Assembly (NCBI GenBank): GCA_040367435.1
Contig: BAABWY010000003.1
Location: 124,001-188,000, forward strand
Length of the DNA stretch: 64,000 bases
Reading direction: 5' to 3'
Source of the DNA: Hyphomicrobiales bacterium 4NK60-0047b
GTDB taxonomy: Bacteria; Pseudomonadota; Alphaproteobacteria; Rhizobiales; HXMU1428-3
Below are positions 1-64,000 of the stretch, piece by piece (within the stretch, counting starts at the first letter, position 1; the number at the start of each line of letters is the position of its first letter). The translations under genes were made by a program, and so were the position numbers. The notes under the pieces were generated by a model that saw only the letters and a list, made by a program, of their open reading frames with translations, was not told the origin of the DNA and searched no databases.

Positions 1-76
1 AAATGTCCTAATTATCATTTATATTTATCGAAGAAGAAATATTCATCTCGTATTTTAAATTTAAGGACACAACATT

Positions 77-1042
77 ATGTCAGATATTACCCGCAGAGAA
101 CTTGTTGTCTCTGCTAGCGGTGCCGCTGTTCTTGGTCTTTGTGGCCCCATGGCTGTTATTCCGGATGCTCATGCACAAACCAAATTGAAGCAAGGGTTTG
201 TCAATTATGATATTGGGGATGTGCGTTGCACCTCTCTTTATGATGGTATTTGGAAAAAGCCACATGATCCGAACTTTATTCGCAATGCCAGCCTTGATGA
301 TATGAAATCTGCACTTAAGCAGGGAGGATTAACGACCGAATTTATGCCGATTGAATTTTCTCAAACGGTTTTGAAAGTTGGTAAGAAAACGGTTTTGGTT
401 GACAGTGGGACAGGTGGTCAACTTTCACCAGATGCCGGAATGATGATGAAAAACTTAAAAGCTGCTGGTGTGGAAGCCAAGTCTATTGATACCATTCTTA
501 TCTCTCATTTTCACCCCGACCATATATTCGGCTTAATGGCAAAAGAGACGAATGAGCAAGTTTTCCCAAATGCAGAAATCATGATGCCGTCTAAGGAATA
601 TAAATTCTGGACTGACCCTGCACTTGTTTCGAAATTACCTAAGCGCTTTCAAGGTTTGGCCTTGCGTATCCAGGCGACCTTTCCGAAATGGAAGAACATT
701 ACCCTTTTTGATGAAGGTGAGAAGCAACTACTCCCAAGCGTTCGTTCAATTCCAGCTTATGGTCACACTCCTGGCCATACAGCTTTTCATGTTAGTAGCG
801 GTGATAAACAACTGATTATTGCTGGAGATGCAGCTAATTTGCCAGCTCTATTCCTCAAGAACCCGAATTGGCATCTTGTTTTTGATGGTGATCCGAAAGC
901 GGCTCAGGAAGCGCGCGTTAAATTATTTAATCGTGTTTTAGAAGAAAAAGCTGTTGTTGCTGGGTACCATTTTGGTTTTCCCAATGCTGGTAAATTAGAA
1001 AAAGATGGCAAAGGCTTTGCCTTTAGTGCGTTTACCGGTTAA
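77..1042 (+). CDS. Tat-exported MBL-fold metallohydrolase
   Basis: The 321-residue product has a twin-arginine signal (TRRELVVSASG, residues 5-15, then a hydrophobic stretch ending near AHA at 33), so it should act folded in the periplasm. The metallo-beta-lactamase fold is shown by HFHPDH at 144-149, a GHTPGH motif near 230, AGDA near 260 and a final metal-type His in AGYHFG near 302. The family covers lactonase-like and other hydrolases; the substrate cannot be read from sequence. An AAGGA ribosome site lies about 10 bases before the ATG. It is a single gene closed by a hairpin terminator. Confidence 0.9.
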   Translation: MSDITRRELVVSASGAAVLGLCGPMAVIPDAHAQTKLKQGFVNYDIGDVRCTSLYDGIWKKPHDPNFIRNASLDDMKSALKQGGLTTEFMPIEFSQTVLKVGKKTVLVDSGTGGQLSPDAGMMMKNLKAAGVEAKSIDTILISHFHPDHIFGLMAKETNEQVFPNAEIMMPSKEYKFWTDPALVSKLPKRFQGLALRIQATFPKWKNITLFDEGEKQLLPSVRSIPAYGHTPGHTAFHVSSGDKQLIIAGDAANLPALFLKNPNWHLVFDGDPKAAQEARVKLFNRVLEEKAVVAGYHFGFPNAGKLEKDGKGFAFSAFTG

Positions 1043-1078
1043 GGAATTATTTACTCACTTTAACTGACTTAAGTAGAT

Positions 1079-1111
1079 GCGAGGGAGGTCATTAGCGCCT
1101 CCCTCATTTTT
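1079..1111 (+). terminator. Intrinsic terminator after the MBL gene
   Basis: Arms GAGGGAGG (1081-1088) and CCTCCCTC (1098-1105) form a perfect 8-bp stem that can extend by GC pairs, followed by ATTTTTG. The T run is only on the + strand, so it serves the gene ending at 1042. Confidence 0.85.
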
Positions 1112-1132
1112 GTGTTCTTACCATTAAGCCGT

Positions 1133-1747
1133 TTATAGAAACTTAGCCTGACAGCGACCAATATTGCCTTGATAATGTGTTAGGCATGGTTTTGTGGATT
1201 GCGCTTTTCTATTTGCATCGGCCATGCATGCATTTAAAACAGCTGTACTGAATTTAGCGCATTTGAAATACTCATCTTTATTTTTACGTGCATTTAATCG
1301 ACCTGATGTTGGATCCTGGTTTTTTTGTGTGATAACAGTTTTTGGTGTCGTCACACGCTTATCAGTTTTCACAATGGCTTTAGGGGTTGTCACGCGCTTA
1401 TCCGGCAGAGGACGCATTCTTTTTATCGGCCTTTTCAGCTGCTCTTTCAATGCATTACGATTTTTATTTTTGACATTTGTCTTGATTGGACGTTTGATAT
1501 TTACACGTTTAGCAAGGTTATTTTGTCTCTTACCAAGTTTTGCTCTTTGCTTTAAAGCTGCACGCTTTATTTGTCGTTTCGCAACACGGTTTTTCTGAGC
1601 TCTTTTGGACTTTTTCTTTAGAATATCCGTTTTTTGAACTTTATCTCCAAAACGGTCTTTTTTGCTATTTTTAGCTTCGGCGACGCCAGCTAATAGAGCG
1701 ACACTCATACCAGCGATAACAAGGGTATTGCTTAATCTATTGATCAT
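1133..1747 (-). CDS. Secreted Lys/Arg-rich protein of unknown function
   Basis: 204 residues. An N-terminal signal peptide (hydrophobic core about 8-22, cleavage near AEA-KN) is followed by about 110 residues dominated by Lys and Arg with short repeats (KRPIKT/KRPIKR, DKRVTTPK twice). The last 45 residues change character and hold four cysteines (FKCAKF, NACMAD, KPCLTH, GRCQAK) that could form two disulfides. A strong AAGGAGAT ribosome site precedes the ATG. I do not recognise the family. The basic middle could bind a polyanion such as DNA, lipopolysaccharide or polysaccharide, but that is inference from composition. Confidence 0.8.
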   Translation of the reverse strand: MINRLSNTLVIAGMSVALLAGVAEAKNSKKDRFGDKVQKTDILKKKSKRAQKNRVAKRQIKRAALKQRAKLGKRQNNLAKRVNIKRPIKTNVKNKNRNALKEQLKRPIKRMRPLPDKRVTTPKAIVKTDKRVTTPKTVITQKNQDPTSGRLNARKNKDEYFKCAKFSTAVLNACMADANRKAQSTKPCLTHYQGNIGRCQAKFL

Positions 1748-2077
1748 TTTGATCTCCTTAAAAAAATTTGAAACTCACCAAAGACAATTCTCTAAGTGAG
1801 GACCAAACTTTTAATGAAAAGCAGGTCAATGAGATGTGTGATTGATCACAATACATTCATTGATAATACTTATTTTACTGACATGTTAATGTTTCTTTTT
1901 TTCTCCTCAGTTTGCCTGTATTTTTGCTATATTGATTCTTCCCTTACTGGGATACCTTATTTATTGGGTTCCTCCTAATTAGGAATTAGGGCAGAGAACT
2001 TTAGTAAAGTCCTTTCGTAACTTCCTTGTTTAACTCATTTTTATATATAAACTTTCACTTTTTAAGAGATTTTGAAT
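1748..2077. other. Divergent intergenic region
   Basis: About 330 bases between the divergent secreted-protein and tex genes; it must carry both promoters. The only structure I see is a 10-bp palindrome CCTAATTAGG (1974-1983) followed by another GAATTAGG half. An open frame crosses the region but has no ribosome site or protein-like composition. Confidence 0.4.
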
Positions 2078-4423
2078 ATGGCTCAAATCGAGACGCTTAT
2101 AGCTTCTGAAATTAATGCTCGTCCTCAACAGGTCGAGGTTGCTGTCACCTTAATTGATGAAGGTGCGACCGTGCCGTTTATCGCGCGCTATAGAAAAGAA
2201 CGCACTGGCGGTCTAGATGATGATCAATTGAGAAAAATTGAAGAACGCCTCACTTATCTTAGAGAGTTAGAACAAAGGCGCGCCAGCATTGTTAAGACGA
2301 TTGATGGACAAGGTAAACTTGATGATCAGTTGCTTAAAAAAATTAATGCTGTGATGACACGCTCTGAACTTGAGGACCTGTATCTACCCTATAAACCGAA
2401 ACGCAGAACAAAAGCACAAATTGCAAGAGAAGCAGGCTTAGAGCCTTTGGCTATTGAGTTAGTTAACTCACCGAATATTGATCCTTTTAAAATGGCCAAA
2501 GAGTATGTCTCTTTAGACAAAGGCGTTGCTGATATAGACGCTGTTTTAGAGGGTGCGGCTGATATTGTCAGCGAGGGTCTAACAGAAAAGGCTGAACTTT
2601 TAGGCTCTTTGCGCGGGGCTATGCGCCAGGATGGTTCTGTTAAAACGAAAGTTAAAAAAGGCAAAGAAGAAGAAGGTGCGAAGTTTGCGGACTATTTTTC
2701 TTTTGAGCAAAACTTTAAAGACATTCCGCCTCACAGGGCCCTTGCGCTTTTGCGGGCTGAACGCGAAGGTGTCATTTCTCTCGGACTTGATATTGATGAT
2801 GAGGCTGATGTTCATCCTTGTGAGCGAAAAATTGCGAATGAATTTCAATTCAATGGCGGATCAAAGACACGCAATGACTGGTTGAAAGATACTGTGCATA
2901 AAACCTGGAAAGGTAAACTGCATAAGAAAATTTCTGGTGACCTTATACAAGATTTACGTGAAAAAGCCGAGCTTGAAGCTATTCGTGTTTTCTCTCAAAA
3001 TCTGAAAGACCTTATGCTTGCAGCACCAGCAGGAGCTCGACCAACAATTGGCTTAGACCCAGGATTTAGAACCGGCGTTAAAGTTGCTGTGGTTGATAAG
3101 ACAGGAAAACTTGTAGATTATTCAACGATTTACCCAAATGAGCCACGTAATGACATTGAAGGGTCTCTCAAGATATTAACGGCCTTGGTTCAAAAACATA
3201 ATGTGGAAATCATTAGTATTGGCAACGGGACAGCGTCGCGAGAAACAGACCGCTTAGCGGCTGAACTTATTAAGCGCTGCTCTGACCGAAAGCTTGTTAA
3301 AATCATCGTATCTGAAGCAGGCGCTTCTGTTTACTCTGCTTCTGAATTGGCCTCTAAAGAGTTTCCTGATCTTGATGTATCAATTCGCGGCGCAGTTTCG
3401 ATTGCCCGCCGCTTACAAGACCCTCTTGCTGAACTTGTTAAAATTGAAGCCAAAGCCATTGGTGTTGGCCAATATCAACATGATGTTGACCAGGCCGCTT
3501 TACAGCGCTCACTTGATGCTGCTGTTGAAGATTGTGTGAACTCGGTTGGTGTTGATCTGAATATGGCATCAGCTGAATTGCTTAGTCATATTTCAGGGCT
3601 AAACCAAACGTTAGCTGCCAACATTGTTGCTTATAGAAATCAAAATGGTGCTTTTAAATCTCGCCAAGAGTTGAAGAAGGTAACCCGGCTTGGCCCAAAA
3701 GCGTTTGAACAAGCGGCTGGATTTTTGCGTATTCGCGAGGGCAAGAACCCACTGGACCAATCTGCTGTTCACCCTGAAGCTTATTCAGTTGTTAAAAAGA
3801 TTGCCGAGACAACGGGGAAGGCTATTGACCAACTCATTGGTGATAGTTCTTTTTTGAAAGGGCTAGATGCGCAGTCTTTTGCTGATGAACAATTTGGTGT
3901 GCCAACCGTGACTGACATTTTATCTGAGCTGGATAAGCCAGGGCGTGACCCGCGTCCGACTTTTGAGGTCGCCAGCTTTGCTGATGGAGTTGAAAAAATA
4001 ACAGACTTGAAAGAAGGTATGCAACTTGAAGGCGTTGTTACTAACGTGACGAACTTTGGTGCCTTCGTTGATATTGGTGTGCATCAAGATGGTCTTGTGC
4101 ATATTTCGCAGCTGGCAGACAAATTTGTTAGTGACCCACATGAGATCGTTAAAACAGGAGCTATTGTTAAGGTGCGTGTCACGGAAGTGGATGTTGCCCG
4201 CAAACGTATTGGCCTTTCTATGAAATCTGCTGATGGGTTAGATGCAACACGCAAAGCCGAGCGAGATGTTGTAAGCCAAAAGCAGGGGCACAAACAAGGC
4301 GGCAAGAATGGAAGAAATCAATCTTATGCCTCTACGCAAGAAGAAGAAAAATCAGCTGATGGTATCGATAGCTCTAATCCGTTTGCCGCTGCTTTTGCAA
4401 AAGCTAGCAAGACAAAACACTAA
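2078..4423 (+). CDS. tex: Tex, S1-type RNA-binding transcription accessory protein
   Basis: 781 residues counted from the ATG at 2078; a TTG six bases upstream is in frame but less likely. The order is typical of Tex: N-terminal helical region ([14 protein letters not shown] near 35), a YqgF/RNase H-like domain (GLDPGFRTG near 325), two helix-hairpin-helix units (about 495-555, [13 protein letters not shown] and [14 protein letters not shown]), then an S1 domain (about 650-720, [16 protein letters not shown]). Tex binds nucleic acid and influences transcription and stress tolerance in several bacteria. The last 45 residues are a polar, low-complexity tail. It stands alone and ends at a good terminator. 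Confidence 0.96.
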
Positions 4424-4498
4424 TGTTTTAAATCATTGAGTGTCATTTGACGCATTTGGTTTTTTAATGAGTTTATATTCTTTAATGCCTTTTTCTTT

Positions 4499-4530
4499 AA
4501 TGCCTTGGCTTTTTGCTGGGGCATTTTTTT
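4499..4530 (+). terminator. Intrinsic terminator after tex
   Basis: TGCCTTGGC (4501-4509) pairs with GCTGGGGCA (4515-4523) through G-C, A-U and G-U pairs around a TTTTT loop and is followed by seven T residues. Confidence 0.8.
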
Positions 4531-4621
4531 ATATCTTCCCCCTTGATTGATGAGGGGTTGTTCTACAAGATAGGTTATCTTTTAACAATTATATCCTATT
4601 CAGATTTACAAGGCTTTTACT

Positions 4622-4894
4622 ATGACCGAAAATAATGATGGCGAGCCATTGCGCAATATTTCACCTGATCAATTTATGAATATTGCTGATAAGTTCATCA
4701 ATGTTGCAAACAGAAGTAACCAAAAAATTCCTGCTGTAGATTTGCACATGGCCTTTTTATATGCCGCGGCCCGGTATAGTTCTCATGTTTGTAAAAATGT
4801 TCTTGAAGTCGAGAACCAGGAAGAATTTGTCTCTGAAATGACGAAGTCTTACCAAGAAATGCTTCGCAATCACCTAGCGGATCCTTCAGTTTAA
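4622..4894 (+). CDS. DUF5076 protein
   Basis: 90 residues, cytosolic, acidic and helical. The pattern (SPDQFMNIADKFINVAN near 14, then DLHMAFLYAAARYSSHV) matches my memory of the DUF5076 family, small proteins of Hyphomicrobiales often found beside mrp; the function is unknown. It converges on mrp with only 35 bases between the stops, leaving no room for a separate long terminator. Confidence 0.75.
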   Translation: MTENNDGEPLRNISPDQFMNIADKFINVANRSNQKIPAVDLHMAFLYAAARYSSHVCKNVLEVENQEEFVSEMTKSYQEMLRNHLADPSV

Positions 4895-4929
4895 TCAAAA
4901 GCTTACAACGTCACCCTATTTCACAAACC

Positions 4930-6117
4930 TTACTCAATTACGATATTGGGTCTATTGATCATTTCTTCTTCTTGTTTTATCCGCTCGAGAATGTTTTCGG
5001 TGATTTGATTATATGTTTTTGCGTGTTCACCTTCTGGATCTGAGATTACTATTGGGGTTCCCGCATCTGAATTGGTTCTTATATCTTGGTGAAGTGGTAC
5101 ACCTCCAAGGAAAGGAACACCAATTCTTTCAGCTTCTTCTTTTGCCCCGCCATGACCAAAGATGCCATGTCTGTCTCCGCAATGGGGGCAGATAAAGTAA
5201 CTCATATTTTCAATTATGCCTAATACAGGTACCTCAACTTGCCGGAACATATTCAAGCCTTTGCGTGCGTCAATTAACGCCAGGTCTTGAGGGGTAGAGA
5301 CGATGACAGCGCCAGCTAAAGGGACTTGTTGAGCAAGTGTTAGCTGGACATCTCCCGTGCCTGGGGGCATGTCAACAATCAGCATATCGATTTCACCCCA
5401 TTGCACTTCGCGCAGCATTTGAGTGATGGCAGAAATCACCATAGGCCCCCGCCATATCATTGGGGTTTCTTCATCAACTAAGAAGCCCATAGAGATCACT
5501 TTAATACCAAAGCCATCTAAGGGCTTAATAATCCGCCCTGATACTTGTGTCGGCCTTCCTGAGATGCCTAATAGCCTTGGCAAGGATGGGCCATAAATAT
5601 CAGCGTCGAGTATTCCGACCTTCATGCCCTTTGCCTGCAGGGCCAGTGCGATATTTACTGACGTGGTTGACTTTCCAACACCTCCTTTGCCTGATGATAT
5701 TGCGACTATTGATTTTATGCCTTGAGGCAAGCCTAGTTGCTGGCCAGATACTCCACTTGAGTTTGCCATTCCACCTGCGTTAGCCATAGGAGGCGGAACA
5801 GAACCCATTTCAGAATTTGAAGGAGCTGGCCGCACCGGAGCTTGATTAGCCTCAGCCCCCTTCCCTACTGCTTCGGATGTAAGGATCACCAAGGCTGTAT
5901 CAATTCCAGCCACTGATATTGCTACTTTCTCGGCAGCTGCTCGTAAGGGCTCCAAAGTTTCAGCTTTTTCAACCGGTACAGAAATAGAAAAAGTTGCTTT
6001 GTTATCGATGAGCTGAATTTCTGATACCAACCCTAAATCTACGATATTACTTTCTAAATTGGGTCCCTTAACTTTTTTAAGATTTTCTAACAGCTCTGAT
6101 TTTAGGTCTAATGTCAT
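4930..6117 (-). CDS. mrp: Mrp/NBP35-type iron-sulfur carrier ATPase
   Basis: 395 residues. An N-terminal MIP18/DUF59 domain (about 1-85) is followed by a Pro-rich linker (about 90-130) and a MinD-like P-loop ATPase (SSGKGGVGKST near 142, DADIYGPSLP, DMPPGTGD). A CPHCG motif near 311 is the cluster-bridging CxxC of ApbC/Mrp proteins, which hold and pass on Fe-S clusters. It is the last gene after DUF3305 and DUF3306, 66 bases downstream of the latter. Beside a formate dehydrogenase island it may serve cluster loading there, but Mrp is also a general housekeeping protein. Confidence 0.95.
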   Translation of the reverse strand: MTLDLKSELLENLKKVKGPNLESNIVDLGLVSEIQLIDNKATFSISVPVEKAETLEPLRAAAEKVAISVAGIDTALVILTSEAVGKGAEANQAPVRPAPSNSEMGSVPPPMANAGGMANSSGVSGQQLGLPQGIKSIVAISSGKGGVGKSTTSVNIALALQAKGMKVGILDADIYGPSLPRLLGISGRPTQVSGRIIKPLDGFGIKVISMGFLVDEETPMIWRGPMVISAITQMLREVQWGEIDMLIVDMPPGTGDVQLTLAQQVPLAGAVIVSTPQDLALIDARKGLNMFRQVEVPVLGIIENMSYFICPHCGDRHGIFGHGGAKEEAERIGVPFLGGVPLHQDIRTNSDAGTPIVISDPEGEHAKTYNQITENILERIKQEEEMINRPNIVIE

Positions 6118-6183
6118 TCTTATTTCTTTTTTTTCTACAATATTTACAATAGGATAGACTGGTAACCACTTCTATTCACTTGA

Positions 6184-6927
6184 TCAATCTTCGAGCAGTC
6201 GCTTTCGGATTGAGACACGTTTTATCGAGGGTGTGGCCTCCTCCAGTTCTCTTTCGGGAAATATTAAACTTTCAGAATGACTTTCATCTATGGGTGTTTC
6301 ATCTAAACCTGCACTTATTTCATGTATGTCCAGATCGTCAGATATTTCTTCCCTATCAACTTCATTGACCTCTTCAATGTTTTGATTGTCATCTAGTTGA
6401 TCATCTGTATCTGCCACTTCATTTTCTGTCGTACTTTCTTCTTTTTGGTTCAAATCTTCTTTAAGGGCTAATTTTCTTAATCGTTCTTTTTCATCATCTT
6501 CTTCTGTTAGAAAGCCTCGACCGACTTTCCAATTAGATTTAAAAACATTGAGGGCAGGATCGGCAAAATTTTCATCATAATCATTTAAACCGTCTACATT
6601 GGCGAGGATGGGATTGCTGGTCCATAGTTTTCGCATCGCTAAATTTTTTAAGACATCTGGTACTCCTTTTTTCATGAAGGGCCCAAAATCAGAGTCGTAA
6701 TTTAGAGTTTCTAACTCGATGGCTTCAGCTGCTTCACGGTTCTCTGCCATTTCTTTTTCTTCAGCTTCTTTTTCAGAAGTGGTTAATTCATTGTTTTTTT
6801 CGAGCTCGTTGTTTTCATTTTTTATATCTGAAGCGGAAGGGTCCGTTAGCTCAACATCATCTGTCTGTTTTCTCCGCGACCATCTCTTGAGGAATGTTTC
6901 TTCAGCTGTTTTATTCTTTTCAGTCAT
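6184..6927 (-). CDS. DUF3306 protein
   Basis: The start is set at the ATG at 6925-6927, preceded by AAAGGAAG and overlapping the DUF3305 stop by 8 bases; an upstream in-frame start would overlap that gene by 140 bases. The 247-residue product begins with the DUF3306 signature (EETFLKRWSRRK) and continues with highly acidic low-complexity stretches around FGPFMKKGVPDVLKNLAMRKLW. DUF3306 proteins occur with formate dehydrogenase and molybdoenzyme clusters; no biochemical role is known to me. The overlap suggests translational coupling with DUF3305. Confidence 0.85.
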   Translation of the reverse strand: MTEKNKTAEETFLKRWSRRKQTDDVELTDPSASDIKNENNELEKNNELTTSEKEAEEKEMAENREAAEAIELETLNYDSDFGPFMKKGVPDVLKNLAMRKLWTSNPILANVDGLNDYDENFADPALNVFKSNWKVGRGFLTEEDDEKERLRKLALKEDLNQKEESTTENEVADTDDQLDDNQNIEEVNEVDREEISDDLDIHEISAGLDETPIDESHSESLIFPERELEEATPSIKRVSIRKRLLED

Positions 6928-7495
6928 TTTGGCTTCCTTTAAAAATATGCCCGTTTGACTTTTTATCGTCTGAGGAATTGAAAATAGGCTCTTTTCCAAA
7001 TTGTTGAGGTTCTTGCTTGAAGTTTTTACGCTTTCTTTTTTTGAAGGGCTCATCAACATGGTGCTGGTCTATAAAATCCATAAGAGTGACAGCTATTTTT
7101 GTCGGCATTGGCACCCGTTCAATGATGTCCTCTGCAGGGTCAGCATAATCTTGCGCTTCATAGGGAGAAACTGTCACCGCGTGGACGAAATAATCTAGTG
7201 GGTATTCGTCTTCCTCATCTCGGCGCAGAACGACATATACGGCAGGTACTTCGCTTTCAAAATTGTGAATATAGCTTTCTGTTTCCTTGGCATGACAGTA
7301 AATTTCCGAGCGCCCCATATAGTAAGCTGTTGCACTCTCTGTTTGGCGAATTACGTCTCCAACTTCATGGTTAACTGCGCCAAAAATTACTGCGCTTGGT
7401 ATCCAATAATCTTCGGCCCATTGCGTGTCTGAATGGGATTTAGATTTTCGAATTTCGGCGATAACAGCAACATTAATTTTGAGCTCTTTTTTCAC
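6920..7495 (-). CDS. DUF3305 protein
   Basis: 191 residues, cytosolic. The N-terminal block (NVAVIAEIRKSKSHSDTQWAEDYWIPSAVI) and a middle block (ESYIHNFESEVPAVYVVLR, SPYEAQDYADPAEDIIERVPMP) fit the DUF3305 family, which travels with DUF3306, a polyferredoxin and formate dehydrogenase genes. The C-terminal 40 residues are basic and low complexity. It is the first gene of a DUF3305-DUF3306-mrp unit and is divergent from the polyferredoxin gene, so the two sides may share control. Confidence 0.85.
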   Translation of the reverse strand: MKKELKINVAVIAEIRKSKSHSDTQWAEDYWIPSAVIFGAVNHEVGDVIRQTESATAYYMGRSEIYCHAKETESYIHNFESEVPAVYVVLRRDEEDEYPLDYFVHAVTVSPYEAQDYADPAEDIIERVPMPTKIAVTLMDFIDQHHVDEPFKKRKRKNFKQEPQQFGKEPIFNSSDDKKSNGHIFKGSQND

Positions 7496-7612
7496 AAAGA
7501 TTTAACTCCCCTTTTTGCTTGCTTCGAGCGCTTTTTTATAGTCTTCTAATATTAAAAAATAACTAGGGTTAAAACCCAAAATATTATGCTTAGTATAGGG
7601 AGATTATAGGCA
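7496..7612. promoter_or_regulatory. Divergent promoter region with a GGGTT/AACCC palindrome
   Basis: The gap between DUF3305 (leftward) and the polyferredoxin (rightward) contains a 12-bp palindrome GGGTTAAAACCC at 7566-7577 in an AT-rich setting. A GGGAG ribosome site lies before the ATG at 7613. The palindrome could be an operator; the evidence is position and symmetry only. Confidence 0.35.
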
Positions 7613-9661
7613 ATGAGCAAACATACTTTTTTGCTTTGCAATTGTGCAAATTCTATGCCCATTGATGGTGAGAAAATTGGCCAAAATCTGGGTGTTGGGG
7701 ACCTGCCTGTTCATACCAATTTATGCCGCACAGGCATCGCTGACTTTGAGGCAAAATTAAACGCAAATTCATTGTGTGTTGGCTGCACTCAAGAAGCAAC
7801 TTTTTTTGCTGAAGTTGCTGAAGAAGCTGGTGCAGCTACTCCGTCATTTTTTAACATTCGCGAGTTCGCGGGTTGGAGTTCAGACGCTAAAAAAACAACC
7901 CCTAAAATGGCAGCTCTAACAGCGCATGCAACCTTGCCAGAAAAACCAGCTCGGGTGAAAACTCTTAGTAGTGACGGCTTATGTTTGGTGCTTGGTTCTG
8001 GACAGGAGTGCTTTGAAGCTGCCGTGCTGCTAAACCAGAAACTGTCCGTAACTCTCGTGTTAACAGCTGATACTGATTTGGTTCTTCCTTCTAAATTTGA
8101 TTTCCCTATTTTCAAAGGCAGCATCAAAAAAGCCAGCGGAACTTTTGGTTCCTTTGATGTTACTCTTGATGAATATGCTGCCCTTTTACCTTCCTCAAAA
8201 AACGACCTGACATTTGCAGGTGAACGCAATGACATCCAATCTCAATGTAGTGTGATTGTTGATTTTAGAGAAGGCTCACCACTATTCACTAGGCATGAAA
8301 CACGTGATGGATATTTCCGCTGTGATCTTAGAGATCCAGCCGCAGTAATGCGAACAGTCTTTGAAGCCTCAGACTTTGTTGGAGAATTTGAGAAGCCTAT
8401 TTATGTGGATTATAATTCGGAAATATGTGCTCATTCACGTTCAAAAAAGACTGGTTGCACCAAATGTTTGGACAATTGCCCGGCTGGCGCCATTACTGCA
8501 AATGGTGACCATGTTGCTATTGATTTAGACATCTGCGGAGGTTGTGGTAATTGTGCAGCTCATTGTCCAACAGGTGCTGTTTCCTATTTATTTCCTGACC
8601 GTTCAGACCATATTAAAGCCATTCAGACTTTAGCCTCTAGCTATTACAAAGCAGGCGGCGAGAAAGCATCGCTCCTAATACATGATAACAAACAAGGACT
8701 TGAACTTATTTCCCTTAGCGCTCGTTATGGAAAAGGTTTACCAGCTTCTCTTATTCCCCTTGAGGTGCATAGTCCTTCGGGAATTGGACATGATGCTTTG
8801 GTTGCTGCATTTGCCGCAGGTTTTACTCACATCATTCTTCTTGGTGACGCTCAGCAAAGCGAAGAGTACGAAGCTCTGAAAAAAGAAATCTCTCTTACTC
8901 AATCTCTTCTTTCTGGATTGGGTTTTGAGGAGGAACGGTTACATTTGCTTTTTTCAAGTGAGCCTGATGAATTTGAGCAAGCTATTTGGGATCTACCTAA
9001 TTACAAACCTGTTTCGAAAAAAACTTTTGCTGCTCTTGGTAACAAGAGAGAGATCGCACGAATGGGCATTGGCGCCTTAGCTGAGGCTAGCACTCAAAAG
9101 GCAGAAATTATTGCTTTGAACAACGAAGCTCCCTATGGTCTTATTTCAGTGGACCGGGATAGTTGCACGCTTTGTCTATCTTGTGTATCGGCTTGTCCTG
9201 CGGATGCTCTTCGTGACAATCCAGATAAGCCGGAACTTCGTTTTGTGGAGACTGCTTGTGTTCAGTGTGGATTATGTCAGAACACATGCCCTGAAAACGC
9301 GATTAGTTTAACACCCCAGCTGAACCTACTCCCTTCTGCTATGCAACCGGTCACCTTAAACGAAGAAGAACCGTTCGAGTGCATTAAATGCGGCACTCCT
9401 TTTGCTGCGAAATCAACAATCGAAAAGATTTCAGAAAAACTTGCTGGCAGTCATAGAATGTTTGAAAGCGAGGCAAATGCTCAGCTTATAAAAATGTGTG
9501 ATACATGTCGGTTGGAAACTATGGCTGAGACAAATGATGGAGATCCATTTGCCCTTGCGAAACGCCCTGTACCACGTACAACTGATGACTATATTTCAGC
9601 TGAGAAATCAGGCCTGACAATTGATGATTTTTTAACTCACGATGAGACGGATAAAGTTTAA
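7613..9661 (+). CDS. Polyferredoxin with four 4Fe-4S motifs, formate dehydrogenase-associated
   Basis: 682 residues, no signal or membrane segment. Two bacterial-ferredoxin pairs are visible: CTKCLDNCP with CGGCGNCAAHCP (about 280-320), and CTLCLSCVSACP with CVQCGLCQNTCP (about 520-560). There are further Cys clusters at the N-terminus (CNCAN; CRTG; CVGC) and a CIKCG ... CDTC set near the end that looks like a zinc or rubredoxin-like knot. Such proteins sit beside DUF3305/DUF3306 and formate dehydrogenase in many proteobacteria and are assumed to move electrons or assist maturation in the cytoplasm. It is transcribed opposite to the rest of the island. Confidence 0.88.
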   Translation: MSKHTFLLCNCANSMPIDGEKIGQNLGVGDLPVHTNLCRTGIADFEAKLNANSLCVGCTQEATFFAEVAEEAGAATPSFFNIREFAGWSSDAKKTTPKMAALTAHATLPEKPARVKTLSSDGLCLVLGSGQECFEAAVLLNQKLSVTLVLTADTDLVLPSKFDFPIFKGSIKKASGTFGSFDVTLDEYAALLPSSKNDLTFAGERNDIQSQCSVIVDFREGSPLFTRHETRDGYFRCDLRDPAAVMRTVFEASDFVGEFEKPIYVDYNSEICAHSRSKKTGCTKCLDNCPAGAITANGDHVAIDLDICGGCGNCAAHCPTGAVSYLFPDRSDHIKAIQTLASSYYKAGGEKASLLIHDNKQGLELISLSARYGKGLPASLIPLEVHSPSGIGHDALVAAFAAGFTHIILLGDAQQSEEYEALKKEISLTQSLLSGLGFEEERLHLLFSSEPDEFEQAIWDLPNYKPVSKKTFAALGNKREIARMGIGALAEASTQKAEIIALNNEAPYGLISVDRDSCTLCLSCVSACPADALRDNPDKPELRFVETACVQCGLCQNTCPENAISLTPQLNLLPSAMQPVTLNEEEPFECIKCGTPFAAKSTIEKISEKLAGSHRMFESEANAQLIKMCDTCRLETMAETNDGDPFALAKRPVPRTTDDYISAEKSGLTIDDFLTHDETDKV

Positions 9662-9797
9662 AAAATATCCGATCTATTTTTCATTTTTTGAGTCGATTTT
9701 TTAATATGAACTTCGGCTCAATTTACTATAAATTCACAGACATTTTCTTAGTGCTTTTTTTGCTAATTTTTTCCAAACTTCACGCACCTTTTTCAGC

Positions 9798-10841
9798 TTA
9801 ATTTACGGCCTGAAGGGGGAGGTTCATCAGTAGGTTTTGTGGCTTAAAATTTATGGTATTTTCAGGAGACATTGCGAGACCTAAATAGACAGCTTTTCCT
9901 TGCATTGCTTCAATGATTTCTGTCTTATTTTTGAACTCTAAACGAAACAATCCTACGAAATTATTCATCGCTTCTTCTCCCTCAGATTTCCCCTCATATA
10001 AATCGTTCAAAATCTTAGAAGAATACTCATCAAGACCTATGTGCCATGACCATTGTTCATCTTTAATCGACTGCATTGCTTGCACTCTTACATCGACACC
10101 TAACATGTGTCTTACCCACTTACTCAATACATTTGCCAGGGCATCGGGTCCATGTTCCGTGTATCTAAAATCGAGAGCAAAGTTAAATTGGTCCGCTCTT
10201 TGCCAATATGAATTTTTATTAGTTTCGGTTAAAACGTCCAAAGTTATATCTTGGTGCTGTTTACCTGCTTCAGTTAGCAAGCTTCCTAAGCCACCGAGAC
10301 CACCTGTTTCTTTATACATCTCGACGGCTTCTTTATCAGCGAGCATAATTTGCTCATTTTGATTTGTGACTAATTGCTCCCGGAAAAGAATTTCACTTGC
10401 TCTGACATTAAATGGATTTTTTTCTTTCTCTAGCAAACCGCTCACAATCAAATGCACCATGTGAATGATGAACATATTTGGGATGGACAATTTATGCTTC
10501 TCATCGAAGAACGCTAAATATGCTTGCTCTATTGTCTTAAATTTCAAAAGGTGATCTCTGAAAGCCAATATGATTTTGTAATTTTCGACTGTATCTTTAT
10601 CTATGATTTTTTGCAGATCGTCTTCAGACACTTTTATTGAGGGAGTTTCCATTAATCTTTCAAAGAGAATATGTTCTTGATTACAAGACTCATCAACCGG
10701 ATGAATTTCTGGACGCGCGTAATAGGCACGTAGCAAATCATCAGTTACCAGTAACCACCCATTTTCATCTTTTTGAGTTAGATGTAACCCGGATGATTTC
10801 CAAATAGTTTTTCTTTCAGTAATCTGTGCTGTTTCGCTCAT
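9798..10841 (-). CDS. DUF6352 protein
   Basis: 347 residues, cytosolic, no membrane segment. The opening (KSSGLHLTQKDENGWLLVTDDLLRAYYARPE) fits what I recall of the DUF6352 family, which accompanies formate dehydrogenase genes in Hyphomicrobiales; its role is unknown. The ATG follows the stop of the preceding gene without a gap (TGA then ATG), so it is translationally coupled and is the last gene of the fdh unit. The 136 bases to the converging polyferredoxin stop hold no convincing terminator. Confidence 0.75.
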   Translation of the reverse strand: MSETAQITERKTIWKSSGLHLTQKDENGWLLVTDDLLRAYYARPEIHPVDESCNQEHILFERLMETPSIKVSEDDLQKIIDKDTVENYKIILAFRDHLLKFKTIEQAYLAFFDEKHKLSIPNMFIIHMVHLIVSGLLEKEKNPFNVRASEILFREQLVTNQNEQIMLADKEAVEMYKETGGLGGLGSLLTEAGKQHQDITLDVLTETNKNSYWQRADQFNFALDFRYTEHGPDALANVLSKWVRHMLGVDVRVQAMQSIKDEQWSWHIGLDEYSSKILNDLYEGKSEGEEAMNNFVGLFRLEFKNKTEIIEAMQGKAVYLGLAMSPENTINFKPQNLLMNLPLQAVN

Positions 10842-11672
10842 TCATGTCATCCCGGGGTTACCATTTTTAGCTTTTTGCCAAATTTCTTTTAAAGTTATGA
10901 GATGGATTTTTTGATCTTCTGATTTCAAAAGAGCGCCGCCAACTTCATCTAAGCCAACAAATTGCCCTCTAAAACTTTGCTCTTTACCTTCTATGGTTGT
11001 TATTTGATTTCTATTCGCCGCTCGGAACAGCCAATTTTCATGAACTGGTTCAAACCCTTCTTGTTGCCATGTATCAATCCAGGTTAAAAAATGGCGTGAC
11101 CATGAATTTATGATTTGTCTGGCGTCGACATCACCGCAGCCTTCTTCATATAGAACAGTTTTTCTTAAATCATTTCCTGGTTCATTCTCATCTTGGGCAT
11201 GGTTTTCTTCTGGCCATTTAATATTTAAAGCCATGGATAAGACTGCGTAATCAGGAATTTCATCAAATGATGTGTTGGTAGGAAAATACAGTGAAACATT
11301 TCCAACACGTGCCCCATTTGCACAAACGAGCCCTGGCCATCCAAATGTTATTCCTAAATTTGGTGGACAAATGGCTCCTAAGCAATCAGCAATTGCTACC
11401 ATGCCAAGCGGAACCATGGTCAGAGTTTTTTCAGCTGAAATTTCTGGCTCGAGAACAATTGCACAATGAGCAACATCCAATGATGTTGACCAAACCAAAT
11501 CACCAGCCCCCAACTTTTTTTCTTTAAGTTTATCGAGTGTATCTGTCACTAAATCAGTCTCTCGAACCGGACTGTCACCAATTAGGTGTGGGTCAGATGC
11601 TGTTAATGGGTTGGTTTCATGAAATTCATGACCATTCAATAGTGGTGGGAATGTAAGTGTGGTTTGATCCAT
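10842..11672 (-). CDS. Biotin/lipoate-protein-ligase-like protein
   Basis: 276 residues. The central region (DLVWSTSLDVAHCAIVLEPE, IADCLGAICPPNLGITFGWPG, then GNDLRKTVLYEEGCGDVDARQIINSWSRHFLTWID) matches a biotin/lipoate ligase-like family; the C-terminus (FRGQFVGLDEVGGALLKSEDQKIHLITL) looks like the small beta domain of BirA-type proteins. The canonical ligase glycine-rich loop is not clear to me, so enzymatic activity is uncertain. Its place between fdh genes suggests a maturation or attachment role for the dehydrogenase rather than general lipoylation; that is inference. Confidence 0.7.
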   Translation of the reverse strand: MDQTTLTFPPLLNGHEFHETNPLTASDPHLIGDSPVRETDLVTDTLDKLKEKKLGAGDLVWSTSLDVAHCAIVLEPEISAEKTLTMVPLGMVAIADCLGAICPPNLGITFGWPGLVCANGARVGNVSLYFPTNTSFDEIPDYAVLSMALNIKWPEENHAQDENEPGNDLRKTVLYEEGCGDVDARQIINSWSRHFLTWIDTWQQEGFEPVHENWLFRAANRNQITTIEGKEQSFRGQFVGLDEVGGALLKSEDQKIHLITLKEIWQKAKNGNPGMT

Positions 11673-11720
11673 TGTTTTTATTCTAGTCTTCTTTCCTTAC
11701 AACATTTTAAAGTTTTAAAT

Positions 11721-11846
11721 TTACAAGCGAATTGATTTTCCCTGGAAAGCTTCGGTTGAAGATTGGTTTAAGCTGCCGTTTAACAGACAAGATGAAACTA
11801 TGCCGATGAGAACGACAAGTCCGAGGCTTATAATAATTGCTTTCAT
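11721..11846 (-). CDS. 41-residue single-span membrane peptide in the fdh unit
   Basis: The frame starts MKAIIISLGLVVLIGIVSSC and ends QGKSIRL. One hydrophobic helix covers residues 3-21 and a Cys sits at 20, so it is either a tiny membrane protein or a lipoprotein-like peptide. An AAGGAT ribosome site lies 5 bases before the ATG. It lies between the WD40-cytochrome gene and the ligase-like gene, in the same direction. Right-direction ribosome site, hydrophobic helix and operon position support it; size and lack of known homology keep confidence moderate. Confidence 0.55.
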   Translation of the reverse strand: MKAIIISLGLVVLIGIVSSCLLNGSLNQSSTEAFQGKSIRL

Positions 11847-11861
11847 TTTTTATCCTTTTTT

Positions 11862-12041
11862 GTGCTTCAGGTTGCCCACTAACAACCGCTTTTTTTATGT
11901 GCTTCAGGTTGCCCACTAACAACCGCTTTTTTGATGTGCTTCAGGTTGCCTACTTTTTAGCGTTCCTTCGAATGCCCACTAGCAACCGTCGCAGCAACCG
12001 CATTTTTTGATGTGCTTCTGATGCCTACTACGCATCCGCAC
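11862..12041 (+). repeat. Family A hairpin repeat cluster, five copies, one nested
   Basis: Copies at 11862-11890 and 11899-11926 have inner arms GGTTG/CAACC and loop CCCACTAA. The copy at 11933-12002 has inner arms GGTTGC/GCAACC, but its loop is replaced by a further copy at 11960-11992. The copy at 12012-12041 has outer arms GTGC/GCAC, bulge TTCT, inner arms GATGC/GCATC and loop CTACTAC. The last copy abuts the stop codon of the WD40-cytochrome gene. All have the bulge on the + strand although the genes run leftward. T runs follow most copies. Confidence 0.85.
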
Positions 12042-13495
12042 TATTTAGCTACCGTTGCTTTCTTTAAAAATTGTATCAGTGCATCTCTTCTGTGAACTGC
12101 TTTTAATCTTTGAACTGGCATTTTTGATCCTGGGGTTACGATATCCGGACCTTCGTCAAATAATCTGCCGATTGTTTCTTCATTCCAAATTAATTTAGAG
12201 GCAATGAGAGCTTTTGAAAACTTATAACCTTTAAGTGTTCCAGCTTCTCTGCCGAATAATTTATACAATGTGGGGCCTGCTCTATTTTTATCATTGGGGC
12301 CAAGTGTGTGACAAACTGAACATTTTCTTTGAAACTCTACCTCGCCGGGATCTTCTGATCGTTTGAATTGAAAGCGCCTTGGTTGCAAACTGCTCGTCAC
12401 TTTAAAACTTTCTTTCGGAAAAACTTGCCATCTGCTGATGAAATCATCGAGACCAGAGCGATAGAGCGTTTTTCCATTTTTTGAAAAAGCTAAGCCCCAG
12501 ACAGGGCCAATGAAATTTTTATATTCTTCAAGTTGTTTAAAAGTTACGAGATCAAATATTCGGATGTACCCGTCACTGAAGCCGACTGCAAACCAGCCAG
12601 AATTTTTATTGATCGCCAGAGATAAAATTGGATGTTGAAAATTTCCAATTTTTTTTACAGTTCTGTTTTTTATATCCAACAATGAGACATCACCATTTAA
12701 CGTTCCAAATAATATTTCTTTTCCATCTGGCATTAGGTGAATGACATTTATTCCCCACCCGTTTGAATGGATGATGCCGCCATGTTGGATTTTATTTTGT
12801 TTGGCTTTTTCATCGATATGCCAAGCTCGGATATCTCCATCGTAAGAGGCTGAAAAAAGAAGTGTATTATCATGGCTAAACGTGACCGAATTCACATTCC
12901 CTCTATGGCCATTAAACGTGTTTGCTTGAACTTGCTTTTCTATATCAAACAATCTGGCAGTACCGTCCCATCTTGCAACAGCCGCAAATTTACCATTTTG
13001 GCTGACCGTTACATCCAGAACCTTATCACCCGTATCTTCTATTAATTTTGATAATTTTCCGGTCGTTAAATTCCAAATCGCAAAGCTACCATCATCTGAA
13101 ACTGACACCGCTTTGTTGGGCAACTTATTGCCATTCGGGACAAAGGCAATGTCGTTGACGGCGGCATTGTGACCAAGCATGCGATGTTTTATTCTTCCTT
13201 TTTTATTTGAAAGATCCCAAAGGATAATTGAGTAGTCGAAAGATGAACTTAGGGCGAGCTTATCCATTCCATCCAGAACTATGGATTTAACTGGCCCTCC
13301 ATGACCTTTTAATTTTTCTGGCAAAAGAGGTTGATTAGTTTGTGCGTGTATTCTTCCCTTATTTAGGAGGACATTCGACAGGACCATTTCAAATCCAACC
13401 ACTGCGCTGATTGATAGAATTAGCGCAGTGGTTGCAAAGTGCGCTAAGGGTGAGCCTTTACGCACACTCTTTCTTCGATCTGTGGCTACACTCAT
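12041..13495 (-). CDS. Membrane-anchored WD40 propeller fused to cytochrome c
   Basis: 484 residues. A basic N-terminus and one hydrophobic helix (about 20-45) anchor the protein with its bulk outside. WD40 repeats follow (HGGPVKSIVLDGMD, GHNAAVNDIAFVP, GHRGNVNSVTFSHD, each ending in a W/F-D pattern), enough for about seven blades to residue 375. The C-terminal domain has one haem motif CSVCH near 393 and a methionine ligand candidate in PGSKMPV, as in class I cytochrome c. It starts 9 bases after the fdhC stop. A periplasmic electron carrier or scaffold for the dehydrogenase is likely. Confidence 0.88.
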   Translation of the reverse strand: MSVATDRRKSVRKGSPLAHFATTALILSISAVVGFEMVLSNVLLNKGRIHAQTNQPLLPEKLKGHGGPVKSIVLDGMDKLALSSSFDYSIILWDLSNKKGRIKHRMLGHNAAVNDIAFVPNGNKLPNKAVSVSDDGSFAIWNLTTGKLSKLIEDTGDKVLDVTVSQNGKFAAVARWDGTARLFDIEKQVQANTFNGHRGNVNSVTFSHDNTLLFSASYDGDIRAWHIDEKAKQNKIQHGGIIHSNGWGINVIHLMPDGKEILFGTLNGDVSLLDIKNRTVKKIGNFQHPILSLAINKNSGWFAVGFSDGYIRIFDLVTFKQLEEYKNFIGPVWGLAFSKNGKTLYRSGLDDFISRWQVFPKESFKVTSSLQPRRFQFKRSEDPGEVEFQRKCSVCHTLGPNDKNRAGPTLYKLFGREAGTLKGYKFSKALIASKLIWNEETIGRLFDEGPDIVTPGSKMPVQRLKAVHRRDALIQFLKKATVAK

Positions 13496-13504
13496 CTCTA
13501 ATGA

Positions 13505-14761
13505 CTACTCTGCGGCTTGAACGTTCGCGCCATCAGCATTTCTCTCTTGAGCTTTAACTTCTTCAACCCAAAGAGAATGATGCTCAAGTGCCCAATTTTC
13601 ATCGACGTCACCAGAGCCCATGGCATCATAGGCCCCTTCCATACCGATTGAGCCGATATAGATATGAGCTAAGATCAGGCAGATCATAAGGACGCCCATG
13701 ATGGCATGCCAGATATTATTATATTGCTGCTCTTGAATAACACTGTAGGGAGCGCTTCCCATACCGAGCCAATTTCCAACATCAAGCCCTATAGCTGAAA
13801 ATGCTGACATGGTGCTTGAGAAGAATGAATATTCAAATGGGAACATCAAAGCCCAGCCTGAAACACTTAGAGAAAGTCCCCCTATCATAACAGCCCAGAA
13901 GATAAGTTTTTGGCCTGCATTAAATTTACCGGCTGGAGGATGCTCACCCTTTTTAAAGATGCCACCACCTTTTAGGATCCAATTAATGTCGCCACGATTA
14001 GGTAAATTATGCATCACCCAACAAACAAAAGCGATGATCAGCCCGAGCATAAAAGCAAAGGCAATGTAGTTATGAGTGAGTTTTAAAAAGTAAGTAAACG
14101 GTCCAAAGGCATCTTTACCGATGATCGGTAGAATTACTGATTTACCAAATGTAATATTAAGCCCACTGACCCCCAGAATGATGAATGAAATTGCCATGAG
14201 CCAATGGCCGGTTCGTTCGATGGTAGAAAAACGCTTGATCTTACGGCCAGACAAGCCTTTGTCGACTTTGATTTTTCCACGCCAGGCAAAGAAAATGGCT
14301 AATAGAATTAAAGTCGCTAGCATAGAGAAACCAAGATAGCTAAATAGGGGACCGTTACGAATGGCTCTATAGCTTTCACCAGAATCTTGCACTAAAACGC
14401 CTGCTTTTGTATCCGGGATTGAAACATTGCCCTTCACACCATGACGAATAGCACGCCAGGTATCTGAATCTGAACTTCTATTTAGAACAGCGCCAGGTAT
14501 TCTGTTGGTTTGAAACTTTTTAGCGGCGTCTTTATTGATTACATTTTTCACCGCATTGGCTGGTGGGCGAACTGAGCTTTCTGCCTGGGCGTTAGAGACA
14601 CTACAGATAAACAGAATAAGCCCGATCATTACCAAGCCCATAACAAAGTTCATGGTTTCTTTTAGTGGCCCTAAAGGTAGAGCTAACGTTTTTTTATTGG
14701 TTCTTGCCATCCCTCGGAGCAAGTTGTTATTTTGTGACTCCGGTGATTGAAGACTGTTCAT
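13505..14761 (-). CDS. fdhC: Formate dehydrogenase cytochrome b556 (gamma) subunit
   Basis: The ATG at 14761 with AGGGAG six bases before it is preferred over a GTG 18 bases upstream; this gives 418 residues. A long N-terminal export-like region (hydrophobic about 38-55, then NAQA) precedes a helix near 145 and the FdhI-type core: IERTGHWLMAISFIILGVSGL, FLKLTHNYIAFAFMLG, KFNAGQKLIFWAVMIG and NNIWHAIMGVLMICLILAHIYIG, with the haem-type histidines. It carries electrons from FdhB to quinone. The extra N-terminal domain is longer than in E. coli FdnI (about 217 residues) but is common in the longer epsilon/alpha-type FdhC. Confidence 0.93.
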   Translation of the reverse strand: MNSLQSPESQNNNLLRGMARTNKKTLALPLGPLKETMNFVMGLVMIGLILFICSVSNAQAESSVRPPANAVKNVINKDAAKKFQTNRIPGAVLNRSSDSDTWRAIRHGVKGNVSIPDTKAGVLVQDSGESYRAIRNGPLFSYLGFSMLATLILLAIFFAWRGKIKVDKGLSGRKIKRFSTIERTGHWLMAISFIILGVSGLNITFGKSVILPIIGKDAFGPFTYFLKLTHNYIAFAFMLGLIIAFVCWVMHNLPNRGDINWILKGGGIFKKGEHPPAGKFNAGQKLIFWAVMIGGLSLSVSGWALMFPFEYSFFSSTMSAFSAIGLDVGNWLGMGSAPYSVIQEQQYNNIWHAIMGVLMICLILAHIYIGSIGMEGAYDAMGSGDVDENWALEHHSLWVEEVKAQERNADGANVQAAE

Positions 14762-14997
14762 TTTTTTCTCCCTACTCACTCAATTGAATTCCCTTGAATT
14801 TTTATACGCGCCGTTCTTCAAATCTCTATCGAAGAAAGTCTGCTGTGATTTTATTCATGCCACTTTATGCATGCTCAATTGAGGGCTCATTGAATGAGGT
14901 TTATCTGTTTGGCTTGGTATGCTTATGCGCACAAATTTTTATGTCACTCTCATCTTCAACCTGCTTCATTCAAAACAAGACAAGTTGAAAATTCTTA

Positions 14998-15086
14998 ATA
15001 ATGAGGAGATGTCAGAATTCACTGTAATCTCCTCATTATCTTTTTTCCGGTTAACTTAACCGGTCACGTTTTAAACAGGCCTGTTT
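14998..15086. promoter_or_regulatory. Three inverted repeats between fdhB and fdhC
   Basis: The 342-base gap between fdhB and fdhC has a 13-bp perfect stem, ATAATGAGGAGAT (14998-15010) with ATCTCCTCATTAT (15027-15039), then a palindrome CCGGTTAACTTAACCGG (15047-15063) and another, AAACAGGCCTGTTT (15073-15086). T runs flank the first stem most clearly on the + strand. In the fdh mRNA this is the 3-prime side of fdhB, so it may attenuate read-through or protect the fdhAB message. The rest of the gap (14762-14997) shows nothing else. Confidence 0.55.
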
Positions 15087-15103
15087 TTAACAGGAGTGGG
15101 GGA

Positions 15104-15700
15104 TTAACCGCCTGTTTTACGATCATATGCTGTTCCCCATCCCCAAGCACCTGAGCCGAAGCCACGGGCTACGACACGTTGACGGTAGATATCGGAAACA
15201 GTGTCACCGTCCCCCGCCAAGAGAGCTTTGGTTGAGCACATTTCTGCGCATAATGGTAACTTGCCTTCTGCAAGACGGTTGCGTCCATATTTTTGGAACT
15301 CGTCCTGGGACATGTTTTCTTCCGGGCCACCGGCACAGAAAGTACATTTGTCCATTTTGCCACGAGAGCCAAAATTTGAAGCTTGCGGATATTGCGGCGC
15401 GCCAAACGGACACGCATAGAAGCAATAGCCACAGCCAATGCAGAGATCTTTTGAGTGCAATACAACGCCATCAGTTGTCTGGTAGAAGCAGTCAACTGGA
15501 CAGACGGCCATACATGGTGCATCTGAACAGTGCATGCAAGCAACCGAGATTGATCGCTCTCCTGCTTTACCATCATTGATGGTGACAACGCGGCGCCGAT
15601 TGACACCCCACGGTACCTCATGCTCGTTTTTACAAGCTGTCACACAGGCATTACATTCGATGCAACGTTCTGCGTCACAGAGGAATTTCATTCTAGCCAT
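15104..15700 (-). CDS. fdhB: Formate dehydrogenase iron-sulfur (beta) subunit
   Basis: 198 residues with four 4Fe-4S cysteine sets: CIECNACVTACKNE (14-27), CMHCSDAPCMAVCP (near 56), CIGCGYCFYACP (near 87) and CTFC paired with a later CAEMC. This is the DMSOR-type electron-transfer subunit; it lacks the C-terminal membrane helix of FdnH, as usual for FdhABC enzymes of this kind. It begins 18 bases after the fdhA stop with an AGGAGG ribosome site. Confidence 0.95.
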   Translation of the reverse strand: MARMKFLCDAERCIECNACVTACKNEHEVPWGVNRRRVVTINDGKAGERSISVACMHCSDAPCMAVCPVDCFYQTTDGVVLHSKDLCIGCGYCFYACPFGAPQYPQASNFGSRGKMDKCTFCAGGPEENMSQDEFQKYGRNRLAEGKLPLCAEMCSTKALLAGDGDTVSDIYRQRVVARGFGSGAWGWGTAYDRKTGG

Positions 15701-15718
15701 TTTTATTCCTCCTAAAGG

Positions 15719-18637
15719 TTACGCGCGCTCAATACGGCAGAGCGTCGTTTTGGTTTCTTGCATTTGGGTTACGCTGTCATAGCCATAAGTTTGTGCGGTG
15801 TTACACGCCTCACCTAAGACGATTGGGTCAGCACCCGTTGGGTATTTCGAGCGGAGATCTTCGCCCTGATAATGACCACCAAAGTGGAATGGTGTGAAGA
15901 CAACGCCTCGGCCCACCCGCTCTGTAATCATTGCCTGGATTTTGATCTTGGCACCCTCTGGACTGTGAAGCCAGACAGTGTCTTTATCTCTGATACCTAG
16001 ATCATTGGCATCACCCGGGTTAATCTCAACAAACATGTCTTGTTGAAGCTCGGCAAGCCAAGGGTTGGAGCGTGTTTCATCACCACCACCTTCATATTCA
16101 ACCAAGCGACCAGATGTCATGATCATTGGGAAATCCTTGGAGAAGTCTTTCTCCTGGATTGATTTATAGGCTGTTGGCAACCGCCAGAAGGTTTTATCTT
16201 CATAGGTTGAATAATCAGCCAATAGATCGCGGCGTGCCGTGTAGAGCGGCTCGCGGTGAATGGGCACCGGATCTGGGAATGTCCAGACAACGGCTCTTGC
16301 CTTTGCGTTACCAAACGGTGCGCAACCATGTTTAATGGCGACCCGTTGAATGCCACCAGATAAATCAACCTTCCAGTTCACTTTATCAAGTTTGGCTTCA
16401 TCATCCGATCCGGCAACCTTTTTAACAGCTGCCATTTCAGCGTCTGTCATGTCACCTAACCAACCAAGTTTTCTTAGCATGCCAACAGTGAATTCAGGAT
16501 AGCCATCCTTAATTTCAGAGCCGACAGGGTAAGATCCTTCAGCAAGCAGGTTGTCGCCATTTTTCTCAACGCCAAATCTAGCGCGGAAACATAGACCACC
16601 TTTTGCAACTGGTAATGATGGATCATATAGGTTCGCAGTGCCTGGGTGCTTCATATCAGCTGTTCCCCAGCATGGCCAAGGCAGACCATAATACTCGCCA
16701 TCAGCTGGACCACCATTCGCGCGCAATGTTGTGCGGTCAAAGGTGTGCTGGTTAGCCATGTGCATTTTCATGCGCTCTGGTGATTGCCCTGTGTAACCGA
16801 TGGTCCACATACCTCTATTGAACTCGCGTGTGATATCTTCCACGAGGGGTTCTTCACCGTTCACTTTGATGTTGCGGAACAAACGATCAGCAAAACCGAG
16901 TTTTTTTGCAAGCTTATATGCAATTTTATGATCTGGTAGAGATTCAAACATTGGCTCCATGATTTTTTCACGCCATTGGAGCGACCGGTTTGAAGCTGTT
17001 ACCGAACCATATGTTTCAAACTGAGTTGAAGCTGGTAAGAGGTAGACACCGTCTTTTCTATCTTGCAACACAGCTGACATGGTTGGGTACGGGTCAATGA
17101 TGACCAACATATCTAACATGCCCATTGCTTTGCGCATTTCGGGTAGTCTGGTTTGTGAGTTTGGTGCGTGGCCCCAGAAAACCATAACCTTCGTGTTATC
17201 AGGTTGGATAATGTTTTCTTTGGCTTCAAGTACACCATCGATCCAGCGAGAAACAGGTATGCCTTTCTCGTGCATCATTTTTTTGTTTTTACCGTCACTT
17301 GTTTTCATGACTGCGAACCGGCCTTTGAGCCAATCAGCATCTTCTTCCCAAACGCGAGACCAGTGGCCCCATGCGCCGGCAGAGAGACCATAATAGCCTG
17401 GTAATGTATTGGCTAGCACGCCAAGGTCTGTTGCGCCTTGCACGTTATCGTGGCCACGGAAGATGTTTGTTCCGCCACCTGATTTGCCCATATTGCCTAG
17501 GGCTAATTGTAGGATGCAGTAAGCTCTGGTGTTGTTGTTACCATTGGTGTGTTGAGTACCACCCATACACCAGATCACTGTACCAGGGCGATGCTCTGCC
17601 AGAGTTCTGGCAACACGCTCTAATTGAGATCCAGGGGTGCCTGTAACGTTCTCAACTTTTTCAGGTGTCCATTTAGCAACTTCTTCACGGATTTGATCCA
17701 TGCCCCAAACGCGTTGCTTGATGAACTGTTTGTCTTCCCATCCATTTTTGAAAATATGGTGGAGAATACCCCAAACGAGGGCAACGTCTGTACCCGGGCG
17801 AAAGCGCACATATTCATCCGCATGAGCAGCTGTCCGAGTAAACCTTGGGTCACACACTATAAGTGGTGCGTTATTTTCTTCTTTGGCTTTTAGGAGGTGC
17901 AACAGAGACACTGGGTGTGCTTCAGCTGGGTTACCACCAATGAGGAAAATTGCTTTTGATTTGTGAATGTCATTATATGAATTTGTCATCGCGCCATAGC
18001 CCCAGGTGTTTGCAACACCGGCCACTGTGGTTGAGTGACAAATACGGGCTTGGTGATCGACATTGTTTGTGCCGAAATAAGCAGCGAATTTACGCACCAA
18101 ATAAGCTTGCTCATTGCTGTGTTTCGCTGAGCCGAGCCAATAGACAGAATCTGGACCTACATTTTTCTGTACGTCTAACATTTTGTCGCCAACTTCATTG
18201 ATGGCTACATCCCATGAAATCCGTTTCCACTTGCCGTTCTCCAGTTTCATTGGATATTTCAGCCGGCGTTCACCATGGGCGTGCTCGCGCACTGAGGCAC
18301 CTTTTGCGCAATGTGCACCGAGGTTAAATGGACTATCAAAGCCTGGTTCCTGGCCGACCCATACCCCATTGGATACTTCGGCTAAAACCGTGCACCCAAC
18401 TGAACAGTGAGTACAGACAGATTTTTTGATTTCCATTTTACCGGCAGCGCCGACTTTTGCGGCTTTTGCTTTCCGTACCATTCCTCCTGAAAGAGTAGAA
18501 ATGGCTGCTGCTCCGCCTAATGTTAGGCCGGATTTTTTAAGGAAGTCGCGGCGATCTACCACTGTTCCCTTAAAGCTTGACAGCACAGAGGACAGCCGGG
18601 AGCCATTCGCAACCCCATTTGTCTTTTTTCTGAGCAT
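15719..18637 (-). CDS. fdhA: Formate dehydrogenase catalytic (alpha) subunit, cysteine type
   Basis: 972 residues. The twin-arginine signal is DRRDFLKKSGLTLGG near 28-42, so the enzyme is exported folded. CTHCSVGC with a later GAHCAKG binds the 4Fe-4S cluster. RICHSTTV near 198 carries the molybdenum- or tungsten-ligand residue as Cys; there is no in-frame TGA, so it is not a selenoprotein. Gly-rich pterin-binding blocks follow (IFLIGGNPAEAHPV, GGTQHTNGNNNTR) and a molydopterin-binding C-terminal barrel. It oxidises formate to CO2 in the periplasm and feeds FdhB and FdhC. Neighbours supply the chaperone and other subunits. Confidence 0.97.
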   Translation of the reverse strand: MLRKKTNGVANGSRLSSVLSSFKGTVVDRRDFLKKSGLTLGGAAAISTLSGGMVRKAKAAKVGAAGKMEIKKSVCTHCSVGCTVLAEVSNGVWVGQEPGFDSPFNLGAHCAKGASVREHAHGERRLKYPMKLENGKWKRISWDVAINEVGDKMLDVQKNVGPDSVYWLGSAKHSNEQAYLVRKFAAYFGTNNVDHQARICHSTTVAGVANTWGYGAMTNSYNDIHKSKAIFLIGGNPAEAHPVSLLHLLKAKEENNAPLIVCDPRFTRTAAHADEYVRFRPGTDVALVWGILHHIFKNGWEDKQFIKQRVWGMDQIREEVAKWTPEKVENVTGTPGSQLERVARTLAEHRPGTVIWCMGGTQHTNGNNNTRAYCILQLALGNMGKSGGGTNIFRGHDNVQGATDLGVLANTLPGYYGLSAGAWGHWSRVWEEDADWLKGRFAVMKTSDGKNKKMMHEKGIPVSRWIDGVLEAKENIIQPDNTKVMVFWGHAPNSQTRLPEMRKAMGMLDMLVIIDPYPTMSAVLQDRKDGVYLLPASTQFETYGSVTASNRSLQWREKIMEPMFESLPDHKIAYKLAKKLGFADRLFRNIKVNGEEPLVEDITREFNRGMWTIGYTGQSPERMKMHMANQHTFDRTTLRANGGPADGEYYGLPWPCWGTADMKHPGTANLYDPSLPVAKGGLCFRARFGVEKNGDNLLAEGSYPVGSEIKDGYPEFTVGMLRKLGWLGDMTDAEMAAVKKVAGSDDEAKLDKVNWKVDLSGGIQRVAIKHGCAPFGNAKARAVVWTFPDPVPIHREPLYTARRDLLADYSTYEDKTFWRLPTAYKSIQEKDFSKDFPMIMTSGRLVEYEGGGDETRSNPWLAELQQDMFVEINPGDANDLGIRDKDTVWLHSPEGAKIKIQAMITERVGRGVVFTPFHFGGHYQGEDLRSKYPTGADPIVLGEACNTAQTYGYDSVTQMQETKTTLCRIERA

Positions 18638-18733
18638 TTTAATCTCCGTTTGAATTTGCAGTCTTCAAATTTAATGATTGGTTTTATTATTGTTTTTTAC
18701 GTTCCAGTTGAGTTAGAACCTCATCAGTTGGTT

Positions 18734-18955
18734 TTAGAACCTTGCTGAATCGTAAAATGTTTTCACATGCTTGGTTTCTTTATACCCAGCACTTCCTTCA
18801 GCTATAGTTTCAGCAGCTGCCTCTTTTGCAGTTGCAGCTTCTCCGGTTAACAGAGCTGCTCCACTTGCAACAGTGCCGATGCTGGCAAGTTTAAGAAAAC
18901 CACGACGATCTGTTTCAACAGCGGTTGCTTGAACTTGATTTTGCTTTTTGGTCAT
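18734..18955 (-). CDS. Small Tat-target protein of the formate dehydrogenase cluster
   Basis: 73 residues with a twin-arginine motif DRRGFLKLASIGTVASGAAL at 16-35, then an Ala/Glu-rich linker and GYKETKHVKTFYDSARF at the end. This fits the small family described as a formate dehydrogenase region Tat target. Its function is not known; the length and the conserved aromatic tail suggest an extra small periplasmic subunit. It lies 96 bases before fdhA and has AAGGAGTG upstream. Confidence 0.88.
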   Translation of the reverse strand: MTKKQNQVQATAVETDRRGFLKLASIGTVASGAALLTGEAATAKEAAAETIAEGSAGYKETKHVKTFYDSARF

Positions 18956-19156
18956 TTATTCACTCCTTTCTTTCCACTCGTTTCTCTCAAGCTATAGCTT
19001 AATTCTATGAGAGACTTTTTTAGCTCTAAGAGCTTTAGAAAACCTTCTTCGTGGACTTTTCAGGTTTCCTCAATTTATAAACTCGTGATCTTTACGGCCC
19101 CGTTTAAAGACACTGATTTTACGAGTTCTAATTTCTTTGTTTAAGCATGTCCTTCT

Positions 19157-19220
19157 TTTGCTTCAGATGCCCACTAAGCATCCGCATTTTGCTTCAGATG
19201 CCCACTAAGCATCCGCAAAT
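19157..19220 (+). repeat. Family A hairpin repeat, two tandem copies
   Basis: Copies at 19157-19188 and 19186-19220 share inner arms GATGC/GCATC and loop CCACTAA with bulge TTCA. The second has outer arms ATTTtGC/GCAAAT. They end 3 bases from the stop codon of the torD-like gene. Confidence 0.85.
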
Positions 19221-19223
19221 TCC

Positions 19224-19859
19224 TTACATTTCAAATGCTGCTTTTTCTATTTCAATAAACATTTCTCCGACCATTCCTATAGGGCGATAGAATTTTGCTT
19301 CTTTAGCTGCTTGTAAATCTTTGAAGAAATGGGGGGTCCATTCTGCAATATGATTTTCAAAAAATTGTTTTTGAATTGCAAGCGGTTGTGATTTTCCAAA
19401 TGAGCCATCTATCAAGCCTGCCATCATGTCCATCAAAGCGCCCGCATGATCTTCAGGTTCTTTTATTTCCGGGTCTCTCTCAATGCCGAGAGGCACCATG
19501 TCATTGCGCAGCCTTGCCAGTGGTTTTTCATTTAGAAAACCAGTTAAATAATAAGATGAGTAAGGGAGAAGTTCACCGCGACCGAGGCCAATAAACAAAT
19601 TTTGATATTCTTCTGCGGCATCATTTTCATTGATACTTGCAGCGCTTTTAGCAAGGGCTCTAAACGCTTGGCCTAGCTCTGTATCATCGCCTTGCAGGTT
19701 TGATAGAATTGTTAAAAAAGGCTTGTCGATTGGGGAAGAGAGACACCGGGCTAAAAGGCGGTATAGATTGACCCTCAAGAGATCTTCTTCAGCCAAACCT
19801 ATGTTTTGGTTCAGAGTTGCACTGGTCAAAATAAGCCCTCCCAAACTTATGTTCGCCAC
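19224..19859 (-). CDS. TorD-family chaperone for formate dehydrogenase
   Basis: 211 residues, all-helical. The TorD/DmsD signature is visible: LLRVNLYRLLARCLSSP near 23, then a central EYQNLFIGLGRGELLPYSSYYLTGFLNEKPLARLRNDM and EPEDHAGALMDMMAGLIDG. These proteins bind the Tat signal of a molybdoenzyme and hold it for cofactor loading. It is the first gene of the fdh unit, 268 bases ahead of the small Tat-target gene. The first 15 residues look unlike the family and the true start may be further in. Confidence 0.88.
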   Translation of the reverse strand: MANISLGGLILTSATLNQNIGLAEEDLLRVNLYRLLARCLSSPIDKPFLTILSNLQGDDTELGQAFRALAKSAASINENDAAEEYQNLFIGLGRGELLPYSSYYLTGFLNEKPLARLRNDMVPLGIERDPEIKEPEDHAGALMDMMAGLIDGSFGKSQPLAIQKQFFENHIAEWTPHFFKDLQAAKEAKFYRPIGMVGEMFIEIEKAAFEM

Positions 19860-20436
19860 CGAGAGATATTTGAATATGAACCAGTAATTTTGACGGCTCG
19901 TGTCTCGGTTTGGCTTGCATTATCAGGGGAAGGTTTTTTCTCTTTCTTTCACCATCATTTTTCTTCATTCAGTTTGTTTTGAAAATGATAGTTTTAGAAA
20001 AACCGTTCCCCTTTTTCCTCATGCACTTTAAATTTTGTGCACTTAATTTTGTGCAATTGGCGCTTTTTTAGAGATGTTGTTCATTTTGATTTTTAGCGTT
20101 TTTTTCTTTGAACTGATCTTCTCTAGTGCTCTTAATTTTGCAGTTTTTATCTTTGAAGCATTTCATTCTTATTAGACTATAGTAGTTCAGAATGAAGCCA
20201 TTTCAAAGTCGCTAAATTGTCCACTCGATCAGATGTAAAGTGGACAAATTGTCCACTATTCATAAAAAATCGCAGCCATTCGCCTGATTATTTGTTGAGG
20301 TTATATAAAGGTGGGGTTTGATTAATTTTTAGAATGAATCAGTCTACTGCTGATCTTTGCTTAAAAGCATTTATTTCATTTGATTTTTTATGGATGAGAA
20401 AAATGAGGGGTCCACTATACTTAAGGCTTTGCTATT
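19860..20436. promoter_or_regulatory. Upstream region of the fdh unit with AGTGGACAA operator candidates
   Basis: A perfect 19-bp palindrome AGTGGACAAATTGTCCACT lies at 20239-20257. A third half-site TTGTCCACT at 20217-20225 is 32 bases from the matching half, about three DNA turns. This arrangement suggests a dimeric regulator with cooperative sites. Nearer the torD-like gene, TTAATTTTGTGCA-like direct repeats occur near 20031-20053. The sites are about 380 bases from the first fdh start codon; the promoter was not identified. Confidence 0.6.
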
Positions 20437-21018
20437 CTAGCTCTTTAACCGTTCAGTAAGTGAGGCAATGACACGATCTAATTGTGTGAAATTTTTTGTC
20501 GCCCGCTGCACGATCAGTGAGCCCTGCAGGGCATCAATGAAGAGATAAGCTAAATCTTTTGGTGTTTCGTTGAAATTGAACTCACCTGATTTTTTACCTT
20601 TTGCAAGAATGCCTTCCAACCAATTCAAATGATCATCAAAGAAATGTGCCACTTCTGTTTGCATATCAGCGGGGAGCGCCATGAATTCGCCTGCAAGTGA
20701 GGCACAGAGGCAAATCTTATCTCCTGTTTCACCTAAATCCCGATACGGGGTAAAGTAAAAGCTGAGAGCTTGCATGGCTGTTACGGTTTCATCATCGTTT
20801 AAACGATTTAACGCAATGGAAAAACCATTCCTGTATCGCTGCACAACGGCAATGCCCAGCGCTTCTTTGCTTGCAAAGTGATGGGTAATACTTGGTTTCT
20901 TAATGCCAACCAAATCAGCAATATCTTGAAAGCTGATGGCGTTAAACCCTCTTTTTTGTATGAGGTCTTGACTGACATCAAGAATTTTATCTTTTGTGCT
21001 GACTACAGTATTCTCCAT
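20437..21018 (-). CDS. TetR-family transcription regulator
   Basis: 193 residues. The N-terminal helix-turn-helix is clear: ILDVSQDLIQKRGFNAISFQDIADLVGIKKPSITHHFASKEALG (11-54). The C-terminal ligand domain resembles AcrR/YjgJ-type proteins. It is the last gene of the MAPEG-GST-SDR-cupin operon, 33 bases after the cupin stop, and probably represses that operon from the palindrome at 23566-23583. Confidence 0.93.
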   Translation of the reverse strand: MENTVVSTKDKILDVSQDLIQKRGFNAISFQDIADLVGIKKPSITHHFASKEALGIAVVQRYRNGFSIALNRLNDDETVTAMQALSFYFTPYRDLGETGDKICLCASLAGEFMALPADMQTEVAHFFDDHLNWLEGILAKGKKSGEFNFNETPKDLAYLFIDALQGSLIVQRATKNFTQLDRVIASLTERLKS

Positions 21019-21051
21019 AAAGCCTTTACATGTCTCCTTAAATAGGGCTGC

Positions 21052-21723
21052 TTAAATTGAGCCGTGCTTGCTCCAAAACTGACAACCGTCTTTTGTTTTC
21101 ATAACTGCTTCGCTCTGTTTGGGCAAACGGATCCAGCTGAATTTTTCCAAATTCTTGTCGTCTAATTCAGCTGTCCCTTCTAAAATCAGTATTTCAACAC
21201 GTTGTCCCTCTGTTTTCAAAGTGAGCTCCGCTCCTGGTTCTAGTTTTTCAAGTTGAACATGTTCTCGGTCATTTTTAAAGAGCTGGATTTGACTGTGGCC
21301 GTTGAAGTCTCCATTAATTTCGTTTTTTTTCCAGGATACTGAGTTTGTGTCCAGATTGACCTGAGGTTCACCTTGTTCGTCCATTTGGCATAGTTTCACA
21401 AAAATTACACAGCCCTCTTCACTGTGTGGAGCGTGGCTGCTGCCAGGGGGATTTCTAACATAGTAGCCTTTGCCATAGTCACCGGATTGGTCTGAGAAGG
21501 TACCATCCAGCACAATATATTCTTCGCCGCCTCCATGGGTGTGACTTGAAAAAGATGATCCCGGAGCATAGCGAACAATTGATGTGGCGCGCCCTGCTTC
21601 AGCTTCTTCTCTCTCTAAACGGCGCCTGTCAACGCCTGGCAATGGTGAGGGGATCCATTCCATTTTATCCGTTTCAATGATCAGTTTTTTTGAAAAGTCT
21701 AAATTTATATTGTTATCACTCAT
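21052..21723 (-). CDS. ChrR-like cupin protein
   Basis: The start is set at the ATG at 21723 with GGGAG seven bases upstream; longer in-frame starts would overlap the SDR gene. The 223-residue product contains a cupin barrel, SSHTHGGGEEYIVLDG followed by GYYVRNPPGSSHAPHSEEGC, the pattern of ChrR-type anti-ECF or dioxygenase-like cupins, and a second weaker cupin-like half (LEPGAELTLKTEGQRVEILILEG). The zinc-binding N-terminal part of true ChrR is absent and there is no sigma factor beside it, so a metal-dependent enzyme or stress protein is more likely. Confidence 0.8.
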   Translation of the reverse strand: MSDNNINLDFSKKLIIETDKMEWIPSPLPGVDRRRLEREEAEAGRATSIVRYAPGSSFSSHTHGGGEEYIVLDGTFSDQSGDYGKGYYVRNPPGSSHAPHSEEGCVIFVKLCQMDEQGEPQVNLDTNSVSWKKNEINGDFNGHSQIQLFKNDREHVQLEKLEPGAELTLKTEGQRVEILILEGTAELDDKNLEKFSWIRLPKQSEAVMKTKDGCQFWSKHGSI

Positions 21724-21759
21724 TAGAACACTCCCGTTTGAGCTCATTAGAACACTTCC
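21719..21759 (-). repeat. 24-bp in-frame duplication of a start-codon region
   Basis: A 17-bp direct repeat (16 of 17 identical) at 21719-21735 and 21743-21759 reads, on the minus strand, ribosome site, spacer, ATGAG. The upstream copy also contains the SDR stop as TAATG. The downstream copy gives a second ATG in the same frame with its own GGGAG. It would encode SVLMS twice if translation began at the first ATG. Confidence 0.8.
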
Positions 21760-22475
21760 GAATAGGGACGCAAGTCGAGTTCTTGTGTCCAGCATGAAAT
21801 ATCCTGTTTGATTAAATTTACATATTGTTGAGCGAGGGCTGTAGGTTTTATGCATTTATCAAGAGGCAAATTAAATTGCCCCTGCGCTCTTTTTCCTTCA
21901 ATGATACCATCAACAATAACATGCGCTATGTGAATGCCCCACGGGCCGAATTCTCTTGCTAATGATTGGCTTAATGACCTTAAGGCAAACTTTGCTGAGG
22001 TGAAGGGAGCTGATTTTGCGTTTCCCTTGAGAGACGCTGTTGCCCCTGTGAAAATAATCGTTCCTGATTTTTGCTCAATCATATGAGGAATGAGTTCTTT
22101 GCAAACAGCGACAGCTGTTTTTACCATTGCTTCCCAACTGCCCTCAAACTCTTCAATTGAACACTCTAGAAATGGTTTTAAAACAAGTTGCGCCGGATTG
22201 TGAATATATACAGCTATTGAGCCGATCTCTTTTTCAAGGCGTTCTATCTCTGTTTTAATGAACTGACTATCATTTAAATCGCCTAACACAACTTCGCTAT
22301 TCTGACCGTTACTTTGTTGTGCGTTTTGAAATTCTGAAACCAGCTCAGCTTTCTCATTTGAAGATCTTGCAATCCCCACCACATGATAGTCTTCAGATAA
22401 CAACTCCTTCAAAAGAGCTTCGCTGAATTTGGATGCTGCTCCTATTCCGCCGATGATCGCAACTTGCTTTGTCAT
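21747..22475 (-). CDS. Short-chain dehydrogenase/reductase (atypical)
   Basis: The start is at the ATG at 22475 (AGAGGT before it), 11 bases after the GST stop; 242 residues. The N-terminal motif is GGIGAASKFSEALL in place of the usual TGxxxGIG, and the core has NPAQ near the NNAG position and FTGATASLKGNAKSAPFTSAKFALR, where the usual YxxxK has Phe in place of Tyr (FTSAK). The catalytic Tyr is therefore missing, as in some divergent SDRs. The SDR stop overlaps an ATG of the cupin frame (TAATG). Confidence 0.85.
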   Translation of the reverse strand: MTKQVAIIGGIGAASKFSEALLKELLSEDYHVVGIARSSNEKAELVSEFQNAQQSNGQNSEVVLGDLNDSQFIKTEIERLEKEIGSIAVYIHNPAQLVLKPFLECSIEEFEGSWEAMVKTAVAVCKELIPHMIEQKSGTIIFTGATASLKGNAKSAPFTSAKFALRSLSQSLAREFGPWGIHIAHVIVDGIIEGKRAQGQFNLPLDKCIKPTALAQQYVNLIKQDISCWTQELDLRPYSEVF

Positions 22476-22486
22476 CTTACCTCTCT

Positions 22487-23101
22487 TTAAGCGCTTGCGC
22501 TTGGACGATTGGAGACCTCTTCGTACCATCGCTTGATATTTGGATAGTCTTCTAATTTCTCAATTTCAATGAATAGAGCAAAATCTATGGCACAAAGGGC
22601 TGTGATATCTGCAATTGAATATTTGTCGCCTGCTACATATTGGTTTGATGCAAGCTGTTTGTTTAATTGCTCTAAGCCGCTACGGGCCATTTCTCTATTT
22701 TTTTCGCCCCAGTCTTTATTTTGATATAATTCAAGAGCGCCCAAGCCTTCAGTCGCTTGGTGAAAATATGTGACAAAGCACCCCATGAGGGATTGCTCAA
22801 CACGCCTTTGCCACATATCTACAACGGCGCTTTCTTTTGGGCTTGCTCCCATCAAATTTGGTTCTGGATAAGCCTCTTCAAAATAACGGCTGATTGCAAA
22901 GCTTTCACTTATATTGGTCCCATCATCTAGTTCAAGAAGAGGAACAGCAGCTGAAGGGTTTTTCTTTATAAACTCTTCTGTACGATGTTCACCTGAAGGG
23001 ACATCAACTTGAACAAACTCAACATCCTCTATGCCTTTTTCGGCAAGGAACATACGCACTCTACGTGGATTGGGAAACGGGTTGTACTCATATAGTTTCA
23101 T
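22487..23101 (-). CDS. Glutathione S-transferase
   Basis: 204 residues. The thioredoxin-like N-terminal domain carries KLYEYNPFPNPRRVRMFLAEKGI and the cis-Pro/ESxAI site (AAVPLLELDDGTNISESFAISRYFEEAYP, 49-77). The helical C-terminal domain has YSIADITALCAIDFA, the typical N-capping box. It conjugates or reduces electrophiles with glutathione. It lies between a MAPEG gene and an SDR gene with short gaps, so the three probably act in one detoxification route. Confidence 0.93.
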   Translation of the reverse strand: MKLYEYNPFPNPRRVRMFLAEKGIEDVEFVQVDVPSGEHRTEEFIKKNPSAAVPLLELDDGTNISESFAISRYFEEAYPEPNLMGASPKESAVVDMWQRRVEQSLMGCFVTYFHQATEGLGALELYQNKDWGEKNREMARSGLEQLNKQLASNQYVAGDKYSIADITALCAIDFALFIEIEKLEDYPNIKRWYEEVSNRPSASA

Positions 23102-23119
23102 TGTATTTACCTTTACAAT

Positions 23120-23518
23120 TTAAAGCAGACCGAGTGCTGTTAGACCAATGATTAACTGGCAGAAAAATCCCACTGCGAATGCAATGGTTCTGAGGCCAGG
23201 GATACCAAATGTGTAAACTAGAAAATGTGCCAGCCGGGCAAAGAAATAAACCATGGCTGCTGTGGCTGTGAGAGGTGTTGCCGCTCCTGCAATATGCAGA
23301 ACGATAACTAGGGGGGCAAAAACAACAAGGTTTTCAACTGCATTTTCGTGAGCGCACATCATGCGCTTTGCCCATAGTGCGTTTGGGCTCGGGTCAGAAT
23401 TGGGATTAAAAACGGCTTGTCCGATGCCCATCTCAATAAGACGATTTATAATGTAGGGCAGCCATAAAAGGGATGTCATCAAGGCGGTTAGTGTTAACCA
23501 ATAGAGTTCTGGTGTCAT
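23120..23518 (-). CDS. MAPEG-family membrane protein
   Basis: The ATG at 23518 has GGAG seven bases upstream; 132 residues. Four hydrophobic segments and the family pattern (AKRMMCAHENAVENLVVFAPLVIVLH, then YFFARLAHFLVYTFGIPGLRTIAFAVG) are visible. MAPEG proteins include membrane glutathione transferases. It is the first gene of the operon, whose promoter is expected just upstream of it. Confidence 0.9.
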   Translation of the reverse strand: MTPELYWLTLTALMTSLLWLPYIINRLIEMGIGQAVFNPNSDPSPNALWAKRMMCAHENAVENLVVFAPLVIVLHIAGAATPLTATAAMVYFFARLAHFLVYTFGIPGLRTIAFAVGFFCQLIIGLTALGLL

Positions 23519-23918
23519 GATAAGCTCCGTAAATATCATTTGCTAAATTTGTAATATTCAGGAATCTACCTTACGTTAGGTAGCTATGCAAGATGATTTT
23601 TTTATCACTCCATTTTGGAGGATCATTTTGTGTAAATTGTTGTTTTTATGAAATCTGATTTTTTACGTGCTTGTAACTATTTAACTAATTCACAAAAGAC
23701 GAATACCGTGGGTAAAAGCTCTTGTTTATGATATTTATTCAACTATTTTAAAAGGACCGAGACCTCTATCATAAATTTATGTTTTAGAGCTGCTTTGCCC
23801 TTACATTAACTATCTAAAAGAAAGTTCCTCCCCTCGAGTATTTTTCTTTTTTATAGTTCTAAGAACATTTAGGCTTAAAACTTAAGCTCTTAACATTGCT
23901 GATTGCGACACCAGATAT
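23519..23918. promoter_or_regulatory. Promoter region with a TetR-type operator candidate
   Basis: A near-perfect 18-bp palindrome CTACCTTACGTTAGGTAG (23566-23583; one central T-T mismatch on each side of ACGT) sits 48 bases before the MAPEG start. The size and symmetry fit a TetR-family operator, and the operon ends with a TetR gene. The remaining 335 bases up to nadK hold nothing I can name, though they must carry the nadK promoter. Confidence 0.6.
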
Positions 23919-24698
23919 ATGACCATGACTAAATTTTCTAAAATCGCCTTTGTTTCTGGTGACACAGCTGAAGCTGAACAAGCTGTTGCTGATCTGAAAG
24001 CTCGCTATGACCATTCTTCTGTAGAAGATGCCGATGTGATTGTCGCTCTAGGCGGTGATGGTGTTATGCTTCAGACTTTGCATTCAACAATAGATCGTCC
24101 CCGGCCCATTTATGGGATGAACTTTGGCTCTATTGGCTTTCTGATGAATGAATATAACCTGGAAGGTTTATTAGAACGGCTTGAACTTTCTGAGGAAAAT
24201 ATTATTCATCCCCTAAAATTGAAGGCATATAATGGGGAAAACCAGACTTTAAAGGCGCTGGCTATCAATGAAGTTTCTCTTTTTCGTCAATCTCACCAAG
24301 CTGCAAAGTTAAAAATTTCAGTTGATGGGCGTAAACGCCTGGCTGAATTAATCTGTGATGGGGTGATGGTGGCGACGCCGGCAGGCTCAACGGCGTATAA
24401 CTTTTCAGCTCATGGTCCGATTTTGCCTGTGGGGGCTCAATTACTGGCTCTTACCCCAATTAGTCCATTCCGGCCAAGACGGTGGCGGGGGGCTCTCCTT
24501 AAAAATCATGCTACGGTTGAGATCGAAGCGCTCGAGCCTTTGAAGCGCCCGATTAACGCTGTTGCGGATCATCACGAATTTAAAGACATTCGGCGGGTGG
24601 AAATTAAGGAAGACCAATCTATTTCTTTAAGGTTGTTGTTTGACCCTGGCCATGCGCTTGATGAACGTATCATAAACGAACAGTTCTTTTACTCTTGA
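23919..24698 (+). CDS. nadK: NAD kinase
   Basis: 259 residues from the first ATG; a second ATG two codons on (MTKFSKI) is equally possible. The GGDG motif ([13 protein letters not shown], about 44) and the conserved [43 protein letters not shown] blocks identify the ATP-NAD kinase that makes NADP. The length is normal for the short alphaproteobacterial form. It stands upstream of the response regulator gene by 185 bases. Confidence 0.96.
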
Positions 24699-24883
24699 TA
24701 AGGATTAACGCGTTTTTTGACCAAAACCGCTTTATCAGTCTGCGAATTACCCGTATTATTTTTGTTTTTGTCAAATCTTTCTTAAATGGTTCAAGCCTAT
24801 AGTGTGTTCATTGAGAAATTCAGGAACCTTAAGTATTTAAGGAACTAGAGTTTAGTTTTGAGTTGATCTGGACCTGTAAACCT

Positions 24884-25411
24884 ATGGCAAAAATTGAATT
24901 TGAAAAACTAAGATTCGTCGTTGCAGATGATAATGCGCACATGCGCCGCATCGTTCGGACTTTATTACGTGCTTTTGGTTCACGTGAAATTTGTGAAGCT
25001 GAAGATGGTGCTTCAGCTCTGGAAGCGGTGGAAAATTTCCTACCCGATATTCTAATTACTGATATTAAAATGCCAATTTTTGATGGTATCGAACTAACAC
25101 AAATGATCCGTAATCCGGATGGTTCTAAACACCCTTATTTACCTATTATTATGTTAACTGCTTACTCTGAGCGTAAGCGGGTTCTACAGGCGAGAGATTC
25201 TGGTGTTACTGAGTTTTTATGTAAACCCGTTTCTGCAAATGCTCTTTATAAACGAGTTCAAAATGTGATTGAAAACCCTCGTCCCTTTATTAAAGTTAGC
25301 ACCTATTTTGGCCCTGATCGTCGTCGTAGTGCTGATCCTAACTTTAATGGTGATGAGCGCCGTAAAACTGATTCAAATGCCTTCATGGTTGGCGAACAAG
25401 TTTCTCTGTAA
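24884..25411 (+). CDS. Single-domain CheY-like response regulator
   Basis: The ATG at 24884 is preferred over an in-frame TTG at 24863. The 175-residue protein is one receiver domain: acidic pair D15/D16, phospho-acceptor D60 in LITDIKMP, Thr in MLTAY and K114 in FLCKP. A 50-residue tail with FGPDRRR and GDERRK follows; there is no DNA-binding output domain. The next gene encodes a histidine phosphotransfer protein, so the two probably form part of a phosphorelay. No sensor kinase is adjacent. Confidence 0.92.
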   Translation: MAKIEFEKLRFVVADDNAHMRRIVRTLLRAFGSREICEAEDGASALEAVENFLPDILITDIKMPIFDGIELTQMIRNPDGSKHPYLPIIMLTAYSERKRVLQARDSGVTEFLCKPVSANALYKRVQNVIENPRPFIKVSTYFGPDRRRSADPNFNGDERRKTDSNAFMVGEQVSL

Positions 25412-25441
25412 GTAATACTAGTCAATAGAGATTGAAAAAAC

Positions 25442-25975
25442 ATGTCAACGGAAATGCAAAAAGCTAAAGATGAAGAAGTGATCGTCATTCCTCCACGGAC
25501 TGACTTGAAAGACCGTGTTCTTAAGCCAGGAAGTGCAGGTAGTGCGTGCAAAAGAGCTATCAAGGCGGCCGAGAGTGCTATTGAAGAACTCAGTGCCGAG
25601 TTTGATGACTGGATGCTTTCTTCAATCGATGAGCTTCTCTCGAAGCTTCCACAAGTTCACCAAGATGGTCTTGATAGCGCAGCTGGCAAAGAAGTTCATA
25701 CGATTATGCATGACTTAAAGGGCCAAGCTACAACTTTAGGATATCCGGTGGTTGCTGAGATTAGCGATACTCTTTGTAACTTATTGGAAAAAACACCAGA
25801 TGTATCTCGGATTAGCCCAAAAATAGCTGAACTGCATGTGCGCTCTATTCAAACCATTGTGAAAGAATGCACAAAAGACCATGATGACCCTAAAGCGAAT
25901 GCAATTTCTCTTGGCCTTCGGCAAATGGTGATGAAAATTCTAAAGCAAGAATTTGAACGGGCAGATCAAAAATAA
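25442..25975 (+). CDS. Hpt-domain phosphotransfer protein
   Basis: 177 residues, mostly helical. The Hpt motif HDLKGQATTLGYP places the phospho-acceptor at His90, followed by helices typical of the four-helix bundle. The first 35 residues are polar and poorly structured. It starts 30 bases after the response regulator stop and is surely co-transcribed. The regulator partner is inferred from adjacency. It may signal to chemotaxis, motility or cell-cycle control; the sequence does not decide. Confidence 0.88.
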   Translation: MSTEMQKAKDEEVIVIPPRTDLKDRVLKPGSAGSACKRAIKAAESAIEELSAEFDDWMLSSIDELLSKLPQVHQDGLDSAAGKEVHTIMHDLKGQATTLGYPVVAEISDTLCNLLEKTPDVSRISPKIAELHVRSIQTIVKECTKDHDDPKANAISLGLRQMVMKILKQEFERADQK

Positions 25976-26032
25976 ACTTCAAGTTTATAATTTAGAGAAT
26001 TTCACTTTTTAACAAATTTGATACCAAGTGAC

Positions 26033-27091
26033 TTAGCCTAACCCACCTTTACGAAACAGCCCCGCTGCCTTTGATGAGCTTCTCTCACCCAACTCTAAAA
26101 TGGGTTTTTGTTTTGCACTATTATTGGCCGCAAATTTTTCGTTTTTCACTCCAACATTTGAAGTACCACCCCACACACCAATTTGCCCTTGTTCACCTTG
26201 ATTAACAGTGTTTTTCTTCTCACCATTTATAGCGCTGGCAAGGGTGACACCCTGATTATTTTGCAGTTTTTTTGTTGCAGGAGTTTTGCTTGTGAATAAG
26301 GTGCCATCCAGCCTTTGGTGAAAAATTTGACCAATATGGTTGGCCTTTTCATCCTCAAATGAATTTGTAGGCTGCAGTTCTTTTTGAAAATCTGCTGATC
26401 CTTGCAAAATAACAGGCTGCTTCACGGCTTCGAGTTCAGCAATTTTGATTTCCTGTTTGTTTTGTGCAACATCGATTTTCTGAACAGAATGGCGGCGAAC
26501 TAAATTATGATACAAGCCTTTCACACTGACTGCGTTCCCACTTTTATAAAATAATGACTTGTTTGAATTAGCTGCTTGCGGGAATAAATCTGCTGCTTTC
26601 ATATCTGGTTTTAAAGACGAGGCATGAATTAATTTACTGCCATTATGAGCGCCTAGAAAATGGGCGATGTATAGTTCCCCTGATGTGGGTTTTCTGCCAA
26701 TTTTGGCTTCAATGGTTTCAGAATTTTGCTGTGTAAAGGCTCCTGCCATGAGGGCCGCGACTTCGGGCTTATTGCGAAGCTCAAGAATTTCGCGCCGAGT
26801 TTCAGCATCATTCACGCGGTATTTTCCTGAACTAGTTTTTGTGATTTGAGCCGCAGCTTCTTTTAATCCCAGTTCTGGCCCTTTTTCTTTGACCATTTGC
26901 AACCACGTGCTTTCTATGAATTGGAACAGGCCAGAAGCACTTGATGTTGGTGCTTTTACAGTTGGGCGAAAGCCACTTTCGCGCTTGGCAGTATCCACTA
27001 AATATTGAAAATCAACCCCCGTTGCAGCAGCTGCTTTTTTCAGTGCGGATTCAATTTTAAGGGGTATTTGAGTGGTGGAACCAACAGCCAT
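26033..27091 (-). CDS. SLT-type lytic transglycosylase-like protein
   Basis: 352 residues. The transglycosylase domain lies at about 10-180: AKRESGFRPTVKAPTSSASGLFQFIESTWLQMV has the catalytic Glu in KRESGF and the GLFQF motif; SGELYIAHFLGAHNGSKLI and the final helix agree with Hyphomicrobiales SLT proteins. The rest (about 190-352) is polar and low complexity. No clear signal peptide is seen, so export may use a flagellar or other route. It converges on the Hpt gene with 57 bases between. Confidence 0.88.
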   Translation of the reverse strand: MAVGSTTQIPLKIESALKKAAAATGVDFQYLVDTAKRESGFRPTVKAPTSSASGLFQFIESTWLQMVKEKGPELGLKEAAAQITKTSSGKYRVNDAETRREILELRNKPEVAALMAGAFTQQNSETIEAKIGRKPTSGELYIAHFLGAHNGSKLIHASSLKPDMKAADLFPQAANSNKSLFYKSGNAVSVKGLYHNLVRRHSVQKIDVAQNKQEIKIAELEAVKQPVILQGSADFQKELQPTNSFEDEKANHIGQIFHQRLDGTLFTSKTPATKKLQNNQGVTLASAINGEKKNTVNQGEQGQIGVWGGTSNVGVKNEKFAANNSAKQKPILELGERSSSKAAGLFRKGGLG

Positions 27092-27198
27092 AACTTTACC
27101 AGTTCTATTCTTTAATACGCACTACAAATATGAGATATAAGATTTGTACAACTTTACGCGATCTTTATTAACGCTCTGTTAATCTTTGAATAACTCCC

Positions 27199-27390
27199 TT
27201 GCCCGACCGAAAAGTTCCAAGATTTAGGGCATTTTTCAAAAAAATGGCTTATTTCATGATAATAGTTACAATTATTTTGTTAGCTTTTGACCTAAGTCTG
27301 TATGTTAAGTCCTATAAAGCTATGGTTGAGTTCATAGAAAAGCTGAACTATTTACGTCAAAGTGTTAAAATGTTCTATTCATCAAAATGA
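27199..27390 (+). CDS. Possible small membrane protein
   Basis: An open frame of 63 residues from a TTG, or 48 from the ATG at 27244, with one strongly hydrophobic helix (YFMIIVTIILLAFDLSLYV). Its TGA overlaps the ATG of the following VWA frame (ATGA), which can mean coupling. Against it: no good ribosome site at either start, and no known family. Keep as tentative. Confidence 0.3.
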   Translation: MPDRKVPRFRAFFKKMAYFMIIVTIILLAFDLSLYVKSYKAMVEFIEKLNYLRQSVKMFYSSK

Positions 27391-29462
27391 CGTGTCATTC
27401 TCAAATTTTTGGAAATAAGCATATGTTTTACTTAAGTCTAGGCCTAAAGAAGTTTCATTGCTTGCTCGCCCTCCTTTTGGTCTTTTTAGTATCATGTTTT
27501 CTTTATCTCATTTCTTTTGCTTCCCTCGCCTTTTCAGCTGACCATCAAGCTTTTTCCGCCCAACAAACCATGCTTATCCTTGATGGCTCTGGGTCTATGT
27601 GGGGGAAGATAAAAGATGGTCACAAAATTTTAGTGGCTAGAAAAGCAATTGCCGGTGCTATTCGCCCTTTTGAAGGAAAATTAAACCTTGGGCTGATGTC
27701 TTATGGACATAGAAAACGAGCGGCATGCCTGGATATTCAGCTTCTTAAACAAACATCACCTTTAAACCCTCTTCAATATTCTCGCATTGTAAATCGCATT
27801 AAACCCATTGGTAAAACGCCGATTACGTCTACTTTGAATTCAGCTGTTAAAATTTTAAATAGAAAAGGCCCTGTTGGATCATCCATTATCCTTCTTGCCG
27901 ATGGGCCAGAGAATTGCCGAAAAGATCCATGCTCATTAATCACAGCCGAATTTGCGAAAAGAAACAAACTGATTGTGCATGTGATTGCTTTTTCGATGTT
28001 GCCTAAAGATGCAAAATCTCTGCGTTGTTTATCTAAAAATAGTGGTGGTAGTTTTCATACTCCTTCAAACAAAGAAACTTTGGAAATTGCCCTTACAGCC
28101 GCTTTAAATTCTAGTTTAAAAGGCCTCCCTCTTAAGGCACCGATCAATAAAAAACCTGTCCCTAAAAAGATTATTGTTAAGCCTGGCATTAAACTTTCAG
28201 CCCACCTTGGAGCGAAAAGCCCTGCTTTGAAAAAGGGTATCTCATGGAAAATTGAAAAATTAACAGATGAGAAGATTGCAGAGCGCGACTTACCTCCCTG
28301 GACTAGTAAAAGAGCAGAAACCGAATTTGATTTATCTCCTGGAGCTTATCGTATTGTTGCTGACTTTGATGACTATCAAGTCATTAGAGACATTGAAATT
28401 AAAAAGAACAGGCGTGAATTGGCACGTTTTGTTTTTGATTTAAGCCAATTTCAACTGCCTGCTGGATGGGCACTTCCTGACAGCCGATCTGGTTTTGGTA
28501 AATTGTTACTTGAACGCCAAGCGGATTTAAGACAAAAGACTAATTCACCTCACCAAAAAAGTGAGACTCTCCTTTATGATTTAGCTAAGACTTCAGAAAT
28601 TCGCTTAATCCCTGCAGGTACTTATAAAGTTTCAGGTATTGAGAATGGGAAAATGAAGAACTGGTTTTTGCACGCAGCACCTGGCAAACTTATTCAAATT
28701 CCTATTTGGCAAAAAACAGGTCGTATCCGCTTTGATTTAAAAAATGCCTCAAACGGCACCGCTTTATCAGCGCCATATATCAAAATATACAGAACCGACC
28801 TGAAACCTGATAAGTTAGTAGAGACAGCTCGTTCTCGGGCAAAGGCTCCTCAATTTGATCTCGCACCTGGAAAATATCTAGCGCATATAACTGATGGTTA
28901 TTCATCGATGCGTCATAGTTTCTCTATCAAATCCGGAGATTCTTCGAAAGAAGCACTTTCTCTTGAGCAGGGATCTCTAAAAATTCAAATTTCTAATCAA
29001 ACTCCGGAAGAAGCCCCGCACCTTGAAGTTTTGAGAATTCAAAAGAACTCTGACATAAAACACATCACTGACCTTTCTGATTTTCAAAATGAAATTAAAC
29101 TTTCTCCTGGAAAATACAGACTTATCTACAGAACTTCGCAGACAGATGGGGCACGTATAAAAGATGTTGAGATTAAAAATGACGAAACAAAAACTGTAAA
29201 ATTTGCTTCTCGCCAAACCCTGGTGAGCTTTTTAATTTCAAAACGCAGCGATGCTCTCTCTCGCCATCAAATATTTTGGCAGTTATTTGATCAAAAAGGA
29301 ACTATGGTTTGGCAAAGTGTTGAACCAAAGCCAAGTTTGTACTTATCTGCTGGGACGTACAAAATAGTGGCAGAGATTGGAAACGATAAATTTAGATCAA
29401 AGCTTAGAATAAAGGGAAGAAAACCCAAAATTTTTGATTTATCTGACAAGCAAATCAACTAA
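27387..29462 (+). CDS. Exported VWA-domain protein with intact MIDAS
   Basis: 691 residues from ATG 27387; the ATG at 27423 would leave a normal signal peptide (hydrophobic FHCLLALLLVFLVSCFLYLISF, cleavage near FSA). The VWA domain (about 55-240) has a complete metal site: DGSGSMWG, Thr in IGKTPITSTL and Asp in LLADGPENC. Four or more beta-sandwich-like repeats follow, each with a PG-x-Y turn (LSPGAYRIVADF, LAPGKYLAHITD, LSPGKYRLIYRT, LSAGTYKIVAEI). It should bind a ligand in the periplasm; no partner is known. The next gene is its paralogue. Confidence 0.85.
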   Translation: MTCHSQIFGNKHMFYLSLGLKKFHCLLALLLVFLVSCFLYLISFASLAFSADHQAFSAQQTMLILDGSGSMWGKIKDGHKILVARKAIAGAIRPFEGKLNLGLMSYGHRKRAACLDIQLLKQTSPLNPLQYSRIVNRIKPIGKTPITSTLNSAVKILNRKGPVGSSIILLADGPENCRKDPCSLITAEFAKRNKLIVHVIAFSMLPKDAKSLRCLSKNSGGSFHTPSNKETLEIALTAALNSSLKGLPLKAPINKKPVPKKIIVKPGIKLSAHLGAKSPALKKGISWKIEKLTDEKIAERDLPPWTSKRAETEFDLSPGAYRIVADFDDYQVIRDIEIKKNRRELARFVFDLSQFQLPAGWALPDSRSGFGKLLLERQADLRQKTNSPHQKSETLLYDLAKTSEIRLIPAGTYKVSGIENGKMKNWFLHAAPGKLIQIPIWQKTGRIRFDLKNASNGTALSAPYIKIYRTDLKPDKLVETARSRAKAPQFDLAPGKYLAHITDGYSSMRHSFSIKSGDSSKEALSLEQGSLKIQISNQTPEEAPHLEVLRIQKNSDIKHITDLSDFQNEIKLSPGKYRLIYRTSQTDGARIKDVEIKNDETKTVKFASRQTLVSFLISKRSDALSRHQIFWQLFDQKGTMVWQSVEPKPSLYLSAGTYKIVAEIGNDKFRSKLRIKGRKPKIFDLSDKQIN

Positions 29463-29596
29463 GGTCTACATCCTATAGTAGTTACACTTTTGGCAAACCA
29501 AAACGACATTAGGTTTATGAAAGTCATAGATTTATGAAAATTGAACTCGTTTTTAATTTTTGTATCTTACTATTTAAACAACAGAATGAGAACGTT

Positions 29597-31261
29597 ATGT
29601 CTCCAAATAAACTCAATATCTCTAAGGCTTACAAAAGAGCTTCGAACAATCAAAATAGGCACACTGCAGCATATAAATTAGCGCTTTGTCTTTTTTGTAG
29701 TTTATTGTTTTTGCCCAGCACTTCCTTCAAAGCAGTGGCTCAAACTGATAATACTCCTTCGGTTGTTTTTATATATGGCTTATCAAAAAGCATGTGGGCA
29801 AAGCTGGATAATGAGATCAAGGTCACTATCACTCAGAAGGCTCTTGCCAGCGCATTAAAAACTTTTGATAAAAAGATCAATGCTGGATTACTGGCTTATG
29901 GTCACATAGCTAGTCGTGGCTGTAATTCTGTTCAAGTTATCAAGACTTTGCAGAAATTAAACGCCTCAACCTTTGTGCCTGTGATTAACCCGTTACGACC
30001 ACGCGGAGCCGCGCCGATCGGTCAATCTTTGCTTGATGCAGCCAGTTTAGCGAAAGACAAATCCAAACCTTTGCGCATTATTCTACTAAGTGATGGTGCT
30101 GGTAAATGCCCGCTTGATCCATGTGAGACCGCTTTAAGTTTAAATGGGGCAAACCCTAATATTACGATTGATGTTATTGGCATTGGCAAAGCAAACTCCC
30201 CAACCATTAATCCGCTTAGTTGTGTGATTTCTCCTTCAAATGGCAAGCTCACTTATGCAAGAACAGCAAAAGAAATTAGCGTTGCCCTTGGAGCCAGCAT
30301 TGAACGCGCGAAGCTTGTAAAGCCTGTTCTTGTTACTCAAAACAAACTACAAGAAAAAGATGAAAACTCATGGGCTGGCGCGACTGAGATTGTTGTAACG
30401 CCAACAAAAAAAACAATTACTGGTGCTGTCGAGAATGAAGGTAAGACAGAGATTAAGGATAAGTTTCAGCAGAACAACTTGAAGATTAACACGACACATG
30501 GCGGTCTTGCCCTTGTTGCTCATTTAAATGATGGGGGCGCTGAAATAAAAACAGGGCTTGTTTGGCGGATTTACAATGAAAAACCCGATAAGAAAACCGG
30601 CAAACACAAACTTATTAGTGCGCACCGCACTGCGGCGCCTGTCATGTCTCTTTCCAAGGGAACATATTTGATTAATGCTGCCTATGGTCGTTCATTTTTA
30701 ACACGCAAAGTTAAAGTAGAGCCAGGTAAGAACTCAACAGAACATTTCATACTCAATGCAGGTGGTTTGCGCATTAGTTCTGTTCTTGCAAATGGCACAC
30801 CGATCTCTGAAAACAAGGTAACGTTTGATATTTATTCTGATGAACGTGACCAATTTGGTAAACGGCTTAAGGTGATTGGTAAAGTCAGACCCGGTGTTGT
30901 TGTTCGCCTCAATGCTGGGATTTATCATGTTGTTAGCACTTATGGTGACGCAAATGCGCAATCAAGAGCTGATATTTCTCTTGTCGCTGGTAAATTAACT
31001 GAAGCAACGATTAATCATCGTTCAGCTAAGGTTACTTTTAAACTGGTTTACCAAAAAGGCGGGGAAGCTCTTGCCGATACGAAATGGAGCCTACTTTCGC
31101 CTAGGGGAGATTTAATCAAGAAAAGCGCTGGTGCTTTGCCTACTCATATCTTAGCTGCTGGAGATTATACAATCCTTGCTGAACGAGGCACTCAAAAATA
31201 TAGTCAAAGTTTCACTGTTACAGCTGGTGACGCAAAGCAAGTTGAAGTGATTATTCAGTAA
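29597..31261 (+). CDS. Exported VWA-domain paralogue with degenerate MIDAS
   Basis: The start at 29597 gives 554 residues with a signal peptide (ALCLFCSLLFLPSTSF, cleavage near VAQ); an upstream in-frame ATG at 29534 is possible. The VWA domain aligns with the upstream gene, but the metal site reads YGLSKSMW instead of DGSGSMW and GAAPIGQSL instead of GKTPITSTL, so the first Asp and the Thr are lost; the later LLSDGAGKC keeps its Asp. Three PG-x-Y or AG-x-Y repeats follow (LSKGTYLINAAY, LNAGIYHVVSTY, LAAGDYTILAER). It likely arose by duplication. Confidence 0.82.
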   Translation: MSPNKLNISKAYKRASNNQNRHTAAYKLALCLFCSLLFLPSTSFKAVAQTDNTPSVVFIYGLSKSMWAKLDNEIKVTITQKALASALKTFDKKINAGLLAYGHIASRGCNSVQVIKTLQKLNASTFVPVINPLRPRGAAPIGQSLLDAASLAKDKSKPLRIILLSDGAGKCPLDPCETALSLNGANPNITIDVIGIGKANSPTINPLSCVISPSNGKLTYARTAKEISVALGASIERAKLVKPVLVTQNKLQEKDENSWAGATEIVVTPTKKTITGAVENEGKTEIKDKFQQNNLKINTTHGGLALVAHLNDGGAEIKTGLVWRIYNEKPDKKTGKHKLISAHRTAAPVMSLSKGTYLINAAYGRSFLTRKVKVEPGKNSTEHFILNAGGLRISSVLANGTPISENKVTFDIYSDERDQFGKRLKVIGKVRPGVVVRLNAGIYHVVSTYGDANAQSRADISLVAGKLTEATINHRSAKVTFKLVYQKGGEALADTKWSLLSPRGDLIKKSAGALPTHILAAGDYTILAERGTQKYSQSFTVTAGDAKQVEVIIQ

Positions 31262-31264
31262 TAC

Positions 31265-31500
31265 CTCTCACGGCTATTCGATGAGCTAAAGCTCATAGTC
31301 CTCCGAGAGGCGGTGCTAGGCACCGGGCTGCGCTGACGCTATGCCATGTCCTGATGCCGAAAAGGCATCACTCCTTTAGTTTTCTCTCACGGCTATTCGA
31401 TGAGCTAAAGCTCATAGGCCTCCGAGAGGCGGTGCTAGGCACCGGGCTGCGCTGACGCTGCGCCATGTCCTGATGCCGAAAAGGCATCACTCCTTCTTCG
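31265..31500 (+). repeat. Family B element, two tandem copies
   Basis: Copies at 31265-31377 and 31384-31500 are offset by 119 bases and differ by only a few bases. Each starts CTCTCACGGCTATTC and has four hairpins: arms ATGAGCT/AGCTCAT, GGTGC/GCACC, GCG/CGC and TGATGCC/GGCATCA (loop GAAAA), and ends near CTCCTT. The first begins 4 bases after the VWA stop codon. Confidence 0.85.
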
Positions 31501-31530
31501 GGTAGCTAACTCTGTGATGCAGTATTTAAT

Positions 31531-31566
31531 AAAAAACCCGCAAGATGTTTTATCTTGCGGGTTTTT
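31531..31566. terminator. Bidirectional terminator between VWA and thrS
   Basis: A 15-16-bp stem with A-tract and T-tract arms: AAAAAACCCGCAAGAT (31531-31546) pairs with ATCTTGCGGGTTTTT (31552-31566) around GTTTT. It serves the + VWA unit and the - thrS gene. Confidence 0.92.
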
Positions 31567-31585
31567 CTGTTTTATTCCTTAAAAG

Positions 31586-33505
31586 CTATCTCATGTCTGG
31601 TGGGGTAGCTTCTTTGACCAAGGCCTCGATGGCTTCGTCAACATTCACAACCTCTTGGTCTTTTGATCCTAGGCGACGAATTGAGACTGTGTCTTCTTCA
31701 GCTTCGCGTTTACCGATGACAAAAAGCACCGGCACTTTTGCATGTGAATGCTCGCGTACTTTGTAGTTGATTTTCTCATTGCGAATATCAAGCGTTGCCG
31801 TAAGGCCAGCTGCTTTTAATTTATCCATGACTTTTTCAGCAAATGGTTCTGCTTCAGAAACAATTGTACAAACAGCCACTTGCTGCGGTGCTAACCAGAG
31901 TGGGAAACGACCAGCATAGTGCTCAATTAAAATGCCACAGAACCGCTCAAGTGAGCCAAACATCGCGCGATGGATCATCACAGGGTGGGCTTTGTCACCG
32001 TCTGAACCGATAAAGAAGGCGCCAAGTCTGCCCGGCAGATTCAAATCCACCTGGACTGTACCGCATTGCCAATCACGGCCGATTGCATCACGAAGCACAT
32101 ATTCAAGCTTTGGCCCGTAAAACGCGCCTTCGCCAGGGTTGAGCTCATAGCTCATACCGGCTTTTTCAACGGCGGTTTTAAGCGCTGCTTCAGACTTATC
32201 CCAAACTTCATCAGAGCCAACGCGTTTTTCTGGACGATCTGAGAATTTGATAATCACATCTTCAAAACCAAAGTCTTTGTAAATAGATAGGATCATTTCA
32301 TTCAGATGAACGCATTCTTCTGTGATTTGCTCTTCAGTACAGAAGACATGCGCATCATCTTGTGTGAAGTGGCGCACACGCATCATACCGTGCAAGGCAC
32401 CAGAGGGTTCATATCTGTGAACTTTACCGAATTCTGCTACACGATAAGGAAGGTCGCGATATGACTTTAAACCATTTTTAAAAATCTGAACGTGACCTGG
32501 GCAGTTCATTGGTTTACAGCAATAAACTCGCTCATCTGGTGTTTCTGTGGTGAACATATGCTCACCAAATTTTTCCCAGTGACCTGATTTTTCCCACAGT
32601 CCTTTATCCATCATGTCAGGGCTGTTAACTTCTTTATAATCGTTTTCTTCCTGGCGACGGCGCATATACGCGATCAGCGTTTGGAACAATCTCCAGCCTT
32701 TATCATGCCAGAAAACAGAACCTGGTGCTTCTTCCTGGAAGTGGAATAAATCCATCTCACGGCCTAAGCGGCGGTGATCGCGCTTCTCAGCCTCTTCTAA
32801 ACGGTGAAGGTAAGCCTTTAATTCTTTATCAGAACTCCAGGCCGTTCCATAGATACGCTGAAGCATTGGGTTGTTTGAATCGCCGCGCCAATAAGCGCCG
32901 GCTAATTTAAGTAGTTTAAAGCCGGTTCCGATTTGCCCTGTTGAGACCATGTGCGGCCCACGGCAAAGGTCCATCCATTCCCCTTGTTTATACATCTTAA
33001 GGTCTTCACCTTCAGGAATGGCATCAACCAGTTCAACCTTGAAGTTTTCTCCTTTAGCCTTGAAATGTTCAATGGCTTTTTCACGGCTCCAATATTCTTT
33101 GGTGAAGGGTTCGTTTTTCTTGATGATTTCATGCATTTTCGCTTCGATTTTTTCTAAATCATCAAGGCTAAACGGCTCTTCTCTTGCAAAGTCATAAAAG
33201 AAACCATCTTCAATCACGGGCCCAATTGTCACTTGGGTTTCTGGCCAGAGGGTTTGCACAGCTTCTGCCATCACATGGGCAGCGTCATGGCGGATCAACT
33301 CAAGAGCTTCTTCATTGTCTCTTGTGATAATGCCAACTTGGCCGTTTTTCTCAATTGGGTCTGCTAAATCTTGCAGCTCGCCATCCAGGGAAATTGCCAG
33401 TGCTTTTTTTGATAGTGATTTAGAGATGGATAATGCGAGTTCTGAGCCTGTGATGCCGTCATCATAGTCACGAACTGAGCCATCGGGAAATGTTAGTGAA
33501 ACCAT
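31586..33505 (-). CDS. thrS: Threonyl-tRNA synthetase
   Basis: The start at 33505 (AGAGG before it) is preferred over an in-frame start 24 bases upstream; 639 residues. The order is normal: TGS domain (1-60, [18 protein letters not shown]), SAD editing domain ([12 protein letters not shown], later [22 protein letters not shown]), class II core ([34 protein letters not shown]) and anticodon domain ([20 protein letters not shown]). It charges tRNA-Thr and edits serine. Confidence 0.98.
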
Positions 33506-33957
33506 TTGGAAACCTCTCAATCGCTGCAAACCAGTGCAGGTAAGTGGAAAATTGAAGTCTAAGACTTTATTTAAATAATTAGAATAAGGGGCATCTACAC
33601 GTTTTAGGGTAGAAAGTCCAGTGTTTGAAGCTAAGGCCTATTTTATTTAGCAACATTGATCGCTTTTAGCTTCTCTGACTAGGCCATCAACATATTAAGT
33701 CATGTGTATAACTGACATTGGGCATCTCGTCATCACTGGCCAATTCGGCTAAAATCGCGGTACTGAATCGCGCCTTTTTTCTTTGTTCAAATCTATAGAG
33801 TGATATCAAGCCTTTAGAACAACTGATTAAGAACATTCAGACTGAGTTTCTTATATTACCAATCTATTTGTCTTTTGTGCTGATTGGATTTTTCACTTTC
33901 AGATACTTTGCTTTAGCTTGAATACTAAGCTTTGGCTAAAAGGGAATAGACATTTAG
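33506..33957. other. Intergenic region, divergent promoters
   Basis: 452 AT-rich bases between thrS (leftward) and the membrane patatin (rightward). I see no hairpin repeat, tRNA or leader peptide with threonine codons; promoters are expected but not recognised. Confidence 0.4.
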
Positions 33958-36885
33958 ATGTTTACGGCTCGCTCAATAGTCGATTTTGTAGCAGATGTCT
34001 GGCGCGATGTGCGCCGGCTCTTGCTTGTCCTTTGGCTTTGCCGTGTTAGTACTGCAAGTGCATTACTTGCGTTGGTTCTTAGTTTCTTACCACAAGTTCA
34101 AGACCTCTATACAGAGCTTACTTATTATCAAAACCCAACAACGGCTGATTATATAAATACATTCAAATTCTGGTTTACCTTTTATGGGTTGAGTTTTCTT
34201 TGGGCATTTATTGTTCATTATTGCGCGCGGACGGTGTTATCTTTTGAAAGCTGGCCATTGTCTCGGGGTGATGAGGCGGCTTATGCTTATTGGATTGAAG
34301 CTGTGCCTCGTTATCTGGGGTGGACTTGTATCATTGCCATATTCATTGGCCAGGTAAATGCGCTAAGAAACCTGCAAATTGACGATCAATTTCTCATTAG
34401 CAGCGCGCCAAACCAATTTATTCTGCCGCTTATATTTGTACTTGGTGGTTTAGTTCTTGTTCAAACGATTACGCGACGTTTAGGGCGCTCGGCTTTTATT
34501 CTTTCTGGCATTGCCATTCTTTATTGGCTAGCTGCTGCAAGTGATCTATATTTTAAAACACGCCTTGCTGAGCATTATCGTATGCAGGTTTTGCATAACT
34601 TAGCTCTCCCATTGGTAACCATTTTGTGGGGGGTTGTATTTTACACATTTGTTGCAAAACGGAGGGCGCTTCTTGGCTTTTTAACTAGAGTGCTTCCTGC
34701 GTCGCACCGATTTATGCTTCGCCGTACACGGGCCCTTTCCGAATATCTTCCCATTCAAGTTCGCCCCAATCACACACAGCAACTTAAAGCCAACAGTCCC
34801 AAGTTTTTCCCCTTTCGTAAATTAGGGCTCTTTCGTTTTGAAGCTCCTTCTGAGAATGTACGCGGGCTGATGCTTGGTCTTTTCGCGCTCACGTTAGTTA
34901 TGATTATTTGGGCATTATTTGCTCTTAATAGCCCTGACCAGCCGCCATTTGAAATTGGACGTGCCTTGTTATTGCCTGTCTTACTTTCAATTTGGGTGCC
35001 ACTCCTTACTACCGTTACGTTTCTTTCAAACCAATTACGGTTTCCTTTTCTCACCGTGTTCATCATTTGTGGCATTGCGCTTAGTTGGGGCTTTGGAGAC
35101 AATCATGATGTTGAACTGACGTCTGTCATACAGAAAAAAGACACACAGAAAATCTCTGATAAACTTAGCTCTCCCGTGCAAGGCTCACAAAAGTTAGCTT
35201 TAAAAAAAGCGCTTGAAATTTGGATGGATCATCATAATTGCAAGGAAACGCCGCGGGCCTGCCCGCCGCCTATTCTCATTGCCGCAAGTGGCGGTGCCTC
35301 TCGCTCTGCATTTTTTGTAGCAACAGTTCTTGGTGAATTACACGATAATCCCTCTCTTTTCTGGCCCAAGCAATTGCCAAATTCTGAACGCCCGAAAACG
35401 GCTCAAGATGTGGCTAAACATATTTTCGCGATCTCTTCTGTCTCAGGAGGGTCTTTAGGAAGTGCTGCTTATGCGGCTTCATTAAAGACAAGCTCTTCCA
35501 GCCTTTATGGAACGGATCCTTGTAAGGGGCAGCCTTTGCGGCAAGACGGATTATTGTTTTCTGTGCCAACGGCCTCTAAGGATAAAGTTTACTATCAGCC
35601 CAATTGGAAAAACTGTTTGCAGGCGATTACAGCTGGCGACTTTTTATCACCAGCGATGATCTCTTTCGCATTTCGTGATAATCTTGCGCTTTCAAGTCTT
35701 ATCGGGTTACTCACAAAAACAGACCGAGCAAAAAGTCTGGAGCAGGCATGGCACAAACGGTTTCAGTATTTGACAGAGCGCCCTCACCTAGTAGAGCCGC
35801 TTCTTTCTTATGTCCCTAATGAAGAACACTGGTTGCCACTTTTATTATTAAATGGCACATCTGTTTCGACAGGCAAGAGGGTGATAGCAACGCCGTTAGA
35901 GCCTAGTTACAATATCAGAGATAAAATTCAATTTGCTCCTTATTTGGCAAGTGCGGATCAGAGCCAGTCGTCTGCCTCACCGATTGTTTCAATTTTCACA
36001 GACAGTTTGGATCTCCATGAACTTCTGGCGCATAAAATTGACGATGGCCAACTAGCAGCAGAAAATTGGGACAGTGAACAATCTCAAGAGGCCATTCCTG
36101 ATATTTCCATCTCCAAGGCTATTTCGCTTTCGGCTCGTTTTCCTTTGATTTCTCCGCACGGAAATTTACGCAATGTACAGGGACGGATTATCGACCGGGT
36201 TGTTGATGGGGGGTATTTTGACAATTCAGGGATGCTAACAACTTTGGAGCTTGCCAAAGCAATTGAAACTCTTTCAAACAATGCTTTGAAGCCCATTCTC
36301 ATTCAAATTAGCAACCACCCGGTTACGCTGAAAGAGAGCCCAGAACATTTACAAAGCGCAGAAAAGTTTCGCTGCCCTGAGCATAGTTTTGTTAATCACA
36401 ACCCACCACCAGAAGAGCACCAATTTTTACCTGAGCTAACCTCAGTTACCAGCGCGCTATTAAATGCACGTGTCGCCCGAGGGAGCCATGCGATCGCGCT
36501 TGCCGGTATTGATGGCCAAGACAGGTTTGTCCATTTTCAAGTGGCTGGGATTAAAGATGAGCTTGGATCTAGCAAACGGCTTTCAATGAGTTGGTGGCTT
36601 TCGAAATCTGTTCAGAACGCTTTGAACAATCAAATGAAGTGGAAACGGGATGATAGACAAAGCGAGAACCTCACCTTAAATCAAAAATTAAATCCGGCCT
36701 TTTGTGCTATTCGCAAATTTAGAAAAGCACAGTTGAACCATTGGAAACATCGGGTGAAGCCTCAAAAGCTGAAAGAGGAAAATGCTATTGCTCGCGGCCA
36801 AACTGAGGGGAAATCTGATAGGGAAGACCGGGTAAGTCCTACTGAAGTGGATGGTACTTTCACAGGTTCAATAAAACAGAAGTAA
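33958..36885 (+). CDS. Large multi-span membrane protein with C-terminal patatin domain
   Basis: 975 residues. The first 400 hold about eight hydrophobic segments (for example near 27-45, 66-90, 115-130, 145-168, 176-192, 213-230, 305-325, 335-360). A patatin-like domain follows from about 425: PPILIAASGGASRSAFFVATVLGEL has the oxyanion GGxxR-like loop, AISSVSGGSLGSAAYA has the nucleophile Ser in S-x-S-x-G rather than G-x-S-x-G, and VVDGGYFDNSGM has the catalytic Asp in DGG. A membrane-bound lipid acyl hydrolase is likely. The last 60 residues are charged. Confidence 0.85.
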   Translation: MFTARSIVDFVADVWRDVRRLLLVLWLCRVSTASALLALVLSFLPQVQDLYTELTYYQNPTTADYINTFKFWFTFYGLSFLWAFIVHYCARTVLSFESWPLSRGDEAAYAYWIEAVPRYLGWTCIIAIFIGQVNALRNLQIDDQFLISSAPNQFILPLIFVLGGLVLVQTITRRLGRSAFILSGIAILYWLAAASDLYFKTRLAEHYRMQVLHNLALPLVTILWGVVFYTFVAKRRALLGFLTRVLPASHRFMLRRTRALSEYLPIQVRPNHTQQLKANSPKFFPFRKLGLFRFEAPSENVRGLMLGLFALTLVMIIWALFALNSPDQPPFEIGRALLLPVLLSIWVPLLTTVTFLSNQLRFPFLTVFIICGIALSWGFGDNHDVELTSVIQKKDTQKISDKLSSPVQGSQKLALKKALEIWMDHHNCKETPRACPPPILIAASGGASRSAFFVATVLGELHDNPSLFWPKQLPNSERPKTAQDVAKHIFAISSVSGGSLGSAAYAASLKTSSSSLYGTDPCKGQPLRQDGLLFSVPTASKDKVYYQPNWKNCLQAITAGDFLSPAMISFAFRDNLALSSLIGLLTKTDRAKSLEQAWHKRFQYLTERPHLVEPLLSYVPNEEHWLPLLLLNGTSVSTGKRVIATPLEPSYNIRDKIQFAPYLASADQSQSSASPIVSIFTDSLDLHELLAHKIDDGQLAAENWDSEQSQEAIPDISISKAISLSARFPLISPHGNLRNVQGRIIDRVVDGGYFDNSGMLTTLELAKAIETLSNNALKPILIQISNHPVTLKESPEHLQSAEKFRCPEHSFVNHNPPPEEHQFLPELTSVTSALLNARVARGSHAIALAGIDGQDRFVHFQVAGIKDELGSSKRLSMSWWLSKSVQNALNNQMKWKRDDRQSENLTLNQKLNPAFCAIRKFRKAQLNHWKHRVKPQKLKEENAIARGQTEGKSDREDRVSPTEVDGTFTGSIKQK

Positions 36886-36895
36886 TGGCCATAGC

Positions 36896-37234
36896 TCAGT
36901 TGTTGTTTTGTTTTTCATCTTTTTGACCCAAACTCTTTTTTCTCCAAACTCCATAAGCCCAGGCTTTCCAAAGCGGGTAAGTAACATCTGTTAAATCCGG
37001 GGCTGGATCAAACCCATGACTGCCGCCTGGCCCACATCGCCATACACGCGACAAAGTTAGCCAAAACCCTTTCCATGCTCCATTTAGATTTATTGCGTCG
37101 ATTGCATATAATGAGCAGCTTGGTTCATGACGACATTGCCGCCCCATAATCGCTGAGAGAGAATATCGGTAGACATAAATCGGCAGTTTTAGTGCCCAGC
37201 GCGTAGATAAATCTAATAGAGTTATTATATTCAT
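36896..37234 (-). CDS. yidD: YidD membrane insertion efficiency factor
   Basis: 112 residues. The family signature is nearly complete: IYVYRYSLSAIMGRQCRHEPSCSLYAIDAINLNGAWKGFWLTLSRVWRCGPGGSHGFDPAP, with its conserved Cys residues. YidD aids YidC-dependent membrane insertion. It follows the IscU-like gene by 4 bases and converges with the patatin gene, 10 bases apart. Confidence 0.95.
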   Translation of the reverse strand: MNIITLLDLSTRWALKLPIYVYRYSLSAIMGRQCRHEPSCSLYAIDAINLNGAWKGFWLTLSRVWRCGPGGSHGFDPAPDLTDVTYPLWKAWAYGVWRKKSLGQKDEKQNNN

Positions 37235-37238
37235 GGCC

Positions 37239-37685
37239 TTAACTTTTTGTGTTTTTTTTCAACACCTCGTCTAACGCTGCCAGTGTTGCTTCGAATACAA
37301 GCATCATTGATGTGTGCCTGGGTTTGTAGTCTTTTACCGGATAGAGCACTTCGAGGTCTGACCACATGCCTTTAGGTGCTGGTCCATCTTCTTTAAGCAT
37401 AGCTAACATTTCATCTCTAATGGCCTCAATATCACCTTTGGTTAAACCAATGGCATTTTGGGCCATCACTGAGGCAGCCGCCTGGCCGAGAAGGCATGCT
37501 TCAACTGTTTGACCATATTTGCTTATTTTTCCATCTGTAACATTCAGGTCGACATGAATTTTTGAGCCACATAATTTTGAACTTTTGGTCGCAGACCCGT
37601 CTGCCTCTTCAAAAGCTGCCGTTTGAGGCATTGAAGCGACCACTTCTAGAATTTTGGTGCTGTAAATATCTTCCGGGGCGTTCAT
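37239..37685 (-). CDS. IscU-like iron-sulfur scaffold protein
   Basis: 148 residues with the three scaffold cysteine positions: KLCGSKIHVDL, VEACLLGQAAASVMAQNAIG and a late region PRHTSMMLVFEATLAAL in which the third Cys is absent (His-Thr instead). The variation occurs in the alphaproteobacterial members found beside yidD. Its role in Fe-S assembly is therefore uncertain. It starts a two-gene unit with yidD. Confidence 0.85.
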   Translation of the reverse strand: MNAPEDIYSTKILEVVASMPQTAAFEEADGSATKSSKLCGSKIHVDLNVTDGKISKYGQTVEACLLGQAAASVMAQNAIGLTKGDIEAIRDEMLAMLKEDGPAPKGMWSDLEVLYPVKDYKPRHTSMMLVFEATLAALDEVLKKNTKS

Positions 37686-38182
37686 TTATTGTTGTGGTCC
37701 TTCATTAAGATAAATCTAGTAAAAATAATGCTTATGCTTGAAACCTGTTCATTACCCCTGTATATGTTACATTGTAACATTAATGAGGTGTGAGTTTTTT
37801 AATTTTCTGCCGCGTTTTGTCGCTGCAATTTTATTTCACATACATACCGTCTAATATGTTATATGAAAAACTTAAGCTCAAGGGCGAATTAAGCGAGGGC
37901 ATGATCAGAGTTTTTAAGCTGACCATTAGTTTTTATTCATTTTATTCATTTTATTTGATGAAATTAAAACTTAAAAGTGAAAGCTAGAACTTACAAGATA
38001 TGACCTTCTATCTCTTTTCGTACAGCTGAAATGAAAGCTCATTTTATATTTGCTTTCTCTAACAGAAACGATTAAGTGCTCAAAATTGAGTATTCCGTAA
38101 ACAATGATATGCCGAAATGATCTTATATCACCCTATCATATCTTGGGTACCTTGAGACTGAGCTTAAAAAATTAGGTGACAA
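37686..38182. promoter_or_regulatory. Intergenic region with a TGTTACA/TGTAACA operator candidate
   Basis: A perfect 17-bp palindrome ATGTTACATTGTAACAT lies at 37764-37780, 79 bases upstream of the IscU-like start codon. The position and symmetry fit an operator. The other 400 bases are AT-rich and contain direct TTTATTCA repeats near 37930-37955 but no gene I trust. Confidence 0.5.
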
Positions 38183-38839
38183 ATGACTACCATAACTAAC
38201 ACTCCTTCCAAAAACAAATCTGACAGTTTAAAGAAATCGACAAATGGCAGCAAAGATCCGCTTACTTCACGTCCTACTCGAGAAGAAGCTGAAGACGCCG
38301 TGAGAACATTGATTGCCTGGACTGGAGACGACCCGACACGCGAAGGGTTGGTTGATACACCCAAACGCGTGGTGAAAGCTTATGATGAATTTTTCAAAGG
38401 CTATAATGAAGATGCTTTAGAGATTTTATCGCGCACATTTGAAGATGTTGATGGCTATGATGATATGGTTATGCTGCGCGGAATTGACATGAACTCACAT
38501 TGTGAGCATCACATGGTGCCAATTATTGGCCAGGTTCATGTTGCTTATATTCCTTCAGATAAGGTTGTTGGAATTTCTAAACTTGCGCGCATTGTTGAAA
38601 CTTTTGCCAAGCGTTTGCAAACACAAGAAACTATGACAGCGCAAATTGCCAATGTGATTGATCAAGGATTAGCCCCGCGCGGCACCGCTATTTTGGTTGA
38701 AGCTGAACATCAATGCATGTCTATGCGGGGTGTGAACAAACCAAACGTCGCAACTATCACCACTCGTTTCACGGGTGTATTTCAAGATGATAGTGATTTA
38801 AGAAATCGCTTTTTGGGAATGATTAATAATGGCAAATGA
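38183..38839 (+). CDS. folE: GTP cyclohydrolase I
   Basis: 218 residues. An N-terminal Ser/Lys-rich extension of about 30 residues precedes the family core: GDDPTREGLVDTPKRVVKAY, then DMNSHCEHHMVPIIGQVHVAYIP with the zinc and active-site residues, LARIVETFAKRLQTQETMT and EAEHQCMSMRGVNKP. It makes 7,8-dihydroneopterin triphosphate for folate. AGGTGAC precedes the ATG. It overlaps hisI by 11 bases. Confidence 0.97.
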   Translation: MTTITNTPSKNKSDSLKKSTNGSKDPLTSRPTREEAEDAVRTLIAWTGDDPTREGLVDTPKRVVKAYDEFFKGYNEDALEILSRTFEDVDGYDDMVMLRGIDMNSHCEHHMVPIIGQVHVAYIPSDKVVGISKLARIVETFAKRLQTQETMTAQIANVIDQGLAPRGTAILVEAEHQCMSMRGVNKPNVATITTRFTGVFQDDSDLRNRFLGMINNGK

Positions 38840-39278
38840 TGGCGCCGGGAACCTTGATGAAACTTTAGCTTTCACCCCTAAGTTTGACAGTGATGGTTTG
38901 ATACCTGCCATCGTTATAGAAGCTTCCTCAGGCACGCTTTTGATGCAGGCTTTTGTGAATATTGATGCTTTGAAGACCACCCTTAAGACCGGATACGCTA
39001 ATTTTTGGTCTCGGTCACGCCAAGCTTATTGGCAAAAGGGTGAAACCAGTGGCAACCGCTTGCTCATCAAAGATGTGCTTATTGATTGCGACCAAGATTC
39101 CATTTGCTTCATGGTTGAGATGGAAGGTACGAAAGCGGCTTGCCATACAGGACGCCAGAGCTGCTATTATCGCAAATTGTCTATTAATCATGATCAGTCC
39201 ACCTCGGGAAGTGAAATCTCTTTATCGTTTAACGATATGAAACCGCTCTTTAATCCAAGAGACGTTTACGGAACATAA
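38829..39278 (+). CDS. hisI: Phosphoribosyl-AMP cyclohydrolase
   Basis: 149 residues. The family's metal sites are visible: FWSRSRQAYWQKGETSGN, IDCDQDSICFMVEM and TKAACHTGRQSCYYRK. It catalyses the third step of histidine synthesis. Its start overlaps the folE end by 11 bases, so the two are coupled; this pairing is common in the order. Confidence 0.96.
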   Translation: MANDGAGNLDETLAFTPKFDSDGLIPAIVIEASSGTLLMQAFVNIDALKTTLKTGYANFWSRSRQAYWQKGETSGNRLLIKDVLIDCDQDSICFMVEMEGTKAACHTGRQSCYYRKLSINHDQSTSGSEISLSFNDMKPLFNPRDVYGT

Positions 39279-39282
39279 TTTT

Positions 39283-39562
39283 CTCTCACGGCTATTCCAA
39301 GCGCTTATGGCGCTTGGGCCTCCGAGGTGCGGTGCTAAGCACCGGACGCCCCTGGCGTCATGTCCTTCAACCCGAAATGGGTTGAACTCCTTCTTCGTAT
39401 GGTGAGTTTTTCTTTTCTCTCATGACTATTCTCTTTTAGTGGCGCTTCAGTTGCCCACAAGCAACCGCGCTACTGAAGCTCATAGGCCTGCGAGGTGCGC
39501 TGCTAGACACCGGATACCTATGGGGTTATATCCCTCAATCGTTTAACTAAGCTCCTTCTTTG
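39283..39562 (+). repeat. Family B element, two tandem copies, second with a nested family A
   Basis: Copy 39283-39397 begins 5 bases after the hisI stop and has arms CCAAGCGC/GCGCTTGG (39297-39317), GGTGC/GCACC, GACGCC/GGCGTC and TTCAACCC/GGGTTGAA. Copy 39417-39562 keeps CTCT-ATGACTATTC and CTCCTTCTTTGG at its ends, but its first hairpin is replaced by a family A copy at 39438-39474: outer arms AGTGGCGC/GCGCTACT (one G-T pair), bulge TTCA, inner arms GTTGC/GCAAC, loop CCACAA. In its third hairpin GGAT/ATCC replaces GGAC/GTCC. The gap 39563-39774 shows nothing else. Confidence 0.8.
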
Positions 39563-39774
39563 GATTGGGGAAGATTGAGCTTTCACTCATCGATGAATGT
39601 TTCATTCAACAATAATTCATTAATGGAGTTCTAGTATAGTAACCATAAGGCTAGCTTCACATAGCCTCATTTTGAAACAGGGATTAAGCTTGTTTATAGG
39701 AGTTTTTTGCACAAGTGAGAGTTATAGCAGCACGCATTTCGTAAGCTATCTTTATTAATGAAAGAGAGTGAGAT

Positions 39775-40689
39775 ATGAGACAGAAAAAAATAGGCATTGC
39801 ACTTGGTGGAGGTGCAGCACGTGGCTGGGCTCATATTGGCGTTCTAAAGGCTCTTGAGAAAATCGGAATTAAACCGGATATTGTCGCCGGCACCTCTATT
39901 GGCTCCATTGTTGGTGGTTGCTATGCTGCTGAAGAACTTCCTCAACTAGAACATTTCGCAACCAAACTCACATCCCGTAAAGTCCTTGGTTTTATGGACT
40001 TAAATCTTGCTGGTTCAAGTTTGATTACTGGCAAGAGGATTTGTGCAACTCTTGAAACCCACCTTAAAGATGTCCGTATTGAAAACATGAAATGCCAATA
40101 TATTTCAGTGGCGACAGAGCTTGGCTCTGGCCATGAAGTCTGGATGGATAAGGGCTATTTGGTTGATGCTATGCGTGCGTCTTATGCACTTCCTGGAATT
40201 TTCAAACCGGTCAACATTAATAATCGCTGGCTTTTTGATGGTGCCATTGTCAATCCCATACCTGTTTCAGTGTGCCGGGCATTTGGAGCTGATATTGTTA
40301 TTGCTGTGAATTTGAACAATGATTCCTACGGCAAGGGAACTGTCATTTCCAGTCACGAAGCCACAGAGATCGAGCACACCCCAACAGAAGATGAAAGCAA
40401 ACTGAACCGCAAAACGACTTTGGGGAAATGGCGCTCCCGTTTCTTTAGTGAAAAGAGTGAGAGCCCTGGAATTTCTAAAGTTATGCTGGATGCCTTTAAT
40501 ATTACTCAGGACCGTATCGCCCGTGCGCGACTTGCTGGTGATCCGCCTAATTTCTCAATCAAACCACGTTTAGACGATATTGGGTTGTTTGATTTTCATC
40601 GGGCTGAGGAAATGATTTCTTTAGGAGAAGAGGCAACTTGGCGCGCTCGTGATGAACTTGAGCATCACCTTGGCTCCCTTGCAGCATAG
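39775..40689 (+). CDS. RssA/YlbK-type patatin-like phospholipase
   Basis: 304 residues, no signal. The patatin marks are all present: GIALGGGAARGWAHIGVL (oxyanion loop near 7-24), GTSIGSIVGG (nucleophile Ser43 in G-x-S-x-G) and LFDGAIVNPIPVS (Asp in DGA near 160). RssA-type proteins are cytosolic acyl hydrolases of unknown substrate. It lies alone between the family B repeats and the CBS gene. Confidence 0.93.
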   Translation: MRQKKIGIALGGGAARGWAHIGVLKALEKIGIKPDIVAGTSIGSIVGGCYAAEELPQLEHFATKLTSRKVLGFMDLNLAGSSLITGKRICATLETHLKDVRIENMKCQYISVATELGSGHEVWMDKGYLVDAMRASYALPGIFKPVNINNRWLFDGAIVNPIPVSVCRAFGADIVIAVNLNNDSYGKGTVISSHEATEIEHTPTEDESKLNRKTTLGKWRSRFFSEKSESPGISKVMLDAFNITQDRIARARLAGDPPNFSIKPRLDDIGLFDFHRAEEMISLGEEATWRARDELEHHLGSLAA

Positions 40690-40778
40690 GATATGATCTA
40701 GAAATTTTAGCTACAATTTTCAAATAGCCATTTCGGGTTGACTACAAAGCTATGTTTTGTCTTGGAGTAGCCACAAGA

Positions 40779-40818
40779 CATTAGCTGTTCTGCCTCCCCA
40801 TAGGCAAAACAGCTAATG
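40779..40818. terminator. Long hairpin between converging patatin and CBS genes
   Basis: A 16-bp stem with one C-A mismatch: CATTAGCTGTT and TGCCT (40779-40795) pair with AGGCA and AACAGCTAATG (40802-40818). There is no long T run directly after, so termination is inferred from position between convergent genes. Confidence 0.6.
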
Positions 40819-40892
40819 AAGAATTAAAAAACTTACCTATCTCAACAATGATCTGAAAATCCAAGTTTCAAGAGCTTAATTGAGCTGTTTAA

Positions 40893-41324
40893 TCAACCAG
40901 TTGCGATGTAGCTTCTCATTGCGTTTGCTTCAAGCTCAGCTTCAGCAATTCTTTGCTGAACAACGTCACCGATTGAGATAATCCCTTTAAGTTTACCTTC
41001 TTCAACCACGGGCATGTGGCGGAACCGCTTAGACGTCATAATTCCCATGATCTTATCGACGCTATCATTGCGGTCACATGTAATGATATTTTCTGTCATG
41101 ATTTCTGAAACAGATTCATTCGTGACATCCACGCCCATGTGAGCAATCGCGCGCACCACATCTCTTTCAGAGACAATCCCAGCTAAAGTGCCGTCTTCAT
41201 TTGTGACAACAATGGAACCGATACCAAATTTGGCCAATGTTTTTGTCACTTCAAGGATTGGAGTTGAGGTCGATACAGTGATTACATCACCGCCTTTAAC
41301 GTTCAGGATGGTATTTACATTCAT
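40893..41324 (-). CDS. Tandem-CBS-domain protein
   Basis: 143 residues consisting of one CBS pair: TVSTSTPILEVTKTLAKFGIGSIVVTNEDGTLAGIVSERDVVRAI, then SVDKIMGIMTSKRFRHMPVVEEGKLKGIISIGDVVQQRI. CBS pairs bind adenosine nucleotides and sense energy state. No partner domain is present, as in common alphaproteobacterial single-pair proteins. Confidence 0.92.
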   Translation of the reverse strand: MNVNTILNVKGGDVITVSTSTPILEVTKTLAKFGIGSIVVTNEDGTLAGIVSERDVVRAIAHMGVDVTNESVSEIMTENIITCDRNDSVDKIMGIMTSKRFRHMPVVEEGKLKGIISIGDVVQQRIAEAELEANAMRSYIATG

Positions 41325-41774
41325 AGATTTCTCATAGCTCCTTCTTTTATAGAGGTTAACTTTCCGGATAGAGGTTAACTGTCTACGGTTTCATTGAAGG
41401 TCTTTTGCGAATTCTTATGGCTGTATTTTTTTTATTGGACCTTTTAGACCTGCAAAGTTTTCTTCAATGAAGTTACTATGATGCCTTATGCGTCAGGTTG
41501 ACGCAAGTTTCCCTGTGAAAATTCATTAATAAGCGTGATCACTTGATTAATTTTCAAATAAATACAGCTAAGAATACAAGCGAAGTTGGAAGATTAATCC
41601 TATTTAATAACCTTAATTCTGCGTAATTCCAGCACTTGGACCCTTGTTTTTATGATTTTGTCTCTGTTGGCATAGTGCCTGCTACTTATTGCCTATTATC
41701 TAAATTAAGCGAGCAATCAGCTTTATTTTACACAGTTTCGTTTCATAAAATAACAATGGGCATGCAATATAAAA
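41325..41774. other. Intergenic region
   Basis: 450 AT-rich bases between the divergent CBS and PAS genes. I see a short direct repeat (GAGGTTAACT at about 41353 and 41373) and a partial open frame without a ribosome site, nothing I would call a gene. Confidence 0.4.
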
Positions 41775-42413
41775 ATGTACCAACAAGAAAACCAAGACCT
41801 TCTCGACTACTGGAACTCAGTTCGCGGAAATAGAATTGCGCCGAAACGAGTGGAAATTATCCCCTCCGCCATCGGACATATTTTACCTGTCACTTTCATA
41901 TTAGAGAAAAGAGCGACAGAAAAATTACATTTCCGTCTTGCGGGGAGTAAATTATGTGAAATCTTTGGCCGTGAATTTAGAAGCTTGGATTTTTTAGATT
42001 GCTGGCCATCAGATGAACGTCCTATTTTATCGACTTATCTCAATCAGTTATTGACTGATGGAACCATCGTCTCTGTCGTTTTTCAGGCGAAATCATCCAA
42101 TGATCATATTGGTGACTTTGAAATGTTGTTCTTACCTATGATTCATGGTGGTACAACAATTGACCGTATTCTTGGTTCTATTAGTCCGATTGGCGATATT
42201 CCCTGGCTTGGTTTAACCGAATTAGAGTTTCATGAAATAAGTGAAGTCCATATAAGTTTGCTGCGTAGTAGTTCTTTGAAGCAACAAGCGTCTCCAGCTC
42301 GCTCTGGTCTCTTTTCTTCAAATGTAACGGCACTTCCTTTTTTGCCACATAAGAGATTGGTTGAGGGGAAGAATTGTTCGCTTCGTGTATTTGAAGGTGG
42401 CAAAACTGACTGA
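41775..42413 (+). CDS. PAS_5-family single-domain protein
   Basis: 212 residues. One PAS-like domain lies at about 10-150 (YWNSVRGNRIAPKRVEIIPSAIGHILP, then FHFRLAGSKLCEIFGREF), the PF07310-type fold found in MopJ-like proteins of alphaproteobacteria. It has no output domain, so it may sense and act through a partner. It is the first of three genes in this direction (PAS, PilZ, peptidase), an arrangement I recall from related genomes. Confidence 0.88.
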   Translation: MYQQENQDLLDYWNSVRGNRIAPKRVEIIPSAIGHILPVTFILEKRATEKLHFRLAGSKLCEIFGREFRSLDFLDCWPSDERPILSTYLNQLLTDGTIVSVVFQAKSSNDHIGDFEMLFLPMIHGGTTIDRILGSISPIGDIPWLGLTELEFHEISEVHISLLRSSSLKQQASPARSGLFSSNVTALPFLPHKRLVEGKNCSLRVFEGGKTD

Positions 42414-42631
42414 TCAGTTTCTTTTGTCATCATGCTGATGCATGGGCTTTACTTACAAATTGACTGGCAAATTGACTGGAAATTTACTCTTTTTTCACCA
42501 TAAAATTTAGATTTTTTCGAAATAGATCAAATTTTATACAAATTATCTCCGGCTATTATTCATTCATTAACTCACAAAACATTATTCTGTAAGCTACTTG
42601 TTATCAAGAAGATGGGCTTTGGAATAACTAT

Positions 42632-43336
42632 ATGTCATCCACTAGTGAAACTGGAAAAGTCTCTGATTCAGTCTTAAAAGACTTTATTAAGGACACAAGT
42701 ACAGGAAATAATGATTATTTAATCATTAAACAACATGAGACCCAGAAAGATGGTGTTGAGCGCCGACGTTTTCGCCGCTTTAACATGCGTCTTATGGGAC
42801 GTTTTATGTTGGAAGATAAAACGGAATATACCTGCCGCGTGTTGAATATTTCCGCTGGTGGCGCTGCTATCGCCTCATCTGTTAACCCAGCTGTTGGTGA
42901 GCAGGTTATTCTCTATCTTGACCATATTGGACGGGCCAAAGGCCAAGTCATGCGATCGGAGCCCGAAAGTTTTGGTGTTGGCTTTGATATGTCTGATACT
43001 CAGCGTGAGCGTATTGCGCTGAAGATTTCCTGGCTCGTCAATCAAATTGATGGCGAAATGCCGGACATGCGCCGGCATCATCGCTTTATTGCTAATAATC
43101 GAGAAGTCTCCCTTATTCTGCCTGGTGAGATTGATATTACCTGTCAGGTTCAGAACTTTTCTTTAAGTGGTGCTTCTATTATCACCACTGCTCGCCCTCC
43201 AATGGGCTCACAAGTTACCTTAGGACAATTAAAAGGAACTGTTGCTCGCTACCACGATGAAGGCATCGGTATTGAGTTTACAACAGCCCCTTCTGCTGCC
43301 CTATTGTTATCTGAATTTGGAACATTATCGCCTTAG
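42632..43336 (+). CDS. Protein with two PilZ domains
   Basis: 234 residues. Domain 1 has ERRRFRRFNMRLMGRF and VLNISAGGAAIAS (R-xxx-R and the [DN]-x-S-xx-G motif, with Asn for Asp). Domain 2 has MRRHHRFIANNREVSL and VQNFSLSGASI. The first probably binds cyclic di-GMP; the second is less canonical, its arginine motif being RRHHR. It may link c-di-GMP to surface or cell-cycle traits controlled by the neighbouring PAS and peptidase genes. Confidence 0.92.
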   Translation: MSSTSETGKVSDSVLKDFIKDTSTGNNDYLIIKQHETQKDGVERRRFRRFNMRLMGRFMLEDKTEYTCRVLNISAGGAAIASSVNPAVGEQVILYLDHIGRAKGQVMRSEPESFGVGFDMSDTQRERIALKISWLVNQIDGEMPDMRRHHRFIANNREVSLILPGEIDITCQVQNFSLSGASIITTARPPMGSQVTLGQLKGTVARYHDEGIGIEFTTAPSAALLLSEFGTLSP

Positions 43337-43672
43337 ATACGATGTATCTATGTTTTTTTAGCTTCAGATGCCCACAAAGCATCCGCTAAGTTTTTTTAGC
43401 TTCAGATGCCCACAAAGCATCAGCTAAGTTTTTTTAGCTTCAGATGTTTTTAATTAGCTTTCAGGTTTCCCACTAGAAACCGGCCTAAAACATCCGCTAA
43501 TATTTTTGAATTTATTATGCCTTATTTAAGAACCAGAGTTTAAGTTAAAATTTTAAGTAAATTTGAGTAGAAGCTGATTTAAAAGTAACTAAATTTGTGG
43601 CGCGCGTATTTGCGTCATAGAAAAGTTTTTGTGTCATGCTCCCCATTAGTAACAGAGTGTAGGGGACTAAAA
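43337..43672 (+). repeat. Family A repeats, three tandem copies, third nested
   Basis: Copies at 43358-43389 and 43396-43427 have outer arms TTAGC/GCTAA, bulge TTCA, inner arms GATGC/GCATC and loop CCACAAA. The copy at 43434-43500 has the same outer arms, but an 8-bp inner stem GATGTTTT/AAAACATC encloses a whole further copy at 43454-43488 (inner arms GGTTTC/GAAACC, loop CCACTA). T runs of seven follow the first two copies on the + strand, downstream of the PilZ stop. The remainder up to 43672 shows nothing else. Confidence 0.88.
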
Positions 43673-44311
43673 ATGTATCGAGTAATTTATAGTCTTGCGT
43701 TTTTCGCAATTTGTATAAGTAGCTATTCAACCAATGCCACTGCTGAATTTGCAGTGTGGGTTGATGGTCAAAATTTAGCATCACCGCATATGCGGGTTTA
43801 TGGTAATTCGAAACCACCTATTGGTCATGTTCGTTTTTGCCAACGCTATCCACGTGATTGCGATAAATATCGTCAAATCACCAACAAAATTTCTCTCAAC
43901 GAAGAGCGCTGGCGCCAACTTGTCAGGATTAATCGTGCTGTCAATAGAGATATCAAGCCGGTCACTGATCAAGAGCATCATGGCACGATTGAATATTGGG
44001 ATTATCCCACTGGTAGCGGTGACTGTGAAGATTACGTCTTATTGAAACGCCGTTTATTGGCTAATAATGGTTGGCCTGAAAACTCTCTTCTTATCACTGT
44101 GGTTCGTGATGAAGAAGGTGCGGGGCATGCTATTCTTACCGTTCGCACGAAACAGGGTGATTACCTTCTTGATAATAAACGCGATGAAGTGACCGTGTGG
44201 AACAAAGTGCCTTATCGTTTTGTGAAGCGCCAATCTGCTCGGCATCCTAAATATTGGGACTCGCTTTATCCTCGCGAGAGAGAGACCATTCGCTCTTCAT
44301 CTCAGAGGTAA
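43673..44311 (+). CDS. Exported transglutaminase-like cysteine peptidase (BTLCP)
   Basis: The ATG at 43673 has AGGGG seven bases upstream; 212 residues. A signal peptide (SLAFFAICISSYST, cleavage near TAE) leads to the papain-like core: GSGDCEDYVLLKRRLL with the catalytic Cys, GHAILTVRTKQGDYLLDNKRDEV with the His and Asp. This is the bacterial transglutaminase-like cysteine proteinase family. It follows the PilZ gene, as in other alphaproteobacteria. Confidence 0.93.
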   Translation: MYRVIYSLAFFAICISSYSTNATAEFAVWVDGQNLASPHMRVYGNSKPPIGHVRFCQRYPRDCDKYRQITNKISLNEERWRQLVRINRAVNRDIKPVTDQEHHGTIEYWDYPTGSGDCEDYVLLKRRLLANNGWPENSLLITVVRDEEGAGHAILTVRTKQGDYLLDNKRDEVTVWNKVPYRFVKRQSARHPKYWDSLYPRERETIRSSSQR

Positions 44312-44387
44312 GACGCAGATTTAAAAGGAATTTGGTTCAGCAATCTCATCACACCCCTCATCCTCCGATCAACTTGCTGGATCATTC

Positions 44388-44428
44388 AAACGGCCTCTCT
44401 TCCCCCAGAGAGGCCGTTTTATTTTTTG
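44388..44428 (+). terminator. Strong intrinsic terminator after the BTLCP gene
   Basis: A 13-bp perfect stem, AAACGGCCTCTCT (44388-44400) with AGAGAGGCCGTTT (44407-44419), followed by TATTTTTT. Confidence 0.93.
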
Positions 44429-44676
44429 ACGCTCCTTCGGTTGGCCTACCAGCAACCGTCGCTGTTTTCTCTCACTGGCTATTCTGCTGCTGAAGCAGCA
44501 GGCCCTACGAGGTGCGGCATTTTTTACAATCAGCTTATCCGTACTCACTCCGCTCCGTTCGGGCTGACCTATTATGCCGGACGCCTCAGGCGGCATGTAC
44601 GTGCTCTGAAGACGAGCACTCCCTTCTTCGTGTGGATAGATTTGAGTTTTCAGCTTTGTGCCACAAGCAGTCATGC
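44428..44676 (+). repeat. Family A copy followed by a long family B element
   Basis: The family A copy is at 44428-44462 (outer GAC/GTC, inner GGTTG/CAACC, extended CTCCTTC bulge). The family B copy is at 44469-44630: first hairpin TGCTGCT/AGCAGCA, a 50-base module with GCATTTTTT and CAGCTTATCCG ... TTCGGGCTGA shared with the element at 60253, then ATGCCG/CGGCAT and GTGCTC/GAGCAC hairpins and CCCTTCTTCG. A shared tail (GATTTGAGTTTTC, then GCTTTGTGCCACAAGC) runs to about 44676. Open frames crossing this region are artefacts of the repeat. Confidence 0.8.
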
Positions 44677-44773
44677 TAGATTAAACATCCATCTCCAGTA
44701 TTAGATTAATCTTTTATTTTCTAAAGTCATAACAATTGTCATCACTATCTATTAAACGCGCGCCGAATAGAGT

Positions 44774-45631
44774 TTATTCACCTTGGCAATAAAAGCGTAA
44801 AGATTTAGATTTACCATTTTTATCAAAACTTTCTTTGCTACCATGATTAATCCAATTCGCGATCTTATTTTCAATGTTTGAAATATGTAAGCCGTTGTAA
44901 TCCACTTGATGCGTGCGAAGTGTCGGGTAATCAATCCATCCATAAATAGGGTTTTCACCAAAAAAATCCATTGTCCGATAATCAAGACGATTCCGATTTT
45001 GGGTGATCCAAATCATGGCTATATTCTTTTTAATCTTTATCAGGTTAGGGCCTTCAGGAAATCCATCAACAAAACGCATTTCAGCACCATGATGTTCACT
45101 ATGTTCAATCCCTTTACCTGTAACGCCGGGTGGTAATTTCAAGTTATAATATAAATCAGGGTTTTGTAGAATATGATGATCAAGTTTGATCATGAGTTGA
45201 TGATTAATCCCATAAAACTCATTTTCCAAATCTTCAAAAGACGTATCTGAAAACAGTTCTTCTGGCCATGCTACTGTTTCTTTTGTTTGAAGCCGGGCTT
45301 TATAAACAAGATCACGCTTTTCTTGCCAAGTATCATGTACTTTTTCTAGAAAAGGTAGAGCTTCTTTTAAAACAGGATGCTCTGCCACAAACTCTGGCGC
45401 TTTTTCAAAATCAGGCAAGAGAAAAGCAAGATTGAAAAAATATTGCATCACCCCCCCATTACTGACTTCACCATCAAACAGCCCATAATAAAAGGCAGCT
45501 TTGGGAATTGGCGCTAAGCTTGGGCCCTGTTCATAGTCAACATTATCAAAGAGATTGGAATTGAAATAAGGCGCGGTTGATAAAAAATTTCGCCAAGTGA
45601 GATTTGGTTTGAAATGTAGCATTTTTTTCAA
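44774..45631 (-). CDS. DUF4375 (DMP19-like) protein
   Basis: 285 residues, cytosolic. The segment AFYYGLFDGEVSNGGVMQYFFNLAFLLPDF (about 50-80) matches the DUF4375/DMP19 pattern (NGG-x-QYFxN). The second half is a separate, unrecognised domain with RTHQVDYNGLHISNIENKIANWI near the end. Function unknown. Decayed fragments lie just upstream, so this may be one of a group of such genes gained together. Confidence 0.75.
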   Translation of the reverse strand: MKKMLHFKPNLTWRNFLSTAPYFNSNLFDNVDYEQGPSLAPIPKAAFYYGLFDGEVSNGGVMQYFFNLAFLLPDFEKAPEFVAEHPVLKEALPFLEKVHDTWQEKRDLVYKARLQTKETVAWPEELFSDTSFEDLENEFYGINHQLMIKLDHHILQNPDLYYNLKLPPGVTGKGIEHSEHHGAEMRFVDGFPEGPNLIKIKKNIAMIWITQNRNRLDYRTMDFFGENPIYGWIDYPTLRTHQVDYNGLHISNIENKIANWINHGSKESFDKNGKSKSLRFYCQGE

Positions 45632-45675
45632 CTCTTTCTTATCAGGTTCTTATATTACATGACGCAATTCAAACA

Positions 45676-45945
45676 TCATCGCCTTATACTCAGAAAAAAG
45701 AAGTTCTCTTCTTTATCTTCATAATCATCCGTTTCCTCAAGTCTTCGCCAAAACTGAATTGGGATAAGTTCCCAATCATACTCAGAATGTATGAGCCATT
45801 CCAAACCTTTAAAAACTCCAACACGTATTGGCATGTCAGGGCAATCAAACCAGCCTAAAGCATATCGTTTATAGTGTTAAGGTTCTTTAGGAAAAGTGTT
45901 TGCTCAAATGCCTCATCGCTTTCCCATATGTGTGTCTAGTTAGAT
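45676..45945 (-). pseudogene. Frameshifted gene remnant
   Basis: Reading leftward, one frame gives THIWESDEAFEQTLFLKNL and ends at NDML-stop; the adjacent frame then continues HYKRYALGWFDCPDMP and on through VGVFKGLEWLIHSEYDWELIP to IRR-stop at 45676. Both parts look protein-like, with aromatic and acidic patterns, and they meet at about 45875. A one-base shift there would join them. The family is unknown; it may be related to the DUF4375-type neighbours. Confidence 0.5.
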
Positions 45946-45994
45946 GAAATTTCAAAAGATATTTGAATAAGATGATAATTAAAGCCTGATCTCT

Positions 45995-46213
45995 TCAGTT
46001 CATTTTATCCTGATAGTATCTAGTTCCGATTTCGTATGGAAAGGTTTTGGTAAGTGGCCAAAACCCTTGTTTATAAAACACATCGTAATTCAAAATGAAT
46101 CTCTGAAGTTTAAACAACATATTAAATTGAATATAAAAAAAAATAAGAATTATGAGTAAACTGTTTAAGCTAAGATGACAAATTCCTTGATATGTATTTC
46201 TCATTAAGGTCAC
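45995..46213 (-). pseudogene. Possible second gene remnant
   Basis: A 72-residue frame whose C-terminal half (FYKQGFWPLTKTFPYEIGTR) looks like a real protein end, while the N-terminal half is hydrophobic and AT-driven. No ribosome site. It may be the tail of a decayed gene. Confidence 0.3.
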
Positions 46214-46315
46214 GAACGGCTAAATTATTTTAATTTATTTGATCTTCCCTAAAGATTTCTGCTTTAAGTTTTTTCTACATCTCAGTACCCAATTCGCAAG
46301 TATGCGTTGCACATC

Positions 46316-46353
46316 ACTCGGCTCACTCTTGATATAAAGCAGTGGAGCCGAGT
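46316..46353 (-). terminator. Hairpin downstream of aspC
   Basis: Perfect 9-bp stem ACTCGGCTC (46316-46324) / GAGCCGAGT (46345-46353) with ACT/AGT pairs inside the loop, 20 bases past the aminotransferase stop on the minus strand. No T run follows, so it may be a rho-assisted or stabilising hairpin. Confidence 0.55.
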
Positions 46354-46372
46354 TTGTTTGTTTAAAATTACC

Positions 46373-47587
<1,215 letters not shown>

Positions 47588-47855
47588 TCAAGATAATAAG
47601 AGTGATAATATTCGTTTTTTAAATTTATTTGATTTTGCCGTGCGTGAAGGACCTTGCTTCAAATGTTTCATGAAACCTTAGCCCCAATTTAACTCCAACG
47701 ACTAACTTTTGAATAAATTTTCTTGTGGGATTTTTGCAAATCTTTCTTTTTGCAAAACATCCAGGGCAGACACTAATCCGCCCTTTCACTTGATGCAAGG
47801 AAGAATCTCTTTAAGTGCTGATAATGAGCGAATAAACTTTGCTTTAGCTTTTAAG

Positions 47856-50426
47856 CTACAAGATGTCTTCATCTGGCAATTGATAAGCTAGCTGGGCGGC
47901 CTGAGCGTTTTCAAGAAAGCGGCGCATTCGGTTTGATAAATCAATGAGCCCTGCTTCTAGATAGATATCATGGGCTTCAGCAAAGCTGGCTATGGCTTCT
48001 TTCAAACCGCTGTGAGATCCATATTGCTCACTTAGATCCATCATAATCAAACCTATTTGACTTAAAACCTCAGCTCTTTTTCTCGGATTAATGGCTCTTG
48101 GTGTTAAATTGATGAATTTTTGATAGTAGTTTGCTGCTTCGTTCAAGGCTTGCTCATCAAAATGCACCCGTGCAAATGAAGCCAGTAATTTTGCCAGATT
48201 TAAATAAAGCGTTCCTCTGATGTGGGGTATATCAAGTTCAGGGGGCAAATTTTTTGAACTTTCTTCGACATCTGCACTTTCTTCAACAATGGAGATTGCA
48301 TTTTCTAATAAATAATGAGCTTCATTAAAGTCTTCCTGTTTGCCATTGTTTTTATATTGGCGTTTGGATAATAGGTTTACCAAGTCACTGATTTCAACTG
48401 CCCAGCGCACATCTTGTGCTCCGCTTTCAGCTAATTTGACCAGATCTCTGCGATCTTTTATCGCACGATCTAAGGCGATGTCATCGCCTTCAAGCGCGAA
48501 CAACAATTCTCTTAGCCTCGCTCTCAATCTTAAGAGAACATCTTTGGTTGGCCACAATTTGCCATTTTGCCCAATTACTGAACAAATAGAAGAGATAGCA
48601 GTTATGACCTGATCTTTATTGCGATCAAGTAGGGCTAACCGAGCTCTGGCCACAGATATACTGCGCTCTACTTTATCTCGCTTTTGACCTCTTAAACCTT
48701 GATCCAGGCAATCGTTAAATCTGAAAATTGCTTGTTTATGGTGGGGTGCTTCATTTGTTATACCGCCAAAATTTAAAAAACATTCAGCTAAAGCCAGTTT
48801 AGTTTCTTCGATACAGCTTTTGGAACTGCTTTTTTCTTCAAGCAAAGCTTCAAAATGATGAATGGCTTTTTCAATTAGCTCAGCTTCACCGAACCGCGTG
48901 CCCCAGCTTAAATATAATTTACCTAATTCAAGCCTTATATCTGGCCTGCTTATTTTCATAAAACTATTTTTATGATCTCTGCTTTCCACACTAGAAAGTG
49001 CCAAGGCGGCTAAAAAACCATTTTCAGCACGCTCCAATCCTTGGACGCCCATATTTCTTTTGGCAATATTTACTGCCAATTTTCCTTTTGCAAAATAAGC
49101 TTCACACATTGCATCTTGTTGTCTGTTTTTGCGCCAAACCTCAATTGCATCATCTAACGCAATTTCAATAGACTGAAAAGTATGGCCTACTTCGGCCAAA
49201 TCTTCACTTTCAGTCAGTTGCATTTCTTCGTGTTCGTTAATTCGTTGGCTTGTTTCAGCAAAAGCTAATTTACACATGAGCTTGCCCCAGCTATGAGGAA
49301 AATTGTCACGTCTAAAATTGCGGATTGCTTTTAAAACCGCAGTTTTGATTTTGGGTGGGTATCTCTGATCATTTGGATTCAATTGCATCAGAGCAAATGC
49401 CGCATAAGCTTCATTTGATTGAGCCCCGGCCATTTCAGCCTTTTCGCGTCCTTGCCAATGATCTTCCGACAAGAGTTCATATAGATCCAGAGATCGCTTT
49501 AGCTGTTGCTCATCTTGTTGGCCTAACCCAGCCACCAAATAACACCAAGCTGTAACGACGATTATTTCTGTATTTTTCTCTTTAGATGTTGCTTTTGAAT
49601 AGTTTTTAGTGACTTCTCCCTTGAGATACTCATCGAGTTGTTTTGCCCATTTGCTTAATTTCTTTAATGACACAATTTGATGGGCAATACCGCAACCTCG
49701 ACACATTATCCCAGCCACAGTCGCTTGAAAGAGAACTTCATCAGCTTTTTGTTTTTTTCTATTCAGCGGGCACTCTAAACCAACTTCTTTTAACTCAAAA
49801 AGCGGAAAATCTGAGCATTCATAAACGTATTTAAATGGTTCCGTTTCTGCAGCGAATTCATTTTGCTGTGATTTGTATTTACTTACATCTCTTAAAGGCT
49901 GGATATTTGTTTCATTCTTTTTAAATGCAGGATCAATGATATGCAGGGGCCCGTGTGGGAAGAACCGCAAATTTAATTGCTTGTTTTTGACATTTCCGTC
50001 TATCGATACTTCTACTGAGTGACCTTTCGTGCTGTTTTTTGCGCTTTGATGTGTGTTTTTGCAGGGCATTCTTGTACTAAAATGACCGGTACTAATGTGG
50101 AAAGAACGCATCTTGTTTTTATTTGTCCATCTTGACCAAAGACTGCCTGCATATTCTTTACGTAGACTGTGTAATAATTGCTCACCTAAAAAACCGAATT
50201 CGTCTCCTTGAATTCTATGAAGGGTTAGGTGACGGTTAACCCCCCTCTCATTTCTTCTATTCTTATTTGTAGAAAATTTGGGTACACCTGCACCTTGCGA
50301 TCCAGAGAAAATCGCTGTGACCCAAGCTCCAACAAGGAGGATAAATATAATACTTAGAAAGAAAAATATTTGCTCTAATGCGCTCAATGCGCCTGCAAAA
50401 GCGGCGCTAAATTCAGTTCCATTCAT
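47856..50426 (-). CDS. Membrane-anchored TPR-rich protein with a CxxC motif
   Basis: The ATG at 50426 (AAAGGGGG upstream) is preferred over a GTG 21 bases earlier; 856 residues. One N-terminal hydrophobic helix (FFFLSIIFILLVGAWVTAIF) anchors it. MCRGCG near 240 is a CxxC pair. From about 280 to the end it is alpha-helical with TPR-like repeats, clearest near LRLELGKLYLSWGTRFGEAELIEKAIHHFEALLEE and LNEAANYYQKFINLTPRA. A scaffold for protein assembly is likely; no enzymatic domain is seen. It is transcribed alone toward aspC. Confidence 0.75.
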   Translation of the reverse strand: MNGTEFSAAFAGALSALEQIFFFLSIIFILLVGAWVTAIFSGSQGAGVPKFSTNKNRRNERGVNRHLTLHRIQGDEFGFLGEQLLHSLRKEYAGSLWSRWTNKNKMRSFHISTGHFSTRMPCKNTHQSAKNSTKGHSVEVSIDGNVKNKQLNLRFFPHGPLHIIDPAFKKNETNIQPLRDVSKYKSQQNEFAAETEPFKYVYECSDFPLFELKEVGLECPLNRKKQKADEVLFQATVAGIMCRGCGIAHQIVSLKKLSKWAKQLDEYLKGEVTKNYSKATSKEKNTEIIVVTAWCYLVAGLGQQDEQQLKRSLDLYELLSEDHWQGREKAEMAGAQSNEAYAAFALMQLNPNDQRYPPKIKTAVLKAIRNFRRDNFPHSWGKLMCKLAFAETSQRINEHEEMQLTESEDLAEVGHTFQSIEIALDDAIEVWRKNRQQDAMCEAYFAKGKLAVNIAKRNMGVQGLERAENGFLAALALSSVESRDHKNSFMKISRPDIRLELGKLYLSWGTRFGEAELIEKAIHHFEALLEEKSSSKSCIEETKLALAECFLNFGGITNEAPHHKQAIFRFNDCLDQGLRGQKRDKVERSISVARARLALLDRNKDQVITAISSICSVIGQNGKLWPTKDVLLRLRARLRELLFALEGDDIALDRAIKDRRDLVKLAESGAQDVRWAVEISDLVNLLSKRQYKNNGKQEDFNEAHYLLENAISIVEESADVEESSKNLPPELDIPHIRGTLYLNLAKLLASFARVHFDEQALNEAANYYQKFINLTPRAINPRKRAEVLSQIGLIMMDLSEQYGSHSGLKEAIASFAEAHDIYLEAGLIDLSNRMRRFLENAQAAQLAYQLPDEDIL

Positions 50427-51087
50427 TGTATAAACGCCCCCTTTCACGTTTGAAATATTTTAAATTTTTAGGGTTTGGTTTTTATGATGCAATTTCTTCA
50501 TTGCTTTACCTAAAAACTTAACCACGCTGCTTTTTTTGTGCCTTTATATCTCCAACCCAATGGATATTATAAAGAGCAATCCAGCAAAATAATTATTTTT
50601 CTGTCGACTAGATTAACGTGGATCTTCTCCTTCATCTTTAGTAGCGCTTCAGTTGCCCACAAAGCAACCGCTTTAGTAGCGCTTCAGTTGCCCACAAAGC
50701 AACCGAGCTGATAAAACCTTTTAGGTACTGTGCTTAGCGTCGAAACCTTAGAATTGACCGCCTTTATTTATGCTTAGTAAGAAATTGTACATTAGTTATC
50801 CACGTTTTATTAATGGCCACATAAAACCATAAAATGAGCATAAAACGAGCTTTTTTTGCTTAAAATAAGGGCAAAATTACAATTATTAGGCAAATTGTGG
50901 GGTAAAATTTAGCAAATTAGGCGAAGGGGCAAGGCTTTAATGTGTAATTGCTAAGGGCAATATGCTAATCGTTAACTACCATTAACGTTTCTCGAAAAGT
51001 AATAAAACTGTGTAGAAACAATGTTATGGCAATTGGGATTAGGGGTACTATACCCCAAGGAAAAATTTTATATGAGAGGGGCGCATT
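50427..51087 (+). repeat. Intergenic region with two family A copies and a GGGGTA palindrome
   Basis: Copies at 50640-50672 and 50675-50710 (35-base period) have inner arms GTTGC/GCAAC, loop CCACAAA, bulge TTCA, and outer arms AGCGC with GC/GAGCT-type partners. A 15-bp inverted repeat GGGGTACTATACCCC lies at 51042-51056, just before the 59-residue gene, a likely operator or leader hairpin. The other bases are AT-rich and otherwise featureless. Confidence 0.75.
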
Positions 51088-51267
51088 ATGCGACTAAATC
51101 CACCAACAATCTTTATCTTTTTGATTTCACTTATATTAGCTGTTGCTGCAATTGCTAGTCACCAAGGTCTGGTTAGCATTCCATCAGTTATTGCTGCACA
51201 AGACTTTTGGCTTGCAGTCTCAGCTTACATTCTTTTAGCTATTGGCAATTTGGTGCGTGGTCTATAA
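51088..51267 (+). CDS. 59-residue two-span membrane protein
   Basis: A short frame reads MRLNPPTIFIFLISLILAVA and ends AIGNLVRGL. Hydrophobic helices cover about 7-23 and 41-56. GAGAGGGG precedes the ATG by 7 bases, and an intrinsic terminator follows the stop. Small proteins starting MRL-P and ending in RGL are, as I recall, common in Hyphomicrobiales, but the function is unknown. Confidence 0.8.
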   Translation: MRLNPPTIFIFLISLILAVAAIASHQGLVSIPSVIAAQDFWLAVSAYILLAIGNLVRGL

Positions 51268-51296
51268 TTCAGCGCTATAAAATGTTTAATAGAAAA

Positions 51297-51330
51297 GCGT
51301 GTCCTTATTCATTTAAGGGCACGTTTTTTT
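51297..51330 (+). terminator. Intrinsic terminator after the 59-residue gene
   Basis: CGTGTCCTT (51299-51307) pairs with AAGGGCACG (51315-51323; one T-G pair) and is followed by seven T residues. It touches the stop of the converging oxidoreductase gene. Confidence 0.85.
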
Positions 51331-52627
51331 ATGCAGCTTTCTGCTTAATTCTGGGCATTTTCATAAGTTTGAAAATAAGCCGTTCAAAAATAGGCTCTGT
51401 TACGCCGGCCCTTAACCTGGACAGGTGATACCGCTCCATAGTTCGTTGCATAATATGAACGAAGCGCCCCTCTATGATCCGGTCTATGTTCCGGGGTGGA
51501 TTTTGAGGAACGGCTAAAAATGCAGCCCCCCTTTCTCCATAGTTGATCATGAAAAATCCATTGCCAGTAGGTTCATAGCATGGATATCTATGACGTAAGA
51601 CTTCAGCCAAATTACCAGCAACGGTGCTTGTCATACTTTCTCTCAGGAAATCAGAACAAGGCTGACCCGTTTCCATAGGTGTTGGTTCAAGAGCTACCTG
51701 CCTTAAGCTGGTTTGCGCTACAACCTCACCAATTGCGAAAATATTTCTATAGAGACTGGACTGCAAAAATTTGTTGGTTTGGATCAAGCCTGTTTTATCA
51801 GTTAAGCCATTGACCTTTGTGATGTAGTCAGCGGCTCTCATAGCAGGCCAGATTAAACCATATCTTGAATTAAACTTTTTTCTACCGCATTCAGCGCCTT
51901 CACGGTCAAAATAGATTATCTGTACTGTGGTTTTGTCAATCTTATCGATGGCAGCGTTACAGTAAAATTCAATTTGTCTCGATCTGAATTCTTTTTCAAA
52001 CAAGCTATTTGAGTGACCAATTCCACCTATTCCGAGATGGCCAAGAAACGGCTCAGGAGTGATGAACCGAATGGGGACTTTATCTCTCAAGCGATAACGG
52101 CGTAAAACATGATCTACATTGAGCACATATTGATAGGCACTTTGATAGTCCATAGATCCTGGTGCACAGGCAATGGTCATTGGCCCTGGTGAGAGAAGAA
52201 AATCTTTAAACCCTAATTCTGCCCGCATGGTTTCATCTGCATTCATAGTTGAATGCACCATGTTATGAGACCTGTTTAGCCCGGGAATATGATCCCAGGC
52301 AGGCACCATTCCATCGGCTATAATGAGATTATCAAAAGGAACTCTTTTTCCATTATTTAGGATAATGATTTGTCGTTCTGGATGAAGGGATGAAACGGAA
52401 GAGAATAGATATTTGATTTTAAATTTTTCAAATAGCTTCTTTAAATCTACACGCACATCTTTTAGTGAACGTAAGCCCATGCTCACTGAAGGAAGGGATG
52501 ACTTGAGAACACCATACTGATCTTCAGAAACAACGGTTATCCAATCTTGATCAGAGACAAGCTTTTTTAGTTGCAAAGCTGCTGTCAAGCTTGCAAGGCC
52601 GTTGCCTATGATAACAATATGGGCCAT
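51329..52627 (-). CDS. FAD-dependent NDH-2/sulfide:quinone reductase-like oxidoreductase
   Basis: 432 residues. The Rossmann motif is IIGNGLASLTAAL (5-17); a second core region has FDNLIIADGMVPAWDHIPG, and NIFAIGEVVAQT near 315 is the flavin GD/GE motif. The C-terminal 60 residues (NIDRIIEGRFVHIMQRTMERYHLSRLRAG) look amphipathic, suiting membrane attachment. The family covers sulfide:quinone oxidoreductase, flavocytochrome c-sulfide dehydrogenase and type II NADH dehydrogenase. Cysteines are present but I could not match the SQR redox pair, so the substrate is open. Confidence 0.82.
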   Translation of the reverse strand: MAHIVIIGNGLASLTAALQLKKLVSDQDWITVVSEDQYGVLKSSLPSVSMGLRSLKDVRVDLKKLFEKFKIKYLFSSVSSLHPERQIIILNNGKRVPFDNLIIADGMVPAWDHIPGLNRSHNMVHSTMNADETMRAELGFKDFLLSPGPMTIACAPGSMDYQSAYQYVLNVDHVLRRYRLRDKVPIRFITPEPFLGHLGIGGIGHSNSLFEKEFRSRQIEFYCNAAIDKIDKTTVQIIYFDREGAECGRKKFNSRYGLIWPAMRAADYITKVNGLTDKTGLIQTNKFLQSSLYRNIFAIGEVVAQTSLRQVALEPTPMETGQPCSDFLRESMTSTVAGNLAEVLRHRYPCYEPTGNGFFMINYGERGAAFLAVPQNPPRNIDRIIEGRFVHIMQRTMERYHLSRLRAGVTEPIFERLIFKLMKMPRIKQKAA

Positions 52628-52996
52628 ATGAGAGGCACGCTCCAGTTGTAATTCACTATAAAATCAATAACTTAAATTCAATTTATTGGCGCAGTTATCG
52701 ATTGATGAGTTACGCGCAATCTCCTTTAAAATCCATACAAATATAAAGAATTTCCTCTTTTACCCCTATTAGGGGAATCAGGGATCTGTCAATGACTAAA
52801 CTTCAGTTATGCAAATGAAAGGGGCATCTAAACCTACCTACAAATTGCGATTGTGATCATTCCAATTTTAAATTAGACTTCAGTCTAAAGTCGAAGTTAC
52901 AAATAAAAATCAATTCCAATAAACGGCTGATCATATCAAATGATAGATACAGCCAATATCAGTTACAAACCTACATCAGTTTCAAAGAGGACATTC
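52628..52996. other. Intergenic region, divergent promoters
   Basis: 369 bases between the leftward FAD gene and the rightward dehydrogenase. No hairpin repeat, operator-like palindrome or gene is evident. Confidence 0.4.
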
Positions 52997-53866
52997 ATGA
53001 CAAAAGCATCTTGGCTTGGCTTAGGGGTTATGGGCCATCCGATGGCAGGGTATTTAAGTAAATTTCCTGACATTGACCTTACTGTATATAATCGAACAAC
53101 TTCCAAAGCAGAAGGATGGCAAAATGAGTATGGTGGCAACACGGCTCTCACACCATTAGACGCTGGTAAAGATGCTCAATTTGTTTTTTCATGTGTTGGC
53201 AATGATGATGATCTACGCCAAGTCACTTTTGGAGACCAGGGTGCCTTTCATTCTATGCCTAAAGGCGCCGTTTTTATTGATCACTCAACAACTTCTGCGA
53301 CTGTCGCACGTGAGATATCAACCAAAGCTTCTGAAATGGGACTACATTTCCTGGATGCCCCAGTTACTGGTGGGCAAAAAGGAGCTGAAAATGGCCAACT
53401 TAGTATTATGGTTGGTGGTGAGCCCGGTGCCTATGAACAAGCTGAACCACTCATTTTAACTTATTCAAAGGCTGTCAGGCATATGGGACCATCAGGGGCC
53501 GGGCAACAAACTAAAATGGTAAATCAAATTGCTATTGCTGGTGTTGTTCAAGGCTTATCTGAAGCGATTAATTTTGCTCAAGCAAATAATTTGAATATTC
53601 CTGATGTTTTATCTGTAATTTCCAAAGGGGCAGCGCAATCCTGGCAAATGGAAAATAGCGGACAACATATGGCTGACCGTTTTTTTGATTTTGGTTTTGC
53701 TGTTGATTGGATGCGCAAAGATTTGAATATCTGTATAGAAGAGGCGAAGGCAACGAAGAGCCCTCTTCCTGTAGCAACTTTGGTTGAAAGCTATCTTGGT
53801 GAGTTGCATGAGAATGGACGTGGTCGAAATGATATCACCAGCCTTGTTACTCGTTTGAAGGGCTAG
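52997..53866 (+). CDS. 3-hydroxyisobutyrate dehydrogenase-like beta-hydroxyacid dehydrogenase
   Basis: The ATG at 52997 with AAGAGGAC four bases before it is preferred over an in-frame ATG 57 bases upstream; 289 residues. The N-terminal Rossmann motif is LGLGVMGHPMAGYL (6-19), the substrate loop DAPVTGGQKGAENGQLSIMVGG near 120-140, and the catalytic Lys in GQQTKMVNQ near 170. Family members reduce or oxidise 3-hydroxyisobutyrate, tartronate semialdehyde, or 2-(hydroxymethyl)glutarate. The gene stands alone; an Lrp-type regulator converges on it. Confidence 0.93.
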   Translation: MTKASWLGLGVMGHPMAGYLSKFPDIDLTVYNRTTSKAEGWQNEYGGNTALTPLDAGKDAQFVFSCVGNDDDLRQVTFGDQGAFHSMPKGAVFIDHSTTSATVAREISTKASEMGLHFLDAPVTGGQKGAENGQLSIMVGGEPGAYEQAEPLILTYSKAVRHMGPSGAGQQTKMVNQIAIAGVVQGLSEAINFAQANNLNIPDVLSVISKGAAQSWQMENSGQHMADRFFDFGFAVDWMRKDLNICIEEAKATKSPLPVATLVESYLGELHENGRGRNDITSLVTRLKG

Positions 53867-54062
53867 AACATTCCTCTTTTTGATGACTTAAAAGAGATGC
53901 TCTAGATTCTTCTTTTAGCGTTTTTTAGTGTTCCTTTTTTCCTAAAACCGGAATCCACTTTAAGGTGGAACGCTCTAGGGTCAGCAACTTAAATGTTCCC
54001 TACATAGTTTAAAGCAAGGCTAGTCTGATAATTTTTTCTTTAAAACTTAGGAAAAGTTCTCA

Positions 54063-54557
54063 TTAAGAAGAGCTCTCAGATTCTTTTAATGACTGCCTTG
54101 CATAACTCAACGGTAATTCAGTAGTAAATTTTATTTGCTCCATTGCAAAAGATGACGATACGTCAGCTATGTCTATTTCTGAAATTAAACGTTTATAAAA
54201 CGCGTCATAGCTGGCGATATCTGGAACCACTACACGCAAAAGATAGTCAACCTGCCCGCTCATACGATAGAATTCAACGACTTCCGGAAAACTTTCTATG
54301 GCTCTATGAAATTCAGACAGCCATGTTTCACTATGTTTGTTTGTGGTCACAAATACAAAAACGGTGACTGGAACGTTTACCATTTCAGTATTTAGCAATG
54401 CAACTCTCGAGCGGATAACCCCTAACTCTTCCATTTTTTGTATGCGCCGCCAGCAAGGAGTAGTTGATAGACCAACTTTCTTTCCTATTTCAGCGACTGG
54501 CACTGTGCAGTCTTTTTGTAAAATTTGTAAAATTTTAACATCCAATTTATCTAGCAT
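54063..54557 (-). CDS. Lrp/AsnC-family regulator
   Basis: 164 residues. The helix-turn-helix is LDVKILQILQKDCTVPVAEIGKKVGLSTTPCWRRIQKMEELGVI (5-48), followed by the RAM ligand domain (VEFYRMSGQVDYLLRVVVPDIASYDAFYKRLIS). It probably responds to an amino acid. Nearby genes of amino-acid metabolism are the hydroxyacid dehydrogenase downstream and the aminotransferase further left; regulation of either is not shown. Confidence 0.93.
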   Translation of the reverse strand: MLDKLDVKILQILQKDCTVPVAEIGKKVGLSTTPCWRRIQKMEELGVIRSRVALLNTEMVNVPVTVFVFVTTNKHSETWLSEFHRAIESFPEVVEFYRMSGQVDYLLRVVVPDIASYDAFYKRLISEIDIADVSSSFAMEQIKFTTELPLSYARQSLKESESSS

Positions 54558-54805
54558 TAGGGGATTTCCTGCTGTTTGAATGAATTAAAGCAATTTTCAT
54601 TCAAGAATTGAGCTTAAAATAAAGAACATTTACCTTATTAGACTATAGCGCAATTCTTTCTAAAGCCTAACTAAATTGGAAAATTCAACCTGGCTAACGT
54701 GAAATTCGAAATTTTTTGCTAATAAGTAAGTTATGCAACGCATTTGGCAAAAATTGATTTCCACCTCAACCCGAATGCTATTCTCTCTCGATACATAAAC
54801 TATTT

Positions 54806-55300
54806 TTAGTATCTGGGATTTTTTCTTCGCCAATCACTTGGCCAATCAAACGTTCCCTGCCAAATACCTGTTTTCTCCCTCTTGGCTTGACGTTCTTCAG
54901 CTTTATAGGCACTTCCATAAGATACAGCCCAGCCTTTCATGATCATATTTTTGTTTAAATTCAATTCATTAACAAAACATGTTGCCAAAAGTCGTTGGTG
55001 ACGATCGAACTCTGTTCCCTTACAATAGACCTTTTGTGAGCTTATCATTTTACGAAGAGCTGAGGTCGATGCCCGCCCACAGCCCCAAGATTGTCCATTT
55101 TTTTCGCATTTTTGCTGCAATTCTGGAGCATCTATGCCTATTAAACGTACTTTTTCACCATTTAGCTCAAGGCTATCTCCATCAACTACGCGCGGTCTTC
55201 CACTGATTTCATCTTTAAATGACAAATCCTCAAGCCATAACATGCCGGCAAACAGCACAATGGCAGCGACGACAACTAATTTTGAGAAATCAAATTTCAT
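54806..55300 (-). CDS. Staphylococcal-nuclease-like (thermonuclease) protein, membrane-anchored
   Basis: 164 residues. One hydrophobic helix (SKLVVVAAIVLFAGMLWL) near the start serves as anchor or signal. The SNase fold is seen in PRVVDGDSLELNGEKVRLIGIDAPELQQKC and FDRHQRLLATCFVNELNLNKNMIMKGWAVSYG, with the catalytic Arg, Asp and Glu positions (VDGD, RLIGIDAPE, EFDRHQR). It probably degrades DNA or RNA in the periplasm; there are six cysteines, unusual for the family. Confidence 0.9.
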   Translation of the reverse strand: MKFDFSKLVVVAAIVLFAGMLWLEDLSFKDEISGRPRVVDGDSLELNGEKVRLIGIDAPELQQKCEKNGQSWGCGRASTSALRKMISSQKVYCKGTEFDRHQRLLATCFVNELNLNKNMIMKGWAVSYGSAYKAEERQAKREKTGIWQGTFDWPSDWRRKNPRY

Positions 55301-55420
55301 GAAAGCCTCTTGAATTTTATAAAGAATTAAGAAAATTAAACTCGAAATTAAACGGGAAATTAGGAATTGAAGCGCTAAATTATACCATTATTTTAACCAC
55401 TTCTTATAATTTTAAGAGTT

Positions 55421-57097
55421 TTGTCTGTGTCACAAATGAAACCTAGTCACCAAATCACATCTCAAGCCACAAATACAAGGCTCGTTTCTTCTGTGAAAGA
55501 GGCACGGGACCGTTTGGGACAAAAACAAGGCGCTGAACGCTTTGAATACGAACTTTTGTTGATGTTTGCCCGCAATGAACTCACTGCGTCACTGTCTATT
55601 CCCCTATTTGCTGTTATTTTAGCTTTGAGCACAACAATTTGGGCTCCTATTTCACAAATTATTGCCTGGCTCGGCATGATCTTTATCACGAAAGGGATTA
55701 TCCTTATACTTTGTCGGCGGTTTACAGCACTGCCACGTAAAGATCTTAATGTTGCTCTTTGGAGGCGACGGTTAACGATTGCGGAAATTTTTTATGGTTT
55801 GGCCTGGGCTGGTATTGCTATTATTGCCAGCCAAACCACAGATCAAGCTGCCCATATTTTCATCTTTGCTTCTTTCATTGCGGTGATTTCAATTCGTATG
55901 ATGTTTGCGTCTACTGTCATGCCTCTTGTTATCAGTGGCACTGTGCCTATGACCATCGCGCTTGTTACTCATTTCTTATTACTTCAAACCCCCTTTTACT
56001 GGGCAATGGCCGCAATGGCCATTGGTATTCATGCCTATCTGATTTTTCTTATGTCTGGGCTTAATTCAACCGTTCATGCGATGCTGGAATACCGGGCTGA
56101 AAAAGATGTATTGATCGGGAAACTTGAAGAAGCCAAAGCATTTTCTGATGATGCTCGCAAACGAGCTGAGGAAGCCAATTTAGCTAAATCCAGATTTCTG
56201 GCAACGATGAGCCATGAGCTGAGAACACCGCTTAATGCTATTCTAGGTTTTTCGGAGGTTATGAAATCCGAAGTTTTTGGCCCTCATGCCAACCCAACAT
56301 ACAAAGAATATGCGGAAGACATTCACACAAGCGGCGATCATTTGTTAAACCTCATTAATGAAATTCTCGATCTGTCGCGCATTGAAGCTGAACGTTATGA
56401 ATTGCATGAACAATCCATAAAGCTCATTGATATTGCTGATGATTGCCAACATCTGATTTCTATGCGGGCCCGCAATAAGGGCATTGAAATTCAATTAATT
56501 GAAGAGCAAAAACTGAACCCCTTATGGGTCGATGAACGGGCAATTCGCCAAGTTTGTCTCAACCTTTTGTCAAATGCTGTCAAATTTACTCCTCAAAATG
56601 GCACGATAATTATGAAGATTGGCAAAACAGAAGAGGGCGGCCAATACCTCTCTGTTGAAGATACGGGCCCTGGTATTCCTGAAGACGAAATTGACAAGGT
56701 TCTAAAACCTTTTGGTCAAGGCTCTTTGGCGCACGAAACAGCTGAGGGGGGTACTGGTCTTGGGCTGGCTATTTGCCAAAAATTGATTTCTATTCATGAT
56801 GGACTTTTCTCTTTAAAAAGTGAACTTCGCCAAGGAACTATCGTGAGATTTGAAATCCCGAGAAAACGAGTTATTGCTGGTATGGCTCCTATTGCCAATC
56901 CTTTCAGTGAGAACTGGGATGAAGAACCGCAACCACTTGACCCAAATAGTAAAGAATTTGAAGATCTGACATCTCAAATCCAGAAAATCATTAAAACAAG
57001 GCAAGTTAAACGAGAATATTATGCTAATCAGGAAAATAAAGAGCCTGAAGACCCTATTTTTAAACTTAAAACAGCTGCTCCTGAAAAAAGAAGATGA
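55421..57097 (+). CDS. Membrane sensor histidine kinase
   Basis: 558 residues from a TTG; a GTG at 55427 or ATG at 55436 may be the real start. About six hydrophobic segments lie between 45 and 225. A coiled-coil stretch leads to the HisKA dimerisation helix with phospho-acceptor His265 (SHELRTPLNAI). The ATPase core has NLLSNAVKFTP (N box), DTGPGIP (G1) and TGLGLAICQKL (G2). The last 60 residues are charged. The kinase type resembles PleC/DivJ-like proteins, but there is no partner regulator beside it; the RR/Hpt pair at 24.9-26 kb is a possible distant partner. Confidence 0.92.
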   Translation: MSVSQMKPSHQITSQATNTRLVSSVKEARDRLGQKQGAERFEYELLLMFARNELTASLSIPLFAVILALSTTIWAPISQIIAWLGMIFITKGIILILCRRFTALPRKDLNVALWRRRLTIAEIFYGLAWAGIAIIASQTTDQAAHIFIFASFIAVISIRMMFASTVMPLVISGTVPMTIALVTHFLLLQTPFYWAMAAMAIGIHAYLIFLMSGLNSTVHAMLEYRAEKDVLIGKLEEAKAFSDDARKRAEEANLAKSRFLATMSHELRTPLNAILGFSEVMKSEVFGPHANPTYKEYAEDIHTSGDHLLNLINEILDLSRIEAERYELHEQSIKLIDIADDCQHLISMRARNKGIEIQLIEEQKLNPLWVDERAIRQVCLNLLSNAVKFTPQNGTIIMKIGKTEEGGQYLSVEDTGPGIPEDEIDKVLKPFGQGSLAHETAEGGTGLGLAICQKLISIHDGLFSLKSELRQGTIVRFEIPRKRVIAGMAPIANPFSENWDEEPQPLDPNSKEFEDLTSQIQKIIKTRQVKREYYANQENKEPEDPIFKLKTAAPEKRR

Positions 57098-57357
57098 ATT
57101 ACACTACGTTTCAAGACGCCTGCTCTTTAGCATTTTTAAATAACTGTTTCACGTTTTAACACTCCCGTAATTTTTAACAACAAGACACTGGACTTATCTT
57201 TCCCGATCATTATCGTGTTCACGAATTACTCCAAATAATAAAATGAAATTTTTGTCTTTAAAGATCCATCTTTTTGATAAAGAGTAACTTTTGATAAAAA
57301 TTTTGTAAAAATTAAAATTTGCACCTTGTTTTAATATTTCTCATTGAGGAGGTTTAT

Positions 57358-58065
57358 GTGAGCACCTGGATAGCCCTTGGATTACTTATTATATCAGGCT
57401 TGATACTAATTTTGTATCACGACCAGGGCACGATTGGTGGCCTTGATAGCTCTAGCTTTGCCGGGCTTGTTGCTAGCTCTGCGCTGCTTATCTGGTTAGG
57501 GAGCTCAGTATTGCGTGATTATTCCGGGAGACTTGGGCAGGCCTTCAAAGACATTCTTACCTGGGCAGGCATCGCTCTTATCCTTGTCATCCTTTATACT
57601 TTTCGCTCACCGTTACTAGAGGGTAGCGAAAGGGTTTTACAACAATTACTTCCGGCTGGCGTGAACTTCACCCTTTCACCTGAAGGTGCTGAAAAAGCAA
57701 CGGTACGATTAAGAGTTAGAGATGATGGGCAATTTATTGTTCGCACCACAACTAATAATCGACAAATTGCAATGTTGGTGGACACCGGTGCTTCACAAGT
57801 TGTGCTTAGTGCTAAAGATGCTCGCGCTCTTGGGATTAATATGGCTACCCTTAACTTTATTATTCCTGTGAGCACCGCTAACGGGCAAACTATGACCGCT
57901 CGCTATAAAATTAATTCCCTTTTTATAGGCCCAATAAAACTATACAACGTAGAAGCTTTGATTGCTCGTGACGGAGATTTAAGTCAGAGCTTGCTCGGTA
58001 TGAGTTTTTTAAGACGTTTGAGATCATATGAATTTACGAAAGATTTCTTAATATTAAGAAGTTAG
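57358..58065 (+). CDS. Membrane-anchored clan AA aspartic protease, first of two
   Basis: The GTG at 57358 with GAGGAGG five bases before it fixes the start; 235 residues. Three or so N-terminal hydrophobic segments (about 1-80) precede a retropepsin-like domain with the catalytic MLVDTGASQVVLS and a hydrophobic ending LLGMSFLRRLRSYEF, as in the TIGR02281 family. It may process exported proteins. It is paired with a shorter paralogue 50 bases downstream. Confidence 0.9.
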   Translation: MSTWIALGLLIISGLILILYHDQGTIGGLDSSSFAGLVASSALLIWLGSSVLRDYSGRLGQAFKDILTWAGIALILVILYTFRSPLLEGSERVLQQLLPAGVNFTLSPEGAEKATVRLRVRDDGQFIVRTTTNNRQIAMLVDTGASQVVLSAKDARALGINMATLNFIIPVSTANGQTMTARYKINSLFIGPIKLYNVEALIARDGDLSQSLLGMSFLRRLRSYEFTKDFLILRS

Positions 58066-58115
58066 ACTGATATCCTTAATTTTAGGGATTTTTGAGATAG
58101 TTTTTAGAGGCTAAG

Positions 58116-58670
58116 ATGAAACGACATTCAGGTGTAATAAGAGAAGCTTTGCTTTGGCTCCTTGCAGGCATCATTGGGTTTTTGATTGTGTTTTATTTTG
58201 ACCAACTCACGGATAAAATAAAAGATTTTCAAAAGGTAACTCAGTCTATGGATATGGAGCACCATGTCCGCTCAGCTGAAGTTAAGAAAAATGCCTGGGA
58301 GAATGTCATTGCCATACATGCGAACCGCGAAGGCCATTTTCTCACTCACGCAAAAATCAACAATGAGGATGCCTTATTGATGGTTGATACAGGAGCAACC
58401 TTCGTTGCTCTTTCCTATGAGACTGCTGAAAACCTTGGCATTACTGTGAATGATAGTGACTTCAATAAAGCTGCTCGCACGGCAAATGGTGTTTCCAGAG
58501 TTGCCCATGTTAACCTTGAAGAAATTACCATTGGTGAAATCACGGTTAAAAACATCAAAGCGATCGTCGTTGAGCCTGGCAAACTAGATGTCAATCTATT
58601 GGGGATGAACTTCTTATCAAAACTGTCACGTTTTGAGCTTAGAGGTAAAAAACTAATTCTGGTTCAATAG
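58116..58670 (+). CDS. Membrane-anchored clan AA aspartic protease, second of two
   Basis: 184 residues. One N-terminal hydrophobic helix (ALLWLLAGIIGFLIVFYF) precedes the retropepsin-like domain with LLMVDTGATFVALSYE and the ending LLGMNFLSKLSRFELRGKKLILVQ. It shares its fold with the upstream gene but is shorter in the membrane part. The pair is a tandem duplication or a heterodimeric pair; the latter is unproven. Confidence 0.9.
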   Translation: MKRHSGVIREALLWLLAGIIGFLIVFYFDQLTDKIKDFQKVTQSMDMEHHVRSAEVKKNAWENVIAIHANREGHFLTHAKINNEDALLMVDTGATFVALSYETAENLGITVNDSDFNKAARTANGVSRVAHVNLEEITIGEITVKNIKAIVVEPGKLDVNLLGMNFLSKLSRFELRGKKLILVQ

Positions 58671-58729
58671 TCTTTTTTTTGATACTTATCTAAATCTTAG
58701 TCCAACACAATAACAAAAGAAGTTCTTCT

Positions 58730-60229
58730 ATGTTTCCCAAACCAATTCTTAAAGCGCAAGAGAATAGCGCCGAATTCGAACGTGTTCCTTTTATTAAGCC
58801 TACTGGTTTTCGAGAATATGATGCTCGTTGGGTTTTTGGGAAAGAGATTAACTTACTTGGTATCACAGCCATTGGTGTAGCGATGGCTGCTCTTTTTAAA
58901 GAACGCGGTGTGCCCCAGCGCATTGTTGTAGGCCATGATTATCGTTGGTATTCAGCTAGCATCAAGCAGGGTCTTATAAACGGACTTCTTGCTGGTGGCA
59001 TGGAAGTACATGATATTGGTTTGGCACTTTCTCCAATGGCTTATTTTGCTCAATTTGACCTGGATGTTGAAGGGGTGGCCATGGTCACAGCCAGCCACAA
59101 TGATAATGGTTGGACTGGAATAAAGATGGGGCTAGATAAACCTCTTACTTTTGGGCCCGATGAAATGAGCCGTCTTAAAGAAATTGTTTATGAAGCTGAT
59201 GCTCCTATGCCTGGCGGCGGCGTTTATCATTACCACGCCGGTTTTGAGCAGCGCTATATGGATGACCTTACAAACCGAGCACCTATTCAGCGCAAATTAA
59301 AAGCTGTTGTTGCTTGCGGCAATGGCACAGCTGGTGCTTTTGCTCCGCATGTTTTGGAAAAACTTGGTCTTGATGTCATTCCGCTAAACACAGACCTTGA
59401 TCATAGTTTCCCTAACCACAATCCAAACCCTGAAGACATGAAAATGCTCAATGCCATTCAGGATGCCGTTAAAGAAAATGGTGCAGACCTTGGCCTTGCT
59501 TTTGATGGTGACGGTGATCGCTGCGGTGTGATTGATAATGAAGGCAATGCTATCTTTGCAGACAAAGTTGGCGTTATGCTGGCAAGAGATATTTCTGCCA
59601 TTAATGAAAACGCTCTTTTTGTTGCTGATGTGAAATCTACTGGGCTCTTTCTAACAGACCCCGTTTTGCAAGCGAATGGTGCGACCACGCATTTTTGGAA
59701 AACAGGTCACTCTTACATCAAGCGCTATTCTCATGAGAACAATGCATTGGTTGGTTTTGAAAAATCTGGTCACTTCTTCTTTAACAAACCTTTGGGCCGT
59801 GGCTATGATGATGGTCTTATTGCCGCCCTTGCTGTTTTGGATATGCTTGATCGAAGTCCTGAGAAATCTCTTAGCGATTTAAAGAATGACCTACCGCTTA
59901 CCTATCAATCTCCAACCATGTCACCACACTGTGCTGACGAGGAAAAATATGGTGTGGTTGATCGTATTGTTGCGCACTTTACTAAACTATCAGAAGATGG
60001 CGCGCAGTTAGTTGGACAAAATATTCGCGAGCTTATTACGGTCAACGGTATCCGTATCGTTTTGGAAGATGGTACTTGGGGTTTGGTTCGCGCTTCATCG
60101 AATAAGCCTGAGCTTGTTGTTGTGGTTGAAAGCCCAACAAGTGAAGCGAATATGCGCGGCATATTTAAAGAGCTTGATGATCACCTTGGTACGTACAGTG
60201 AGATTGGTGAATATAATCAGAAGATTTGA
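58730..60229 (+). CDS. Phosphomannomutase/phosphoglucomutase
   Basis: 499 residues. The phosphohexomutase marks are present: VTASHNDNGWTGIKMG with catalytic Ser122, DGDGDRCG metal loop near 259-266, and GFEKSGHFFFNKPLGRGYDDGL, the sugar-binding region. The length suits the alphaproteobacterial PMM/PGM form, which makes mannose- or glucose-1-phosphate for polysaccharide. The downstream O-acyltransferase gene agrees with surface-glycan work nearby. Confidence 0.93.
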   Translation: MFPKPILKAQENSAEFERVPFIKPTGFREYDARWVFGKEINLLGITAIGVAMAALFKERGVPQRIVVGHDYRWYSASIKQGLINGLLAGGMEVHDIGLALSPMAYFAQFDLDVEGVAMVTASHNDNGWTGIKMGLDKPLTFGPDEMSRLKEIVYEADAPMPGGGVYHYHAGFEQRYMDDLTNRAPIQRKLKAVVACGNGTAGAFAPHVLEKLGLDVIPLNTDLDHSFPNHNPNPEDMKMLNAIQDAVKENGADLGLAFDGDGDRCGVIDNEGNAIFADKVGVMLARDISAINENALFVADVKSTGLFLTDPVLQANGATTHFWKTGHSYIKRYSHENNALVGFEKSGHFFFNKPLGRGYDDGLIAALAVLDMLDRSPEKSLSDLKNDLPLTYQSPTMSPHCADEEKYGVVDRIVAHFTKLSEDGAQLVGQNIRELITVNGIRIVLEDGTWGLVRASSNKPELVVVVESPTSEANMRGIFKELDDHLGTYSEIGEYNQKI

Positions 60230-60814
60230 TTGGGAGGGTTCTCTCAGCTTCTCTCTCACGGCTATTCCAAGCGCTTTGTTGTTGCACTTTAGATGCCCAC
60301 CAGCATCCGTGCTAGCGCTCGGGCCTACGAGGTGTGGTGCATTTTTTGCGATCAGCTTATCCGCACTCGCTTCACTCCGTTCGGGCTGAGTTTCTTCTTC
60401 GGATGGAGAGATTTGAGTTTTCGGCTTTGTGCCATAAGCTGACTTTCTCGGTTTGGTATGGATAGTGAGTAGGATTTGTTCTCAACCACAGTTAAAAACG
60501 TATCTCCGATCTAAACCATAATGTCCGCTTATAGCCCCATTTATGAAGTTAAGCATGTCAAAAAATGTTACAAAATACCGTAAACTGTAACAAATTTTGC
60601 GGTGTTGTGACTACTTTAAGCTCATAAACGGACACGATTAGTGCTTACTAAGAAAGGGCAAAGCTGACCCAACTGGGAAAATTCTATTAAATCATTTAGA
60701 TCAGCTAGTATGCCATACTAGAAATCACGAACCATTTTAATCACAATTCTTTTATTCTCAATTCAATTAACAACGAAAAAAAAGTTATTCCCCTTAGAAA
60801 GGTTATCAATCGTC
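60230..60814 (+). repeat. Family B element with nested family A, then operator-like inverted repeat
   Basis: The element runs 60253-60440, 23 bases past the mutase stop. Its first hairpin CCAAGCGCT/AGCGCTCGG holds a family A copy at 60284-60312 (outer GCAC/GTGC, bulge TTTA, inner GATGC/GCATC, loop CCACCA). It shares the middle 50-base module and the tail (GATTTGAGTTTTC, GCTTTGTGCCATAAGC) with the copy at 44469. Further on, TGTTACA (60567-60573) and TGTAACA (60587-60593) form an inverted pair with a 13-base spacer. Nothing else is seen to 60814. Confidence 0.78.
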
Positions 60815-62842
60815 TTACCTAAATAGCATAGCCTCGATCTTACTTTTATATACCTCTATAAGTTTGATAGAAGCTTGGGGAGTGAGATGATGTTTATCAC
60901 GAAAAAGGGGACTTCCCAATTTATACGGACTGCAGCTAGAAATATGGTTATTTGGACAAAAGAAATTATTGATATTAATGTAATTATTCGGAAATCTGCG
61001 TGCCAGAGTTAAGTTTTTCTCGTAAATAGACTGTGCAATTTTTTTATCCCCCTGACATCTTTTGATCAATTGGGAATCTGAAAAAATATTGGGTACTGCA
61101 ACACAATCAGTCAAAAGAACATTTGGTCTTAAAACCGATCCTATCCAAATAATATTATGTCCTATGTTTTCCAACTCAGTCACTAAAATGTCCGCTGCAC
61201 GATACCACTTTTCGGAAGAATCATTTTGGTAACCACTATATTGGTGCAATATAATTGTGGTGGCTGGTTCATTGCGAAAAAACTCCAAAGCTTTCTGATT
61301 TCGCTGCACACAAGCCTTTGCAAGGGCTCGGCGCCCCTCATATTCATAGACCCAATCGTGAATGCCACTTTGAGCTAAGCAAGATGTAAAATACATTACA
61401 GATACTGTGATGTTGGGAAAGGTTTCGCTTAGTCCTGGTAATAAGTGTCTGGCATGGCTATCTCCTACGACATAGATGGTTTTTTTTCCTAACCTTCTAC
61501 GTTCACACGTGACCAGTGGATCGCTCGAGCGGTTACCAATCTCACGCCCTTTAATAATATTTGTCCCATTACAATAACGGCTCTCAATTGATCTTAATTC
61601 TTTTGGTGTTTGTAGTTTTCGTGCTTCAGGTATCCTCCACTCTGCCCCATTCGATGAATAACTAATCGTCTGTATAATCAAGCAGGCAAAAAAAGCAGGG
61701 AGTATAATGCCGATAGTGCGTCGAGGAAAAAACTTAGCACTTGTGATGCGTTGTGAAAGTAGAAACAATATCCACCCGAGCAGAATAGATAATATAAATA
61801 TAATACACATTTCAAAAAAACTTAATTTTTCAAATGTCCAATATTGCCAAAAAACAATTATAGGCCAGTGAACAAGATAAATTTGATAACTTATCTTAGC
61901 AACAAACCGAATAGTCATATGCCCCGCTAAGAAGCTAAGGTAAGAGTTTCCAAAAGTGAGGAAGCCAAAGCTAGCTATGGCAAGTGCCGATGATAGTGTT
62001 TGTGCCAAGGACGCATTATAAAGTAGGATGCATCCCATAATTAAAAACAAAAGACCTAAGAAATCTAAAACTTTAGTTTTGATAGCAAAATAACCGTAAA
62101 ATTTAGCAAGAGCGATTAGCCCACCAGCTAAGAATTGAACTAGCCTAAACGGCATCAAATAAAACAAAGCTGTTTCAACATTTTCAGGATTTTTGAATAA
62201 CCCGAACATGTCATTTGAGTTAAGAACTGACCAATAACTAATGAATAATAGTATCAACCCAAGTACGCTAAGAACCAGACATATAACCGTAAAATTTAGT
62301 CGGTTTCCCAGGATTAATAAGCCCCCAAATAATAGATAATACTGCTCCTCTACCGAAAGTGACCAGGTATGAAGTAAGGGTCTAACTATATTTTCTGGCG
62401 CAAAATATCCCGCTTGCTCATAAAATAAAAAATTTGAAAGAAATATTTGAGAGTAAAACCCCTCCTTTGCATGGTCTTTTAAATGTTCCGGAGACATCAT
62501 AATTATTGCAATTATGCCCGTAACAAAAATAGTTATTGTCAATGAGGGAATAAGCCTTTGAAAGCGCCGAATGAAAAACGGAATAATTCTGAAAACACCA
62601 TATTTTTGCCTGTCGATAAGCATTGTGTATGTCATCAAAAATCCACTAAGCATAAAAAACAAATCAACACCAAGATACCCAAATTGAAAGCCAGGTACTT
62701 CCAAATGGAAAAGCAATACAATTATGATTGCTATTGCCCTTAGTGCATCCAAATGTGGAAAACGAATGCCATCTTCCAATGAATGATCTATTTGGTTTTT
62801 TGAAGTGTTGAAGGAAGGATAAAATTTATCGTTATTGTTCAT
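60815..62842 (-). CDS. Acyltransferase-3 with C-terminal SGNH domain (OafA/OatA type)
   Basis: 675 residues. The first 390 hold about ten membrane helices with the acyltransferase-3 marks: HLDALRAIAIIIVLLFHL near the start, then DLFFMLSGFLMTY and WSLSVEEQYYLLFGGLL. The C-terminal domain (about 440-675) is SGNH-like: VVGDSHARHLLPGL with the Ser, and RDKHHLTPQASIKL with the Asp/His pair. Such enzymes acetylate surface polysaccharide, often O-antigen, exopolysaccharide or peptidoglycan. Confidence 0.9.
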   Translation of the reverse strand: MNNNDKFYPSFNTSKNQIDHSLEDGIRFPHLDALRAIAIIIVLLFHLEVPGFQFGYLGVDLFFMLSGFLMTYTMLIDRQKYGVFRIIPFFIRRFQRLIPSLTITIFVTGIIAIIMMSPEHLKDHAKEGFYSQIFLSNFLFYEQAGYFAPENIVRPLLHTWSLSVEEQYYLLFGGLLILGNRLNFTVICLVLSVLGLILLFISYWSVLNSNDMFGLFKNPENVETALFYLMPFRLVQFLAGGLIALAKFYGYFAIKTKVLDFLGLLFLIMGCILLYNASLAQTLSSALAIASFGFLTFGNSYLSFLAGHMTIRFVAKISYQIYLVHWPIIVFWQYWTFEKLSFFEMCIIFILSILLGWILFLLSQRITSAKFFPRRTIGIILPAFFACLIIQTISYSSNGAEWRIPEARKLQTPKELRSIESRYCNGTNIIKGREIGNRSSDPLVTCERRRLGKKTIYVVGDSHARHLLPGLSETFPNITVSVMYFTSCLAQSGIHDWVYEYEGRRALAKACVQRNQKALEFFRNEPATTIILHQYSGYQNDSSEKWYRAADILVTELENIGHNIIWIGSVLRPNVLLTDCVAVPNIFSDSQLIKRCQGDKKIAQSIYEKNLTLARRFPNNYININNFFCPNNHISSCSPYKLGSPLFRDKHHLTPQASIKLIEVYKSKIEAMLFR

Positions 62843-63123
62843 TTGAAAACAATCTTAGACTCAAATATTTAGCGCATATTTCATTAAATTATTAGATGAA
62901 GGTTTGGTATTCATTCACTTATCATCCTCTAACAAAATATTTCTAAATTGTCTATTTTGTTTATTATCAATCAAGTCCGGTTTTAGCTATATATCCGAAG
63001 TAATTAAAGCTTCAAGGACCCCTTCTCAAGAATAAGCTAATTAACAAAAATTTTGAGGCCTTCTGGCGAAACTAGGATCATCACAACTTTCTGAGTTGGG
63101 TCAGAAGCGGAATATATATTTCA

Positions 63124-63495
63124 TCAAACATGATATGCGCCGTCATACTTACCTTTATACATATTCCATATAACCATGATGATTGGGGCAAAGCCGATGG
63201 CCATGAATGTTCCGATCATGATGTCAGTTGATTGGAACTCTCGAGCTTGCATGATGTATAGTGCGAAACTAACCAAGGCGATGTACCACAGAACAGCAAT
63301 CAGGTGAGCAAGTTTGATGATCCAGTCTGCTAACTCGCCGATTTTAAAAAACACGAGCAAAGAGAATGGCACGAGGATAATGGCTATCATGCCATATATA
63401 CCAACCCATTCTACAAGCGGGTCACTCAGAATGGCTGTTGCGCCCATAGAGCCGACACCAATGGTGAGTTTCAATGCTACATTTGACCAGTTCAT
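63124..63495 (-). CDS. Four-span membrane protein, unknown
   Basis: 123 residues with hydrophobic segments about 8-25, 30-50, 60-85 and 92-112, and a short polar end. No motif is recognised. The start codon lies 10 bases after the family A array, whose last C-rich part gives the AGG ribosome site. It follows the DsbA-like gene in the same direction, so both may be one transcription unit interrupted by the array. Confidence 0.65.
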   Translation of the reverse strand: MNWSNVALKLTIGVGSMGATAILSDPLVEWVGIYGMIAIILVPFSLLVFFKIGELADWIIKLAHLIAVLWYIALVSFALYIMQAREFQSTDIMIGTFMAIGFAPIIMVIWNMYKGKYDGAYHV

Positions 63496-63504
63496 CTCTC
63501 AGCC

Positions 63505-63690
63505 TTTTTAGTGCGGCTTCAGTTGCCCACTAGCAACCGCCTTTTTAGTGCGGCTTCAGTTGCCCACTAGCAACCGCCTTTTTAGTGCGGCTTCAGTTGC
63601 CCACTAGCAACCGCCTTTTTAGCGCGGCTTTAGTTGCCCACTAGCAACCGCCTTTTTTAGCGCGGCTTTAGTTGCCCACTAGCAACCGCC
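63505..63690 (+). repeat. Family A array, five tandem copies
   Basis: Five units, spaced 37, 37, 37 and 38 bases by the position of GCGGCTTC or GCGGCTTT. Each has inner arms GTTGC/GCAAC, loop CCACTA, and outer GCG/CGC pairs. The first three read GTGCGGCTTCAG and the last two GCGCGGCTTTAG, so two sub-types exist in one array. The last unit abuts the DsbA-like stop codon; a T run follows each unit on the + strand. Confidence 0.88.
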
Positions 63691-63691
63691 G

Positions 63692-64000
63692 CTATTTGCA
63701 ATAGGATATCGCGCGCTCCAGGCGATCATTGCCCCAGAAGAGTTCATTGCCAACAATGAATGTTGGTGCGCCGTAGATCTTTTTCTTCTTTGCTATTTCC
63801 ATGATCTCGCGCAAGTGAGATTTATTATCGTCACCATTTGCTTTTTCTAAAATTGCTTGCGCGCCTTCAATGTTTAAAGCCTTTAAAACATCTAATACAT
63901 TTTCTTTATTTTTTGTCACCTGGCCATCCTGGAACTGGCGCTTATAAATCGCTTTAGAAAATTCAACGCCCCACCCTTCTTTCATTCCAATAAGGGCAAC
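63692..64000 (-). CDS. DsbA-like protein / 2-hydroxychromene-2-carboxylate isomerase family, partial
   Basis: The C-terminal part is present; the frame stays open through the window edge (VALIGMKEGWGVE ...), so the true start lies beyond 64000. KKKIYGAPTFIVGNELFWGNDRLERAISY is the cis-Pro and C-terminal signature of the DsbA-like superfamily, and AIYKRQFQDGQVTKNKENVLDVLKAL fits the HCCA isomerase group. It may be a glutathione-dependent isomerase. Confidence 0.85.
   Translation of the reverse strand, partial: VALIGMKEGWGVEFSKAIYKRQFQDGQVTKNKENVLDVLKALNIEGAQAILEKANGDDNKSHLREIMEIAKKKKIYGAPTFIVGNELFWGNDRLERAISYCK

Follow-up and report, generated by a model that had tools for sequence, protein, structure and literature searches.

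We identified a family of short intergenic hairpins, here called family A, whose copies are found inside the loops of other copies more often than expected by chance. The host genome (G000) is a 3.47 Mb draft, in which the window analyzed (64,000 nucleotides) corresponds to positions 124001–188000 of contig C3, and the nested copy at window positions 43434–43500 exemplifies a pattern seen throughout the genome. Our preferred reading, to which we assign a probability of roughly 0.6, is that family A hairpins are selfish, non-coding, REP-like elements that spread via single-stranded DNA of the lagging-strand template and prefer hairpin loops as landing places.

Nested family A copies in the window

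The nested copy lies downstream of a gene for a PilZ-domain protein, in a gap whose flanking genes served as synteny anchors. The features of this region, all on the + strand, are listed below.

42632..43336, + strand: PilZ-domain gene, upstream synteny anchor (Pfam PF07238, E 5e-22)
43338..43354, + strand: terminator-like inverted repeat TAGATAC-GAT-GTATCTA at the PilZ stop codon, bounds approximate (sequence)
43358..43389, + strand: family A copy 1, un-nested, TTAGC-TTCA-GATGC-CCACAAA-GCATC-C-GCTAA (sequence)
43396..43427, + strand: family A copy 2, un-nested, tandem unit with a period of 38 (sequence; DNA fold z -3.96)
43434..43500, + strand: nested composite, outer family A copy 3, in which the inserted unit replaces the apical loop and the closing C-G pair (sequence; also in G002)
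43443..43446, + strand: 5' inner arm of the outer copy, GATG, pairing with 43491–43494 (sequence)
43447..43490, + strand: inserted inner unit of 44 nt, comprising a T-run, an imperfect outer stem, GGTTTC-CCACTA-GAAACC and an A-tail (sequence; same unit in G002)
43491..43500, + strand: 3' half of the outer copy, CATC-C-GCTAA (sequence)
43595..44311, + strand: BTLCP (Peptidase_C93) gene, downstream synteny anchor (Pfam PF06035, E 8e-65)

The initial annotation had described a complete copy nested at 43434–43500 with the outer arms TTAGC/GCTAA kept, and the sequence reads as described. Its order is TTAGC TTCA GATG, the insert, and CATC C GCTAA, the insert being TTTTTAATTAGC TTTCA GGTTTC CCACTA GAAACC G GCCTAAAA. 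The inverted repeat at the PilZ stop codon is followed by a T-run and then by the first family A unit, and copies 1 and 2 share the outer sequence TTTTTTTAGCTTCAGATG...CATC[C/A]GCTAA with nested copy 3. When folded as single-stranded DNA, the nested stretch scored better than shuffled sequences on both strands (z -1.87 for the + strand and -2.84 for the - strand).

We further compared this gap in related genomes, which by flank identity to G000 rank, closest first, as G003, G002, G006 and G007, with G006 as the outgroup for the PilZ gap. The inverted repeat at the PilZ stop codon is kept in G002 and G006 and absent from G003. The nested composite is present in G002, where the two simple units are missing, so the nested form is older than the split between G000 and G002. 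G006 has a single simple copy with arms GCTTGC/GCAACC right after the terminator and without the outer arms, and no family A copy was detected in this gap in G003 or in the more distant G007, G004, G005 and G001. Loop-targeted insertion is not proven at 43434–43500 itself, where the simple copy of G006 stands alone and G003 has no copy; the gap yielded no clean empty allele of the outer copy in the relatives compared, and its best stand-in is the pair of un-nested neighbours at 43358–43389 and 43396–43427.

A second nested case had been proposed at 11933–12002. The outer arms GGTTGC/GCAACC are indeed present, but the inner copy is degenerate: its arms, GAATGC (11970–11975) and GCAACC (11982–11987), pair at 4/6 positions, and in the predicted fold the outer 5' arm pairs instead with the inner 3' arm, with a stability no better than that of shuffles (z -0.54). 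A shortened form, which is a deletion derivative, is found at this locus in G003 and nothing in G006. This site is a weak example of nesting. The remaining family A features of the window are as follows.

11862..11889, + strand: family A copy, un-nested, first unit of an array, bounds approximate (sequence)
11936..12001, + strand: second nested case, degenerate inner copy inside GGTTGC (11944–11949) and GCAACC (11994–11999) (sequence)
12012..12041, + strand: family A copy, un-nested (sequence)
19159..19219, + strand: tandem pair of family A copies, present in the same form in G003 (sequence)
60284..60312, + strand: family A copy (sequence)
63515..63692, + strand: array of five family A copies with a period of about 37 (sequence)

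Families A and B and the excess of nesting

The family A unit spans about 32–44 nt and consists of a T-run, an outer stem, a TTCA bulge, an inner stem and a CCAC loop, the T-run preceding the hairpin by about 4–9 nt. In the 287 distinct copies analyzed, GATGC, GGTTGC and GTTGC predominate as inner arms and outer arms vary (GCGC, GTGC, TGC and others); 221 copies have a TTCA bulge and 47 a TTTA bulge. A covariation count, with members chosen by their unpaired letters, gave a clear signal in the 7-nt loop class and weak support overall, the 6-nt class being blurred by register mixing of one base. Matches to CTTCAGN{1,3}TGCCCAC numbered 337 in G000 and 1–267 per genome in seven genus mates, and 0–3 per genome in 53 genomes from elsewhere in the order; family A is thus restricted to the genus, with essentially none elsewhere. 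Nearly all copies are intergenic (on C3, 1/24 clusters lies inside an ORF). A search of Rfam at the gathering threshold yielded no match in the window or in stretches L048 and L051, and we rejected a known RNA family as an identity for family A on this basis.

Family A copies also occur within a second repeat, family B, a multi-hairpin element of about 110 nt with the structure CTCACGGCTATT-hairpin-GCCTCCGAGG-hairpin-hairpin-CATGTCC-hairpin-CTCCTTCTTCG and conserved linkers. A search for its two ends found 79 stretches in the sequence analyzed, including a few doubtful or double copies; as the search needed intact ends, this number misses copies with insertions in the ends. Family B likewise matched no Rfam model in the sources consulted. 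Two elements in the window illustrate its states without and with family A.

39285..39397, + strand: intact family B element free of family A, hairpin 1 being CCAAGCGC-TTATG-GCGCTTGG (sequence comparison)
39419..39562, + strand: family B element with a family A copy (39442–39470) in place of the 5' arm of hairpin 1 (sequence comparison)

Family A copies were found in family B hairpins 1, 2 and 4, in two cases with inverted orientation in hairpin 4. In many family B copies, family A takes the place of the 5' arm of hairpin 1 rather than entering its loop. An identical composite of families B and A was present at L080:11638-, L081:12158-, L102:12451-, L112:19046- and G003 C1:34336-, suggesting that such composites may spread as units. 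Other repeats are found in similar contexts. A third one, GCGATCAGCTTATCC...GGGCTGATCTTGTGCG, recurs within the loop of the second family B hairpin (L111:5138-, L110:12523+, L093:10111- and others), and a further one, ...GAATTCAAAGACATGC...AAACCGGTATCCACTTTTGTGCGACACGC, holds family A copies inside a GCGTGTC/GACACGC stem at G000 C3:301389, at L152 of G006 and at the G003 equivalent of C3:102148.

The frequency of nesting was compared with uniform insertion in about one third of G000, sampled as stretches (1.19 Mb). Family A loops account for 0.66% of the intergenic bases of this sample, so that about 1 nested copy would be expected under uniform intergenic insertion; about 21 were seen, a number which by permutation includes several chance matches and still leaves an excess. 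Identified by arm signature, nested copies numbered 28, compared to a mean of 8.7 and a maximum of 18 in 200 permutations of the right flanks. A flank-stem test requiring stems of at least 6 bp gave 30, compared to 11.4 in permuted data (maximum 23). Nesting may also be repeated: a triple nest was present at C3:290233, and at L065 three tandem family A units are located within a single loop. Inserts are whole units that include the T-run leader, and inner units of one type sit in many different outer hairpins with different outer arm types, indicating that the inner unit moves independently. As most family A copies are un-nested, loops can be a preference at most.

Un-nested and nested alleles in related genomes

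The nesting had been read in the initial annotation as insertion targeted to the loop, which predicted alleles lacking the inner copy in close relatives. Such alleles were found at six loci across the genome, in each of which the outer hairpin is un-nested in a relative and nested in G000, which supports the reading in general; at 43434 and 11933, the two sites originally named, no clean empty allele was found. Most automatic gap calls between G000 and G003 reflected changes in the number of array units, and the nested events were read by eye and then confirmed as exact strings.

At L092, the outer hairpin occurs in three states among the relatives: empty in G006 (GGTTGC-CCACAA-GCAACC), filled with a GGGCC/GATTTC-type insert in G002, and filled with a different insert, of the GATGC type, in G000 and G003. 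Another locus, C3:231904, is nested in G000 and un-nested in G002 and G006; L095 is nested in G000 and G002 and un-nested in G003 and G006; and L114:8483 and L115:8156 are nested in G000 and un-nested in G003. The sixth locus is hairpin 1 of a family B element at C3:285727, which reads CCAAGCGC-TTAAG-GCGCTTGG in G002 and is filled in G000 and G003. In 6/6 loci, both breakpoints were located in the apical loop or in the base pair that closes it. Rather than taking up the insert intact, the loop is usually replaced, with few or none of its bases left: most loop bases were lost in five of the six loci, and nearly all were kept in the family B hairpin. No target-site duplication was visible at these loci.

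The same alleles bear on the order of events. It could be argued that the inner copy came first and that outer arms were added around it later, as the G006 PilZ gap, with its simple copy after the terminator, would allow. That copy has different arms and may have been inserted independently, the nested copy has un-nested outer copies in tandem next to it, and at all six loci the un-nested allele consists of the outer copy and in no case of the inner copy alone. We consider this reversed order very improbable.

Short-homology recombination is a further explanation, in which rare composites would spread by gene conversion through the shared arms of outer copies, and most nested loci would not represent separate loop insertions. 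The allele pattern at L095 conflicts with the ranking of the genomes by identity, indicating that some recombination or replacement must have happened, and it fits allele replacement. Outer sequences such as GTGCTCCTTCAGGTTGC...GCAACCGTCGC are common to many loci, and the recurrence of the family B and A composite is also in line with conversion, which explains some recurrences of one composite. As a general account it is improbable, given that one inner type is found in many outer arm types, that family A is also present in the loops of unrelated family B hairpins and that L092 received two different inserts in one loop.

Strand bias, search for mobilizing genes and proposed mechanism

The strand of family A is all but uniform across whole contigs. 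Copies on C3 were 52 + versus 1 -, and those sampled on C1 were 34 - versus 4 +, each in agreement with the sign of the GC3 skew. Copies on C2, C4, C5 and C6 also agree with it, the skew of C7 being too weak to tell, and the family A strand is the G-rich one at third codon positions from C1 to C6. Of the first 100 exact matches listed, 98 were on the majority strand of their contig. Family B has the same strand bias. GC skew was strong on C1 and near zero over C3, C5, C6 and C7, contigs that are denser in family A. The leading strand is usually assumed to be G-rich, and under this assumption the GC3 skew suggests that the TTCA...CCAC strand is the lagging-strand template; the weakness of the GC3 skew in several of the regions richest in family A counts against this replication-strand reading. 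Family A orientation is independent of gene direction: plus-strand copies on C3 were found in five ++, eight --, nine convergent and one divergent gaps. A transcription terminator or a gene-linked RNA element was therefore rejected as the main explanation.

We also searched for genes that might mobilize family A. Profile searches of G000 found no match to Y1 (PF01797)/RAYT, Y2 (PF04986), TnpB (PF07282) or RVT_1; the latter was also missing from G002 and G003, and G006 and G004 have one match each. G000 also has a single IS110-type gene, without a counterpart in the other members. IS110, TnpB, Y2 and reverse transcriptase, being absent or confined to single genomes, were rejected as drivers. 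G003 has two Y1 RAYT-like genes, which are flanked by their own palindrome, ATTACGGTGACAGTTT, different from family A. These genes (G003:C1:11451-15676; L017, L076, L077) are located among small genes 3' of a very large haemagglutinin-like gene. A GTAG, GGAG or CGTC tag was found within 12 nt, on either strand, of 0–2% of family A copies. Of the known targets, just TTAC and TTGAT were scored, and were present within 12 nt upstream in 2% and 6% of copies, respectively. With no gene in G000, the wrong flanking repeat in G003 and no tag, RAYT-driven REP was rejected.

Several known systems resemble family A in part. TnpA-REP recognizes single-stranded hairpins in a strand-specific manner (PMC8266576). 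REP/BIME sequences mobilized by TnpA-REP (RAYT) are, like family A, short intergenic hairpins with an internal irregularity and hundreds of copies per genome, but they have a tag and a Y1 gene, and because both are missing here (the gene from G000), family A falls outside the RAYT-driven kind, however much it looks and behaves like REP. IS200/IS605 elements of the IS608/ISDra2 type target the lagging-strand template and read subterminal hairpins (PMC6006769), which would fit the agreement of family A orientation with the GC3 skew sign; they differ in having TnpA (Y1)/TnpB, absent from G000, and family A inserts are often in loops. Palindromic repeats are preferred targets of the insertion sequences IS1397, ISKpn1 and IS621 (PMC1525189). 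In those cases full insertion sequences enter REPs, whereas here the incoming element is a hairpin of about 40 nt. Nested short palindromes have been described in the organelles of Volvox carteri (PMC2670323), and sponge mitochondria were invaded by repetitive hairpin elements (PMC2800124); both precedents are organelle genomes, and the portions of these reports consulted make no mention of empty-site alleles or replication-strand bias. In the open-access literature, the precedents for nested bacterial hairpins were organelles and insertion sequences only, and we found no description of hairpins of about 40 nt entering the loops of bacterial chromosomal hairpins with allelic evidence.

The strongest rival to loop-targeted insertion is template switching at hairpin tips during replication, which needs no enzyme to account for the loss of loops and for the arrays. 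Here, no transposase would be involved: the nascent strand would stall, switch at the apex onto a different family A copy, copy that unit and return to the second arm, thereby replacing the loop and making or breaking arrays. The loss of most of the loop, the variable junctions and the absence of target-site duplication are as expected from such switching, as are the agreement of strand bias with replication skew and the failure to find a mobilizing gene in G000. In families A and B alike, entire stems differ from copy to copy with complementarity kept, which also favors it, and many differences between G000 and G003 are gains and losses in tandem arrays, which need slippage only. On the other hand, junction homology between donor and recipient is often just a few bases, inserts carry the T-run leader as expected for a discrete mobile unit, and whole copies or composites occur where relatives have no hairpin, such as at L117. 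We regard template switching as a possible but not a likely source of the nested copies.

Under the preferred insertion model, the unit of about 32–44 nt would travel through single-stranded DNA of the lagging-strand template, in which both the unit and its targets would form hairpins. The unit would preferentially land in the unpaired loop at the tip of an exposed family A or family B hairpin; this loop would be opened and the incoming unit joined in, usually with the loss of most loop bases. Because joining would occur in the opened loop, the outer stem would outlive the insertion and a longer composite hairpin would result. The intermediate would be single-stranded, and an enzyme would presumably do the joining. 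Several points count against this model, namely the lack of a candidate enzyme in G000, the absence of a visible target-site duplication, the predominance of un-nested copies, the many array changes between G000 and G003 for which slippage would suffice, the allele pattern at L095 and the weak GC3 skew in several regions rich in family A. In its most specific form, a bacterial mobile hairpin would swap the loops of lagging-strand hairpins for itself by means of a kind of enzyme not yet linked to such repeats, which we put forward tentatively.

To our knowledge, how palindromic repeats spread without a REP tag and a RAYT gene is an open question. The closely related genomes analyzed here offer alleles, both empty and filled, that can be compared base by base, a strand bias in line with the replication skew and two unrelated families of target loops, which makes the mechanism directly testable. 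Alleles of relatives that lack the inner hairpin point to hairpin loops as favored landing places, and if loop targeting is true, hairpins extruded on the lagging strand would themselves be hot spots of insertion.
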